Part shown: piece by piece, positions 1-64,000 of the stretch
Numbering within the stretch: position 1 is the first letter of the stretch
Layout: each line of letters begins with the position of its first letter
Assembly: GCA_964019425.1 (NCBI GenBank)
Contig: OZ025830.1
Location: forward strand, 620,001-684,000
DNA from: Flectonema sp. DT1601
Lineage: Eukaryota; Euglenozoa; Diplonemea; Diplonemida; Diplonemidae
Length of the DNA: 64,000 nucleotides
Direction of reading: 5' to 3'
The notes under the pieces: model-generated
Database searches by the model: none
What the model was told of the DNA's origin: nothing
The model's input: only the letters and a program-made list of their open reading frames with translations
Made by a program: the position numbers and the translations under genes

Positions 1-213
1 AGCTGCCAGAAGACAACCAGCCTGTAAGGAAAAAAAAGGAAATAAGAAAGCAAGTAAAGGAGGAAGAAAAAGAGGGGACAAAAGAAAGAAATTAAGTAGT
101 TGTTAGGATCCATCAGAGTCACTCTTTGTGATTGCGCAGTGTTCGGAGTCAAGTTGTGTGTAAAACTTATTAATCTCTATTCTTTCTACAGGGTGGGTTG
201 GTGTTTATTTGCC
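1..213 (+). other. Left-edge sequence, possible tail of an upstream gene
   Basis: The first 95-107 bases are lysine-rich in two frames and both end in stops (near 95 and 107), so the 3' end of an upstream gene or element may enter the window here; neither frame has a recognisable domain. Bases 165-191 form a pyrimidine-rich stretch ending CTACAG, which looks like a splice acceptor ahead of the ATG at 214. Confidence 0.2.
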
Positions 214-306
214 ATGGCCAGTTGGAAAGTTTCTGATGAGCAGAGTTTTTTTTTTGCATTTAACAAGTATTGTAAGAACGAAAAAGAATGTTGGCAGCAC
301 ACGTAA
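214..306 (+). pseudogene. Short ORF resembling the start of LINE ORF1, interrupted by a repeat
   Basis: An ATG at 214, 22 bases after an acceptor-like CTACAG, opens a 30-codon frame starting MASWKVSDEQ. The first residues resemble the start of the LINE ORF1 at 709 (MADWKVSDGI). Similarity stops after about ten residues, where a T-run and then dispersed repeat copy A begin. The simplest reading is the 5' end of a related non-LTR element, or of a host gene sharing this start, disrupted by the repeat. A chance match of a short leader peptide cannot be excluded. Confidence 0.35.
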
Positions 307-413
307 ACCTCCTTTAGCTTTATCAGTTTAAGTCGGTTCACGGTTTCGTGCACAAACAAAAAATCACAGTGTTATATCATTATTTTCTGTATAGTTGAAG
401 TTAAAGCCAATTC
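261..413 (-). repeat. Dispersed repeat family 1, copy A
   Basis: The reverse complement aligns over about 150 bases with 19501-19660 and 37854-38001. The best conserved stretch is the central part around AAAGGAGGTTTACGTGTGCTG. All three copies have an A-rich run beside the AATTGGCTTTA end. No coding potential is visible. It could be a SINE or other short non-autonomous element. Confidence 0.75.
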
Positions 414-593
414 TTTTTTTGCCCGAGGTGGGCTAGGCACGGGACCAGGCCTGGTAAACGATATGCCCTGCGTTTCCCACACGACCAAGGGTTGTGTTGG
501 GTCCGCGGATGAAGTGCAAAATACCTGAACCACCGCCAAGGATGTTTTTATGTACTGTTCGACCAACAATGGTTTTAACACTACTTAAAAAAA

Positions 594-664
594 GGGCACA
601 CCCGGGTTCGAACCAGGGACCATTCGGACTGCAGCCGAACGCTCTACCACTGAGCTATGTACCC
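594..664 (-). tRNA. tRNA-Cys (anticodon GCA)
   Basis: The reverse complement folds into a complete 71-nt cloverleaf. The acceptor stem is GGGTACA with TGTGCCC (one G-U pair). A D arm around GCTC/GAGC follows, then the anticodon stem TTCGG/CCGAA with loop CTGCAGT, giving GCA. The T arm has the canonical TTCGAAC loop, which also supplies the B box. No intron is present and CCA is not encoded. A run of seven T on the - strand directly after the gene (586-593 on +) fits a Pol III terminator. The LINE on the opposite strand begins 3 bp from the 5' end of this gene. Confidence 0.96.
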
Positions 665-667
665 TTC

Positions 668-692
668 AAAAGCTACTTTCTGTACTTTATTG
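668..692 (+). other. Spliced-leader remnant at the 5' end of the LINE
   Basis: These bases read AAAAGCTAC followed by TTTCTGTACTTTATTG. The second part is the 3' end of kinetoplastid and diplonemid spliced leaders. The first part matches the diplonemid version, with AG missing between the two (leader recalled from the literature, not looked up). The next bases are ACATAC, not the GT expected in an SL RNA gene, so this is a leader joined to a message, not an SL gene. A 16-nt 5' UTR then leads to ORF1 at 709. Confidence 0.8.
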
Positions 693-708
693 ACATACAC
701 AACACAAA

Positions 709-1782
709 ATGGCTGACTGGAAAGTATCTGATGGAATCGTTGTTATTGCTGAAACCACCGTGAGGGCTTTGACTGAAGCTGAGTATAAAGGCGTATCTGA
801 TTTCGACACACAAAATTGTGATGTAAGAGCATCGTTTCAAAGAATTTTGACATCTATAAATTACAGTGAAAAAATATTAGGGCTCTATCGTCCCGACATA
901 AGTACACAAAAAATCAACGATAAACTTCCTGAATTTAAAACCTTCTCGATTCTTCTCAAGATAGAAGAACCAAATCTAAGACTATTTTTAAGTGCCTCCG
1001 GAAGAGGAGGGCTGTTTTTCAGACTAAGGAAAGACCACCCCATGAACCAGATCTTAAGTGTGATCTGGCTGGGGAGAATGGACCTAAAAACGTCCATATT
1101 AGCGCAGGAAAGTGTAAAGAGCACTTATGGAATAGCCCTGTGTAGGGGAAATTATGGAGTACGGGTAGAGAACGCCTGTAGGGAACAGGTACGAAAAAGT
1201 ATTGGGGTGAAGTCCCTAGGATACTTCTCGGTAGAGGGTATTCCCAAGGGAGTCCCAGTGGACAAGATAATTGCGAACTTCGCAACAAAAGATATTGTGG
1301 TGAAGCCGATCAAAGTAATTGATGGCAAGTGGGTCCTCAAAATAGAGGATGACTTTCTGGGAGGTGAGAATAGAATGGTGTTGGAATGGCCAGACCATGG
1401 GGTGAAGCTTGCATGCTCCCGAACCGAAAGGCCGAAACCAAAGCTGATAACCCATACAGCTGAAGGTGCACCACAGGCAAAGCCTGAATCAGACAAACAA
1501 GAAAAAGTGCAACAAAGTGGTATGGAGAGTAAACTTGACAAATTATTGTCGATGAATGAGACGTATTTCAATAAAATAGAGAACATTGAAAAAAATGTCG
1601 AAATAAGCAACGTTCGTGTTGCGAAAATAGAAAATAATGTTGCAAATCAAAACAAAAACTTTGAGGCAATCCAAAAACGTTTCATGCAAATTGAAACAAA
1701 ACTAGAAATACTAATGCCAGGATTAGGGCAGACAGAGATCAGTGGATCTGATGTGGACATGTCAAACGGTGAATATGATTGA
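709..1782 (+). CDS. LINE ORF1 protein (nucleic-acid-binding, coiled-coil)
   Basis: 357 residues from an ATG 16 nt after the SL remnant. The middle (about residues 168-220) has an RRM-like pattern, GYFSVEGIPKG followed by IDGKWVLKIED. The C-terminal third (about 270-345) is rich in heptad-spaced I, L, M and charged residues, suggesting a coiled coil for ORF1 multimers. No CCHC knuckle is seen. It probably coats the element RNA, as other LINE ORF1 proteins do. It ends in TGA (1780-1782) followed by C, and ORF2 continues in the same frame directly after this stop. Confidence 0.8.
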   Translation: MADWKVSDGIVVIAETTVRALTEAEYKGVSDFDTQNCDVRASFQRILTSINYSEKILGLYRPDISTQKINDKLPEFKTFSILLKIEEPNLRLFLSASGRGGLFFRLRKDHPMNQILSVIWLGRMDLKTSILAQESVKSTYGIALCRGNYGVRVENACREQVRKSIGVKSLGYFSVEGIPKGVPVDKIIANFATKDIVVKPIKVIDGKWVLKIEDDFLGGENRMVLEWPDHGVKLACSRTERPKPKLITHTAEGAPQAKPESDKQEKVQQSGMESKLDKLLSMNETYFNKIENIEKNVEISNVRVAKIENNVANQNKNFEAIQKRFMQIETKLEILMPGLGQTEISGSDVDMSNGEYD

Positions 1783-1854
1783 CATGCAGACCATACTCAA
1801 AAAAACAACAACCCGTCCCCTCCAATAGACACCAACGTTGAGAAAAGCATAAAT

Positions 1855-4800
1855 GTGATTAATGACAACTTGCTGGTTCAACGTGGTAATGTCCATCCCA
1901 ACCCGGAACCAAATAATGAAAGAAACTATACAGACCTTAAAATAATATCAGTAAACACGAGGTCGATGACAACATCAATTGAACTTCTACGTCTCCTTGT
2001 TATTAACTATGAACCTGACGTGCTATTAATACAAGAGACATTTTTAACGAAAAATAAGAAAACACCCGTAATTGAAGATTATAACTCATATAGGAAAGAT
2101 AGGACACTTCCAACACAAGTAGGTAAACCTATAAGAGGAGGAGGTCTACTAACCTATGTTCATAATAAATATAAATTTAAAGAAATCGCGATCACACAAA
2201 GTGATTGTGACTCACTTGAAATATCAGCTGTTGAAATACAATGTGATGAACCTCTAATTGTCTATAACATATATCGTCCACCCCTGCAATATAAAGATAC
2301 TAGGTGCCCGAATCTTAGCCTGGATTGCATTGACTTGAAAAATAATATGAAAAATGATGTTGTCATAATGGGAGACTTTAATACACATAACCATATGTGG
2401 GAAGAGAATTCCATTGACGACATCAACGGAGAAATCGTATCTGAGTGGATTAGTGAAAACAATCTTGTGTGTTGGAATGAGCCATCAATTCCAACAAGGT
2501 TGGAATCAAGGACCTCTCCGGACATAACCCTAACGAATACAAATATGAGAATAAAATCCTGGTCTACCCTTGGAACAGTTAACTCTGATCACTCACCAAT
2601 GATGATTGTAATACAAAACTCGTGCAAAAATGTTGACTACCAAAAAGTGAAAAAATGTGGTTTCAACTGGGCCGAAGCTGATTGGACAAACTTCAGTGAT
2701 GACCTTGAATTAGTCTCTGAGAGAATCCAAGATATTAAGATCAATGAAAAGAAAGCAAAAATCTTTAAGAATGAAATATTAAAAGCAAAAAGTAAACACG
2801 TACCTAGAATTTATGTGCGTAGGCGAAAAGCGAAGAAGTGGTGGAACTCCGAACTAATGAAACAGCTTCGTCAATTTGAAGCTAAACAAAAAGAAATTAC
2901 AGATGACAGCGACCTGAATGATGAAAATATGGCACTACTAAAGAAATTGAATGAAGAAATATGTGAAAAAGTAAAAGAATGTAGGGAACAACAAATTGAA
3001 AAAAGAGTGAAAGAATGTGTTACGGATGATGGATCTCCGAACAAAGATGGCATTTTAAAGTACATGGATGATGCGAGAAAACTTGACGGGCGGTGTGAAA
3101 GGGTAGAAATACCATTTATACACGACCCAAATATGGAAAAAATAATCGACGATAAAGAAAAAGCTGATTTCTTTACTGATTTCTTCTCAACTATAGTAGG
3201 GAAAGATATAAATGAAAAGTACAGACATAACTTCAACATGAATATTAAAGATGACATAGTTCCGTTCACTTTTTCTGAGGTGATGACACAATTGGGAAAA
3301 CTACATAGTACTAAATCTTCACCTGACGGAATGAATGCGATCCTGTTGCAAAATCTAAAACCCAAAATGCAAAAAACATTAGTTGATATCCTAAATAACT
3401 CTTGGTTGAACATGGTAGTACCTAATGACTGGAAACAGACTTATTGGGTACCGATTGCAAAACCCGGAAAAGACCCCCACAATCCAGCATCTTACAGAAT
3501 GATAGCGCTCACCCCTGCGATCGCTAAACTTATCGAAAAATTAATAAAGAACAGACTTGTATATCACTTAGAAAAACATAACAATGGTGTTAAAAACCTG
3601 AGTCATAATCAAGCTGCTTATCGTAAAACGAGATCGTGTAGGGAACAGATTCTGTACCTAATCGATATACTCAAAGAGAATAGAATAAGAGGGAAAACTT
3701 CGGCGGTTGTCTTTATGGATATAAAGAAAGCTTTTGATTCTGTCAACCACCACAAGTTACAAGAAAGAATGAGAAAGATGTCGATACCTGAAAACTATAT
3801 TAGGTGGGTCGAAAGCTTTCTGCACAAAAGGACAGCTGCGACTATAATTAACAGCAGAGTAAGCAAGTACATTAAGCTCACAAATGGAGTCCCGCAGGGA
3901 ACAGTCCTTGCGAGTATATTATTTGTACTCTACATTGATGAAATAACCGAAATTATAGAGAACAAAGCAAACATGTCACTCTATGCAGATGATATTGCAT
4001 TTGTAGTATCTGACGAAAATTGTGCTGGTAGGCTGTCAAACAGAGTTCAAACTGTATTTACGAAAGCGGAAGAACACTTAAACAACATTAATCTTGAGTT
4101 GGCGAGAGATAAAACAAAAATAATGATTGTTGACTCGAGTACCTCACGGAAAAAGAAATGCCAATATAAAATTGAATTTAAAGATAAGACGTGCCTAACA
4201 GAAACTGATTCTGAGAGGTTCTTAGGTGTCCAGATTGATAATGATCTATCGTTTTCTGATCATGTATCTCAAATATGTAAAAGTGTGAACAAGAAACTTC
4301 GCTTCCTAAAAATGCTGGCTGATAAAAGATGGGGTTGTACTAAAAACATAATCAGACTAGTCTACTTAATATACATCATACCTGTATTTACCTATGCTAT
4401 CGAGAGTTTGTACAGCACCATTGTACGAAGCAGAAAACTAATGCGAAAACTGAATACTCTTCATATGAAAGCAGCTCAAATCATAACTGGTGCTGACTAC
4501 GGAACAAAATTTGAGAAGGTCTTGGAAGAATCCTGCGTAGCGGATCTGAACAGCTACTATCTTGTTGAAACAGCAAGATGGGCTGCAAAGATCGAACGAC
4601 TGCGTGCCTCTCCTTGTACCAAAAGATTGATGGAAAAACGAAAAATAAAATATAAACATATGCAAACATTGTGTTTTGCAATCAAAACGTATAGTGATAT
4701 TGGTCTCACAGACCTACCAGTAGAACTTTATCCTCCAACTTACTTTCCTCCTTGGAAGGATTTTGATAAAATAGAAATTAACGAAAATATTGGTGCGAGA

Positions 4801-5718
4801 AAATGCGAAAACACGAATAGAAATCAAGATATCTGTAAAGAACTTATCAGAAAATTAGAAGAAAAATATGAAAACAACATACTTGCGACAATATATACTG
4901 ACGGCTCTGTAAGTGAAGGAGTTGGAGGTGCATCATTTGTAATAAATTTTGAAGAGAAATTCCTGGAAGGTAAATTCCCGGCAGGAAAAATATGCTCTTC
5001 TTTTAGATCGGAGTTATTTGCAATATACCATGCTCTCAATACTTTACTGAAAGTAATAAAGAAAAAACCAAATAGGGAGTTGGAAGACAAGGCAATTCTA
5101 GTTCTCTCAGACTCACAGAGTGCCTTATCTGAACTAAAAAGAGGTCATTGCTACCAACGGACTGAGCTAGGTCTTAAATGCTGGATTATCCTGGGAATAC
5201 TGTGTGAACAGGGTTTGAAAGTTAATATATCTCATATTTTCTCACATTGTGGAATCGAAGGGAATGAAAGGGCAGATGCTCTTGCTGCTGAAGCAGTACA
5301 TATGGAACAAGACAAAGTCAAAGTTGATTACAAAACTGTAACGACGAAAATGAAATTCTTACATACAAAAGTTAAAATAGGAAAGAAAGAATCATTTCCT
5401 CCGAAATTCAATAGGGAAATGGAAATATTGATCTCTCAAATAAGGATGGGAAAGGCATGCTTTACCACAAAGCAAACTGATAATAGATATAGAAATGGAT
5501 TGTGTCAATGCTGTGAAGTCGAAGACACAGTACAACACTTTGTATGTGAATGCCCTGCATTCTATAAGGAAAGAAAAACAAACTTCGAATCTCTTATACT
5601 ATCGGAACAAGAGTTAGAAGGACACGTGAATGAATTCGATGGTATGAAAATACTGTTGAAATATATATGTGAAGTGGGAAAAGGGCTTATCCAAAGGGTG
5701 AGGCTCATAAGAAAATAA
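1855..5718 (+). CDS. LINE ORF2 polyprotein: endonuclease, reverse transcriptase, RNase H
   Basis: About 1,287 residues. The endonuclease spans about 1935-2620, with the Asn of SVNTRS, the Glu of QETF, GDFNTH and the terminal NSDHSPM. The reverse transcriptase spans about 3250-4050, with MDIKKAFDSV, NGVPQGTVLASILF and the catalytic YADD near 3981. RNase H lies at about 4885-5290, with IYTDGS, RSELFAI, SDSQSAL and NERADALA. A C-terminal knuckle CQCC...H...C is at 5503-5557. The frame is open from the ORF1 stop at 1783. The only start-like codon before the endonuclease is GTG at 1855; the first ATG (1966) falls after the catalytic Asn. Stop readthrough or reinitiation from ORF1 is therefore likely. 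Confidence 0.9.
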   Translation: MINDNLLVQRGNVHPNPEPNNERNYTDLKIISVNTRSMTTSIELLRLLVINYEPDVLLIQETFLTKNKKTPVIEDYNSYRKDRTLPTQVGKPIRGGGLLTYVHNKYKFKEIAITQSDCDSLEISAVEIQCDEPLIVYNIYRPPLQYKDTRCPNLSLDCIDLKNNMKNDVVIMGDFNTHNHMWEENSIDDINGEIVSEWISENNLVCWNEPSIPTRLESRTSPDITLTNTNMRIKSWSTLGTVNSDHSPMMIVIQNSCKNVDYQKVKKCGFNWAEADWTNFSDDLELVSERIQDIKINEKKAKIFKNEILKAKSKHVPRIYVRRRKAKKWWNSELMKQLRQFEAKQKEITDDSDLNDENMALLKKLNEEICEKVKECREQQIEKRVKECVTDDGSPNKDGILKYMDDARKLDGRCERVEIPFIHDPNMEKIIDDKEKADFFTDFFSTIVGKDINEKYRHNFNMNIKDDIVPFTFSEVMTQLGKLHSTKSSPDGMNAILLQNLKPKMQKTLVDILNNSWLNMVVPNDWKQTYWVPIAKPGKDPHNPASYRMIALTPAIAKLIEKLIKNRLVYHLEKHNNGVKNLSHNQAAYRKTRSCREQILYLIDILKENRIRGKTSAVVFMDIKKAFDSVNHHKLQERMRKMSIPENYIRWVESFLHKRTAATIINSRVSKYIKLTNGVPQGTVLASILFVLYIDEITEIIENKANMSLYADDIAFVVSDENCAGRLSNRVQTVFTKAEEHLNNINLELARDKTKIMIVDSSTSRKKKCQYKIEFKDKTCLTETDSERFLGVQIDNDLSFSDHVSQICKSVNKKLRFLKMLADKRWGCTKNIIRLVYLIYIIPVFTYAIESLYSTIVRSRKLMRKLNTLHMKAAQIITGADYGTKFEKVLEESCVADLNSYYLVETARWAAKIERLRASPCTKRLMEKRKIKYKHMQTLCFAIKTYSDIGLTDLPVELYPPTYFPPWKDFDKIEINENIGARKCENTNRNQDICKELIRKLEEKYENNILATIYTDGSVSEGVGGASFVINFEEKFLEGKFPAGKICSSFRSELFAIYHALNTLLKVIKKKPNRELEDKAILVLSDSQSALSELKRGHCYQRTELGLKCWIILGILCEQGLKVNISHIFSHCGIEGNERADALAAEAVHMEQDKVKVDYKTVTTKMKFLHTKVKIGKKESFPPKFNREMEILISQIRMGKACFTTKQTDNRYRNGLCQCCEVEDTVQHFVCECPAFYKERKTNFESLILSEQELEGHVNEFDGMKILLKYICEVGKGLIQRVRLIRK

Positions 5719-5989
5719 AGAAACGATGCTTTTGCCCCACTCTTTTGTGAAGGTAGATGCCTTGTGGTGCCGAAGGAAAGCAGACAGGGGAACAGATGAT
5801 GAAGAGGATTCTGATGTATGAAGAAGGTGATTCTGATGTCATTTAAAAGATGAAGATTATGTAGTTACGAAAATGATGAGGATACTGCAGTAAGTTAAAT
5901 GAACAGAAGAGATCATCCTACTCCTTGAGAACAAGAAGGGTTCATTGAGAAGCCTGTCATTTTGCTGTTTAATTATGCTGATAATAACA

Positions 5990-6348
5990 ATTATGCTGAT
6001 AACATTTATTACGTAACTCTTGCTTAACATTAGACAAATCTAACTAAGTCTTTTGTTCATCTTGCTCTTCTTAACTTCCATTATGCGAAAAACTTCTTAA
6101 GCAAGAGGGAAAGCTGATTGCTGGAAGGAGGGCTGACAGTTTTAAGATGTGGAGAACACTTATTTAGATGAAGACGTAAAGTAAATTAGATGTACTCACA
6201 TGAGGATTATAAACATGTCAACAACTCAAAGAAAAAGGGTTAATCGTGTAACCCGTCAAACCATGCTGTTGTAACTATTATGCTGATTAATTTTATTTTT
6301 ACGTAACTCTTGCTGCACATTAGACTAAACTAGCTCAGTCTTCTGTTT
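5990..6348 (+). repeat. Imperfect direct repeat in the LINE 3' UTR
   Basis: Bases 5990-6057 and 6277-6348 share ATTATGCTGAT, then ACGTAACTCTTGCT, ACATTAGAC and AGTCTT.TGTT in the same order with scattered mismatches. A third ATTATGCTGATAA begins at 5972. The repeat lies inside the LINE and may be a structured 3' recognition region for its reverse transcriptase. Confidence 0.6.
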
Positions 6349-6518
6349 CTCTATTGTATTCCTTTCTATTTATGAACGAACCTTTTGGGGTCAACTTACC
6401 CCGCTCATAAACAGGATATCAAGTGAACAGAGAATTAACCTTCTCTGTATCACAACATATCCAGTATCAAAAAAAAAAAAAAAATATCAAAAGGAAATAA
6501 GTTTTATTATTTATTTAG

Positions 6519-6624
6519 TCACATCCCCCCTGTCTTCCCACTTTATTTTTCTTCATTCTGAGCATTCTTGCCCTTCTTCTTTATTGATAAAGTAAACAAG
6601 TAAAAACAAGCGCAACTGTCCTGA
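6519..6624. repeat. 106-bp direct repeat flanking the viral fossil, left copy
   Basis: Matches 10471-10576 at 104 of 106 positions. Read on the - strand, the right copy is the 3' end of the second LINE's 3' UTR, so this left copy is either a long target-site duplication or a separate fragment of that LINE's 3' end. Confidence 0.9.
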
Positions 6625-6652
6625 TATAATAAAAAAAATTTATTTTGTCACA

Positions 6653-6667
6653 TTCTGTACTTTATTG
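6653..6667 (+). other. Spliced-leader remnant ahead of the viral polymerase fossil
   Basis: The 15 bases TTCTGTACTTTATTG are identical to the last 15 of the leader remnant at 668-692 and to the 3' end of euglenozoan spliced leaders. They are followed by GC rather than GT, so this is not an SL RNA gene. A start codon follows 27 bases later. A single 15-base match in an AT-rich window is weaker evidence than the LINE case, but its position directly before the reading frame supports it. Confidence 0.6.
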
Positions 6668-9600
6668 GCTGGTTAACCATTGTAAAATAAACCAATGTCT
6701 AATGTTTCCAAGAAACCTACATACTTGGGTGACTGTGCTGAATCATTCCTAAGAGATGCAAGCATGAAATTGAACGTGGTTTATCTGGAAAAGTGTCGGT
6801 TATTGATAAAAGATTATCTTCAGATGGACCGCATCAAAAACAACAAAGTGAGCTTGCCATTGGATGATGAAGTATCAGAAGCTTTTCTCTATTGCTGGAA
6901 AAACCTTCAGAGCTTAAGTTAATGTCAGTTCAAGGAAATATTAAGAAAACCAGAGCGTCTATAAGATATTTGAAAAGGAGGGAGTGGGCCCATTGCTTTT
7001 ATGATATGATCACCTCTAATAAAGCTATTAGATTCGGCGTGGATGCTTCTGTTCTCTTTTTTGATCATTATAGGTCTATAATCATGAGTCATAATCATAT
7101 GAATGCAGATGTTAACATAAGAGATCTTTTCGCGTTGGAAGTGATTGACAGTAAACAATTAGAGATAATTGGTTCCATTGAGAACGACGTTGATGTTTGC
7201 TTTTACAGTGAAATTCTTTCGAAGACTGTAGAGCTACATAGGAGACTTATATTCTGCCCTGTTGGTTATGTTAACACTTATGACATTACACCCCATCAGA
7301 CAATAACTTTCTTTAAGACTGGAAGGAACCTAGCCATTAAACTTGATTCTTATTATCTCATTCTTGATGACAATTCACTTAACGTCTTCCTACAGACTAG
7401 CTCGGGTTTTTTCAATACCCTTTGCTACAGTAGAGCTCAGGTTCACTCCCAAGGAAAGTTAGAATTGAGCCAATCTCTGGTTGAAAAATTGGCAGAATTG
7501 ATGGCCTCTATGTCCAGGAGAGCCTGCTTCTTGATCGAAAATGGCGGCTCTATAGCATGTTTGAATAAATCAGTGCAAAGACTGATTCTTGTCTGCTTCT
7601 TGCGCTGTGAGGTGGATGACGAACTGAAACACCTTTGCTTAAAAAGAGCTAATCTCCTCCAACAAGATGCTGTTGAACTAGACATCTTCTCAGATAGTGT
7701 CTATGATGCCATCAAGAGCTCTTGTTTAGTTTCTCAATTATCTTTTATCCGAAGCCTTAATTTCCTACCTTCGATTGATTTCAATGCTTTTGAGATGATG
7801 GACAGATTGACAGAGCAGAACATTAATGAGCGAATCCCCAATTCCGACCTAGCAAAAGACTTCTTAATTTGCTGTGAAGGTTGGAATGGTCTGATGCTCC
7901 GAAGGTCTACTGTCGCAAGGACTCGCTTTAGCTTTGTCGAGACTGGTTATCTTAATGATTGGTTGGCAGAAACTGAAGGCAAAGAATGCATTATAGACGC
8001 TCTTGCTCCTACTGAAATCCTTCAGATGGCCCGTATTACTAAGCACTCTGACCCCACTCCTGAACAAACTACACAAGGCTGGTTCATGCATCCCGAAAAT
8101 GCCACATATTTAGAATCAGATGAAGGACGAGCTGTTAATGTGTCCACCGAAACCGTTGCTTCTTGGAGGAGAGGCCCTCAAATATTAACAAAGGCCTTAG
8201 TGGAAGAAAAGCTAGCTCTAAGTCATGAAATGGCTTTTACTCTAGCGGCTAAAGCTGAAAATAGCAAGGCCAACCCCAGGATAACAGCATCAGCTGACCA
8301 CGTATCAAGAGCTGCATGCTCGGCACAAGACACAAGAGTGAGATCCCTTATACCTCCTAATTATGGGTTCTCCCAGCACAACGAGAGCAAAGACCGCCTC
8401 AACCAAGAAAAGGGCTTGTTGAAAGCAACAAAAAACGAAAAGACAGGCATTTCATCCCATGATGTAAAGGCTTGGTCTGAATTAGAAAATCGCAGCTTTA
8501 AGATACAATGTTTGAAAACATTCGACGTGACTTCTGAGGACAAAGTTATACTGGGTTCTTCCAACCTCTGGAACAGAGCTTACGCCAACGTCACTAAGTC
8601 TTATTGCACCAGCAAAAGTGTCTTTTCTGGAGGCTGGATGCAGGGGATTAGTGGCGCTTTTGATTCCATACATCATCAACACATTCTGAAGTACGTTTTG
8701 AGAACTTGGAGACAGACCTCCGTTGATATGAGTAAAGATGAACAAACAGCCAGAAAGTCAGTAGGGAACCCTCACTTTTCTCTCACATGCATAGATGATG
8801 TTGTCTTAGAGGTGTTGTCTTCCATAAAGGATAAAGTTAGTGGAGAGTGGGAGAACTCATTTAATAAATTTGAAAAGCATTTGTATAATATTTACAGTGA
8901 ATTGGGATATCCTTTAGATCCACTTAAATCTATATTCAGTTGTACGAAGTCTGTATTTTTGTCCAATTTATATGTCAATGGGGTTAAAGTGCTGACGCCT
9001 ATGAAAGTTGCACCTAAATTAAAACTGACTTTTGAAGAAATAGCTCCTTCACTCTTAGACATAGCTAATGCTATTAGGTCAATGGGAACTGCTTATTGTG
9101 AGAATGGTGGCTCACCTCAAGTGTGTTATGCAGTGATGTTCATGCAAACATTTTCACACGTTGCCTTAAACAGCGGGATTGCTAACAGAGAGGCCACTAC
9201 TTCTAAAATGCTTCTACCCGACAGTGCAGGGGGCATAGGTTTCCCAACCTTCTACGAATTCTCCATGGGAGGAACGTATGACCGAATGTACCACCTGAGC
9301 AAGTTAGCAGACGCAGAAGAGCTTGAGATTGATGATTTGCCCAACCCTGTCAGAACTGAACTCACTAATGCTCTGAGAGTTTGTTTCAGAGGGGAACATG
9401 TTGAACTTGGTCAAGATGGTCTCACAAACAAACCAGTTGCATCCATAAGAGTGTTAAGACAGAAAGCCTGCCTCCAAGCAGCTCTAAAGACGAAACACAA
9501 CATTTTTTGGGACAATATTGTCGAAGTTGACAAAAGCTTCAGAACTGCAACTGAGTCAGCTCTGTCTAAAACGACTACTCCATCTTATGCAATTGCTCAG

Positions 9601-10470
9601 TCCATTTTAAGTGCTACTCCGGGATCCGTGCTTTTGACACTAATGGATAAGTTCACCTCAAGCAGATTCATCAATGGCCTTCACTTAAACAGCAATGATA
9701 GGAGGTCTCTAATGAAAACCCAAGTGAGAACAGCCAAAAAACTAAAAAGCTTCTTGATAGCACCTAGAGAATGCCTTGAGAATTCGGATTTTTCATGTGT
9801 GCAATTGCTTCGTTATAAAAGAATAAAAGAGATGGGCAACACATCTGGAACAGATTTGGTAGTACCTTCTCCTTGGCATGTGCCTGAATTACTTCAGACT
9901 GAACCTACTGTTTATGCAATTGATTACATGTCCATGAACCAGATCAATGATAAACATACTGGGAGCCTGCTGTCTGTCACCACCAACAGTGAGAATCATC
10001 GATTGGGAACTGGTTCTTCGAAGTCTAAGCTGTACTCTCTTACGCAAGACATAAGGAAGCAGTCTTTTTTGTCCAAAGTGGTAGAGATGGTGGAGGTTAT
10101 TGAATCCACTGGTTTGGAAAAGGATACAACGAGACAACTAGTCACAGCTGTCTTGAAAACATGGGGCCTAAAAGTGCCAAAGCATTTGTCCTTCAGAGAT
10201 GAGCCCAAAACTTCACTAAAACTGGCTTTGTCAACCACCAAGGAATTGGAACATAAATTTATGTGCAATTCGAATCTCTGCTCTCATGTAGTGAGTACTG
10301 GCAAGTTTAAACAAGACGAGTTTATCCATAATTGGATAGACAAGGCACTACTGGATAAGTTCCAGACTGTCAGCACTGTGTTGGGCTATGTTCAGAAAAA
10401 AACCTTTTCTTCTGAAGAAAAACAAGATAAATAAATAAAAAAGGTTTATAAAAGCTTTTTTATTTTTTTT
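6653..10470 (+). pseudogene. Endogenous viral fossil: bunyavirus-like L protein (RNA-dependent RNA polymerase)
   Basis: A copy of part of the L gene of a negative-strand RNA virus, order Bunyavirales or a close relative. Its palm motifs appear in the correct order and spacing: a basic motif F-like stretch, motif A (DVKAWS, about 8461), motif B (QG plus Ser and His, about 8641), a motif C double Asp (about 8794), then motif D and E patterns near 8910-9000. Downstream, an ENGG stretch and an LPDSAGGIGFP stretch also recall bunyaviral L. There is no reverse transcriptase, integrase or LTR. The copy is partial and broken, with about one interruption, otherwise mostly open, so it is fairly young. 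It is headed by an SL remnant and bracketed by 106-bp direct repeats about 98% identical. Assignment to a family within the order is not possible from this sequence alone. Confidence 0.78.
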
Positions 10471-10576
10471 TCACATCCCCCCTGTCTTTCCACTTTATTT
10501 TTCTTCATTCTGAGCATTCTTGCCCTTCTTATTTATTGATAAAGTAAACAAGTAAAAACAAGCGCAACTGTCCTGA
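10471..10576. repeat. 106-bp direct repeat flanking the viral fossil, right copy
   Basis: Near-identical to 6519-6624 (two mismatches). On the - strand it continues directly from the second LINE's 3' UTR and is followed by an A-rich run (A9 T A6), as if it were that LINE's natural 3' end. Confidence 0.9.
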
Positions 10577-10774
10577 GTCCGTTGGAGGACTTCCCCGGAT
10601 AGGAATCTCAAGACACAGTTAATATAAAGCGAAGGATCAGTACAGGGACGGTGGCCAAAGACCACTGGGTTACCTACGAGCCATGAAGCTCTGCGGATGT
10701 CCTCAGAGAAATTAGGATGATTAAGGAGTGTGATAAGGAAGAATGATACTAATGAATTAGCAACTACCAATCAG

Positions 10775-11845
10775 TTAACAGTTTGATAAGCCTGTCCGTT
10801 GTTCCAAATGCCATAAGTAGCCGGCTAGGGCGTGAATATTTCTCGTCGCAAACATTATTGAAAGATTTAGTTTGGTCTCGGAGATTCTCGCTTCCTGAAT
10901 GTTTGATCTAATTGTTCCTTCTCTAATGCGGACCACGTCACCATCCTCGCAATCAAATATTAGATGTCGGGCCGAAGAGTCTGTTCTTTTGCAGAAGGGG
11001 CACTTTATCGGTAGTTCATTTACCCTGAGCAGGGGGTGAGAGCCCGTTCTAAACCTGGCTATCCTTATCTCTGATTCTCTCAGCATGTCCTTGGGGTATC
11101 GAGCCGCTCTCAGGCCTCCGGTAGCATCAAGATATTGCCTAAGCATCACCCGTTTGATCGGTGGTTTCGCCCTTGTTGAACCCTCCATAATCTTACCAAA
11201 CAGCTTTCTGTTAGCTTCCCTCGCTATCCTTGACTTATGTGCGAAGAAGTCCATAGTCGTTGACACCGGCTTGCTCTTAACATCTTTTGAGATCTTTTTC
11301 GCCAGTTCATCTGCTTTGTCATGCGGTTCAATTCCCACATGAGCTGGGATGAATTGAAGGTGTACGAATGAGTCTAATTTTCTAATCCCTTCTAGTATTG
11401 AGAGAGAGTTCAGCTTCCTCTGAGCCGCAATTCCACCACGCAGCTCATCCAGATTGGATTTAGAATCACTGAAGACTCTCGTGATTCCAGATCTGGGACC
11501 CAAGACAGAGGTTGCTTTTCCAAATTCACTTATTAACAGCTTCAGAGTTACCTGTTCAGCTTTATAACTACTTTCCGTTGCAACAAGTCTCGATGCCATG
11601 GTCCGTTCACACGGCGTGATCTGCACTGCCGCTGCGCCTGCCGTGAAGTTGACAGGGTCGTGGGATCCGTCAACAAAAATGGACGAGGTACATGGCCTAA
11701 GTTCGCTGCAGTACTCCTCGAACTTAGCCTTGTCCACTTCAGCAACACCGGTCTTCGAGTGTCCATATCCGCAAGATATCTTCAGGTTCGGAACATCTAT
11801 CCATGGCTCGATGCTGTCAGGCATGACAATCCCCTGGATCTTCAT
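10775..11845 (-). CDS. Partial LINE ORF2: RNase H domain and zinc knuckle
   Basis: 356 residues counted from the first Met; the open frame actually continues upstream to about 11908, so this Met is not a real start. RNase H motifs run in order: IFVDGSHD, the Glu of SYKAEQ, FSDSKSNL, and IPAHVGIEPHDKADELA. About 80 residues further on, CPFC followed by ARHLIFDC gives a C-x2-C...H...C knuckle as in I-group LINEs. It is a remnant with no independent function expected, although the frame carries no internal stop. Confidence 0.8.
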   Translation of the reverse strand: MKIQGIVMPDSIEPWIDVPNLKISCGYGHSKTGVAEVDKAKFEEYCSELRPCTSSIFVDGSHDPVNFTAGAAAVQITPCERTMASRLVATESSYKAEQVTLKLLISEFGKATSVLGPRSGITRVFSDSKSNLDELRGGIAAQRKLNSLSILEGIRKLDSFVHLQFIPAHVGIEPHDKADELAKKISKDVKSKPVSTTMDFFAHKSRIAREANRKLFGKIMEGSTRAKPPIKRVMLRQYLDATGGLRAARYPKDMLRESEIRIARFRTGSHPLLRVNELPIKCPFCKRTDSSARHLIFDCEDGDVVRIREGTIRSNIQEARISETKLNLSIMFATRNIHALAGYLWHLEQRTGLSNC

Positions 11846-11908
11846 ATTACGGTCTTCAGCTGGTAAAGTTGAACTCCAAGTTCCACTAGCGATTCTCTTC
11901 GTGGAAGT

Positions 11909-12275
11909 TTTTTATTTTATTTCATATTTCTATTTATTTCACTTTCTATTTCTATTTCCCCTTTTTTGGGGTCCAACGAATAGTTAAGCCCTTCGGAAAA
12001 ATCTTTTCGTATCGTATCAAATTCCCCTCCATTTAATATTAGTATCAAGTTAGCCCCTAGTAGGATTTTCCCCTTAGCGTAAATGTTAAAATAACCACTG
12101 CCCATGGTTACCCGTCGCCAAGGGAAGAAAAGATAAGTAAATTATAGCTCATACTTTTTCTATTTTAAAGCAACTGTCAGGAGGGAACCGGCACAATTTT
12201 TTTGTTGTTCTTCTTTTCTTCTTAAAAGATTACTGTTTGAATATTCACATTTGTTTCCTCACAGATTAGAGTGTG
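11909..12275. other. Junction region before the host gene array, with a family 3 repeat
   Basis: No gene seen. Bases 12029-12074 share CCATTTAATATTAGTATCAA and the following GTTA.CCCCCT-like stretch with 61075-61124. A weaker match (AATAGTTA.CCC) lies nearby at 11978 and 60926. The pyrimidine tract ending CACAG at 12264 is the probable trans-splice acceptor of the next gene. Confidence 0.5.
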
Positions 12276-14117
12276 ATGCTATATAGCTTCACACCCTCTG
12301 ATGTCGATGACCTGATATCGTGTGCTGTGGAGGCCTGTGGAGGTAACTTAAAGAAGCCATCGTGCTTGCTGCCGGCTGCAGAGCGATTGTTGTTCGCAGG
12401 GAATACTTTAAGAGTAATCCAAATTACAGGAAGAGGAGAAACATCACATGAAGCAGAAAGGGGACTGTACACTGTCAAGAATACTATCACAAGTAAACGT
12501 GAAACTGTTGAGAACATAACAAATGGGCTTACTGACTTATTGCAGACATTGGGTGGAAACTCTACTGCCATCCATGAAATGGAAATGATTCTACAGCATA
12601 TGTTGCAGTATGGTATCGTAGTAGGTTCTTGCAGTGAAGATAACACCTTGGGATGCGTGTTATCGACTATGCTACTTAACTACCGGTATCATTTTAAACA
12701 AAAATATGATACTTCCCCACCCCACTTAACATTAATGTCTTATGAGCTTCAGGGAGTCCCTACTGATGTCGTAGATTCATTCATTGATATGAGGGAAGGG
12801 TCGTCTAGTATTCCAGTCTCTGCAGATATAACCACGTGTATCCTCACTTGTTGTGACATTGCTGAAACCCGAAAACAATCCTACACGACTCGTAATTGTT
12901 TTGCAAGGACTGATATACATACTTTATTATGTCAAACGATCGATGTAATGCAGCAACTAGCAACACATCTGGGTGAGAAAAATGGATATGGTGAAATCAT
13001 AACAAAGACATGCACATTATTTGCTTCTCTGGGAGATGCAATGGAATTCTTACACGGCATTGCAATAGATCTGCAATCTACGTTGAAATCTGTGTTTGAA
13101 GAAATGTTTCTATATAGACCAGAGTGTGTGGCACTGTCATCAAATGGTAGGCTCCGTCCTTGGGACTTGTTGTATCTTCGTTCAGTATATCGTCATAGAG
13201 TTGAGCGATTAGAAGAGGAAATAAGTCATCATGACTTGTTTTCGAAGTTAGGTTCGTACGCATCTAAGTTTATGGGTCTTCACCTAGACACTACTGACGA
13301 TGACTCTGAGAGTATAGTACTCACAGTTCGTAATATTTACAACGGAGATAGTGTCAATGGTTGTGATCAGTTAGGTGGGAACCGTAACCTTGTTATTTTA
13401 TACACGACTTCTAAAGATGATTCAAGAAATAATCAAATAACTGTACAACACTCAATATGTGACATTAATACGGTTTATGTGATTGTGAAAGGTGTTGCGA
13501 ATTCTGTACCTCAACAAGATAGGAAGTTGATTATTAGATCAATTGCGAATGCGTTGTGGTGGTTTCGAGTTTCTGCGGAGAGGAAAACAGCTGGTTTGAG
13601 TGTAGTAGGATTGCTTGTTGAGAAAAGTGATTATGCTTCGATTGTACCAGAGTTGTGTGTTATATGTTGGTGTCGGTCTCAAGATAAATCTGTTTTATAC
13701 GATGAGGTACTCGACACTGCTTTACACCTCGCGATCTCTATGAGCGTACTTCGATTATCAACTGTAGAAATTGGTGAAAAAATTAAAAATGGTGCGGCAG
13801 AACTGAAATTAGGAAATATTCTAACAGGAATATTTCAAGATGTCTTACCGAAAGTTGAGTGGCCTCTCTTGCCGCTGTCAGAGATAGTAGCGGAATTTCT
13901 ACTTTCTCCTTCTCTTCTACTCAATTCAATTCACAGTCAAATACTTGCGTTTGATCTCCTCGCTCATTGTGATGAAGAAGATATCCCAATTGTTGATATA
14001 ATAAATGCGTTAGCTGTGCCTCCGAGTTCTCATCCATCAGCGGTATTGACAGAGCTGTTGTGTAGACCACCTTGTCATGATGCCTTTATAAGGTATCTTA
14101 GTGGTAGGGATCAATGA
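12276..14117 (+). CDS. Hypothetical protein, mostly helical
   Basis: 613 residues from the ATG at 12276, 11 nt after an acceptor-like TTTCCTCACAG. I do not recognise a family. There is no signal peptide and no clear membrane span; the sequence alternates hydrophobic and charged residues with many Leu/Ile stretches, as in all-helical scaffold proteins. Cys residues are scattered and show no zinc-finger spacing. It is the first host gene after the mobile-element block. It has no visible intron and ends in TGA. Confidence 0.75.
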   Translation: MLYSFTPSDVDDLISCAVEACGGNLKKPSCLLPAAERLLFAGNTLRVIQITGRGETSHEAERGLYTVKNTITSKRETVENITNGLTDLLQTLGGNSTAIHEMEMILQHMLQYGIVVGSCSEDNTLGCVLSTMLLNYRYHFKQKYDTSPPHLTLMSYELQGVPTDVVDSFIDMREGSSSIPVSADITTCILTCCDIAETRKQSYTTRNCFARTDIHTLLCQTIDVMQQLATHLGEKNGYGEIITKTCTLFASLGDAMEFLHGIAIDLQSTLKSVFEEMFLYRPECVALSSNGRLRPWDLLYLRSVYRHRVERLEEEISHHDLFSKLGSYASKFMGLHLDTTDDDSESIVLTVRNIYNGDSVNGCDQLGGNRNLVILYTTSKDDSRNNQITVQHSICDINTVYVIVKGVANSVPQQDRKLIIRSIANALWWFRVSAERKTAGLSVVGLLVEKSDYASIVPELCVICWCRSQDKSVLYDEVLDTALHLAISMSVLRLSTVEIGEKIKNGAAELKLGNILTGIFQDVLPKVEWPLLPLSEIVAEFLLSPSLLLNSIHSQILAFDLLAHCDEEDIPIVDIINALAVPPSSHPSAVLTELLCRPPCHDAFIRYLSGRDQ

Positions 14118-15029
14118 TTATCACATACTTGTGGTTGCTCTCTTTGATGGATTTTTTTTTTTTTTTTGTTTATTTTTTAATATTCGTATTTTTTTTTTTA
14201 AATTTGGTAATCCGAACCTCAAGTTCTGAGTTTTAGAGAAAAGAAAAAAAAAAAAAAAAAAACCTGAATATTCTGTTTTGTTTTGTTCTTTTTTTTTTCT
14301 CTTTCTGTTCGGTTCTTACTTATGCTTTTTTTTTTTTTAAAATGCATACTGCGTTGAATGATTCGATTATTTTAGTAGATTTCCATTCTTGTGTGTTCAT
14401 TTGAATAATAGTCATCACTGTAATTTTCTCCTCTTATGGACAGCCTACCAATTGTGGTAAAGGCTGACTATGCTTATACAATCACGAATTGATATTTCAC
14501 TCTCCCATGGTGATGTTTTTCATTTAAACATAAGGATGACCCACAGTAAAGGCTGATCATGAAGCCACACGCAGTAGAGCTTTCTTTTTTTTAAATTTTT
14601 TTTTCGGTTTTGTTATTGTCGTACAGCTCTGTCTTTGAAGATTACTGTAAAATTCATTGTTTGAAGTTAGTGGGATCTTACACACGGCGTCAGAAAAAAT
14701 ACTGTACTTGGAAATTCGAATGTAGTGTGTTATACTCTTATCCTTTTTAATTTTTTTTTTTTTTTTTTTTTTTTTTTACTAATGAGATGTTGTATCTAAC
14801 AACCGTCTGTTTTGTATTTATCGCTCTCCTAAAAAAAAAAAAAAAAGTTTACTTCAAAAAAAAAAAAAAAAAAAAAAAAGAAAGTCTTTTAAGCTGAATA
14901 TTTTTTTTAAACAGCTTGTTAAATTATCGTTTACGTTATGATATGACAAAAAAAAAAGAAAAATAATAATAATAATAATAATAATAAGAAAAAAACATTT
15001 CAATCCTTCCTCTGAACACAGTTAAAAAT
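14118..15029. other. Intergenic region, A/T homopolymers
   Basis: No gene seen. It holds many A or T runs of 10-25 bases, an (AAT)n microsatellite at about 14963-14987, and a short repeated motif GTAAAGGCTGA at 14457 and 14546. The pyrimidine tract and AG at 15020-15021 is the likely acceptor for the next gene, 8 nt before its ATG. Confidence 0.5.
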
Positions 15030-16721
15030 ATGACTGCCATGTTGCAGTTTGTGTTGGTGTTGTTGTTCTTGTACTCAGCAGAAGGCACTAAGTTGGTATA
15101 TATAAATAGTGAAGGCATTAATTGGATAAACGAAGACGGGACAGATCCAACGATAATAGCGACTTGGGCACAGGCAGGACACGCGGCTTGTGATCCGAGA
15201 GGACTAGCTGCGGATGTCAAGACTTTAAAGATACTATACATATGTGAAGATTACGTCTTTCACATCTTAGATATTTCTGATTCTAAAAACCCAGTTCACA
15301 GAAACGGATACGTCTCTGCAGGTGGCAGTTTAACATCAGTTACAGCTATTGATGGTATCGCTTACTTTACTGAATACGATGCAATCGGTTGGAGAGTTTG
15401 GAAATATGACTTAACAACTGAAGTGAGAGAAAGCCCTAACTTCTTATCCTTTTTAACTTCAAGCGCTTTAGGTGGCGGTATTACAACCATCGGATCCACG
15501 ATTTATGTTTCATTTGATGATAACAATAACGGCGGTAAGATCACTTGGACATCAGACGGAACAGCCAACTACCTAACACGTGTTCTATCAACTTGGAATG
15601 GCGGGTTTGTGGGATTCCCTGCCTCGTCATCAACTAATTTATTTTTAGTAAGTATCGGTAGTGGAGCTTCGAGTTTATTCAAAATAGATCCAACTGATGC
15701 TACAGATCCAGTTGCCATTAGTGCCATCACACTCCCAGAATATGATACTTTAGATAGTATTGCTGGTTCTGGTACTCGTAATAGACAACCAGCTGTGGCA
15801 GCAAACAGTGATCGTATTTACTACTTAAATGTTAATGAAATTGTTTCAGTGAAAGATGATGGAACTGACAAGAAGACGTTGTTAACTGCTGCAGGTCCGA
15901 TTCCGCTTTGTGTTTGTTACTTTCCGTATTCTGAAACTCCAGCACCGCCTACGCCAATGCCGACTACTGCTGCTCCGCCAACACCAATACCGACAGCTGT
16001 TCCAACGGCTGTTCCAACGGCTGTTCCGACTAGAAGTCCTGGAAGTACTAATATTCCAACTACTTCACCAACTGCGACCCCTAATCCGGGTGGTGTAAAT
16101 GATACTGACTCCCCAACTGCAACACCTAATCCAGCTGGTGTGGTTAGTACTAATTCTCCAACAGGTATTCCCTCAGGAAGTCAATCAACGCTAACACCTG
16201 GAAGTGGAGGAAATCAACCTACTGCTACCCCGGGTTCACAGCTATCTGGTTCAACTGTAATCCCAACAGCCGCACCTGACGATGATGAAATGTGGCCATT
16301 CGGAACTGGTCCAAAATTACCGTTTATAATGATAGTTGTTGGTGCTGTGTTGTTGTGTACAGGTATTCTTGCTCTCTGTTATACTAATTACAGGACGTCA
16401 AAGACGTTGGAGGCATCTCATTTTGATATGATAAAACTTGTAAAAGAACGTAACGGTCACTACATAGATGTCGATATGATAAATCAACACCACGCTGATA
16501 ATTATAGTCACTCTACTTTCTTGGATACTCCTCTCATGGATACACCAACGTCGGTGGTTACGCAATCATTTGTAAATGCTGCTGGTAGAGGTCGAGCTAA
16601 GCGATCACCAATTCGACGCAGTATCGGTGCAATTTCCGACATTGAAAGTGATATCACCATCACAAGGTCTCAAGTCACACACGACATGATGGCCAGATCC
16701 ACATCGAGTGTAGCTGTATAA
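15030..16721 (+). CDS. Type I membrane protein with propeller-like ectodomain and Pro/Thr stalk
   Basis: 563 residues. A signal peptide (about 1-19, LQFVLVLLFLYSAEG) is followed by an ectodomain to about residue 300. This has repeated blocks such as KLVYINSEG, IAYFTEYD and RIYYLNVNE with DDGTDKKTLL, similar to YWTD-type beta-propeller blades. Residues 302-425 are a Pro/Thr/Ala stalk with repeats such as PTAVPTAVPT, likely heavily O-glycosylated. One membrane span lies at about 430-452. The tail of about 110 residues ends in a basic Arg/Ser-rich region. It is probably a surface receptor or adhesin; the ligand is unknown. Confidence 0.8.
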   Translation: MTAMLQFVLVLLFLYSAEGTKLVYINSEGINWINEDGTDPTIIATWAQAGHAACDPRGLAADVKTLKILYICEDYVFHILDISDSKNPVHRNGYVSAGGSLTSVTAIDGIAYFTEYDAIGWRVWKYDLTTEVRESPNFLSFLTSSALGGGITTIGSTIYVSFDDNNNGGKITWTSDGTANYLTRVLSTWNGGFVGFPASSSTNLFLVSIGSGASSLFKIDPTDATDPVAISAITLPEYDTLDSIAGSGTRNRQPAVAANSDRIYYLNVNEIVSVKDDGTDKKTLLTAAGPIPLCVCYFPYSETPAPPTPMPTTAAPPTPIPTAVPTAVPTAVPTRSPGSTNIPTTSPTATPNPGGVNDTDSPTATPNPAGVVSTNSPTGIPSGSQSTLTPGSGGNQPTATPGSQLSGSTVIPTAAPDDDEMWPFGTGPKLPFIMIVVGAVLLCTGILALCYTNYRTSKTLEASHFDMIKLVKERNGHYIDVDMINQHHADNYSHSTFLDTPLMDTPTSVVTQSFVNAAGRGRAKRSPIRRSIGAISDIESDITITRSQVTHDMMARSTSSVAV

Positions 16722-16986
16722 TATGAGAGCCTTATTTTTCTTAGAACCCGTGAGGGTTTACTCTGTTTTTTTTTTTATATATATAATTTGATTTCTTTAG
16801 CCAGTTAATCTTTTTTTTTCCCCTCCTCTTCCTTTTTTTTTTTAAGTATTTCTTTTTTTTTTTTGCTGGCTTCTCTCCCCCTTTTGGAAATTGGTTTTAA
16901 AAAACATATACAGGTAATGCCACCTGTTTTGGACCCATCCTTATGTTAGGTAAAGCCAGTGATTGTTTTACTTGCAATTCCCCATT

Positions 16987-17025
<39 letters not shown>

Positions 17026-17146
17026 GGAGAAATATAATTTACTCATCAGTGCGATACCTTGTTTGTTATCGTAGACAGAAAAGGGGAATTAGGAGAGCGT
17101 TAAGTCTTCGTTAATCTATTTATGGAGCCGAGAACTGGACTTCTCT

Positions 17147-17240
17147 GTTTGTGCGCAACTGGTACGAAATCCTAATGAAAGGAATATGATCGTTACTAAC
17201 GCTGATTCACAATTCTCTTTCTACTTAACAATGAGAAATG
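17147..17240 (+). repeat. SINE-like repeat family 2, copy 1
   Basis: Starts GTTTGTGCGCAAC, then GGTACGAAATCCTAAT (similar to a Pol III B box), and later CACAATTCTCTTT. The same blocks in the same order occur on the - strand at 34441-34540 and, more diverged, at 26452-26556. This copy lacks a clear A tail. Confidence 0.7.
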
Positions 17241-17708
17241 TGTGGTTGGATATGTTTATGATTGACGTGTTGATAATCTGCTGTTGCGGACCAATTTTTA
17301 TTTAAAAAAAAAAAAAAAAAAAAAAAAAACTGTCCGACGAATAAATGGCGGGTTTGACATGTCGCACAGAACAAGGTGAGGAAATGGATCCTTGGGTCTG
17401 GACCTTATCTAAAAAAATGCGTACTGTCCTCCAACTCGACAAGCAACACAATTTTTTTAAATAAAATCTTTAAAAAAAAACTCGCTTGATTCCTTTCTCT
17501 GTGGGATGACGCTCCCCAATTATTATTTCTTTTTTGTCTCCTTTTTTTTCCTCCCTCCTTTGTGAGCCAATTGACTTTTGGTATCTTTCTTTTTTGATTC
17601 CTCATTTGCTTTTGAATCGATTTTCTTTTTTTAAAAAAAGTAAAGCTTGCATAAATACGTAAAAAGCAACTGGAAAGTAGGGGTGCGGTTTTTTCTGTTT
17701 CTCACGGC

Positions 17709-17746
<38 letters not shown>

Positions 17747-19109
17747 GTAGAAAATAATTAAGCGGAAATTTCAATCCAGTTGCATTACTCATTTTTTTTC
17801 TTTTTTCCTTTTTCTTTTTTTTGTTTCCTTTCCTGATTTCATGCATCGTAATCTGTCTGGAGGGAATCACATAACTAGAACTGGTGATTTAAATATCCTG
17901 GAGAGCACACGTTGAAAAAACAAAAAAAATCAACATTTACTATCATTACGCATTGTGCATTTTCTTTTCATTTTAATTTAAAAAAAAAGAAATGAAAAAA
18001 AAATAATGTGGACGGCTGAATAAAAAGATTATATAAAAAAAATTATAATGACACTGATAGATGGTTTTTATCGTTGGTGATGAATTTGTAATTAAATATA
18101 ATTGGGAAGATGCTGAGATGGTAGGCCAGTAATCGCTGGTGTTCGTAGTGTGTAGTTGAGTTGGGATGATTTTTTTTTTTTTTTTTAAAACTTGATGCAC
18201 ATTAACGGTTATCTATAATTGGTGGATGCTATCGCTATATTTTTTTTTGATAACTGATATGTGTATTTTCTTTTTTTTCTTTTTTTCTCTTGTTTTCTTT
18301 TCTTTTTTTTTAAAAAAAAAAAAAAAAAGAAAAAGTATAACCCTATCAAGTATTTACTTGTTTTCTTTTTTTTATTTATGTGTTTGATTCTGTTTTATAC
18401 ATTGCTATGGGGGTAGTATGTTTTGGTTTTGTTCATTTTTTTTTTTTTTTTTCCCCCCCTCCCATCTCCCTTTTTCCCTCTTCTTAAAGTCTGCAATTGC
18501 ATTAGACTAAGCTGGCAAACCTGTTGTGCTGCCGTTTCAGCTTTATATTTATTTATTTATTTATGTTTTTTTTAAAAAAAAAGAAAAAAAAAAAAAAGGA
18601 ATGAAATAAGTGGTTTTACAGAGCTTCAAACAAACCTTCGAATTATAGCTTCAGATCTGTGTGCTGTACTGTTCTGGATGGCTTAGGTTAAGCTGTCCTG
18701 TGGGTAGAATCAAAATGGTCGGTTGATGGTATTATCACTGACGATCAAATGATAACAGTTTTATCGGTGAAGAAAGCTGTTATGTCTGGAAAACAACAAT
18801 TCACACAACAACAACACACACACGAAAAAAAAAAAAAAGAAAATCTCAAAGAAGCATAGTTGATGGCTTATCGCTATTCTTTTGATATCTCAACCTTTAA
18901 AAATATAAATTTAAGGGACCAGAGAAGCACACCTTTAAAATCATTAAGTCAACACTGTTGTTAAAGTGTTGTTACTATTATTATAAAGCTATTCGGGTAC
19001 AAGATACGCCGGACTTCCTCGGTGCACTTCATTGGTGCTAAACTCGCTTTTATCTTAAATCAGATGCATACATAAAACCAATACGGGGATCGAATTCTCT
19101 CTACTATCT

Positions 19110-19230
19110 GAACGTAACTTGCATGTGACCAACAGTTTGTTCTTTGATCAGGTTAGTTCTTATTTTTTATTTTCGTCTCTGCCTCCCGAACGTAACTTGC
19201 ATGAGTTTGTTCTTTTGATCAGGTTAGTAG
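19110..19230 (+). repeat. Local direct duplication
   Basis: GAACGTAACTTGCATG and, after a short spacer, GTTTGTTCTTTGATCAGGTT occur at 19110-19155 and again at 19188-19227 with small indels. No coding content is evident. Confidence 0.6.
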
Positions 19231-19500
19231 TTTTTTTTTCTTTTTTTAAAAAAAAAAAAAGTAAAGGTTTTAAAAAAAAGGTGTGTAATTTGTGTTTTAA
19301 AGTAATTAATTCACCTCTTCATTGTAACAAGGATGTTACAGGTTCGTTGATTAGGTTTCAGAAAAGTACTTTGTGATGTTTTTGAAATCTCGATGAGTGT
19401 TATTTTACTTTTAACAGTTTCCTCTTAGTCTTTCCTAAGAGGAAATTTGTTGTTCTGTCCTTAGAGTTGAGTTTTTTTTTTTAACTCAAATAAAAAAAAA

Positions 19501-19660
19501 TAATTGGCTTTAACTTAAAACTACACGGAAAATAGTAATAGAATAACTGTGATGTTTTTGTTTGTGTCACAAAACCGTGAACCGACTTAAAACTGATAAA
19601 GCTAAAGGAGGTTTACGTGTGCTGCCAACATTCTTTTTTTCATTCTTACAATAGTTGTTC
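19501..19660 (+). repeat. Dispersed repeat family 1, copy B
   Basis: Aligns along its whole length with 37854-38001 (same strand) and with the reverse complement of 261-413. It is flanked on the left by a run of A. The central 80 bases are the most conserved. Confidence 0.75.
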
Positions 19661-20024
19661 AATGAAACAAAAAAAAAAAAAAAAAACACACACTTCATTC
19701 AGAGAAAGCAATTCAGATATCTCACCTTCCTTCTTTATTGAGGGGATACTTTCAGAACAAAAAAAAAAAGAAAAAAGAAAATAATAAAAAAAAGAAAAAA
19801 AGAAAAAAAAAGAAAAGATCCTCATGTAGATGTAGTTACTAGGATACCCCACTTTATGCATAAGGATTCCATTCACATTCTTATGTAATCTTTCTCTCGA
19901 ATATCATTCTCTCCAAAGCTTAAAACGTTTCGAAGATAACGTATCATACGAATTAAAATATGTGGTTTTATCTTTCATTTTTTTTTTTTCATTAGTTATC
20001 AAGAAAAAGAAAAAAAAATATAAA

Positions 20025-21579
20025 ATGGGACTCGTTAAGGGAGATCAAGTTGAAGTGTTCTACAGATTTGAACATGACGGATCTGGTGATGGAGGAGATA
20101 GCTACTTTCCGGTATTGACCAATGATGCAGGTCTTTTAAACCCCAGATTGGGACACACAGACAGCTGGCAGAGAGCTACTGTTCTTAAGGACTTTGACGA
20201 GACAAAATTTAATGAGAGCCAAAGAGATAGTTGGATTCATGTTGAAATGAGCCACAGAATGTGGTCAAACAGAAAGGGAAAACCACTTGATCTTGGCGAC
20301 CCAATGAATACTCATGTCAAGTTCGTACCACGTGACGTTCGTCCAGCTCCAAAGGGAGACAAGGTAGCTCCAAAAGTATCCTTTTTTGTCATGCGATGGG
20401 GAGGTCCTTACGGAATCCCTGAGCATTCTGAAGATGGTGAGTTCGGTGGATGGGGAGATATCGGTACCTGCATTTGTGATAAATATATTCACACATTCTT
20501 TAGAGTAGTTTATGATTCTATTGGTCCTAACTACGAAGTGTTTTCATGTTTCGTATCACAATCACGTGACCTTGAGAAACTCTACTCTCCTGCAATTTCA
20601 GCCCTCATGACAGGTCAGCGTAAGGTCGGTCTGTACTACCTCTGGCCGGTCGGTTGGCTCGACTGCAACGAAGGACAAACTGGTTACGTTGAAAAAGATT
20701 CTTTATTTACATCTATGCGTCAGTTCGAGTCCTCCGGAATCTCCACAAAGCACCCTCATCCTTCGAACTTGTACCACCTATTTGCGAGTAAGGCTTGGAC
20801 TGCTTCTATGTGTCTCTCATCAGGATTCAATGTTCCATGTACAACAAAACTAAACAGATCACGTGTGTTGGGTGATCTTCTTGGATCAGCGGCAACTTCT
20901 CTCAGAGCACTTGCACAGTTGCAGGCGATGAAATACGACAGACCTGTTGACTCGATCGCGATTGATGATATTTGTGGTGTTGCTAAGTTAGGATTCTCAT
21001 GGGAAGCTCAGGTGTGTATTTTAAAAACTTATTACTTATTATTCAATACCCCCATTCACAATAATCAAACAGGATGTTTTACGCTTCAGAGGAGTCCACG
21101 AACTCGCACAGCGTCTTGAGCACCTTTTAGAGCAGGCGGGTTGCACTACCGACTCAATTTACGTTCAGGAAGAGATTCCAAACGACTGTGAGATTAGAGT
21201 GTATTTGATTGATGGTAAGCCAGCAAAACATCTGTACTCGAGATTTTGTGAAGTTGATGACGAGAGTGGAAGCTACAGCGCCTTTAAAAGAATCGATCAA
21301 AGAGACGTTGTCATCAGAGAGTGGTTTGGTGGAAACGAAATTGGACTTCGCGATGCGGAGGTTCAGATCGAACAATTAACCAACCGTTGGTTAACTTGGA
21401 TGCTTGCTGAACACCCAGAGAGTCCAGCAGTATGCAGAATGGACTTCTTCGTAAAGCTTCACGGTAAAACCGCTACCGTCACCACTGGTGAGCTAACCGA
21501 ACAAGGTGCTTCTATGCTTGGATGGAAAGAAGGACCTCGTTTAACCTTTGATGCTGTGCTCAGACAGTGTCTTAAATAA
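20025..21579 (+). CDS. Conserved protein with ATP-grasp-like C-terminal part
   Basis: Two exons, 20025-21011 and 21073-21579, joined across a 61-bp intron (GTGTGT...AAACAG, phase 0), give 497 residues. The start is the ATG at 20025, about 29 nt after an AG acceptor. The C-terminal part has EEIPNDCEIRVYLIDG, later FFVKLHGKTA and TGELTEQGASMLGW. This pattern of an acidic/Arg core followed by an Arg-Asp and then a Glu near the end recalls ATP-grasp enzymes. The N-terminal 330 residues are Trp-rich, lack recognised motifs, and have no signal or membrane segment. The ATP-grasp call is tentative and the substrate unknown. Confidence 0.7.
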
Positions 21580-22885
21580 AATTACCTGTATTTGTCTGTG
21601 CTTGGGGTTATTCTTCCCTCCAAGTTTTGTATCATTCTATATCGATCAAGCCAAGAATTATCAGAAAAAACTTTTTTTTTAAAAAAAGAAAAAAAAAAAA
21701 AAAGGAAAAAAAAAGAATACAAAAAAAACACTCATGTACGTACCTCAGTTAAGCAGGAAAAGTCAGCTTTGTTGATCTTGATTCCTGCTCTCTATTTCTT
21801 TTTGTTTGCCGAGCATAACAATAAACAGATATGTATCAGGGCACAGCCTAATAATCTCCTAGTAATATGTACTCGCCTGAAGCGTCGTCGATGTACGGGT
21901 CAGCCAACCTTCGTTTTTTAAACCACCTCCACTACCACCATAGGTGGATTGATTTATCCCACAAGAATTTATTTATTCAAAATGCCTGCGCCCTAATGGG
22001 GGTGTCGTTATTACACAAAATACGAAGGAAAAAAAAAAAAAAAATGAAAATTAAATCGGCCAACTTCACTTTTTTTTTTTTTTTTTATAAATTTTTTTTT
22101 TATTCACACTTTTTTTGTTTTGTGTTGCAACTCCGAATAAATGAAATAAGGTTGCTGTGATCGTTTTTTTCTGTCAAACAATAAGTATTGTTGATACAAA
22201 AAAAAAAAGAGAAAAAAAAAAAAAAAAAAAAAGAAGGAACGGAATGGAATAACACTACTCTGCGTATCCGAAAATGGTCTAAGTCTGCTGAGATGAAGGT
22301 TTTTTTTTTTCTTTTTCTCTCTCCTAAATCTTCATAAAAACACATGTTGAGGAAAAAAAAAAGAAAAAAAAAAAAAAGGAAAACTGGGTAAGATTTAATA
22401 CTAGCATCCCACCCTATCTTTAAAACAGAAAAAAAAGAAGACAGCTGAAAAAAGAAAACAAAACAAGAAAAGTGTTCCGCATCAGATGATCTACTGTAGG
22501 AAATTATCAAAAAGAAAAAAAGAAACTTTGACACTTGAAGTAAGCGTTTTGCGTTACCGATCTTCAAAAAAAAAAAAAAAAAACGCTTCATCCACTACAG
22601 TGAAAAGAAAAGGAAAAAAAAAAAAAAAAAAGAAGAGAAATTTGTCACTGGTTCTTATTCCGTTCTCTTCATCATATGGTAGCATAAGGAAATTAAAAAA
22701 AAAAAAAACCAAAAGTTGGTTTGCCTTTTGTCTTAATAACAATTAAATTACCCTCCAGGTAATCAGAACGGATATTGCTGAAGAAGGTATCAAAGATGAC
22801 TGATGTGCAGGTGCTTCAATTTCGTAAAATAAATAAAATAATATTTTTTTTAATTATTCAGGTGAGATAAAAAAAAAAGAATAAA
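21580..22885. other. Intergenic region, A/T homopolymers
   Basis: No gene or RNA recognised; alternating A and T runs dominate. A TAATTATTCAG at 22861 is the likely acceptor for the kinase gene, 24 nt before its ATG. Confidence 0.5.
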
Positions 22886-25800
22886 ATGTCGTTAATTCTA
22901 ATCCTTATTCTCACCTCATTGTTGGTGAGTGGATCAGGACTCTGCTGCTATCAGTGTGTCGATGGATGTGACAGTTGCTATGGCTGCTGGGGAGCGACAT
23001 CGGCATGCAACATTGACACCTTAGCATGCAAAGCATGTTTAGGTAGTTGGTGTCAAGAAGTCCCACCTGAGCCACCGAATGTTAATAGTCACGTTATAGT
23101 TCCCAGTAAGTTATCCAAGAATGAAACAGAGATGGGACCCGAACCTCGAGACATACAGGTCGGATCACCCATAATTAACTCCAATCATATTTTCTGGACT
23201 GGATTAACAAAGAATCTCAGCGGCAACTTATACGTCGCCGACGTCTCTGGAATCTCCCCTATGTTGAGCATTCAACTTTCAAGTCAGAATACAATTGGTG
23301 TAGGTGACCCTAAGATGATTGATGCTGATCCCGACAGAATATATGTTTCGCATTGGAATCAAACAAAGCGACTTGTTGACTGCGTAATAAGAAATAAAAC
23401 TAACTTAGAATTATCCTGGTCAGTCGAGATCGATGGTCTGTCTGAAATAAGTGTTTCTGCCGAAGGGTTTTATTACACAGCATCTAGTGGAAGTGTTCGT
23501 AACTATGATTGGTCAGGGACAGAGGGATGGGGATCTAAGAAACTTGCTGAACCTACTTTTCCACCAACCTACATTGATGGATATGTATATGCCGTAGGAT
23601 CTGGTTTATTCTTATCTTCGTTGTATAAAATTAATGCGTTTGATGGAAGTGTTATGTGGAGTGCTCCAGTTAGGACCTTCATATGGAATCCTTTAGTTGT
23701 ATCGAATTCAGAATATGTTATACTATGTTCTACCCGATATGATCTACGTAACACAAACAATCAACCGACAGCTGTTATTAGTATTCTTCATTCTAATGGA
23801 GAACGTGCTTTTGATTTTACAGCTGCGGGAGTGATAAGATCACCGGTGATAGCGAAAGTGAATTCTGATTGGAAATTGTTTTTTACAACATGTGAACGGG
23901 CTTCATTGTGGTCTCTTGATCATTATGCCTGGACAAAATGCAAAGTTTGGGGAACCGTCATCCAACCAACAGGTATTGTGATTGAATGGGTGTATGTCCC
24001 TGAACATTATATTTCACTTGGAAAGAGTACATATGAAAATTCTGTTTTATATATTTCTGTTTCCGCGTCTTACGAGTACAATTTTTATGATAAGCAGCTT
24101 CTGTCTATCGATGTCGTGACTGGTAATGTTTCTTGGTCGTTTACACCAGAAAATTCGCTTTCGAATAGCTCATCATCCAGTTTAACGTTTTCTGTTTATC
24201 AAGCACCGTCGGAACCATTGTTATCAATTGTGGTAACAAGCAACGAAACTAAAAAAATACTAACATACTCAGTTGAACCTGATGCCATGACGATGTCTCC
24301 GGGATTACAAACTCCAGCACCTAATCCCAGTAGAGTCCCGGAATCTGCAGATGCGTCGTTGACATGGTTTTACATGACATTACCATTCCTATCCTTTCTA
24401 TTTATCGCTGCGATTGCTGCTGCTTTGTACTACAGAATGAGATCAAAGCACAGTGACTGTCGAAGAGCTAAGTCGTTTACATCTGATAGGCATAATGAAA
24501 TTCCTCTTATTGATATTTCTAGTGGTCTCGTAGGGATAGAGAATCACGGATACTCTTTTATAAAAAAACTCGGAAAGGGAGGATTTGGAACTGTCTTTTT
24601 GGTGGAAAATACTAAAACAACAACACCAAACAACAACCTTTATTGTTTAAAACAAATTGAAATAACAACTAAGAGAGCCCGTCGAGTTGCTGATAATGAA
24701 GTAAATGTTCTTAGAAACATTCCTCGTCATAAGGGAACGATCGATGTGATTGAATCCTTTACTGAGGGGAATTCAGTTTATTTAGTGTTGCCTTACTATA
24801 AGAGGGGAGACTTGGAGGGTTATATTAATGAAAATGCATCAGACATTCCAGAGCACACGATACTTGGGTTTTTATTGCAGCTTGCTGAAGCTCTCGATCA
24901 TTTACATTCAATAAATCCACCGATCATTCATAGAGATCTGAAGCCAGCGAATATCTTATTATCGGGTGATGCAATGAAAGTTGTGATTACAGACTTTGGT
25001 TTAGCGTCGTTTTCAAATGCGACTTATCTACACACACATGCTGGAACCATGGCATACATGGCACCAGAAGCCTTTGATGGACCGTATGATCAACGTGTTG
25101 ATATCTGGTCTCTCGGGTGCGTTCTTTACGCTTTGGCAATTCGAAGACCAAATGCGAAAGTGTTGTGTGTTCATGCTGGAAGAAAAAATTTTCATGAAGA
25201 CGTCTCAAACGAAATTAGAAACAAAGGTTACTCAGCTCTACTTGTGGATAACGTTAGACAGATGCTTCAAACAAATAGAAGAGCTCGTCCTAGTGCAGAA
25301 GAAATCGTTCACAGACTTTTAGATGCTGGTGTTGTATCAGATAAGAACCAAATACAAGTACTCGATGATGCTATTCCTTTACCAACACAACCTGCTAGGT
25401 GTGGTGTCATAGAAGGGATACCACATCCATTGAGGGTAGCGTTTACTCCTCTTGGATCAAAGGCTCAGAGTGGTAAGAAGAGTGGTTGTCGTTTTACTAA
25501 ATTTCTAAATCGTAATAAGAATTCATCAAACATTGATAGTCAGATTGTTAATGCGGTACCAATGCCTGTGATTGAACTTAAACATGTTAATCAACCAAGT
25601 ATCCATGATGATGGTTCAATCATGTTTCATGAAGAAAGTATTGAAAAATGTGTTGTAGCTCCTCAAGCTCAAATCCAATTAGTTGACATGCATGCTGCTG
25701 CTGCTCCAAAACCTAGTATTTTTCTACCAGTTGGGGTTCCTGTATTTGATTCTCAGTCATCCAGCAATAGCAATTCAGATTGTGACTTAAATGATGCGAG

Positions 25801-26083
25801 TCCTTATTATAATAACATTGGGGAGGATGTAGAAGCTTTAAAACTTGAACAGGAAATACAAGCTGCTCCTAGACCTAGTCTTTTTGTACCCGGTAAGAAT
25901 ATGATTACTGACTCTCACACATCTGGCATTGATGACGATGGTACCAGCTTGTCTTCGCCGCCTCAGGATGCGGTTCCGAGGCCAAGCATAAACCTGTTAC
26001 CGCCTTACATGAATACTTCCGCTGGGGTTCAATTCCCTGAGAGTGATACATATACAGATAGCTCTTGTATAATTGCTGAGTGA
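22886..26083 (+). CDS. Receptor-type Ser/Thr protein kinase
   Basis: 1,065 residues. A signal peptide (about 1-18) precedes a Cys-rich knot (about 19-56, ten Cys). The ectodomain to about 490 has repeated [15 protein letters not shown] and [10 protein letters not shown]-type blocks like PQQ/WD propeller strands. One membrane span is at about 494-516. The kinase domain spans about 555-815, with GKGGFGTV (from 563), HRDLKPAN (682), DFG (703), the APE of MAPEAF, and DIWSLGCV. All catalytic residues are present, so activity is expected. The tail repeats an A/V-P-K/R-PS-I/L-x-x-P motif three times (about 940, 993, 1030), possibly docking or phosphorylation sites. It probably transmits an extracellular cue; the architecture resembles receptor kinases that evolved independently in protists. 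Confidence 0.92.
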
Positions 26084-27598
26084 ATATGAGTAATTATTGT
26101 GACTGAACTTTTTTGTTTTGTTGTGTATAAGTTTGCCGTTTTTTTTTTTTTCCTGTTGGGGATACCATCCTCTTTAAAAAAAAGAAGAAAAAAAAAAACT
26201 GGCTGGTGCGTTTTTTATTTTTATTTTTATTATTATTTTTTTTTTTTATATAAATCTATTCTTCGTGTATTTCTCAGCAAGTTTAGACCTAAGGTAGTGA
26301 TTCGTACACAATGACAAGAAAACTTTTTATTTTCTAAATTCATAACATTGCGTCATCGATTTGATTCGCAAAGCCATTTAAATGGCGTTTTTTTTTCCCT
26401 TCCTTATAGCTACTGTTCTTAGATATGTCAGGCTTTTTTCTTTTTTAACCTTTTTTTTTTCATCTCGAAGACATGTTTTACGAGCGAAAGAGAATTGCGG
26501 CAGCGTAACGTTAACACCCCTTACTTTATAGGCTTGTTTCCGGTTGCGCACAAACAAAAACAAAGCGTGTGAATTATATAATGAGGTATCGTTCTTTTTT
26601 ATCAGAATTGTTTTTTTTTTTGGGTAACTCCGGTTTTTTTTTTTTTTTTTTGATCAAAAAAAAAAGAAGAAGAAATTGTGAGGGGAGTTATACCGAATTA
26701 AACATACGAGTGGTTTTTTTATTATTTTATATTAAATTTCTTTTGTTCACTATTCGTTAAAGAGAACAACTATTATTTCAACAACGTGAATAGTTCTACT
26801 TCTCAAAGGAAAGTAAGTGGTTTTGACTACCTGACATGTTGCCTGAAGCCACTAGCTAATAAAGTAAACGGTGTCTCTGCATTTTTCTTTTGACTACTGT
26901 TTTCCTGCCATTTGTAAGAATTTGTTTTGTTTTGATTTTTTTTTTTTTTTTTTAAATTCAATTTTTCCTCACCCACACAGTGTGGATTGAGTTGTTATCT
27001 AACCAACTACTTAATAAGATAACTTTTCCGATGTGCACTTTTTGTGGTAATAACCAGATGAATAATATGTTTTATCGGGATGTTTTCCTCCTCTCAGAAG
27101 CCATCTTTTAGACTTGTCCTTACAGTTGATCAGGTTGCCTCTCAGATTGGATTTTTTTTTCTTTTTCCCCTTCGTCGCAGAAATTTATTCTAGCGATCTA
27201 ACCTAAATTCGGTTCTTTTACCCACCTTTTTTGATCTCTCGATTTGCGCTATTGATCTTGTCATTTGTGATGATGGTTATTTGATTTTCCGTTCTGTTAA
27301 GATCCTATTCCGAAAAAAAAAATTTTTTTTTTTTTTTGTTTGTGTTCTTTTTTTCTTCTTCTCTCTCCTTATAACCTTGCCAAAAAAACAAAAAAACAAA
27401 AAAAAAAACAAAACACGCCGTTTTGTCTGTACGAGTTGGGAAGTATTTTTTGTGACTTTGTTTCTTAGTGTGATATCAGTGTTCTTTAAGAACGATGCAA
27501 ATTTCTGACTCTCGCTGCGTCTTTGTAAATGACGCCAAGCGTGTTTCCTGGATTTATGGGTGTGTAATAGTGATAAATATGTGCATAATAATAATGAT

Positions 27599-27633
<35 letters not shown>

Positions 27634-27982
27634 AAAAACTGATATTCTGCTAATCAACATGCTAAAATTACCGACTGTAAAACAAAGGAGGAGAACGAAA
27701 AAAAGAAAACAAAAAAAAACCACAAACTTCTACCTGCAATGCCAAACACGTCATGGCTTTTGCACTTCGCTTTTTTTTTTTTTTTTTTTTTTTTTTCTTT
27801 TTTACCTTTTTTTTCAACAAATAAAAGAAAAGAAGGAAAAAAAAAAAAAAAAAAAGAGCACAAAATTATTCAGTAAGTCATATACGGATTCCATATTTTT
27901 TTTATATTCAATTTTTTTTTTTAATTTTTATTAAAATAAGTAACTTTATAAATATTAACATTCTTCAGGTATAATTTATAAC
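26084..27982. other. Intergenic region with a SINE-like repeat
   Basis: No gene seen. It contains repeat family 2 copy 2 (26452-26556) and long A/T runs, including A of about 30 at 27603-27631. ATTCTTCAG at 27968 is the likely acceptor for the next gene. Confidence 0.5.
26452..26556 (-). repeat. SINE-like repeat family 2, copy 2
   Basis: On the - strand it reads GTTTGTGCGCAACCGG, then TTACGCTGCCGCAATTCTCTTT, and ends in an A-run (T run 26450-26459 on +). It is the most diverged copy but keeps the block order of 34441-34540, including an upstream TCACAC. Confidence 0.6.
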
Positions 27983-29354
27983 ATGTCAGGTTGGGATGAC
28001 CGACACAAGCAAGGAGGAGGACAAAGATGGAAAGATAACGAGAATAATTTAAGTTCTGGTGGGAGGGCTGGAGGAGGGAATCGCGATAGGGATGATCGTC
28101 GGTACGGAAATAACAACAACAACAACAACAACAACAGCAGCAACAACACCAACAGATCTAACTGGAATGACAATAAATCGAAACGTGATGAAGATCAGCA
28201 AAGAAACCGTACGCAAAATAGATCTCGAGAATGGGACGGACAAAAATCCGAAAACTGGGTTTCAGCAGCTTGCTCTGCGGCAGGTATCGGATTATCGACA
28301 ACAGACGCTATTAAATCTCAGTGTAGTAATGAAGAAATTTGCTTCATTCTAGCCGAGTGTTTCAAAGCCGGAAACATTCCACAAAATGCCTTAAATAGCA
28401 TCGCTAATAACATGGTGAAAGATTATGAGTTTTCATCAAAAAAACAAAAACGAAAGCGGGGTGGATCCGAGGAGCCCTCCAAGGGCTCACGGACATGCAC
28501 TGCCTGCAGTAAGGCAAAACCAAATCTTCAAAAATGCTGCAGAGGCGTCTATTACTGTTCCGTTGAATGTCAACATACTCATTGGGACACTCACGAAGAG
28601 TATTGTGGAAGAGGTGATGAAAATAACGACAAAATACATAAGCGATCCCCGTCACCTGAACCGCAAAAGAAATCACAACCAAAATCTGAAATTTCACGGG
28701 AACCAACCCCACCAAGATACCCACAGCCATGTTCTGATTCAGAGTTTGCTTCTCGTATGAAGTGGCTCACTAACGATGGTGTCCTCACAAAGGATGAATG
28801 TTTTAAGTTTGACGATGACTGGGACACTCGAACCTCCAAAGAACGTGAAGAAATCCGTCTCTACAATGAAAGGATGGCTGTGAAAGATGAAACAATGAAG
28901 CGAATGGAAGAACGAAAACGTCAATTCCTCGAAACCAGAAAAGAGCACAGAGAACAAGAATACAGAGACACAGACTACAGAGAGCCACGTGAAGACTACA
29001 GAGAGCCACGTGAAGATTTTCGTAGACACGTTTCTGAAGAGAAACCAGAAACTAAAATTGAAGCTCCACTGGAGAGGATGTCAAGAGGTGGTACTGATGA
29101 TGATGAAATCGACTTCGAAGATGACCACTCATCAACTCACAACAGAACACCTGTTAAGAGAGAATCTGCATCCGAACTCAAACAAGATGCTCGTGAAACC
29201 AAATTAGATCACGAAAGTGAAGAAGACGTTCTTCGCGGCGACGTATGTAATTATATTTTAACAAAACAGCAACAACAACACCCTTTACTTAAAAAAAAAA
29301 AAATATAAAATGAAAAAACAGTCTCAGTCTTCATCAGCAGAAGACATCAATTAG
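27983..29354 (+). CDS. MYND zinc-finger protein
   Basis: Two exons, 27983-29242 and 29322-29354, joined across a 79-bp GTATGT...AACAG intron in phase 0, give 430 residues ending SQSSSAEDIN. The N terminus is Gly/Arg/Asn-rich with a polyasparagine run (codons AAC at about 28112). A MYND finger lies at 172-208: CTAC, CCRGVYYC, C.H and H...C in the usual spacing. The remainder is charged, with Arg/Glu repeats (DYREPRED twice) and acidic blocks. MYND fingers bind proline-rich partners, so a nuclear or cytoplasmic adaptor role is likely. If the intron were retained, a different lysine-rich ending would result. The start is 14 nt after a TTCAG acceptor. Confidence 0.85.
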
Positions 29355-29956
29355 ACCGACCTCCGCCGTACGGTTGAACATAACTGATGGTCTGAACCTA
29401 TCAAGTTAGTAACATCAGGTTACTACTGATAAGCTGGACCCAGTCATCACAAACTTTTTGTGTTATCGAGTTGCTCACTGTGGCATTTTGTATTAAAAAA
29501 AACTCGCCGTCACACAGAAAAAAAGTTGTACTGGGTTTCCGTAGGGATGTGCTCAAGTGAGAATTAAAAAAAGCGCAGCTGGTATAGAATAGCAGTGATC
29601 ACATGGATGTGTTTTTTTACCCGCCCAACTTTGGGAGAGTAACGAACAACGACAATAAAAAAAAAAAAAAAAATATGGAGGAAAGTTTAAACAAAATTCG
29701 AAAAAGCAAAAAAAAAAAAAAAAAAAAAGAAAGTGTTTGTCCTCTTAGTCTGTGGCGAGTGTCACCACCAGCATTGTTGGTGGTTTTGGATTTTTAGTAG
29801 TTTTTTGTTGTCCGTGAGGTAATCCAGTGTTTTGCAAACACAGGTGAAAAAAAAAAAAAAAAAAAAAAATCATATATTACTATGCTGTTGACTTTAAAAC
29901 GAATAAAATCGACGAGTTTAGAATTAACTTTTTCTCCTTAGGCACCTGAACGTAAA
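29355..29956. other. Intergenic region
   Basis: No gene seen. A runs occur near 29658, 29710 and 29849; TTTTTCTCCTTAG at 29941 is the likely acceptor for the next gene, 15 nt before its ATG. Confidence 0.5.
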
Positions 29957-32593
29957 ATGATGCCAACTCTTCATCCAGTCGGGTCCTTGAAATTGGACAC
30001 GCCGGCATCGATTAGCATTCCTCCTACATCTCTGTTGTCAAAGCAGCCTGGTAATAATTGGGATGATGCTGCTTTCAAACGAACACATACGAAGAATCAA
30101 TCTCTACAGAAAATGATGTTGGGACATACTGAAAATAAATATCAAGAGACTTATATAAAAAAGACTAAAGACTTAGACTTGAACGGGTTCACTGAATCAA
30201 GTAGAAAATTAGCCAACCATCTTGAGAGTACAGATATAGACCCAGAGACTGACACGTCACAGTGGCTTGATATGGAAGGAAAAGTACTTCGTTTCTACGG
30301 TTACTGGAAAGAACCAGCAGTTGAACAAGATAGTAAAGATGAAATAAGGAAAGTAATCATCAGTATATTCCCTCACGATGAGACTGTCAGAGTGGTAGAA
30401 CCAAAAACGCCCAATAGTGGAATCCAAGGAGGGACACTAGTCAGAAGACATAGAATACCAGCCTCTGCAGAATCAAAACAGAAAAGAACAAACCAATTGA
30501 GCGCAGGAAACACGTCATTATCTGATGATCACTTGAACCCAAACGATTTCGTAGTCGGTGATGAAATCATTATTTATGGAAAACGTATCACGCTCGTTGA
30601 CTGCGATGGTTTTACGAGAGAGCTTCTCGCAGCTCTTGGGTGTGATGCCCCAAGTTCGATTCCGTATCCGGATGGAACCTACGCTTCAAATCAACCAGAA
30701 TGCATTACATCTCCATCTACTCGATCTGCAAGAAATTTTACTGATTATGATTTTAGAAAAACTCATGAGCACAGTGCTAAAGGTAGAATCGTATCGCACT
30801 ACCCTAATGACATTCAGAGAGTTCAGAGGTTTCTAGCAGGTGATTCTCAAGTGTGTAGGTACTGGGCAGTTTGGAATGATGCTGACAACCCTCATGGAGA
30901 TGTCCGAATGTTTGAAATTCGATACTACCTGTTAGACGGAACTGCTGAAATACTTGAGAATCTTCCTCCAAATAGCGGACGAGAACCCAGTAGATCATTC
31001 TGCGCTAGACGCAAACTACCAAAACCAGGAATGGCGACAGGAGCTGACTTGACATTCACAAACAGAGCCAACGGTTTTAGATATGAAGCACCAGCTGGAG
31101 TTCAAGAACGAGACTGCTACTACGACTACGATGATATCGGAATTGGTGAAACCCTCTCAGTCTTTGGTAGGAAATTACAGATATACGCTTGTGATAAATG
31201 GACGAGAGATCACTACACTCAACAGGGAATTGAAGTTCCTGAGGACATTGATATTTCTTACTTAACAAGAAAACCAACTCCACCATCACTAAAGCCACCA
31301 AAACACAACGGATTCGGAACAGAAGCTGACTCAATTGGTAATTGTAAATCTCTTGTTCTACGCGCTCCAAAACAAGATGTAGTTAAATGGCATAAACACG
31401 TTAATACGTTATTACGATACAAGTGCAAATTACATTCACCGAAAGACCCAAATGACGGTCTAAGGAGGTTTATATTAACTTTCTATGTGGCAGATGACAC
31501 TTTAATGATTAATGAAATCAGTGTGAGGAATACTGGTTATTTGGCTGGAAGGTTTTTGAAGAGGCAGAAGATTAAAAAATCTGAAAATTCTGATGGAGAT
31601 CCGATTTATTATCGACACGAAGACATCGTACCGGGTGAAATATTAATAGTTTTTAATCATAAATTTGAGATGTTGTCGATGGATGATTTCACGAAGACCT
31701 TTAAAGATGAAGAGAGCAATCCAACCGATCAAACGATTCAAAAGGAAGTTTCACCAAAACGTGTAACCGAATTAGCAATGCAGCTTCGTGGTGTTATTAT
31801 GACCAAACACATCAACTTGACAGATGCGTTTCGTCATTACGATCACGACAGAGATGGATCGTTACCATTACATGAATTTAGTGAATTATTATCATCTTTA
31901 CATATTAAAGCAACTCATTCTGAGGCTGTTGCGCTACTCACTCACCTCGACATTGACGGTGATGGTCGTCTAAATCTCAATGACTTTGCTGTAGCAATAA
32001 CAGGAAATAATGTGAAATCATTTCTTGATGGGGAAGGACAAGAGTTTGGGATGGTGAAGCCTATGCAAGTTGAAGATGCTTCGAAGTACATCCGTCTGGC
32101 AGCACAGCGTCCTCAGGAAGTTCTTCGTCAGAAAGTACTTCGAACATTCAGAGAGAAGGTAGACGCTCGTCAGATGAATTTATTTGAGATGTTTCGACTG
32201 CTATCAACAATGCCATCATCATTCAAAGATCACACAAAGAGTAACGACGTTGCCGCCTTAGGAAGTGGTGGCACCGATTCCTTACTCGGACCAGTTCAGC
32301 TTCGACGTGGTGTCCAAGAACGTTTCAACTTCGGGTTCTCAGAAACAGAGATGGATCACCTTATGCATTTCTTCTTCCCAACTCTCCCAAAGGTATGTTT
32401 TCTTTTTTTTTTTAAATTCTTTTTATTGTACCATTAGACTGAACAAAGTGAATAACCATCACACCAACAGGAGCTACGTTCAGCACCTCGCGAGCAGACT
32501 GCTGCATATCGACTGTCGTTGTCGGTGTTTCAGGAAAAGTGGGGAGAGTTGGAAGCGATAGGGCAATTAGCTCCAGACAAAACCTTGAAATAA
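29957..32593 (+). CDS. EFHC/RIB72-like axonemal protein (three DM10 domains, EF-hands)
   Basis: Two exons, 29957-32392 and 32471-32593 (78-bp intron GTATGT...CAACAG, phase 0), give 852 residues. Three DM10 domains lie at about 100-222, 285-420 and 462-585, each with a FYGYWKE/RYWAVWN/RYKCKL-like strand and a final VGDEIIIYGK, IGETLSVFGR or PGEILIVFNH motif. EF-hands follow: DHDRDGSLPLHEF (about 630) and DIDGDGRLNLNDF (about 665), both with proper Ca ligands. EFHC1 and Chlamydomonas Rib72 have this layout and sit inside ciliary doublet microtubules, so this organism very likely builds a flagellum. The second exon supplies the last 40 residues, which continue the helical C terminus. Confidence 0.93.
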
Positions 32594-33379
32594 GCGTTTT
32601 AATCGTTGTTGTTGTTTAAGAAAAGAAAATATAATAAAAAAACCTTCTGGTTTTTTTGTTATTTTTTTTTCCATTCTTTTTTTTCACACTTTTTTTTTTT
32701 TTTTTTTTGAGACAACTACGTTACGGACACAGTTCTATTTTTTGTGGGTCTGTACGTTGTTTCGAATTGCGGATTAAGGACCGAACCCGTTTTATGGTTC
32801 ACAGCTAATTCATTGTATCCGATATGAAATGATTTTTTATTTGTGCGAAATTTTCAAAAAAAAAAAAAAAAAGAAGCGTAAAATTCCCCTCACTTTTCCC
32901 CCGTTTCTTCTGTACAAACGCCTGTGAAATATTTCATTTTTTTTTTTTTTTGTTTCTTCATTTAAATCATTATTTAAATAATTCTTTTTGAAAAGGATGA
33001 CAGAAACACATCGTCAGACAACAATACATCAATAGGGATGTGAGTGTTCTCTCTGCAGGCTTACCTAACTATTGTTTGGCGTCTAACCAAAGAGAAATGA
33101 CGTACAATTCTCATTCTGATATCGACACGTAATAAATCCAACTGAGATGGGATAGGTGAAGTGGATGACAGTTCGAAGTAGAAACACTGCAATACTTTAA
33201 TGCGGATTAGAAGTTTCTTTGCAGTTGATCTGCAGAGGAGAACAAAAAAAAAAAAAAAAAAAAAAAAAGAAAGTACGATTCTCATGATGGTTGATTTTAT
33301 TACGCTTTTTTGAGTCTTTTCATTTTTTATTTACAGAACTCAACCAACACCAACAAACAAGAAAAAAGAAATAATAATA
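32594..33379. other. Intergenic region
   Basis: No gene or RNA recognised; homopolymer-rich. TTTTTTATTTACAG at 33336 is the likely acceptor of the rhodanese gene. Confidence 0.5.
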
Positions 33380-34300
33380 ATGTCGAGATTCCCACTCGCC
33401 TTAGTAACCACCGAATGGTTGATGGAAAGGATAAGTTCAGTTGGATCATCTGTGAGAGTCTTCGATTGCACTACTCGACTAGAACAGGGTGAACAGAAAC
33501 CATATAAAGCTGCTCCAGGTAGGGATACCTTTGAAGAGTCAAGAATAAAAGGATCAGAGTTCATTGATCTGGTCCGTTATAGTCAACCTAACGGATCAAA
33601 AGATAAATGGGGAAATGACGTTCAGTTTCAACTTATGGATGATTTTTTAAAGTTATTTAGTGAAGACACAGGCATTGATGGAACTCAACACATCGTATTG
33701 TACAGCAAATCAAAACCTATGTGGGCTACGAGAGTATGGTGGATGTTATATGCTACAAAGTATCCTGGACAGTTCTCTATTCTTGATGGTGGGTTTCAGA
33801 AATGGAATTCAGAAAATAAACCAATCGAAGAAGGAACACCTTCACCTGCTACACATGTTCCTGGTACTATCACTCCACTTGATAAGTCATTCTCAATCTC
33901 TCCCTTCATATCAAAGAGTAAAATGGTTGAATTAGTCAGCAGTAAATCAGCTCCATTCATTCACACTCTCTCAAAAGATTCATTCAACGGTTGCAGTGAT
34001 ATGTACGGTCGGTGTGGTCACATTACTGGAGCTGTTAATGTTCCGTTTTCAGAATGTATTTCAGCTGATAATTTTGATTTATTTAAAACAAAAGATGAGC
34101 TTGAGGCTGTCTTTTCTGCTGCGGGAATCCCTCCGGAACCTTCTGCTCTGTACGCATACTGTGGTGGTGGTATCAGCGCAACGATCCCATTGTTTGCGGC
34201 GTGTACGATTATGGGATGGGAATGCCCTCTGTCACTTTACGATGGATCATTAGGAGAATGGTGCGGTGATGAATCACTCCCAATGTCTACATCGGAATAA
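33380..34300 (+). CDS. Thiosulfate/3-mercaptopyruvate sulfurtransferase (two-domain rhodanese)
   Basis: 306 residues, the usual length for the family. The first (inactive) rhodanese domain covers about 1-150, with RVFDCT, IVLYSK and ILDGGFQKW. The second covers about 170-300, with GHITGAVNVPF and the active-site loop YCGGGISAT whose Cys is residue 261; the family norm is CGSGVTA. It transfers sulfane sulfur from thiosulfate or mercaptopyruvate to a thiol or cyanide acceptor. No clear mitochondrial presequence is seen, so it may be cytosolic. The single exon starts at an ATG 43 nt after a TTTACAG acceptor. Confidence 0.93.
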   Translation: MSRFPLALVTTEWLMERISSVGSSVRVFDCTTRLEQGEQKPYKAAPGRDTFEESRIKGSEFIDLVRYSQPNGSKDKWGNDVQFQLMDDFLKLFSEDTGIDGTQHIVLYSKSKPMWATRVWWMLYATKYPGQFSILDGGFQKWNSENKPIEEGTPSPATHVPGTITPLDKSFSISPFISKSKMVELVSSKSAPFIHTLSKDSFNGCSDMYGRCGHITGAVNVPFSECISADNFDLFKTKDELEAVFSAAGIPPEPSALYAYCGGGISATIPLFAACTIMGWECPLSLYDGSLGEWCGDESLPMSTSE

Positions 34301-35801
34301 GTCATTTCTAAATAGGAATTGGTTTTTTTTTTTTTTTTTTTGTTGTTGTTTAATAAAATAATGCTATCTTTTCTGATAATAATCAGAATCGTAAGCGTGT
34401 AAGTAGTAACCGTGGCTTTTTTTTTTTTTTTTTTTTTTTTTTTGTACCTACAAAACCCATTGTTTCGGTAAAAAGAGAATTGTGTCAGCGTAACTAACCT
34501 ATTTCCTTTATTAGGATTTCGTACCTGGTTGCGCACAAACGACGCCAAAAGTGTGAGTAACAAAAGTAAGCAGTGAAGTTTGCCGAGCTTTTTTTTTTGT
34601 CTTGTCCCCTATCTCTCTACTTGCCTTGAAGGTTCTATCTGTTCACCATCAAGACTTTGTAAACTACGATTAACAAATTAATTTATTGAGTAGCAGTCTG
34701 TCATAAAAAAAAAAAAAAGAGAAAATTACTGATTGGGATCATTTCAGTTATGAGTATCTCTAAATTACATTTTTTGAGTAGTTAAATATATCGGCGGCTT
34801 CAGTAGCACCTGCTGTTATGTTATTGAGGTTCCTGAAATGTGTTGGGTTTTGTTGTCTTGGTTGGAAGAATTGTTTTTGTTGGTTTTCAAAACCCGAAAA
34901 TGAAACTTCCAATCAAGGCACACGTCACCTCCCACAATCTTATTTGTCTCAACCATGTGTGACAAATATTACCCTCCCTTTCCAATTTCTATTATAGTGT
35001 TGTCGCATTTACGATGCATGGTTAGTGTGTTAAAACTATGTGAGGGGTGTGTTCATCCCTGATGACAACCTTTTGTATCAAAGTAAAAAAGTTGCTTTTA
35101 AGCATATTCTCTTTTACTGTTTCCACCACTAGCAGTGTTTCTGGTGGAGGGAACCCAGTGTGACCTTGTTCCTCCTTTCTCTGTTTCAGATTGTGTGCCT
35201 GCCGCCATTGTTAATATGAAAGCGTTCAAGTCAAGAAAGTGAGAAACTTATATTTCGTCTGTCAGTGGTTATTTTATTTTATTATATTTTTTTCTTGTGA
35301 ACGGATATTTTCTATTAGTTACTGACATCAGGTCTTCATAATTTCTGTGATGAACTTTTTTTTTCTCCTGGAGCGAGTTTTTTTTGCTACCCGGGCTGCG
35401 ATATAAAAAAAAAAAAAAAAAAAAAAAAAATTTTTCCCCCATTTTTTTTTCCTCCTTTCCGACTATAACCTACTGGTGTTTTTTTTTGAATCTATTTTAT
35501 TCGGAAATTACGAAATCTGTTTCTTGAAATGTATTTCATTTTTAGTATCTGCTGGAAGAAACTACTCGTATTGTAGTGACTGTTTAGGATGTGTTTGTTT
35601 TGTTTATCATATATCATGTCATTCAGGTTACAATTAAAGGTGTATCTAGATGTTGTTTCCCGGCTGTTTTAGTCGACTGTATATTATGTTTCGATTTACC
35701 TCCCCCTTTTTTTTTTGTATCCTGTTAAAGCAATTGTTTCATTTATGACGTTATTATACTTCTTTCAGAAAAAAAAAAAAAAAAAAAGGGGGCAAAAGCA
35801 A
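34301..35801. other. Intergenic region with a SINE-like repeat
   Basis: No gene seen in 1.5 kb apart from repeat family 2 copy 3 near its left end. Tracts include A of about 27 near 35404-35430. TACTTCTTTCAG at 35768 is the probable acceptor for the small gene that follows. Confidence 0.5.
34418..34540 (-). repeat. SINE-like repeat family 2, copy 3 (with A tail)
   Basis: The clearest copy. On the - strand it starts near GTTTGTGCGCAACC, contains GGTACGAAATCC (B-box-like) and CACAATTCTCTTTTTACCG, and ends TTTTGTAGGTAC followed by about 25-30 A. A short Pol III-like body with an A tail fits a SINE mobilised by a LINE. Confidence 0.7.
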
Positions 35802-35945
35802 ATGGGAGGCTGTTCTTGTAAGGCTAAAACTATATGTCACATGGCAGTGTCGGGTGGTAAACATTTTGGTGCAACTTTTGGGAAAGACTCTGCCCGTCAA
35901 AGACATGTACCGAAGTCGGCACATCATCGACAGGTTACTGGGTAA
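35802..35945 (+). CDS. Small protein with MGGC acylation-type start
   Basis: 47 residues beginning MGGCSCKAK, a good N-myristoylation start with nearby Cys for palmitoylation. The rest is rich in His, Lys and Arg (for example SARQRHVPKSAHHRQ). There is no known domain. The start is the ATG at 35802, about 33 nt after a TTCTTTCAG acceptor; an in-frame extension upstream would run through the homopolymer and is not credible. The stop overlaps GGGTAAGCC, which looks like a splice donor at 35942, so the gene could continue in a further exon not identified here. It lies just before another MGxC gene at 36288. Confidence 0.5.
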   Translation: MGGCSCKAKTICHMAVSGGKHFGATFGKDSARQRHVPKSAHHRQVTG

Positions 35946-36287
35946 GCCAGATATTGAATTTTTGAAAGGAACTGCAAAAAATTAAAAAAAAAAAAAAAAA
36001 ATCCTATCCGCCTATAAGACGTTTATGAAATAGTCATTCTGTCCACAACCATCATCTTGACTTTGGACTTGGAGGGTTGTTATCTAACTTATGTTATTGT
36101 TTTCTGATAAAATGAAAAAAAAACATTATTACTTACACAAGGATTCCTGAAACTGTAAAAAAAGAAAAAGAAAAAAGAAGCCTTGTGTTATTATATACAG
36201 TAAAAGTAACTTGTCGGTGAGATTTTCATATTTCAATTATTTTTTCTCAAGTCTTTTTTTTTTTTTTTTTTTTTTTTTTGTAACAAA
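35946..36287. other. Short intergenic region
   Basis: No gene seen. A TTTTTTCTCAAG at 36251 and a T run of about 28 precede the next ATG. Confidence 0.4.
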
Positions 36288-36509
36288 ATGGGAAACTGTC
36301 AGGCTAACGAATCTCCGAAGGTTGTGAAGGTTCGTAAGTCGAATGTCTACAATAGAGGTCAAAACACAAAACGTCAACCGTGGGGAGCAATCAGAAGTAC
36401 TCAATCTAGAAAGAGGGATGACAATAAAGCAGCTGAACTTCCACCGAAGAGATTAAACGTTTCTGATGTTGAATGGCAACAGAGCAAGCAAGTTGGAGAT
36501 GCACTCTAA
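36288..36509 (+). CDS. Small MGNC protein, paralogue of the N terminus of the CNB protein at 39414
   Basis: 73 residues. It begins MGNCQANESP and continues VVKVRKSNVYNRGQNT, GAIRSTQSRK and RLNVSDVEW. The same blocks in the same order open the cyclic-nucleotide-binding protein at 39414 (VVIRKSQAYNRGEDT, GAIQSTRTK, LNMSDV). MGNC suggests N-myristoylation plus palmitoylation at Cys4 and membrane association. There is no second domain: the gene looks like a free-standing membrane-targeting module, perhaps competing with or scaffolding the larger paralogue. It lies 2.9 kb upstream of that gene on the same strand. Confidence 0.75.
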   Translation: MGNCQANESPKVVKVRKSNVYNRGQNTKRQPWGAIRSTQSRKRDDNKAAELPPKRLNVSDVEWQQSKQVGDAL

Positions 36510-37232
36510 AATGATAGTAATCAAGGGGAGTGAGCATGTGTCTTGATAGTTTCCCTTTTCCCCTTTCTTCTCATGTCACCCCCACTTTTGGTGCGAATTC
36601 ACATCTGAGATGTTTACATCACTGTCCCCTTCTATATTTCACATCCTTAGTTAGTCATTCCCTTTTTTATCTCTCTCTCTGTGTTGGAAATTTTAAAAAA
36701 TAAAAATGAAAAGTTTTCATTTATTTGTTTGTTTTTTTTTGTTGCATCCAAAATGCTCTGCATTTTTTTATTTTATTTTATTTTATTTTTTAGAGTGTTG
36801 TGTTCTTCTTTTCCCGAATAGTTTTCTTTCTATCGGATTGCGAAAGAGAGCTAAATTTATAAAATCTAATTTATAAAAAAACATCAACCTTACGAAGTCA
36901 GAAAGGAAACTTCAGATCAAGAGCCGTTTATTTATTATGTTAAAGCTGGTCAGCAGAACCTTGTCTGCGATCAGACAAAACATACGGCTGCTGTCTGAAT
37001 AGGACGTTTTTTTTTTTTTTTTTTTTTTTTTTGTTTTGTTTTGTTAGGCGAGTTTCGTTTCTGGCACTCACTAAACGGCATTTCAGCTGCGGGGATTATC
37101 TGGCAACTGCTATTTTATATACATCCGTGAAAAAAAAAAATAAAAAAAAAAAATGGGAATTTTCTTGCAACTTTTTTTTTCCTTCTCCTTATCCCAATCC
37201 GGTCCTAATCAGAACACTGGAGTAACCGTACA

Positions 37233-37605
37233 CTTCTTTCGAATCGCGTGGGGGATTTCATTTATTTTGTAGAAAAATCATACTTGCATCCCTTTTAAAG
37301 GAGAAATCCACAGAATAAAGGCAGAAATAAAGAAGCTTTTTTTTTTTTTTTCCCCCCCTTCCTTAATTTTGGAAAAAAAAAAGGAATAAAAAAAGAAAAA
37401 AAAAGCGCTCTTTTTATTTGCATTAAAAATCCCCTTATTTTCCCCTTTAAAAGGATACAAGTAAAAAAAAAAAATCAACCACAAAAAAAAAACTAACTAA
37501 AACTGAGTCATGATTTACTCTTAAGGAGACTACTGCGTAGCCCTATCAGTGCTGACCACACCAGGAACACCTCTGAGTGTTTTGGATGTGTTCGTATTGT
37601 TTATG
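37233..37605 (+). repeat. Intergenic duplicated module, copy 1
   Basis: Shares CTTCTTxCGAATCG.(.)TGGGGGATTT near its left end, GAGACTACTGCG in the middle, and a 42-bp identical block (37554-37595, beginning GACCACACCAGGAACACCTC) with copy 2 at 38111-38365. Confidence 0.7.
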
Positions 37606-37853
37606 GTGATGTGTGTATCCGTCTGAATAAATGACCAGGTCAAAATAACTATGGAGTGAGCAATACTTCTTCCGAGTCGTTTCTTTATTTTATAAAAAAA
37701 CAACAAACAATAATTTCAAAACTTAAGTCACAAATTCACTTGTAGAGAGTACTGTGAGCTTTCGCAGTTTTTTTTATAAAGGGGAAAATCTCAATTTTTA
37801 TGGTTGTTCAAGGAGCAATCAAAAAAAAAAAAAAGAAAAAGAAAAAGAAAAGA

Positions 37854-38001
37854 GAATTGGCTTTATCTTAAAACTATACAGAAAAATCTGTGATATTTTT
37901 GGTTTGTGTCGCGAAACCGTGAACTGACTTAAGACTGATAAAGCTAAAGGAGGTTTACGTGTGCTGCCCAACGTTCTTTTTCGTTCTTACAAAAGTTGTT
38001 A
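37854..38001 (+). repeat. Dispersed repeat family 1, copy C
   Basis: Same family as 19501-19660 and 261-413, with a deletion of about 13 bases in the first third relative to copy B. The conserved core includes GATAAAGCTAAAGGAGGTTT. It sits between the two copies of the duplicated module. Confidence 0.75.
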
Positions 38002-38110
38002 AAGTACAAAAGCAAAACAAAAAAACAAAACACACCACATCCACACCGTATTAGATTTTGGGACACGAAGATAAATGACTAAATTAAAAAAATAATAAAG
38101 TAAAAAAATA

Positions 38111-38365
38111 CTTCTTACGAATCGTATGGGGGATTTTCTTTTCATGTTTTGTATTATTATTCTTCATGAAAAATGTTTTTTTTTTTTTAAATTTCTATTT
38201 TTACCAAAAATATGTAGAAAATAATTAAAAAAAAAAAAAAAACAAACAAACAATCCCTTAACAGAGACTACTGCGAGTTTTCCTGCTGAACTCTTCGTAT
38301 CTATATCAGTGCCGACCACACCAGGAACACCTCTGAGTGTTTTGGATGTGTTCGTTTCTTTATTT
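38111..38365 (+). repeat. Intergenic duplicated module, copy 2
   Basis: Second copy of the module at 37233-37605, shorter in the middle. The 42-bp identical block is at 38314-38355, 760 bp from its partner. Confidence 0.7.
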
Positions 38366-38770
38366 CACAGCTGTGATTTCAAACTAAGTCGCAACAAGTC
38401 AAGTATTTTTCTATCTTTTTTTGTTATCTTCCTCCTCCTTTTTTTTGAAGCTTCCTGATTAATAAGCAGGTCTTGTTTTATCCCTTGCCTTGACCAGGCT
38501 GGGTGTCTTCAATTCGTTTGATCGTTTAAAAAGTGATTTTTTTTTTTTTTTTTGATAATTATTATTAATTCATATTCTCTACTTTGACTACACTAAAATG
38601 ATGTTCGGAGCCTTGGGAAACCAAAACCAGAATATGACAGAGAAAAAAGGTTAAATCAGAAGGGGGAGAGAGGAAGATTTGTTTAGTAGAATTTTTGTTA
38701 ATTTTTCTTTTTTTTAATTCTCTCCAAAAAACCAAAGACAAACAAAAAAAAAAAAAAAACTCATATAATT

Positions 38771-39229
38771 ATGCTGGTGAACAGAATAATACGACAGGGA
38801 GGTCGGCGATACTGTTCTGCAACAGTCGAATGGAAAGCGGGTCAGGCAGCGGAAATGAAATCACACGGAAGCAGGTGGACCCCAGTCACTATATCAAAAG
38901 TTCTTGATGGAGAACAGCTTCTTGTTGTAGCAAATCTTAATGGAAAACCCATCCAAGTATCAAACAATATCTTACGACCTCGACAAAGAATCAACGTCGA
39001 TCACATAAAAAAATGCATCCACGCAGCATACAAGCTAACCGTTGTTAGCTGCTTAACTTTATTTCCAGCATGGGCTTTCGCATACTTCTATATGTTTGGC
39101 GAGTCTTTTTGGGAATACACACCAATTCAAATCCGACAAGCTGAATTCGACCCAACATACGAAGAAGATTTAATTGAAGGTAGGCTACCAATCGGTAATC
39201 TCTCGTTGCCTGATTATGAAGGAAAATAG
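38771..39229 (+). CDS. Probable mitochondrial single-span membrane protein
   Basis: 152 residues. The N terminus MLVNRIIRQGGRRYCSA is rich in Arg and lacks acids, a typical mitochondrial presequence. One membrane span lies at about 90-112 (KLTVVSCLTLFPAWAFAYFY), followed by an acidic tail. Size and topology match accessory subunits of respiratory complexes, but I cannot assign one. Single exon; the acceptor is not obvious. Confidence 0.65.
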   Translation: MLVNRIIRQGGRRYCSATVEWKAGQAAEMKSHGSRWTPVTISKVLDGEQLLVVANLNGKPIQVSNNILRPRQRINVDHIKKCIHAAYKLTVVSCLTLFPAWAFAYFYMFGESFWEYTPIQIRQAEFDPTYEEDLIEGRLPIGNLSLPDYEGK

Positions 39230-39413
39230 ATCATCACTGATAACGGTAGTGAACATTGTATTTATCTGGCTTTCGTGCGTGATTTTGAGCACGAGCCAAT
39301 AGCTGTTTTTTTTTATTATGAAAACAAATGTAGTTCTCATCAAGTGAGTATTTGCAGTGTATCAGTTCACGGAAAGTCACGTCATTTCCAGCAACCAACA
39401 TCACACACACAAA

Positions 39414-41033
39414 ATGGGTAACTGCAGCTCAGCTCCACAAACAGTAGTGATTCGCAAATCACAGGCGTACAACAGAGGTGAAGACACTAGACGTATGCCT
39501 CATGGAGCAATTCAAAGCACCCGCACAAAATCAGGAAAAGCAAAAGTACTTGACAATGTTGATGAAAAACCAAAGGAAGAAGAAGAGGTAATCGTCAAAA
39601 GAAAAGCCTCAATAAAACCATTAAACATGAGCGACGTATCAGTCATTGACAATCGACAGATTGAAGTAGAGAGTGTAAAGTACTTAGCATCACCACCTGG
39701 TAAGTTAAAGTTTGGTTTAAATAACCTATCAGAGCAACGTGCGTATGCTGTTGCTGCGAGAGAACTTCTATCAATTGATGCTGATGCATATAAGAAGTGG
39801 GATGAGCATCGATTTCCCTGGGCATGCGAATACGCTCAGAAACCTGAAATTGAAGACAGCAGTGAAGACCTTAGTTGCTATTTGCGATGCTTTAAATTTT
39901 TAAGCGGCACTGAGGCTCGAGCTTACGAACTTTTCAAAGCGGGTGATATTGCAGCAGCGTCTGCTCTTTTGCCTCTGCAGCCAAACCCAGTGGGAGCTTC
40001 TCCCTGCAATTCTGACATCGGACCCGAAGATTCCCTGGCGTGTACTGGTACCTTTAAAGACTTGTTTACTAGTACGTCTGGTGCCAATAAACCAATTGCC
40101 AGACACGAGACCATTGTTAACCCGTACGTGAATCCTGGTGAGTATGAGGACGTAGTTCATCAAAAATCACTTGAAGAAACTGACTTCTTAATGTCTCGTC
40201 TCAAAGCGTGTAGTCTTTTTCAACACATAATTCGAAAAAGTGAACTTCGTCGTATTGCTATGGCGATGAGACGGGTTCATATTGAACCTGATGTTGAAAT
40301 ATTTACTCGAAACTTAATACCGTTTCAGGGATGGGCAGGTTTTTATATATTGTCATCAGGAAGAGTCAATTGTGGATCTAATTATGGTGTTCAAAAAGGT
40401 ATTGGTGAGTTCTTTGGAGAACAAAGCGCCATGTGTTCCCAATCAAGAGCAAGACAAACAATCAAAACCATGACTGAAGTGGAGGCATTTCTTCTTGATC
40501 CGGAAGACTACAGTGGTGTTATGTGTAACATCGCACATGAGAAAAGAGAAAAGTACAAAGGTTGGCTATCAAATATTTCCTATTTACGTGCACTACCACT
40601 GTGTGCTTTGTTGCAACTCGCTGATGCTTTGGAAGAAAGAAAATATTGCGATGGTGAGAGAATTGTTGAATTTGGAGAAGTTGGTGAGAACATACATTTC
40701 GTAGTCGATGGAACAGTTGATGTTGTTGGACGGGAACAGAAAGATGGAAAGCTACATGCTCAGAACAAGAAGTATATTTGCAGCTTTAACGAAGGACATC
40801 CTCTCGGGTATATTGAATTCTTTGACGTTGACTGCCCACTCAACATAGCTGACGTAGTAGCCCGTGGACCTGTCCTGACTGCAACGATTGGTCGAAATCA
40901 CTTTGAAACTTGTCTTGGACCAGTTCGTGATTTTCTCAAAGAGCTAACTGAAGCTCCTGAATATGAGTATTATAGAAATGCGAAGAAGGCTCAGGCTACT
41001 CCTCAGAAGGGTAGATATTCATCCTATATGTAG
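39414..41033 (+). CDS. Acylated protein with two cyclic-nucleotide-binding domains
   Basis: 539 residues. MGNCSS at the start fits N-myristoylation with a palmitoylated Cys4. A basic N-terminal module to about residue 75 is shared with the 73-residue gene at 36288. Two CNB folds follow, at about 262-375 and 390-510. The first has a phosphate-binding-cassette-like FFGEQSAMCSQSRARQT with the Arg kept. In the second the equivalent, GYIEFFDVDCPLN, lacks the Arg, so nucleotide binding there is doubtful. No kinase or channel part is present, which makes it a membrane-tethered cyclic-nucleotide sensor or a divergent PKA/PKG-like regulatory protein. The ATG at 39414 is preferred because it gives MGNC; acceptors lie at 39357 and 39391. 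Confidence 0.88.
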   Translation: MGNCSSAPQTVVIRKSQAYNRGEDTRRMPHGAIQSTRTKSGKAKVLDNVDEKPKEEEEVIVKRKASIKPLNMSDVSVIDNRQIEVESVKYLASPPGKLKFGLNNLSEQRAYAVAARELLSIDADAYKKWDEHRFPWACEYAQKPEIEDSSEDLSCYLRCFKFLSGTEARAYELFKAGDIAAASALLPLQPNPVGASPCNSDIGPEDSLACTGTFKDLFTSTSGANKPIARHETIVNPYVNPGEYEDVVHQKSLEETDFLMSRLKACSLFQHIIRKSELRRIAMAMRRVHIEPDVEIFTRNLIPFQGWAGFYILSSGRVNCGSNYGVQKGIGEFFGEQSAMCSQSRARQTIKTMTEVEAFLLDPEDYSGVMCNIAHEKREKYKGWLSNISYLRALPLCALLQLADALEERKYCDGERIVEFGEVGENIHFVVDGTVDVVGREQKDGKLHAQNKKYICSFNEGHPLGYIEFFDVDCPLNIADVVARGPVLTATIGRNHFETCLGPVRDFLKELTEAPEYEYYRNAKKAQATPQKGRYSSYM

Positions 41034-42062
41034 TATTGAGGATAGTGTCTGATGTAGACATCAGTCGTGGTTGACTGCGATAATAACGTCATCTTCCCTT
41101 TCTACCTATTGGACTTTGTTACCTCATCCTGTTCTTCTGAAGGGACGGTATTATAATTTAGGGTTTGTGCTGTTCCTTCTCACCCCCTGCCGTAGCTGAT
41201 GTATTGGTATCGCTACGAGTAGTGTACCCTCTCATTCTTTGAAGGAAACAATACATTTACTACTTCATCCCCTCCCTGTGTGTTATGAGTAGCTAGAGAA
41301 GTCAATTCATGTTAACATTTGTTAGTTCCAACGTGGAGTCTTTTCTCATTGCTGTTTATATTAGTTGACTTTATCTGTCATGCCATTAGAAATATGCTCA
41401 AACGGTTGAAACTTCCCTTTCCAAGTTCTTTCTCTCATACTCGTTCTGTTTCTAGTGATTTGTGTTGGAGGGGAAAAAAAAAAAAAAAAAAAAAAACATT
41501 GTGAGTGCACCTTTCATGGATGCTCCGAATTCTGTTGTTTTTCTTACACCCAATTAGTCGCTAAGGCAATGAGCACGATCCATTATTATGACATATGACA
41601 CAGTTAAAAAGGTTCCCTTGATGCGCTTGTATGTTTCTTTTCAGCCGATTGGCATTTACACAATTTGTTGTCCATTCTCTTTTATTATTCCATTATGCTT
41701 TGTTTGCTTGTGCGTTTGATTTTGTGTTTTTATTTCGTATTACCCTTGAGGGCTGCATATTCTGATTTTGCCTAATGTATCAACAGAAATAGTAAATAAA
41801 GTAGCCAAGTTTCTTTTGCTGTTATTTTCTCTCTTTTTTCATTATAGGCAGCCGGTAGGCTGTTGAATACCTACACCCCACACCTATATATCCAGAGCTT
41901 TTATACCACGTCAACTTCCTCCCCTTTGTTGCGTTCATCTTTACAGGTGCTTTACGTAGTCATTGTAGTTTATTTTATTTTATTTTATTTTATTTTGTTT
42001 TCTCTTTTATTTACACGGCAGTAATTGTGTTGTGGGTTGGGAATCACTGGCATCGCAGTGTA

Positions 42063-42100
<38 letters not shown>

Positions 42101-42372
42101 TTGCCCTCGTAGTATGGTTTTTTCGTGCGAGAATGGGAAGGAAAAAAAAAAAAAAAAAAGAAGTCTTTATTTTCTCTCTGTTTACTGTTTTTTTCTTTTG
42201 CTTTGAGTTTATCATCAGTGTACTGTGACACTACGAACCTTATTTGTTTTTTTTATTATTTGACAGCCTGCTGTGTTAATGATGATGGGAGTAGAGTACA
42301 ACAAGTTGTATGGAAGAGATAACCCGTCCAGTAGATCGGAACCATTGACACAAATAGATCAGCAAAACAATT
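41034..42372. other. Intergenic region
   Basis: No gene seen in 1.3 kb. Contains (TTTTA)n at about 41967-41997 and T33 at 42067-42099. TTATTATTTGACAG at 42266 is a possible acceptor for the next gene. Confidence 0.5.
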
Positions 42373-43650
42373 ATGTTATTTCCAACCAGTTATCATAACA
42401 ACATGAGATGCTTATTAAAAGCAACAGTCAGACGTGTTGGCATTCGCTACCAGTCCGATGAATCAATCACTGAACAACCAGATGCTGAATACTGGAGAAT
42501 GCGAGCGAGTCAATTGGAAGAAAAATTACTAGCAGCGCAGCAATTTATGGGACAATGCGCCAGACAGAGCAATGGATTCGATCAAGCAGCTAAAGGATGG
42601 GAATACTGGCCTATCGATAGATACGGATCAGAGATTGATTACAACACGTTCTTTGAAACAAATAGTAAAGGTCAACGTCCCTGTGTATTCAACGGACTTG
42701 ATGTAGTTCCACAGGAGTGGGGCGATACCAAGTTCTGGAGCGACACGTTAAAGGGAACACAAATTCCATTATACGCCTCTGATGCGAACCTACCTAGGGG
42801 ACTTCAGGAGCAAAATACTGAAACCAACTCGGAAGACTTTTTAAAAACTGGAGCGTCAAGAGTATTTTATGGACCTGAAGCTACCCATTTAGACTTGCGA
42901 ATGGCTGAGATACCTTTGCCTGAAACACATCCGCAGGTGTTGGAAAACTTCATGATTCCGAAATACTTCACACAAGACTTGTTGCAATTTTGTATGCAAA
43001 GTGAGCAGCTGAGAGCTTCTCAATTACACAACAGATCAGAGCTTGAGGCTAATAGTCCACGTTCTGCACTTCCGCTGTTGTATCTCGGAGAGGAGCCTCA
43101 TATCATATCTGGGTTTCCCTTACTCACAGTAGCACCGAGAGGAATGAAAACATCTTTACATAAAACTGCTTACAATCAACATAGTTGGATTCACATTGCG
43201 GGAGGATCTTTAGAAGTTATTTTATTCTCACCAATGTACACACCCGCGATATATGAAACTGGAAGTGATACTTTTATGTTGGATGCATTTGAACCTGACT
43301 ATGAGCTTTTCCCATCAGCGATCATGGCGTACCCGTGGAAGGTAACTTTAACTGCTGGAGAGACATTATTCATTCCAGCTGATACTGCTTTTCAATGGAG
43401 ATCAACGTCTGATTCATTATTCACGACTATGCAGTTTACTGATTGGTCTAATGTGGAGCTTGCTCTCTACGATTATCAGAGAATGGCTTCTTGTGGTCAT
43501 CCAGCTTTCATAGAGATGATGAAAGGATTTAACTCATCATTTATATCTCTTCCTCAGTGTTCTAAGGCAGATGAGCCTATCGACACTCCATACGGTGCTT
43601 ACCTGACATGGAAAAATGATGTTAAAGGCAAGGAAGGAGGTACTGCATAA
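42373..43650 (+). CDS. JmjC/cupin-like protein, probably mitochondrial and possibly non-catalytic
   Basis: 425 residues from the ATG at 42373; an in-frame ATG at 42403 gives MRCLLKATVRRVGIRYQ, a good mitochondrial presequence, and may be the true start. The C-terminal half has the cupin_8/JmjC pattern: PLLTVAPRGMKTSLHKTAYN (from about residue 250), WIHIAGGSLEVILFSP, a variable loop, then PWKVTLTAGETLFIPADTAFQW. In active FIH/JmjC hydroxylases the first strand reads HxD/E and a later His completes the iron site. Here it is H263-K-T and the later position has no obvious His. Iron-dependent hydroxylation is therefore doubtful. No intron is visible. Confidence 0.72.
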   Translation: MLFPTSYHNNMRCLLKATVRRVGIRYQSDESITEQPDAEYWRMRASQLEEKLLAAQQFMGQCARQSNGFDQAAKGWEYWPIDRYGSEIDYNTFFETNSKGQRPCVFNGLDVVPQEWGDTKFWSDTLKGTQIPLYASDANLPRGLQEQNTETNSEDFLKTGASRVFYGPEATHLDLRMAEIPLPETHPQVLENFMIPKYFTQDLLQFCMQSEQLRASQLHNRSELEANSPRSALPLLYLGEEPHIISGFPLLTVAPRGMKTSLHKTAYNQHSWIHIAGGSLEVILFSPMYTPAIYETGSDTFMLDAFEPDYELFPSAIMAYPWKVTLTAGETLFIPADTAFQWRSTSDSLFTTMQFTDWSNVELALYDYQRMASCGHPAFIEMMKGFNSSFISLPQCSKADEPIDTPYGAYLTWKNDVKGKEGGTA

Positions 43651-43917
43651 GATCTTCACAACCTCTTTAAGAAACTCTTTGTCCTATCTTTGTATACTAC
43701 CACTGAATGGATGGTGGGTAAGTCAATGTTTAACCTTTAAGTGTATGTTATTTCAGAGGACGACACAAAATTATTTTTCTCCCCCCAACAGAACCTTTCT
43801 CAAATTATCTACTGAAAAAATGTGTTGATTACAACTCCTGCAGGTGTATATTAATTTATGTAAACAAAAACAAGACAATCTTTTAACTTTTCACTTCACA
43901 GAACCCATCAAAGGAAG

Positions 43918-46764
43918 ATGGAAGGGGTCGGAGAACCAGCCTCCCCTGCCAGCACACCTGTGACCCTTCATATATATGACTTAACAAGTGGGATTATGAG
44001 AAGACACAAGAGTGCTATATTCGGTGAAGTTGTAGGTGGAATGTGGCACACTGGAGTAAGCGTCTATGGAAGAGAGTATTTCTTTGAAGGAGGCATCACA
44101 TCAGTACCGAGTGGAAGATCGAGGTTTGGCAAACCCAGAGGAGATTATAACAGGAAACTTATTGTTGGATACACTGACTTATTGAAACCTGAATTTGAGA
44201 AGTGGGTACGACTGCGTGAAAAAGAGAAATACGGAAGACTTTGCTATCACCTAGTGATGCAAAATTGTAATCATTTCACAAGTGAGGCGGTTCAATTTCT
44301 AACAGGAAATGAAATTCCGAGTGAGATATTAAGACTACCTCAACTTATTACGTCATCCGCTTTGGGAAGATTATTTTCTTCTCCAGTTGACAGATTCTTT
44401 GGGGGTTGGCAATGGATGTTTTTACGTCAACAATGGAAATATCGTCAACGACTTGATGACCAATGGGCGCGATACACAAATTACACTTCCACGCAATCAT
44501 ATCCTCAATACTCTACCACTAGTCAAATGAATTTTTCATCATCACAAGCACTCAGAGCGATGTCATTTTCCGCTGGAGGACACACCGAGTCAGGGTCAAG
44601 TAACGATTGTCCGTTAGATCGTCGGTTGCGATTGGTGGGATCACCTCCTGCGAGAATCTTTTTATTCGGACCTGGTAAAGAAGAAGAGATCGATAGAATA
44701 GGAAAATATCTCCACGAGGCTCTTCAAAAACACTCTGCAGAAGCTCAAGAAAAACACCTTCCTGGAGTGGAAAAATTGATTGAAAGATTGCACAGACTGA
44801 GACAAAATGTCCGCGATACGACTTTAAAAAATTGTGTGGCGCCTCCTGGGAATGCACCACTTCCGAAATGTCCGAAATTTCCTGCATGTGAATTGGAAGT
44901 GTTAGTTTTTTTATTAACTCCGTATATTCACTTGTGGAATATTGTTTTGGGTGATAAACCGACTCCAAAACCAGTTCCTTCTGACAAACCGAAAGAAGAT
45001 CCTGTAGCAAAAAAACGAGCTCTCTCTTCAAAATCTCATTCGGAACTTTCCGAACACTATCCAGGTTTTTTTTGTTTTGATAAAAGTAATTTAAAAGTAA
45101 AAAGGAAAAAGATAAATATAAAACCAGAAACAATTTTTGAAGAGAGAAAATCAGACATAATAATGCTACTGGACGTAATATCAAAGCTGTGTCTTGATTC
45201 ATCAATGGCTGGATTGTTAATAAAAGATCATGTAGTTTGGTATCAACAATCTTATGTATTCGATCAAGAAGAAGGATTGGAAGGTCGTTTACGAGATCTT
45301 CTATGGGGAGATGAAGGTTTAGTTGGATCCCACAGTGCTAATTTCGACAGTCTTCCAGTTGCATTACAGATTCTTGTCATTCGATGTTTTTGCAACGTTT
45401 TTGGTGCTAATCCATTTTTGGGAAGATGTACTGCTGTGGCTATGGCGAGTGGTACAGATTCGAGAATGATTGAATCGCTTGGTCTTCGTACAAGAAATTG
45501 TCTTCACAATAAAAAGAATACGTTCCTTCGGTTGCATGCGGTGTCGTTATTATCCAACGCGATAACACATCTAAATAAAGATTTAATTAAATCTTATAAA
45601 ACTCCTTATCCTACTCGTCGACCTATGCCTGTTGCTAGAACTCCATCACCTTGTGAAGAAGTCGCATCCTTGGGAACCACAAATACTAAATCACGTCAAA
45701 CAGCATCAACTCTCCCCACTACGAGTGATGATGAAACTAGTTGTGAAGAAGAAGACAGCGAGTCTTCCTCCTCTTCGACTTGGTCTCTGCAACGTCCTTG
45801 GGTATGTTTTTACTTTAATCTTCAATATTGTTACACTCTGTTTGTTATATAATAACACAAAACACAGACACCTGGACAGCCTACTTTTCCTCCACAAGAT
45901 GTACTTGACACCCAAGAGCAAGCTCATTATATTAAATTAAGGGGACTTACAGTTCGAGCTTTGAGCAGGCGTTTATCACTGGAGAAGGATTTAACTGTGC
46001 AACAGAGAATTCTACACACGTTATATCATGCTTGCTTACCCAGTGATGTAGCAAGAACGCAGCTTGCATCGATCCCGGTTACGTTTTCTCAGGCGAAGAG
46101 AACACCAGATTTAGAAACCCGGTATGTCTTTATTATTTCTTATTTATGTCCCACCAGTACGGGGAGGCGTAGTCGAAGGCTCCCGACTACCCGTTCACCA
46201 TCGAGCTCGCTTCGCACTAGCAGTCGTACAGACCGGTCTTCGGTACTGCACTGCGTACCGTTTGCTACCCGGCGTTACTGATTCCCTTTTGGAGGGTTGT
46301 ACCCATTCCACAAATCGCTGATTCCCTTTTGGAGGGTTGTACCCATTCCACAAATCGCTGATTCCCGCAGGACCAACTGTAGCACTTCAAGTAATGTTTC
46401 CTTCTCTTTTTTAATATTTCAATCGGAATTCACACCTTTGGGAGCGAGGAAGAAGAGCTCGGGGTTTGCTCCCTCTTCGTCTCCTACACTTGTCAGACAG
46501 GCGATGGCCACGTCGCTTGCACGAGAACTCATCATGAGCTGCTCACAATTCTCTTTTTATCGGACAAACAGTTTTTGTAGGTTTAAAAAAAAAAAATATA
46601 AAAACAGATACCTCGCTCGACTTGTTGAATTTATGAGTAGATCGGTGGAAACACCACCTCCTGAGATGGTTCTTAATGGACCTGTTGTACCACCAAATTG
46701 GTCATCACTTGATGATGAAGTTAAGAAACACTATAGAAACCTGAAAGCACAAGTTCCGTACTGA
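43918..46764 (+). CDS. PPPDE (desumoylating isopeptidase-like) - PUL domain protein
   Basis: Exons 43918-45801, 45868-46121 and 46608-46764 give about 764 residues. Introns begin GTATGT and end CACAG and AACAG. The PPPDE peptidase domain spans about 14-160, with catalytic His44 (MWHTGV) and Cys117 (QNCNHFTSEAVQFL). A long linker follows. From about residue 325 to the end is a helical PUL-type armadillo region, which in Ufd3/PLAA binds Cdc48/p97. The fusion suggests a deubiquitinase or deSUMOylase delivered to p97. The second intron is unusually long (486 bp), holds a 40-bp tandem repeat and a family 2 repeat remnant, and includes an open, ARM-like stretch (PTLVRQAMATSLARELI, near 46480-46530) that may be an extra exon. 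Confidence 0.82.
46281..46366 (+). repeat. 40-bp tandem repeat inside a long intron
   Basis: Two exact 40-bp units (46281-46320 and 46321-46360, each starting ATTCCCTTTTGGAGGGTTGT) plus the first 6 bases of a third. The unit length is not a multiple of three, consistent with non-coding position. The preceding 130 bases are unusually GC-rich. Confidence 0.9.
46543..46607 (+). repeat. SINE-like repeat family 2, copy 4 (partial)
   Basis: CACAATTCTCTTTTTATCGG then TTTTTGTAGGTTT and an A run match the 3' end of the copy at 34418-34540. The A run is followed directly by AACAG, the acceptor of the last exon of the PPPDE-PUL gene. Confidence 0.55.
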
Positions 46765-47934
46765 TGTTATTTTGTCTTTTCTTGGATGATTTATTTAGTT
46801 TGAAAAAATGCATCTGCTTACCACAACGGGATAACGAGTATCCTGGCGTAAATGAAATAGTGGTTGATTTTTTTTTTTTTTTTTTTTTGTGCGAAATAGA
46901 TTTTAATAATATAAAATAAAAAAAATAAAAAAATAAAATAAAATTCGGTTTTGTTTTTGTTTGGGAGGTCTGTCTTCTTTGTATTCGTTACTTCATTTTT
47001 TTTAAAAAAAAAAAACACAAAAGGAACAACAAAAAAAAAAGAATAAAAAAAAAGAGGAAGGAAGAAACTAAAAAAAAAAAAGAAACAGAGATACGCATTA
47101 TTATTGTTCAACGCAATCTCTCTTTTTTGTTTTTTTTATTTATTTTAAAAAAAAAAAAATCATTTTTAGTGTTTCTTTACCACCCTGTTTTTAAAAAAGA
47201 AAAAAAAATTGCAATAAACATGTTTGGTATTTCCCTTGGACCTATAGCTGTTTTAATCTTCTTGTTTATATTTATTTGCCACCTTGTATTGGACATCTGG
47301 TGTAGGCTGATTTAAGTCATTCTCTCTCAGTGATGGGTACGACAATTTTTTTTTTTGAATTGTGAAAAAAAAAAAAAAAAAAAAAAGTTATTAGTCGAGA
47401 TGATGTTTAGAACTGAAATCTTAATATTTAAAACGAGACTGACTTTTTCGGGAGATAACTTTTTTTTTTTTACTTTTTTGGTTTTGGTCTTGTTAAAGAG
47501 TTCCATAGCCGTAATTTGCGATCGGGAGGTGGTGGAAACATTTTTTTTTTTTTTTTTTTTTTTAATCAACGTCGTTGGTAGCATTGCTCGTACTGGAAAT
47601 ATTAAAATAAACTTGAGAGTAGTCAGGTGGTTCTGTAATTAGCGTCACCTCAGAAAGGGAAAAATCGATTCCGAGAATTCGCAATCCGAGCGTTATGCAT
47701 GCGTAAAGTATTATTGTGTTATTGCGTGTTTATATTATATTATGTTTTTTTTTTTTTTTTTTTTTTTTTTCCATTTTTATCAGCAAAAAACGATGAGACT
47801 TCGATCGGCAACACAGGTTCAACTGATTTCTCAACAAGCAGCACGCTAATCACTCTATGCAAGTGCTAAAACAGAGTTAACTATCTCGATTGGTAACATT
47901 AATTTAAATATTTACTTCCTCAGCCATCACAAAT
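46765..47934. other. Intergenic region, A/T homopolymers
   Basis: No gene or RNA recognised. TTTACTTCCTCAG at 47923 is the likely acceptor of the next gene, 11 nt before its ATG. Confidence 0.5.
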
Positions 47935-49389
47935 ATGGAAAGATATCGAAAAGCACTAAAGGCCATGAAAGGTCGTTTTGAACATGATCCTTACAAAGGA
48001 GAACATTGGGATTATTTTAATCCAAAATGGATTTTTGTAAGACAAAATGTTGTTTGGTCTCGAGACTGTAGAACTTTTCTTCGATCAATTCAAAGTGCCG
48101 GGCTAACAGATGATGGAAAAAGACTTCAAAAATCGATACTGTTAGCTGACGTTGAAAACAAACTTCGAGAATACCGAATGATATCAAAGAATAAAGATGG
48201 ACTTCTCCTGATGGCGATATCATTCATCCCGCTTCTAAGAGATATAATATTATTAAGACAAGGTATCCTATACAGCAACAGCAGTAGTCATCACTTTCAA
48301 CTTGTAAAAGAGTGGTGTGACGATATGCGAGACTTAGAAGAACAATTAAATCCATATACCAAAGATTCTAAGCTGAAATTAGAAGGTAAGAGCTCTACTC
48401 CGTCTCGTGAGAAGATGTCGCCTAAAACACCTGGATTAGATGAAATTATGAATGAAAGAAGAGATTTTTCAAGGATTCCTCAAGAAGTTTTTATTCAAAG
48501 TTTGGTTGGTAATGTTAAACTGCGAACCATCAAAGATATCATCAAACTTTCACTCGCTGCTATTATTTCTTTTTTTTTATTCTTAATCTTACTGTCGAGG
48601 GATAGCGACAGGTATTTGATTACAAAATGTATTGTCCGACTGAAATTATTAAGCCTTTTGGGATACCCTCAACGAAAAGAAGACCTCGCAGAGTTCTTAT
48701 GTAATCAAATATGGCACTTGTCCGATGATGTGAAACCGTTGAGTTTGGGGAGAGATATTAAAATTCCTGGATCGATACTACGACGTGATCACTCAATTTT
48801 TGTGAATGTGCATTCTCTACAAGATTCCTTCAGCAGTCAGGTAATCGTAGCACCAATACCTGAAAAAGGTTCAGAATCGTTTTATCTTAACATCTCAACC
48901 ATGTTGCATGGCTGTAACATGGTTACGCTGCAATACTATGCAGCTGATTGTCCTGCTACGTCTTTTGAGCCAGTCTTGTTCTTTCCTCGAATGGTGTCAA
49001 TGATTCCTGTACTCGGTGTTCAAAAACAATTCCTTAATATATTTCATGGTGATGCCCCATTTCCGTCAGTCATGGGATGCTATTCCCACTCTTCATTTCT
49101 CGCATTTGAAGTTTTATGGTCTCATGTTCGATTCCCGTACGGAGATGTTTTCGGATCTGAAATTGCGAAAATTGTTGCTAGTCGATCAGCTCAATTCAAG
49201 CAGATTGGAGTAACTCATCACCCACATGTGGTTCAACCATTAACAAAAGAGCTTATAAGGATTGGTTATGCATATACGGGATCTCGTGAATATAAAGTAT
49301 TTGATGGCATGGAGGCTGCGGAAACGTTAATAGCGGTCTACCCTTCTTTGCTTCGATTGCTCTCTTTTGAAGAGAAGGTGTTATTGTAA
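47935..49389 (+). CDS. Hypothetical membrane protein
   Basis: 484 residues, single exon. The N-terminal 200 residues are charged and helical; a hydrophobic segment LSLAAIISFFLFLILL (about 205-222) is the only convincing membrane span. The C-terminal half is globular, with conserved-looking His residues (FLNIFHGDAPF, GCYSHSSF, THHPHVV), but no family is recognised. The segment just after the span is hydrophobic again (RLKLLSLLGY). The start codon follows a good pyrimidine tract and AG by 11 nt. Confidence 0.7.
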   Translation: MERYRKALKAMKGRFEHDPYKGEHWDYFNPKWIFVRQNVVWSRDCRTFLRSIQSAGLTDDGKRLQKSILLADVENKLREYRMISKNKDGLLLMAISFIPLLRDIILLRQGILYSNSSSHHFQLVKEWCDDMRDLEEQLNPYTKDSKLKLEGKSSTPSREKMSPKTPGLDEIMNERRDFSRIPQEVFIQSLVGNVKLRTIKDIIKLSLAAIISFFLFLILLSRDSDRYLITKCIVRLKLLSLLGYPQRKEDLAEFLCNQIWHLSDDVKPLSLGRDIKIPGSILRRDHSIFVNVHSLQDSFSSQVIVAPIPEKGSESFYLNISTMLHGCNMVTLQYYAADCPATSFEPVLFFPRMVSMIPVLGVQKQFLNIFHGDAPFPSVMGCYSHSSFLAFEVLWSHVRFPYGDVFGSEIAKIVASRSAQFKQIGVTHHPHVVQPLTKELIRIGYAYTGSREYKVFDGMEAAETLIAVYPSLLRLLSFEEKVLL

Positions 49390-49503
49390 AGTAATATTGT
49401 TACTTTATTTAGGAGTCTTTTTTTTGTCATTATCGATTCACTTTTTTTTTTTTTTCTTCTTTTCAGCAACCCTCCAACTTATCAACAACAAAAAAAAAAA
49501 ACC

Positions 49504-50171
49504 ATGTACACCACACTCGTATTAACGTCGTTGTTCGCTACTTCGGTCATGGCCGCCAATGACCGCCTGAGCAATGATGATCCAATAGACCTTTGGGTTA
49601 AGGTTCTGATGAACTGTGGAGAAAAAGGAAGGGACGAAAACTACGATCAGGCTGTAAAGTGTCAAGAACACACTGAAAAGACAATTAACGCTGATGCAGG
49701 TAAGAACTTGTTTCTGCAATGTGATCAAGAGTATTGTTTATGTGTTAAGGGAACATGGGCTAATGGTGAGTGTACTGTACCAGATCGTTGTACTGATGAC
49801 TGCGAGTGTATGGAGCAGTGCTATGGTGAACAGCTTGAGTGTTCCTTTGACCGTATGACAATGTTGTACACAACAACTGACCTTCCGATTGATCATTGTG
49901 AACACGCTAAAATGACTGAATGTGTTCGTGCTACAAAGGGTGCACTCATCAGTGAGTGTAAGCGTGGGGTCAACGACGAACCAGCTCAAATTTCTTGGAT
50001 GCGGGAACCTATGCCACAGGGATGTGATGCTGTTTTGGTATGTAATTATTTGAGTATTTTAGCCTATTGTTAATAAACAACAACAACAAACTAAACCAGG
50101 TGTGCGCCTCATCAGCTCTGCAATACACTCTCAGCTTGGTACTCGTCGCTGTAGCACTGATTCTAGCATAG
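49504..50171 (+). CDS. Secreted cysteine-rich protein, probably GPI-anchored
   Basis: Two exons, 49504-50037 and 50100-50171 (62-bp intron GTATGT...ACCAG, phase 0), give 201 residues. A signal peptide (about 1-17, cut near VMAAN) is followed by a domain with about 18 Cys in close pairs (CDQEYCLC, CTDDCECMEQC), suggesting a disulfide-rich extracellular fold. Exon 2 encodes VCASSALQYTLSLVLVAVALILA, small residues followed by a hydrophobic end, a typical GPI-attachment signal. If the intron is retained, a stop comes after about 11 codons and the product would be secreted without an anchor. Start is 37 nt after TCTTTTCAG. Function unknown. Confidence 0.82.
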
Positions 50172-52688
50172 TGTTGTGTTGGTATTAGATGACATAATTA
50201 ATTAATAGGTTCTTTGTTTTTCTTTTTGCTTGTTTCACCCACACCACTTTCTCTTTTTTTTTCCCATTATCCTCTCCCTCCGTAGGACTTGCTACTTATT
50301 TAATCGACAGTTTTTGATGGTGTTCTGATCTACAGTTCTACAGAGTGGGTGATCTCGACTGAACAAGTATGAAATCCAACAATATCGGGGGAGAAAAAAA
50401 AAAAAAAAAAAAAAAAACGACTTAATGGATTTGGTATGTATCCCCCGTGGAGTTATTGTGAGTTAATTTCACTTTAGCTCATCGTGTTGGCATACAGCAA
50501 CAACAACACCAACAAAGTTGGGATTTTTCTTTTTTTTTTTTTACATTTTTATTGGCAAAGAGCTTTCCATGGCGAAGCTCTTAAATAATTAGTGAGAAGT
50601 GGGAGAAATTTTTTTTTCTCACTTAGGCATGTGTTTATCTTACCATGTCAAAAAAAAATAAATAAAAAATAAAAATATCAATATTTATGTCCTACCCACT
50701 CTGTCCTCTCAAATATCGGGATAGTCAGCAGCGTGTAATTATATTTTGTATTTAAAACAGCCAGCAATCCCTGCATTTCTCTGTTCACTTGTCTTTAGGG
50801 AATAATTGCAAAGTATCACATCGAGGTACTCTTGCGTGATCTGATTGAAGATTACAATATTTTTAAAGTGTCAGGTCAATTTGATGACAGCGATGGGTTT
50901 TTTTTTGACCTCAAAAAAAAAAAAAAAAATAAGAATAAGCAGAGCTGTCCCCCCCGTTTATTTTTATATGTTTTTGTTTATGTCAACGCTTCGGACACAC
51001 TTTTTTAGGGACACTGTTTTTGGTCAAAGAAAAAGGTTAATCCTTAACTACTCTTGACGTGCAATGGTGGATATTATTTTCCCTTCTTTCTTTTGAAGGA
51101 TGCCCCTCTGTCTTTGACCTAAGAGATGCGAGCGTCCTCTTTTCTTCTTTCTTCTTTCTACATTTTTCTTTTTTTTATTTTCTTCTGTCGTTTTCGCTCC
51201 TCATAGACTTATGCAGCATATCGACTAATGGCTTCACGTGAAAAAGTGTGGAGATCAACATATTCTTTTTTTTCTGGTTCGTTACTTTTTCCTTTCTGTC
51301 CCCACTCAGCAGAGCCTCCCAAGTGCCACGCCTCTCAGTGGTGGCGGAGGTTACGCTGACCTCTTTATTTCTAATTTTTTTTCCCCCTTCATTCTCTTGT
51401 TTCCCTCCTAGTGATATTTTTATCGTGATGTTGTGAAACTAGGGCTATTAGAAGTACTAAATAAAGGCCTGGTACGCGTGGGAAGATGCGACCCATGAAT
51501 TTGCATATCAGCAATAGGCCATTCTGTACTCTGTCGCCCTTGTCTTTTGGAGGGTTTTTTTTTTAAATTTAATTAATAGTAATTTTTTTTTCTTCTTTTC
51601 TTTTTTTAAATTTCTGCCCTTCGGAAGAATTTTTCTGATAGCGCGGTGAATATAGTTTTTGCTTGAGTGGGAATGGGAGACTTTTTTAAAGTTTTTTTTT
51701 TTTTGTTTTTTTTTTTTTGGAAAGTTGTTTTTTCTTTAGACGGAAAAAAAAGCGACAACAAAAATGAAAAAAAAAAAAAAAAAAAAAACGAAGTGTGAAC
51801 ATATTCCCTCAGGCAACCATAAGTGACCCTTTTTGAACACAACCAAAAAAAGGGAGGGGAAAAATAAAAAAAATTAATTACAAGCTTATTCTTTGACAAA
51901 GATGCTCTCGCTTTATTTTTTTCCCCTTAAAATCGACGATTCTGTTTCGTAGATCGTACAAAAAGGATTCGGAAAAAAAAACACGAAGGAACATAAAAAA
52001 AAAAAAGAAGGAAAAAAAATTTTACTTTTTGCAAAGTAAGTAAGGAATACCCTTTTCTCTCCCTTTTTGTTTATTTATAACTTATTCTAAAAATAAAAAA
52101 GACAAAACTTTTAAAAAAAAAAAAAAAAAAAAAACGGGAAACGTTTCTTCGGTAAACCGATATGTACGAAAGCTATTCATCAAACCTGTCCCCTCTTTTT
52201 TTTTTTTTTTTTTTTTTCTTCTTTTTTTTTTAGAAAAGAAAAAGACACATTTCTGTTACAGTGGTGTGCCGCTACTATTCCCATTCACCTTCGAATGAGG
52301 CCGACAGAACTTCTTGACAGTTCTTTATTAAAGATCAACCCAGTATATTATTAATGTGTTATTTTTTTTTTTTAAAAATTTTTTTTTTCCGTTGAAGAAA
52401 TTAATAAATTAATTTTCTTTTTTTCTTTTTTTTTTTGTTTTAAAAAAAATTTCCTGCAGTATTGCTGATGGAGGAAACACGATAATGAGGTAAAGGCATT
52501 AAAAATAACCACATAGTCAACCTTAACTTATAAAAACAATCACAGTAGCGACCTCCACGTTGATGCTATTTAACAGGTCATACAAAAGTAGACTCAGATA
52601 AAACATGATAATAATAATTGAAATAAGTCACACGACTTCCCTTTAGGACTCTGTTAGTTAACTTTAACTTATCAAACAGTAAATTAAA
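50172..52688. other. Long intergenic region with a relic of the next gene's start
   Basis: No gene seen in 2.5 kb. Bases about 52517-52605 resemble 52655-52765 (GTxAACxTTAACTTAT...ACGTTGAT...CAxGTCA.ACAAA) but lack the ATG part, so they look like a decayed duplicate of the start of the gene at 52689. The rest is homopolymer-rich. Confidence 0.5.
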
Positions 52689-53270
52689 ATGGGTGCCCTC
52701 CTCAGCATCAATGACTTTGACGTTGATATTATCGAACAAGTCACACAAAGTGGACTCACACGCAAACCAGATGAACATATCGATGAAAATGGAGGTAAGT
52801 GGGCATACAAAAATACTTGTTCTGATTGGACTCAGTGTAGTATAACAATCTCAACATGTATTGGGACATATAAGATTGATCCTATACTGAGCGAAGTGAA
52901 TAGTGCTTTAGTTTACAAAGATGAAGCACCCAATACGAAGGAACTGTTTTGTGTGACATATTTTGATGATATTTGGGAAGTGTTCGTCCCGTCTGAGGGC
53001 TATAGGAGAGTCGCTGTTATTGAAAAAGTTAGGTCTGGTCCATTTGAATCCAGTTACAATGTTCATTCAACTATTAACGGTGATGTTATATTTACTGTCA
53101 GTTCGATGAATGGATTCTGCTCTCGTCAATTCGCTTTATTTAAACTTCCTTCTGGTGAAGTTTTTGCCAAGGCATCAAATGGAATATTGACGGTAGCTGG
53201 TGGGACAGACGCTGCGATGATCATCGCTTTCATGGCAACTTCCGTAATACCAGAGGCTAAACTTCGGTAA
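52689..53270 (+). CDS. LURP-one-related / scramblase-like (tubby C-terminal-fold) protein
   Basis: 193 residues, near the usual length of LOR proteins. The strand pattern suggests a 12-stranded barrel: HSTINGDVIFTVSS, FCSRQFALFKLPSGEVFAKAS, then GGTDAAMIIAFMATSVIPEA. This resembles the buried C-terminal helix, GVDxALxxAL, of LOR and phospholipid scramblase families. MGALLS at the start permits N-myristoylation. Acceptor AACAG lies 9 nt upstream of the ATG. The assignment is from pattern only and moderate. A decayed copy of this gene's start lies directly upstream. Confidence 0.65.
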   Translation: MGALLSINDFDVDIIEQVTQSGLTRKPDEHIDENGGKWAYKNTCSDWTQCSITISTCIGTYKIDPILSEVNSALVYKDEAPNTKELFCVTYFDDIWEVFVPSEGYRRVAVIEKVRSGPFESSYNVHSTINGDVIFTVSSMNGFCSRQFALFKLPSGEVFAKASNGILTVAGGTDAAMIIAFMATSVIPEAKLR

Positions 53271-54040
53271 TAATTTAATTTTTTTTTCTAACCTTTTTTT
53301 TTGAAGTTTATTTCTTCAGAAAAACTGTCTGGTTATCCAACGGAGATGTAATCACATCTTCATTCATTATTAATCAGTGAATTTGGATACTGTGATGTTG
53401 TTTGCGAAAGCAGACAAAAAAAAGAAAAAAAGAAAAAAAAAAGAGTCTTAATCTGTTATAGGTTCTTCCTCTTCCTTATATATTCTTTTAGTTTCGCTCC
53501 ACAAAACAAAAATTTGGTTATTCTTGCTTAACTAAGAGCTTTGTTCTTTAGGACTTACTGTACTATTTTGTTTTGTTTTGTTTATTGCCATGGTTAAAGA
53601 AACCTCTTAAGAATCGGATGATTTCTTTTTTTCCCCTGAGGTTTCGCAAACAAGGTCAGTTTCTTGCTTATTTAATTACTAAATAGAATGGCTGTGTTTT
53701 TCTACAGTCGGTGTGAGTCTCGTGATGCGAAACTTGATGAATTCTTTTTTTTTTGTGCAATCTTGCAATCTTAAACTTTAACATTTAAATTTTTCATTTT
53801 TATTATCTGTGGGAATTTTCTTTTACACCAGCCCAACAACAAAAAAAAAAAAAAAAAAAAAAAAAGGGCTTCCCAATTAAGGTATTTTTATTCATCTTTG
53901 TTTTGTTCGTTACCAGAGTTAAGGTTCACCAATATCACTGCGATTTTTTTTTTTTTTTTTTTTTTTTTATTGTTTTATTCCTTTGGAGGCAATTGGTTTG
54001 TTGATTAGTTATTTATAATAATATTTAAACAGTACTTTTC
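53271..54040. other. Intergenic region
   Basis: No gene seen. Tracts include A25 near 53840 and T27 near 53943. ATTTAAACAG at 54032 is the probable acceptor, 8 nt before the next ATG. Confidence 0.5.
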
Positions 54041-55495
54041 ATGGGGGGCAATTCATTTCATGTATTGGTTGGAGGTGAACATCACACCCTGCAAGGATGT
54101 TCCATAGAGAAGAGGGAATTTATGCACACGTCTGTTAGTTTTGTGGGACGAGCATATAATGAATTGAGATGTGCCGGTGTTCCGAGGGATAGAATTGTTG
54201 TCATAACTCAACTTAAAGATCATATTGACGCAATTATAGCAGGAGAAGAAGGGAAACTTGGTGATACTGGAATCGAATCAAAACACTACACAAGTCATAG
54301 ACAAAGAGTGCAAGCATCTTGTGAGAGACTTCTCTCTGAAGGTGGTGCTGACTATGACTTTGAGAATGTGAATCCATTAACACTGTGGAACGTCCTTCTT
54401 GGAAAAGGAAATGGAAAAGTTGTACCAAAAAATGCTTCGTTGATTCACTTGGCTATTTATTCACATGGGAATTCACAACCGACGACGCATGACTCTCCAC
54501 CACCAGTTGAGTCAAATGAGCAATCCAGGGAATGGTATTTTAACTTCCCCTATCCCTGTCCTCCTGACTCACGTGATATTTATCAATTCGTAGCTCATGA
54601 TCGAATATCTCACCCGTTTTGTAATTTCTACATAACGCAACTACGACAAATATTTATATCTTTATTTTCAGAAAATCCAAAGCGTCCGATTATAGGGCTG
54701 CTTAACTTTTGCAGGTCTGGTGGGGGTGCGAGTTTCATTACACAAAAGTATGTTTTTTTTTTAAAATTTAATTTTTATGTTTTGCAGTTCGAATCGTTCG
54801 TTATCGAAGAAGACAATAACTTAAACACCATCAGAAAACACGGAAGTGACACATGGCCTCTTGCTATGATGACTTCATCTCAATTAGACAAAGATAGTTT
54901 GGTGTCTGGATTGTGGGAGTCATGGTTTTCAGAATTGAGGCGATTGGCTGGTAGCGCTGATCGAAATACAATTCGTCATTGTTGGAAACTGTGCGAGTCG
55001 AAATACTATCGAGACAATGCCTTTGAGTTAATGAACCACGTGAAAGAACGATGCTATTCTCCAGACGTGTTTCGATTACAATTCCAATTCGAAGGCAGCA
55101 GCGATGGATCAATCGACCCTTGGCACTTAGACCTTCAGCAAGCTGTCTGTCAAGAAGATCGTTTCACTTGTTTGCAACAGCTTCAAAAAGATTATTTATC
55201 AGGAAAGTCTTTTCGAATTGTTCCAAAAGATCTCTACTCTGGAGATGGTTCTGCGATTCTCAACTCAACTGAATCTGTTGTTTGGACAAACCACTCATCG
55301 TGTCCACGTTTTTCAGATGAAAATTCCTCACCATTTCCTGTCTCTCTTATTGCTTGGCAAGGTCCTAATGAAGGTCACGTAGTCGATCTGTGCGCTGAAA
55401 CAAAATCCGCGATTCAGAACGACATAGCGTGTCCTGACATTGCGTGTGGGAATGAGGAAATGATACTTGATATTCCTCTGAGTGAATTACTGTGA
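54041..55495 (+). CDS. Clan CD cysteine-peptidase-like protein (C13/caspase fold)
   Basis: 484 residues if read as one exon. The first part fits the legumain/GPI8/caspase core: FHVLVGG, a Cys-Gly turn and helix with GVPRDRIVVITQ. A His-Gly then follows a hydrophobic strand (LIHLAIYSHGN, about 146), and a Cys follows the next strand (IIGLLNFCRSGGGASF, about 228). The His and Cys occupy the catalytic-dyad positions. The C-terminal 240 residues match nothing known to me. Residues 237-249 (coded by 54749-54787) are oddly hydrophobic and T-rich; a 36-nt intron there (54752-54787) would also keep the frame. MGGN at the start hints at acylation. Confidence 0.72.
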   Translation: MGGNSFHVLVGGEHHTLQGCSIEKREFMHTSVSFVGRAYNELRCAGVPRDRIVVITQLKDHIDAIIAGEEGKLGDTGIESKHYTSHRQRVQASCERLLSEGGADYDFENVNPLTLWNVLLGKGNGKVVPKNASLIHLAIYSHGNSQPTTHDSPPPVESNEQSREWYFNFPYPCPPDSRDIYQFVAHDRISHPFCNFYITQLRQIFISLFSENPKRPIIGLLNFCRSGGGASFITQKYVFFLKFNFYVLQFESFVIEEDNNLNTIRKHGSDTWPLAMMTSSQLDKDSLVSGLWESWFSELRRLAGSADRNTIRHCWKLCESKYYRDNAFELMNHVKERCYSPDVFRLQFQFEGSSDGSIDPWHLDLQQAVCQEDRFTCLQQLQKDYLSGKSFRIVPKDLYSGDGSAILNSTESVVWTNHSSCPRFSDENSSPFPVSLIAWQGPNEGHVVDLCAETKSAIQNDIACPDIACGNEEMILDIPLSELL

Positions 55496-55941
55496 GTAAT
55501 TACACCGGAGGGGGGCGTGTGACAACACACCTCTTCATTCATAATAAGATCTATTAGGCGGCTTTCGTACACTAAAAAAAAAAAGGTTCTTATGTTTTTA
55601 TTCTTCTTTTTCTATCCTTTTCGTGGAAGGTAACTATTTCTATTCTTCTTCGATACGGCCCCACGGCCGTTACTTGCAACCTCCACCCTAACCTCAAATC
55701 TTTCTTTTTAAAGCTCTCTCTCCACGGCTAACTTCGTTGAGAGAAATAACTCCGCAAATTTGATGTTTTTATTATTATTATTATATTTTTTTAAATCTCG
55801 TTCTCCAGGGAATGCTGTTTTATAAGATACACTGTATAATGGTAGATTAGTTGACGCAGTGTGTTGTATTATGGAAAAAAAAAAAAAAAAAAAAAGTAAG
55901 GAACTCCACAAATTAATTCTCTTCAGGCTACTAACTGACGA
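55496..55941. other. Intergenic region
   Basis: No gene seen. AATTCTCTTCAG at 55926 is the likely acceptor, 15 nt before the next ATG. Confidence 0.5.
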
Positions 55942-58512
55942 ATGACTTCAATAAAACAAAAACAAAACTTGTACGATGTTGGCAGTAGTGTGTTTGGAAC
56001 ACTGTTTCCAAAAGACACATCCCAAGCTGCGATATTCGTAGAGAGTGCGAAGAAGGAATTATCGGTGGAGGATTTTCGAAAGTCTCTTTCAGAAGTAGGG
56101 ATTCAGGGACTAGCATACCAAAAAAGTAACGGTGATAATTTTTTATGTAATTTGTTCTCAACCGGCAGATCTGTGAAAGATCGTTACAAAGACGAAGTTG
56201 CTCGAGAAATACTTCAAATTGCGATGGAAGAAGAGAAAAAACACACCAAAGAAGAACACTCCACCCTACTACTACTTCAAAACAATAATGGAAACACACC
56301 TTTAATGGTCTGCTGTGAGAATTATGACGGCCATCAAGACACTGTTAAATTGTTAATTGGGTATCAACCAGAAGCTGTTTTCATTCAAAATAAGAATTTG
56401 AAAATTGTAGTTCCGGGAAAGAAAGAACGCGAACACGTTGGTAAATTTCCAATTCATGCGGTGCTGGGTAGATCATTGGAAAGGAAGCATGGCGGTGTTG
56501 ATAATTGTGAGATTCTCAGAATGCTCCTAGAGAAATATCCTTCACCAGAATGTTACACTTGTTGTACTCCTATTCCTGAAGATGGTAGTCGCTGGGAATA
56601 CCAAATAGATGATATTTTTGGTACTACTTTATTACAAGACTTGCTTCCTTTGAATAAGAATGGAAAATATTGGAATCACGGAGGATTTAACAAGTTAGGA
56701 AAATTTTTTAAAATGATTCCGAAAATTTTCAAAGTAGAACTCTACAGATCACCATACCGATCTGAAACACTAATAGAAGAGGCCATCGCAGTTCATTATA
56801 AAAACAGAACGGCGCCTTGGAAATGGTTCGACGATTTTAAAGATGTCTCCATCCCAGAATTTAAACCAGAATTCAGCAAAGGAACATTATTAAACTCCGA
56901 GAAAAGCATCTTAAAATGGAACGAAAATATTATTTCTATAAATAAAGAACCTGTGATGATGTATGTTGGAAAATCATTTTTACATTGTCTTGTTGAAAAT
57001 ATTGATGAGGAGTGTTTGGGAGTGGCAGCTACAGCAGCTCTCGACGCGATGCTTAAAATAAAATCGATTTCTGACTCTTGTATGACCGTCGATGATAATA
57101 ATAAATACCCAATTGATATCCTGTTAGAAAAGTGTAATCAGTTGGAGTTATCAAAATTCAGCAAAAGCTATGCCAAAGAGCTCATTCAAAAACTCCTTAC
57201 TAGAATGACTCTGTCGTGGTTTAAATCTCTCACAGAAACTCAAATTCAACAATACAATAAAATATTTTTTGATGATATTCTAAGCTACGAAAAATCATTC
57301 ATTAAAAGGGAAACTATCGAACAAAACCTCTGGAGACCACCTACCAAATTCCAAGATCAGATGGAGAACGTTAAAGGTATCTGTGTTCTCTGCACAGGTT
57401 TAGGAATCCTCGGGGGAGGTATCTTTCTTATAACCAATGGAGTAATGTTGGTTGGCTATCTTGTATCGTTTTTTCAAGAATCTTCTCTCGGAACTTTTGA
57501 CGCAAATTTATACTCCGGAACGATGTTTTTAACTTCAGTTGGAATCGCGTTGTTGCTAAAACGAATGGTTCCTTCATCAAAGAAGAAAGGAATCGCTGAA
57601 CTTAACAAAGCAACAGAAATGTGGAACAAAGTAAAGGACCTTCAACTTCCAACAGAATCAGCTGAAGTTTTATATGGTGATGGAAGTGTTTGGAAGAAAA
57701 CAAACGATCCGCTCTACGTTTCTCTACGACCTAAAGAAGGTCAAGATGAGGAAGACAAGAAGAAAAAACAGCTTACAGTTCGTTCTGGACCTTTAAAACC
57801 GTATCCTGGAGCAAGAACACTCATAAGTCCAATTACAAAGACAGAATGCATCGCTTATTCTTGTTACCTTGATGCTACTTATGAAGAGAAGCGTGCAACA
57901 GATAAATGGCAAAAGAGCTCAACTCAGATGGCTGAAGTAACTAGACAACTTCCACTACTGTTACAGGGAGTCTTAATAGGAGGAAGGTTATCACTCAATG
58001 GCTGCTGTTCTTATTGTCAAACAGTTGAGAAAATGGATCCAAAAGACTGGTACGCTAACGTAACAGAAGTCCACACTTCTGGTGAAGATAATTTAAAACA
58101 ATTAGTAACTCTACCTTGGGGTGAGAATGGGAGTCTACTTTCAAGTAATGAAACTTTCGAAGATGCCTGGGGCACCGATACTCGTAATCACGCAGTACGT
58201 GTCAGAGAGTATGTTCTCAAGCCAACCTCACGTGCTTCAATCTTAAGCCACGCAAAGTGGAATAGCTGTTGGAATATTCCAGTCATAGATGTGGATTTTC
58301 GAGCTCCTTATTTCGGTAGAATTGAAATCCAACAACAGGGAGATGAACACACAGATGCTAAAGCTCTTAGTGCTTGTTTCAGAACTTTTGATAGTAAAGT
58401 AGAGTCGGCGAAGAAGTTTCTCGATCGCGAACTTCCTGCAATGACTGTCGGGGGAGTTGTCATAGCTGCTGGATTAATGTACATGTCATTCAGACAATCA
58501 ATATCTCAGTAG
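55942..58512 (+). CDS. Ankyrin-repeat membrane protein with GIDE-like domain
   Basis: 856 residues, single exon. Ankyrin-like units lie at about 110-215 (NNGNTPLMVCCENYDGHQD, KFPIHAVLG). Two membrane spans follow at about 478-510 and 527-545. A region from about 613 to 765 (GPLKPYPGARTLISPITKTECIAY...W...LLLQGV) resembles the GIDE/BAM domain of the mitochondrial E3 ligase MUL1. A last span lies at about 833-850. In MUL1 this domain also lies between membrane spans, but MUL1 ends in a RING finger and here no RING is present. It may be a membrane scaffold, possibly mitochondrial or peroxisomal. The GIDE match is by eye and moderate. Confidence 0.68.
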   Translation: MTSIKQKQNLYDVGSSVFGTLFPKDTSQAAIFVESAKKELSVEDFRKSLSEVGIQGLAYQKSNGDNFLCNLFSTGRSVKDRYKDEVAREILQIAMEEEKKHTKEEHSTLLLLQNNNGNTPLMVCCENYDGHQDTVKLLIGYQPEAVFIQNKNLKIVVPGKKEREHVGKFPIHAVLGRSLERKHGGVDNCEILRMLLEKYPSPECYTCCTPIPEDGSRWEYQIDDIFGTTLLQDLLPLNKNGKYWNHGGFNKLGKFFKMIPKIFKVELYRSPYRSETLIEEAIAVHYKNRTAPWKWFDDFKDVSIPEFKPEFSKGTLLNSEKSILKWNENIISINKEPVMMYVGKSFLHCLVENIDEECLGVAATAALDAMLKIKSISDSCMTVDDNNKYPIDILLEKCNQLELSKFSKSYAKELIQKLLTRMTLSWFKSLTETQIQQYNKIFFDDILSYEKSFIKRETIEQNLWRPPTKFQDQMENVKGICVLCTGLGILGGGIFLITNGVMLVGYLVSFFQESSLGTFDANLYSGTMFLTSVGIALLLKRMVPSSKKKGIAELNKATEMWNKVKDLQLPTESAEVLYGDGSVWKKTNDPLYVSLRPKEGQDEEDKKKKQLTVRSGPLKPYPGARTLISPITKTECIAYSCYLDATYEEKRATDKWQKSSTQMAEVTRQLPLLLQGVLIGGRLSLNGCCSYCQTVEKMDPKDWYANVTEVHTSGEDNLKQLVTLPWGENGSLLSSNETFEDAWGTDTRNHAVRVREYVLKPTSRASILSHAKWNSCWNIPVIDVDFRAPYFGRIEIQQQGDEHTDAKALSACFRTFDSKVESAKKFLDRELPAMTVGGVVIAAGLMYMSFRQSISQ

Positions 58513-58682
58513 TGTTACCCACGTTGATGAAAAAGTAACTTTCCGGAGGATAACTCCCAGATTGTTTCATCTTCACTTTCAGAATCCTTTTTTTCTTTTT
58601 TTTTTTATACCGAAGCTGCTCAGATTGAAAGCCGATATTTCTTATTTTCCCCGTGCGACAGGATTTTGTCTGCGTTTCGAAC

Positions 58683-58726
<44 letters not shown>

Positions 58727-58863
58727 AATTCCCGCCTTCAGTAGTACTACAGCGGCTTTCTTCTAACCTACCCCCAGTACTGCAATGCAATGTGGATGAT
58801 ATTGTGGTAGGCGTATTTATAATTAATTATGAAACAGATATTTTCATTAATAAAACAACAACA
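58513..58863. other. Intergenic region with T40 run
   Basis: No gene seen. Contains one of the longest homopolymers of the window, T40 at 58685-58724. ATTATGAAACAG at 58837 is the probable acceptor for the next gene. Confidence 0.5.
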
Positions 58864-60522
58864 ATGGAAAAAAGACTAATCCTCTTGGTAGCAGCACTGC
58901 TGTTGCTGTTGTTGATATTGCTCTCGAGTAATGGTCACAACAGTTTGCGAGTTTCTGTAAAAACATCGTATAGGTATGAGTGTTTTTAAATTTTTAATTT
59001 TTTTTTTTTTTTTATAATAAAAAAACAACAACAACACACTTCAGTGTAACTGATACTCTGTGGGGAGAGTGGGAACCAGTCAAGTCATCTTACAAAGTAG
59101 AAGATGAAATAAACATTTTCAACAACGACACTCCTGACGGTGACTACAAACCTGTAATTACATATCCTCCTTCTGATGATCAGGTTTTTATGAAGGAACT
59201 TTCTACTGGTATGTACTGTTGTTCACCTTCAATCACTGTGATGTGAGTTGTGTTGTCAATCATCAAAAAAATACCATCAAAAAAAAAAAAAAAAAACAGG
59301 AAATTCCATTCGATTCTTAGTTTTTACTGATTCTGAATGTGCAACAGAATACGTCCGACCACTTAACGGGAAAAGAATCATCGAGAGTGAAGCCCTTCGA
59401 AGATGCGCCACATGGAGGCTATGTCAATCACTTCAATGTCGAGCTGGAAAATGTAAAATGTTTTCACCAACATGTGAATTAAAAGCATCGGCAGGATCGA
59501 AAGTATTTGTTATTATTGACAGAGTGCCTACAAAGATTCCCCTCAGAAGTAGTCTATTAGGAAATTTAAAACCGCTTGAGGATATAAGAAACGGAAGAAA
59601 ACCAATTTCTGGTGTAGTTGACCTACCGACATGTCGAAAAGTGAATAGTTTTAAATGGAGAGACGCTGAACGAAGAACTTCAAGTGAGTACCCGTTTATT
59701 CACGTGACTGTGAGAGATAAGAGAAATATGAATGTCATGACTCAGATTGATCCCATTCACAAAATAGTAATCTTCCGAACACCCAAAGTAATGTCAACCA
59801 ATGCCTACATCCTCGGAGATAGATTGATTGGTCACAAAGATGTTGTTTTAGATACTAATTTAACTTTAGATGTTTATTTGATGACGAGCAGTAAATTGAG
59901 ACCTCGAATGTCATTTTTACACTTAAACTTAGAACAAGCAAATCAAGTAATGAACGACCCGACATGGAAGAAAGTATTATTTGTTAGAGATCCAGCAGAG
60001 AGATTCCTCTCTATGTGGATGGATAAGATCGTTGGGATGAAACTTCCATTTAGAAATTTTTTTGGTAATAATTCGTTCTCAAAACAAGTCCGATATCTAA
60101 CAGATGCCGGACCCCCTCCTGCCGGGAACGGACCACTTACAAACATCCACTACAGACAACAGTTTTATATAAATCACGTTTATAAGTTCCTTCCTCACTT
60201 TGATTTCATTGCGTGGGGTACATCTGCTAATGCTGAAACTATGCTCAAAAAATATGGCCTTTGGAAAGAATTTGGGGCTCCTGAACTTTGGCCATACGGA
60301 TTCATGAGAAACAGCGGCACTCACAAGACTGACTCGACAAGTAAGTTTGATGAACACTACACTCCAGAATTATTACGGAAGGTTAAAGAAGCTTATAAAC
60401 TCGACTACGGGTTTTTAGAGTATGTTGGACTCCTGGATAGAAATAGTACCCCACAATCTGGGTCGTATTTAACATCATTCAAGCAAGCCTGTTGTTGGGA
60501 AACGTGTTTCCCGATTTCTTGA
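58864..60522 (+). CDS. Type II membrane sulfotransferase
   Basis: Three exons, 58864-58973, 59045-59208 and 59300-60522; introns of 71 and 91 bp begin GTATGA and GTATGT. The product has 498 residues. An N-terminal signal anchor (about 5-22, LILLVAALLLLLLILL) indicates a Golgi type II protein. The Sulfotransfer_2-like domain has FRTPKVMSTNA (5' PAPS-binding loop, about 252-262), VLFVRDPAERFLSMW (3' PAPS-binding motif, about 316-330) and IHYRQQFYI. The 5' loop departs from the usual PKxGxT form. A lumenal Cys-rich stem precedes it. It probably adds sulfate from PAPS to glycans at the cell surface. All three exon joins keep the frame. Confidence 0.85.
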
Positions 60523-61467
60523 ATTGTCGTCAAAGGGAAAACTGCGAACTTTGTAAAATAAAAAAAAAATGAAATAATCTTTTTTTTCCCCATTTTATGT
60601 AGCATCTGTACACATATACATTAATAATTAATCTTTCTCTCTCTCTCACTCTCTCCCTCTATTGCCCACCTCTATTTTCTTTTAGGACATAAACAATTAT
60701 CAATTTTACCCTTTTGTTATTCCTTTAAGGTTAATAGGTTCAGTCCTTCGTTTGTTGCATGAGTAGCCGATTTATTTCCACTTACACGTCACTCAGACCA
60801 ATATACGTTAATTTCAGAATGTATGCCTACACTAACATTACCTTTAGTCAACATGTATCTAAAACTAATGTTAAAATTATCGTTATGTTTGATTACGATC
60901 CAATATATTTGTGTTCATAAAATCAAATAGTTATCCCCTCCGTGGCCCCCGAATCCCCATATTCGATAGCACATACGGGATTTTTTTATCGATACCAACT
61001 GTTGATTTTCTTATATTGCAACCAGGTTTTGGCCGAACCCCTATTCTCGTTTTTGCCAAGTTTCAAGTTGCTTTCCATTTAATATTAGTATCAAGTTACC
61101 CCCCTGATTTGATGACTTTTCCAAACAGAGCCTTGCTTTAGTGTTTCATTACCGTTCGAATAGAGGTAAGGGATGCGTTGATTAAAACACCTGAAAACTT
61201 GTGTTTTCGGTTTTATTTAATTAAAAAAAACCAATTCAGATTGGCCTTTGTTTCGTTGAACGCAGACAAAATCCTGCCGCATGCGGAAAATAAAACCGTG
61301 ACCATAAGAAATATAGGAATCTGAATCGAATACAAAAACTTTATTAATATAAATATATAAAAAACTACACTCCTCCTCCCTTCATGTTGGTTATTCTTGT
61401 TATGTTAGCACCGACTGTTGAAAATTATTTGTTTTTTTTTGTTTTAAACATTTCCTCACACAGGAAT
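60523..61467. other. Intergenic region with family 3 repeat
   Basis: No gene seen. Bases 61075-61124 (CCATTTAATATTAGTATCAA and following) repeat 12029-12074, with a weaker match at 60925-60938. CATTTCCTCACACAG at 61463 is the acceptor for the next gene, 4 nt before its ATG. Confidence 0.5.
61075..61124 (+). repeat. Dispersed repeat family 3 core
   Basis: Shares CCATTTAATATTAGTATCAA, GTTA, CCCCCT and a later TTTTCC with 12029-12074. Only about 50 bases align well. Confidence 0.5.
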
Positions 61468-63378
61468 ATGCCACGTAATGTGCTTCCAAGTGACTCGGGT
61501 TCGGAGGCGGACCTGCCCGATCCTAAGACAGCAGCTGGGAAGGCGATCTTATCGTTGTTCGGAGATGATGATGATGAAGTGGCAGTTGCTGTACGAAAAC
61601 CTGTTGGTAGGAAACGAAGAAATTTACTGCCGACCACAACGAACACGACACCAATGAGAGATGATGGGAGCGATGATGAAACGGTAACCGAAATACGACC
61701 TCCAAAAATAACAGAAACACCTGAAAAACAAAAACAAAAACAAACATCTAAAATGATCGAACAATCACCAGGTGCGGGTTCTCCGAGACTACCGAGTGTA
61801 GCGGAGATTACCACGGCAATCAATAACCCAACTGCGTTTAATAATTCTATCTTAGATATTCCTGCTCGTAAAGGTAGAAAATCAGTCGCTACAAACCTCT
61901 TTATGGATAATCAAAATAGTTATTCTGACGAAGACTCTGATTCTGACATTCCGAGTAAACCTCACCGTAAGCCGACAGGAAAGAAGTCAGTTTCTAAAAC
62001 TTCAGATAAAAGAAAGTTAACTGGGAAAAAACAATCTGCGCTCCACTCGGACAGCGACGAAGACACACCACAACCTCCACAGCAAACTACAAGAAAGGGA
62101 AGGAACTCGTTAAAATCGAAAAAAAAAACATCTAAACAAACGACGGACGATACCGACGATGAACCTGAACCTGAACCTAAACCTGAACCGCGTACTGCTC
62201 GAAGAGGACGTAAATCTGTTAACTTGCCAACTGATACTTCTTTAGACAACGATGCGGACAACATTCTGAAAACTGTAACAAAAATGGGCACAAGAAAGCC
62301 AACTGGAAAAAAAACTGCCAAAACCCAATCAGATGACTCAACGAGCGAATCGGACACTAACCAGAAAATTAAGAAAAAAAGCAAGAAAGCTTCCAGGAAG
62401 CCAACAGGAAAGAAAACTGTCAAATCCCTTCAGTCAGACGATTCCTCAAGCGAATCGAACTCTTCGAAAAAAGTTGTAAAAAAAGCATCCAAAAAAATTA
62501 CACCAATTCGTAAAAAAGAAAAATCTAAGAATCGAGCAGACGACGACAGTGATATTGATGAGCAGGTAATTTTAAAAAAGAGAAGGAAGAAAGAATATAG
62601 ATTAGAACATAATGATGAAGAGGACAACAGTATTATAAACAAAAAGTTACAGAAATCAAGACAAGCAAGAATCGAACATGAATATCAAACTGATGACGAA
62701 AGTGATGACAACAACGCTGAAACAACCATCACAGATGCCACTGCTACGTCAATTCCTATGACTGGGATCACAGCAACTACTTTCACAAGTGAAGATATTC
62801 ATGAGGACACAGACTCAAGCGAGTCTGTCACCAGCAGCGCTATGCGACCCGCAGTAAAGAATAAACCTTTAAGAAAAAGTGTAATGATCAACCCAAAGCC
62901 AACTGAAACAGCCGTTTTCAAAGTTGGAAATCCCAGCAACGTCTGGGGCACAGACGACTACAACTACGCAAAAGCCGAAAAAAAAGAAGAAGAACGAGTC
63001 CTTCGTGAACGTCGAAACGCCTTAGTATTAGATGAAGCAAACACTGGTAGGTTAAGTAATTCAAGGCAAGCATTTACTATTCACACTGTGCCTGTTCAGG
63101 TTGATACGAATGACTTGACTGTTAAGGAATTAAAGTCTGAATTACTTCTCCGAAGTCTTCCAATCACTGGTAAGAAAGATGAACTTCGTAGTAGACTTGA
63201 AAAGGCTCTCGATCCATCAGCTAAACCTTTTGGTAAAAATAAAAAATCAAAAATTGAAAAAGTCTCTCCCAAGAAAAGTAAAACACCATCCAACAAGACT
63301 CGCAAAACAAGACTATCAGCCTCGTTGAACTTCGATGACATCAGCTGCGAGTCAGACGATGTAAGTGACGACTACTAA
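61468..63378 (+). CDS. SAP-domain nuclear protein with KPTGKK repeats
   Basis: 636 residues from the ATG at 61468, only 4 nt after a strong acceptor; an in-frame extension upstream would cross that acceptor and is rejected. Most of the protein is disordered, with basic repeats (RKPTGKK three times and RKLTGKK once, between about 170 and 320) alternating with acidic Ser/Asp clusters. Near the C terminus, DLTVKELKSELLLRSLPITG and the following KKDELRSRLEKAL (about 547-580) form a clear SAP motif, which binds AT-rich scaffold DNA. A role in chromatin or RNA processing is likely. Charge alternation resembles linker-histone-like tails. Confidence 0.85.
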   Translation: MPRNVLPSDSGSEADLPDPKTAAGKAILSLFGDDDDEVAVAVRKPVGRKRRNLLPTTTNTTPMRDDGSDDETVTEIRPPKITETPEKQKQKQTSKMIEQSPGAGSPRLPSVAEITTAINNPTAFNNSILDIPARKGRKSVATNLFMDNQNSYSDEDSDSDIPSKPHRKPTGKKSVSKTSDKRKLTGKKQSALHSDSDEDTPQPPQQTTRKGRNSLKSKKKTSKQTTDDTDDEPEPEPKPEPRTARRGRKSVNLPTDTSLDNDADNILKTVTKMGTRKPTGKKTAKTQSDDSTSESDTNQKIKKKSKKASRKPTGKKTVKSLQSDDSSSESNSSKKVVKKASKKITPIRKKEKSKNRADDDSDIDEQVILKKRRKKEYRLEHNDEEDNSIINKKLQKSRQARIEHEYQTDDESDDNNAETTITDATATSIPMTGITATTFTSEDIHEDTDSSESVTSSAMRPAVKNKPLRKSVMINPKPTETAVFKVGNPSNVWGTDDYNYAKAEKKEEERVLRERRNALVLDEANTGRLSNSRQAFTIHTVPVQVDTNDLTVKELKSELLLRSLPITGKKDELRSRLEKALDPSAKPFGKNKKSKIEKVSPKKSKTPSNKTRKTRLSASLNFDDISCESDDVSDDY

Positions 63379-63559
63379 ATTATATTATCGCCTCCCATTT
63401 TGTATCCTTTAGTTCAGCAATCCCATTTTCCCCTTTTAGATATTTTTTTATGTATTTTAGCCGCTGGTTCTGTTCTTGCTTGTTTTTTTTTATAATTTTA
63501 CTTCAATTTTTATCTCTTTTTTTTGAAGGTAATTGAAAAAGGAAAAAAAAAAAAAAAAA

Positions 63560-64000
63560 ATGTTTGAAGAAAATAAATCCATGGGAATGGGAGGGTTGGT
63601 CCTCACTGCATTGTTTGTTGGTATCGCAATTATGATGAATGTGTTCGCATGTGTTCTTTTACCTGAAAAGAATTTCAATCCGTTGATTATTTTATTTGCT
63701 CAAATGATGGTACCGTTACCACTAATACTATGCGGAACACCAAGAAGTTCATACGACTCTATTGACGGAGAGATGCCATTCATAAGTGTTCTTGGGTGGT
63801 TTATGTCCGGAATGTATGTCAGAGTTTTCTTTTTTTTTAAATATTAAACAATCTTTTTGATTAATATTCCAAACAAACAGCTTCGCTTCCATGGCACTCT
63901 TTGTCCCTCTCACGATGCTTCACGAGGACTCTATTTCTGGTAAACAGTTGGGGTTGACTTACGGAGCTCAAGCATTGATGTACGTCATTTTCGCAGTCGC
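63560..64000 (+). CDS. VPS55: Vps55 / leptin-receptor-overlapping-transcript family protein (partial)
   Basis: Exon 1 is 63560-63813 and exon 2 starts at 63881 after a 67-bp intron (GTATGT...AAACAG, phase 2); the gene runs off the window. The visible 124 residues have three hydrophobic spans: LVLTALFVGIAIMMNVFACVL, LIILFAQMMVPLPLILCG, and SVLGWFMSGIFASMALFVPL, with a fourth starting at the edge. Length, spans and the P-L-P-L-I-L-C loop fit the Vps55/LEPROT family, small four-span endosomal proteins acting in late endosome to vacuole sorting with Vps68. The start Met follows a TTTGAAG acceptor by about 31 nt. Confidence 0.85.

Follow-up and report, generated by a model that had tools for sequence, protein, structure and literature searches.

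The locus considered here raises the question of how the end of a cellular spliced leader (SL) came to lie immediately before what looks like the fossil polymerase gene of an RNA virus. Within the window, by which we mean the whole 64,000-nucleotide stretch of DNA analysed, the relic TTCTGTACTTTATTG occupies positions 6653-6667 on the + strand and matches the host SL exon exactly over bases 25-39. The first open frame begins with an ATG at 6695, which leaves the 27 bases at 6668-6694 (+ strand) as the putative 5' leader of the copied mRNA. These positions bear out the original prediction, according to which the last 15 leader bases occur 27 bases before the start of a viral frame. The relic lies at the 5' junction and stops exactly at the splice site, as in SL-tagged retrocopies, and is directly followed on its 3' side by gctggttaacc.

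In this genome, the SL genes are organized in tandem arrays with units of 610 or 623 bp, in which the end of the exon, AACCAACGATTCTAAAGCTACAGTTTCTGTACTTTATTG, is followed by GTACAG. A 5S rRNA gene is present in each SL unit read (Rfam, E 1.8e-21), and two array stretches yielded seven 5S matches and no other Rfam family at the gathering score. If its start is placed as in published leaders, the SL exon comprises 39 bases. One published leader, listed as 'Euglenozoa 14', is presumably that of Diplonema. Over 39 bases, the exon found here differs at two positions from this entry as given in the table (PMC3795323). In Diplonema papillatum, a 39-base SL exon and units that also contain 5S rRNA and U2 have been described, a three-gene unit that, in the account given by the same source, seems to be absent from other diplonemids (PMC10161547). 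The leader thus points to a diplonemid, or else some other euglenozoan, as the likely host.

The 15-base match is not a product of chance. The same 15-mer is present 813 times in the 89.5-Mb genome (329 forward and 484 reverse), against two occurrences of a reversed-pattern control. In 623 of these 813 cases it continues as GTACAG and corresponds to SL genes, while the other 190 are dispersed copies or SL-gene pieces; over all 813 occurrences, the following base is A in 92 and C or T in 79. Under a first-order Markov model, 3.3e-7 occurrences are expected per 100 bases of the window, a figure that becomes 7.1e-7 when local composition is used, and, given the 190 dispersed sites, the probability of finding one on the right strand of a given 100-base stretch is 1.06e-4. 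When up to two mismatches were allowed, the window contained three matches as compared with a shuffle mean of 0.42, a number reached in 1 of 100 shuffles. The concern raised beforehand that the match might do no better than shuffled sequence is thus dispelled, both by this comparison and by the 190 dispersed copies set against two in the control. It could also be imagined that the relic belonged to another element already present at the insertion site, as pieces of LINEs surround the fossil and relics are borne by LINEs of this genome. Such an origin, like mere coincidence, is very improbable in view of the probabilities given above for a dispersed site and from composition, and the 12-mers of 6668-6694 were found in none of the other loci examined (loci overlapping the fossil being left out).

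The remaining dispersed copies offer a frame in which to place the relic. A total of 113 distinct sites, both window sites included, were read out of about 190, in contig order and therefore not as a random sample. All 113 retain the final base of the exon (sites ending elsewhere escape the pattern). The length of leader retained is 37-39 bases in 51 of them, 35-36 in 4, 22-31 in 5 and 15-18 in 53, the pattern being blind to relics of fewer than 15 bases, so that the 15-base class stands at the edge of the search. Downstream of the leader these sites display 47 different 14-mers, 29 of which appear once only, so that 84 of the 113 sites fall into families of at least two members. At three sites (L015, L096 and L148) the upstream sequence is that of the SL gene, and these are pieces of SL genes, not retrocopies. 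An ATG occurs within the first 60 bases at 57 sites, at distances of 7-57 bases, a range that includes the 27 bases of the fossil.

Exactly 15 leader bases are kept at 12 of the 113 sites, namely the fossil, eight other plain truncations and three sites in stuttered repeats. More broadly, the 58 sites with fewer than 35 bases comprise 28 plain truncations or unclassified cases, 14 in which the leader comes after repeated TTCTGTAC units, 10 in which it comes after GCTAC with the AG lost or changed, and 6 in which it comes after another SL end. Sites where a leader precedes bases 24-39 would be the expected product of splicing onto an AG inside an older relic, and the placing of a new leader before an older relic is described for dinoflagellates (PMC12014239). 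The stuttered TTCTGTAC units also suggest slipping or jumping of the copying enzyme, and thereby give some support to template switching, in which a reverse transcriptase, having copied a viral RNA that was not spliced up to its 5' end, would jump to a leader-bearing RNA. However, a jump of this kind should rarely hit the exact last base of the SL exon, which is kept at 113 sites and followed there by 47 different 14-mers (under a pattern blind to other ends), and we consider template switching improbable.

The other exact 15-mer of the window, at 678-692, marks the 5' end of a non-LTR element, LINE W (675-6484, + strand, ends placed by eye), which is SL-tagged and carries endonuclease, reverse transcriptase and RNase H. 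Its frame at 1855-5718 matches RVT_1, Exo_endo_phos and RNase_H, and a non-LTR-type reverse transcriptase is thus encoded in the same genome as the fossil. LINE W carries the relic at 11 of the sites read, so that the roughly 190 dispersed leader ends of this genome include those of one or more LINE families that bear the leader themselves. In several other repeated families a long frame opens soon after the leader. A Pfam scan of ten frames behind SL relics returned one RNase H match plus DP2, below the cut-off, in the same frame, and the other nine frames (eight from repeated families and one single-copy) gave no Pfam match; some of the repeated families other than LINE W may be LINEs as well. 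It is likely that LINE RNAs are trans-spliced in this genome and that leader-bearing RNAs get copied into DNA.

Because the relic of the fossil stops at the exact exon end, is followed by a short 5' leader and has many like sites in the genome, it most likely marks a trans-spliced mRNA copied by a LINE. The original prediction had proposed that a trans-spliced RNA was copied into the genome, and this continues to be the best reading of the exact exon end and of the many similar dispersed sites. In our judgement, the fossil is probably a DNA copy, reverse-transcribed and inserted by a LINE, of the mature trans-spliced L-type polymerase mRNA of a negative-strand virus. The relic and its identity, the dispersed sites and the divergence of the copies are direct observations, from which we infer that this RNA was trans-spliced, that a LINE provided the enzyme and which transcript was the source. 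A viral L transcript would first be present in the nucleus, where the 39-base leader would be spliced on 27 bases before the start codon, as the exact leader end suggests. A LINE reverse transcriptase would then copy the RNA and halt at leader base 25, a stop point observed at no fewer than eight of the other sites read. Trans-splicing takes place in the nucleus, which is therefore the likely location of the viral RNA, whether through transcription of the virus there or by way of an older DNA copy. It is important to remark that only 15 leader bases are left at the fossil and that trans-splicing of a cytoplasmic negative-strand transcript would be unexpected, two points that weigh against this explanation.

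Another way for a viral RNA to acquire host sequence is cap-snatching, which takes the 5'-most 10-20 bases. Applied to this locus, it would mean that the polymerase of the virus cleaved a cellular mRNA at the leader end and used the piece as a primer, and the snatched cap would indeed be the SL, which is reported for essentially all Diplonema mRNAs, with SL trans-splicing occurring across Euglenozoa (PMC10161547). Nevertheless, only by coincidence would the cut fall precisely on the end of the exon, a piece of 39 bases exceeds the usual length, and no acacaaag-type end follows the leader, unlike in leishbunyaviruses as they are described in PMC7077295. These points make cap-snatching hardly credible here, and trans-splicing, which had been favored over it from the outset for the 3' end of the leader, fits the exact exon end better.

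Regarding what the copied mRNA encoded, the first 75 codons of the polymerase gene (6695-6922, + strand, stop at 6920) are out of frame with the rest, which forms an uninterrupted main open frame of 1180 codons at 6892-10434 on the + strand, likely an L-type RNA polymerase fossil. The start and the rest of the gene now lie in two frames, and a frameshift after insertion would be the likely cause. Along the main frame, all on the + strand, inspection by eye identified a motif F-like KAENSKANPR (8251-8280), conserved in a related copy of the genome termed C40; a motif A-like DVKAW (8461-8475), which is DVKAR in C40; a motif B-like GGWMQG (8629-8646), outside the coverage of the other copies; and a motif C, IDD (8791-8799), likewise IDD in a second copy, C45. 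A motif D/E-like K...FLSNLYVNG (8926-8982) lies inside the only Pfam match of viral type. The resulting order F, A, B, C, D/E, as assigned by eye, is that of negative-strand polymerases. The Pfam match is to Mononeg_RNA_pol, over a stretch just after motif C, and was obtained with three overlapping pieces (E 0.011, 0.0038 and 0.0026) at 13.9-16 bits, below the curated cut-off of 27 that a Mononegavirales-type L would be expected to reach. A match to DUF1451, probably spurious, appears alongside with values that are not far from these (E 0.053, 0.038 and 0.017). Given the scores below the cut-off, the DUF1451 match beside them and the lack of matches in the relatives, the Mononeg_RNA_pol match should be taken as a lead and not as proof.

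The gene had originally been called bunyavirus-like, a label that the analysis does not support. SDD is the bunyaviral form of motif C, the one expected of Bunyaviricetes and leishbunyavirus L proteins, and the fossil has IDD in the motif recognized by eye. Moreover, Bunya_RdRp was not listed at E up to 1 or 5 (HMMER filters drop most matches above about 0.1), and the sole viral Pfam match, a weak one, is that to Mononeg_RNA_pol. A search of 5.8 billion proteins that needs shared five-residue words returned nothing but the same protein, no qin-like or yue-like polymerases were among the matches from protein searches, and a viral contig scan gave no match. The comparison with solved structures produced no significant match: one piece gave unrelated matches alone, another gave four unrelated matches and, at E 1.1, the L polymerase 7yot, and a profile of the pieces gave one unrelated match only. 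The single-sequence structure model of the fossil reached a pLDDT of 38. Taken together with the order of the motifs, the fossil is likely the L-type polymerase of a divergent negative-strand RNA virus, its viral nature being deduced from these sequence features.

Protein pieces of the fossil located two further places in the genome, C40, with 119 codons, and C45, which has 307 aligned codons and contains stops; neither of them covers the 5' part. A 366-codon piece from this 5' part found no other genome place, and a DNA search with 6600-7500 retrieved the fossil itself only. At E up to 5, the pieces of C40 and C45 match no Pfam family. Over the aligned pieces, 69-85% of the amino acids are identical and most synonymous sites differ. 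Relative to the fossil, C40 displays a nucleotide identity of 0.70, with pS 0.83, pN 0.15 and 43% of third positions identical, and C45 a nucleotide identity of 0.68, with pS 0.91, pN 0.14 and 38% of third positions identical. Judging from these substitution patterns, the relatives show purifying selection. Divergence under selection fits a circulating virus and not dead copies, which argues that the fossil, C40 and C45 are likely separate captures of diverged viruses and that the fossil descends from neither relative. The same data bear on the possibility that what was retrocopied was a host gene, domesticated or ordinary, of non-viral origin, as its long open frame and the lack of a significant viral homologue might suggest. 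The order of the motifs recognized by eye speaks against it, and so does the fragmentary state of both relatives, with stops present in one, despite their divergence under selection; a host gene is therefore unlikely.

The relatives also help to decide where the transcript came from. The original prediction pointed to an older endogenous copy as an example of a source and called for a search of the assembly for further copies; the two copies found are saturated at synonymous sites and leave the 5' part uncovered, so that neither can be that source. An older copy, by now lost or unassembled, might still have been transcribed by the host, trans-spliced and retrocopied. It would supply a nuclear transcript without a nuclear virus, and other fossils of the same virus group do exist in the genome. 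On the other side, three protein pieces found two places alone, both synonymous-saturated, the DNA search of the 5' region returned the fossil only, and a near-open frame would have been needed right up to the time of retrocopying. We regard this origin as a minority possibility, though the most serious of the alternatives. As the searches found no near-identical older copy in the genome, the source was likely a transcript of the virus itself, a nuclear viral mRNA being simpler to assume than an older endogenous copy. It is conceivable, although we put this forward only tentatively, that a lineage of negative-strand RNA viruses repeatedly infecting this protist group was transcribed in the nucleus and had its polymerase mRNA capped and matured by SL trans-splicing instead of by cap-snatching or by a capping enzyme of its own, in which case the fossil would preserve one such mRNA.

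The presence of SL relics beside viral polymerase fossils is not as unusual as first thought, because it is already documented in dinoflagellates. In Symbiodiniaceae, endogenous dinoRNAV elements have a relict dinoSL within 500 bp in 6 of 26 cases, and LINE-mediated retroposition has been proposed for them (PMC10235124). These elements resemble the present locus in being viral polymerase fossils with a nearby leader relic in a trans-splicing protist, but they derive from positive-strand viruses in dinoflagellates, whereas in our case 27 bases separate the relic from the ATG, the virus was likely negative-strand and the host is likely a euglenozoan. The DinoRL SL-tagged retrogenes of dinoflagellates likewise have a leader relic at the 5' end of the retrocopy and a new leader before the relic, as set out in PMC12014239; in contrast, the main carriers read here are a LINE and other repeated families, and truncation clusters at bases 24/25 of 39. 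Concerning the polymerase, IDD in motif C is described for qin-like and related yue-like viruses, and SDD for Yueviridae (PMC11417338). The fossil shares with the qin-like and yue-like viruses this IDD (assigned by eye) and a polymerase of negative-strand type, but no sequence match to them could be established and its frames total about 1250 codons only. Leishbunyaviruses of trypanosomatids are also negative-strand viruses of Euglenozoa, but the published leishbunyavirus has Bunya_RdRp (pfam04196, E 2.24e-22) and acacaaaga termini, neither of which is seen in the fossil (PMC7077295). In the place of an acacaaag-type segment end, gctggttaacc comes after the leader, but splicing would have removed such an end.

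No report of SL relics at viral fossils in Euglenozoa or of negative-strand viruses was found in the open-access literature searched, and within that literature this looks like the first case for both. If the proposed reading is true, the DNA records the passage of a negative-strand viral mRNA through nuclear trans-splicing, which bears on how such viruses acquire caps in hosts with SL-headed mRNAs. It would also show that, as in dinoflagellates, the sorting of viral fossils in Euglenozoa can be aided by SL relics.

With respect to the insertion itself, a direct repeat of ~100 bp flanks the fossil (6518-6620 and 10471-10572). It was considered as a long target-site duplication and rejected, since it corresponds to the 3' end of a dispersed element, LINE X, with at least 41 matches in the genome; the LINE X fragment in its left part (6522-6616, - strand) is 98% identical to the right copy. 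A short LINE X 3' tail, aatttattttgtcacat (6637-6653, - strand), sits directly before the relic, with which it shares one base, and is the candidate left target-site duplication, its right counterpart being CTTTTTTATTTTTTTTTCACAT at 10455-10476. These two flanks align with a score of 11.5, which none of 2000 shuffles attained but 5 of 2000 random window pairs did; as both flanks are also LINE tails, a target-site duplication is no more than possible. To the right lies a 5'-truncated LINE X copy (10471-11850, - strand, 5' end approximate) of the same 3'-end family, which contains a 356-codon frame (10775-11845) that is RNase H-like by eye and has no Pfam match. The right flank runs on as cccccctgtc, and the left and right flanks, once joined, resemble the 3' end of LINE X, which suggests that the fossil landed in the 3' end of this copy, the likely host of the insertion. 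The insertion would perhaps have duplicated TCACAT or a longer T-rich stretch.

At its 3' end the fossil finishes with TAAATAAATAAAAAA followed by a fold-back, the A-rich copy end and the T-rich fold-back spanning 10426-10472 on the + strand with 22-nt arms that are 86% complementary. Neither a normal poly(A) tail at this end nor a clean target-site duplication was seen. An automatic search for duplications at 60 loci (46 distinct sites) returned repeats of 7-8 bases, which are at chance level by length, together with a stretch of SL gene. A further LINE 3' end, written head-to-head with the fossil as in the locus L017, was considered and is mentioned here as a side remark only.

Among the dispersed genomic sites carrying the last 15 bases of the spliced leader (SL) exon that were read, the 5' end of the non-LTR element LINE W bears the leader end at 11, namely the copy in the window (675-6484) and those at L025, L027, L050, L083, L089, L090, L131, L134, L142 and L146. 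The presence of the leader end at this position indicates that LINE W RNA is likely trans-spliced. Leader ends are found likewise on other repeated families, such as those represented by sites L003, L006 and L013, which are only candidate LINEs. A tRNA-Cys gene lies at 592-665 of the window, its end about a dozen bases from the LINE W relic of the leader (678), and by eye a tRNA-like sequence also seems to adjoin the relic at L083.

Double leaders were found at six sites, among them L028, L030, L098, L103 and L113: here one leader end runs into another copy of bases 24-39, as if an internal AG of an old relic had been used as splice acceptor. At L092 the leader end runs into bases 18-39. Stuttered TTCTGTAC(T) units precede the leader end at L003, L025, L033, L045, L086, L138 and L149, as though the reverse transcriptase had slipped on the leader. 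Pairs of the 15-mer spaced 69 bp apart also occur at two places about 11 kb from each other on contig C85 of the same genome (541886 and 541955; 553226 and 553295).

Regarding the likely viral polymerase fossil itself, the protein collection holds an identical protein of 1170 aa (P0001) from a contig of 327,691 bases, whereas the contig carrying the window measures 842,218 bases; a second assembly therefore likely contains the fossil too. At L017 (1501-1563, minus strand), a tail (tttattttgtcacatc) resembling that of another LINE family, LINE X, stands head-to-head with an SL-tagged 5' end, an arrangement that resembles the left junction of the fossil.
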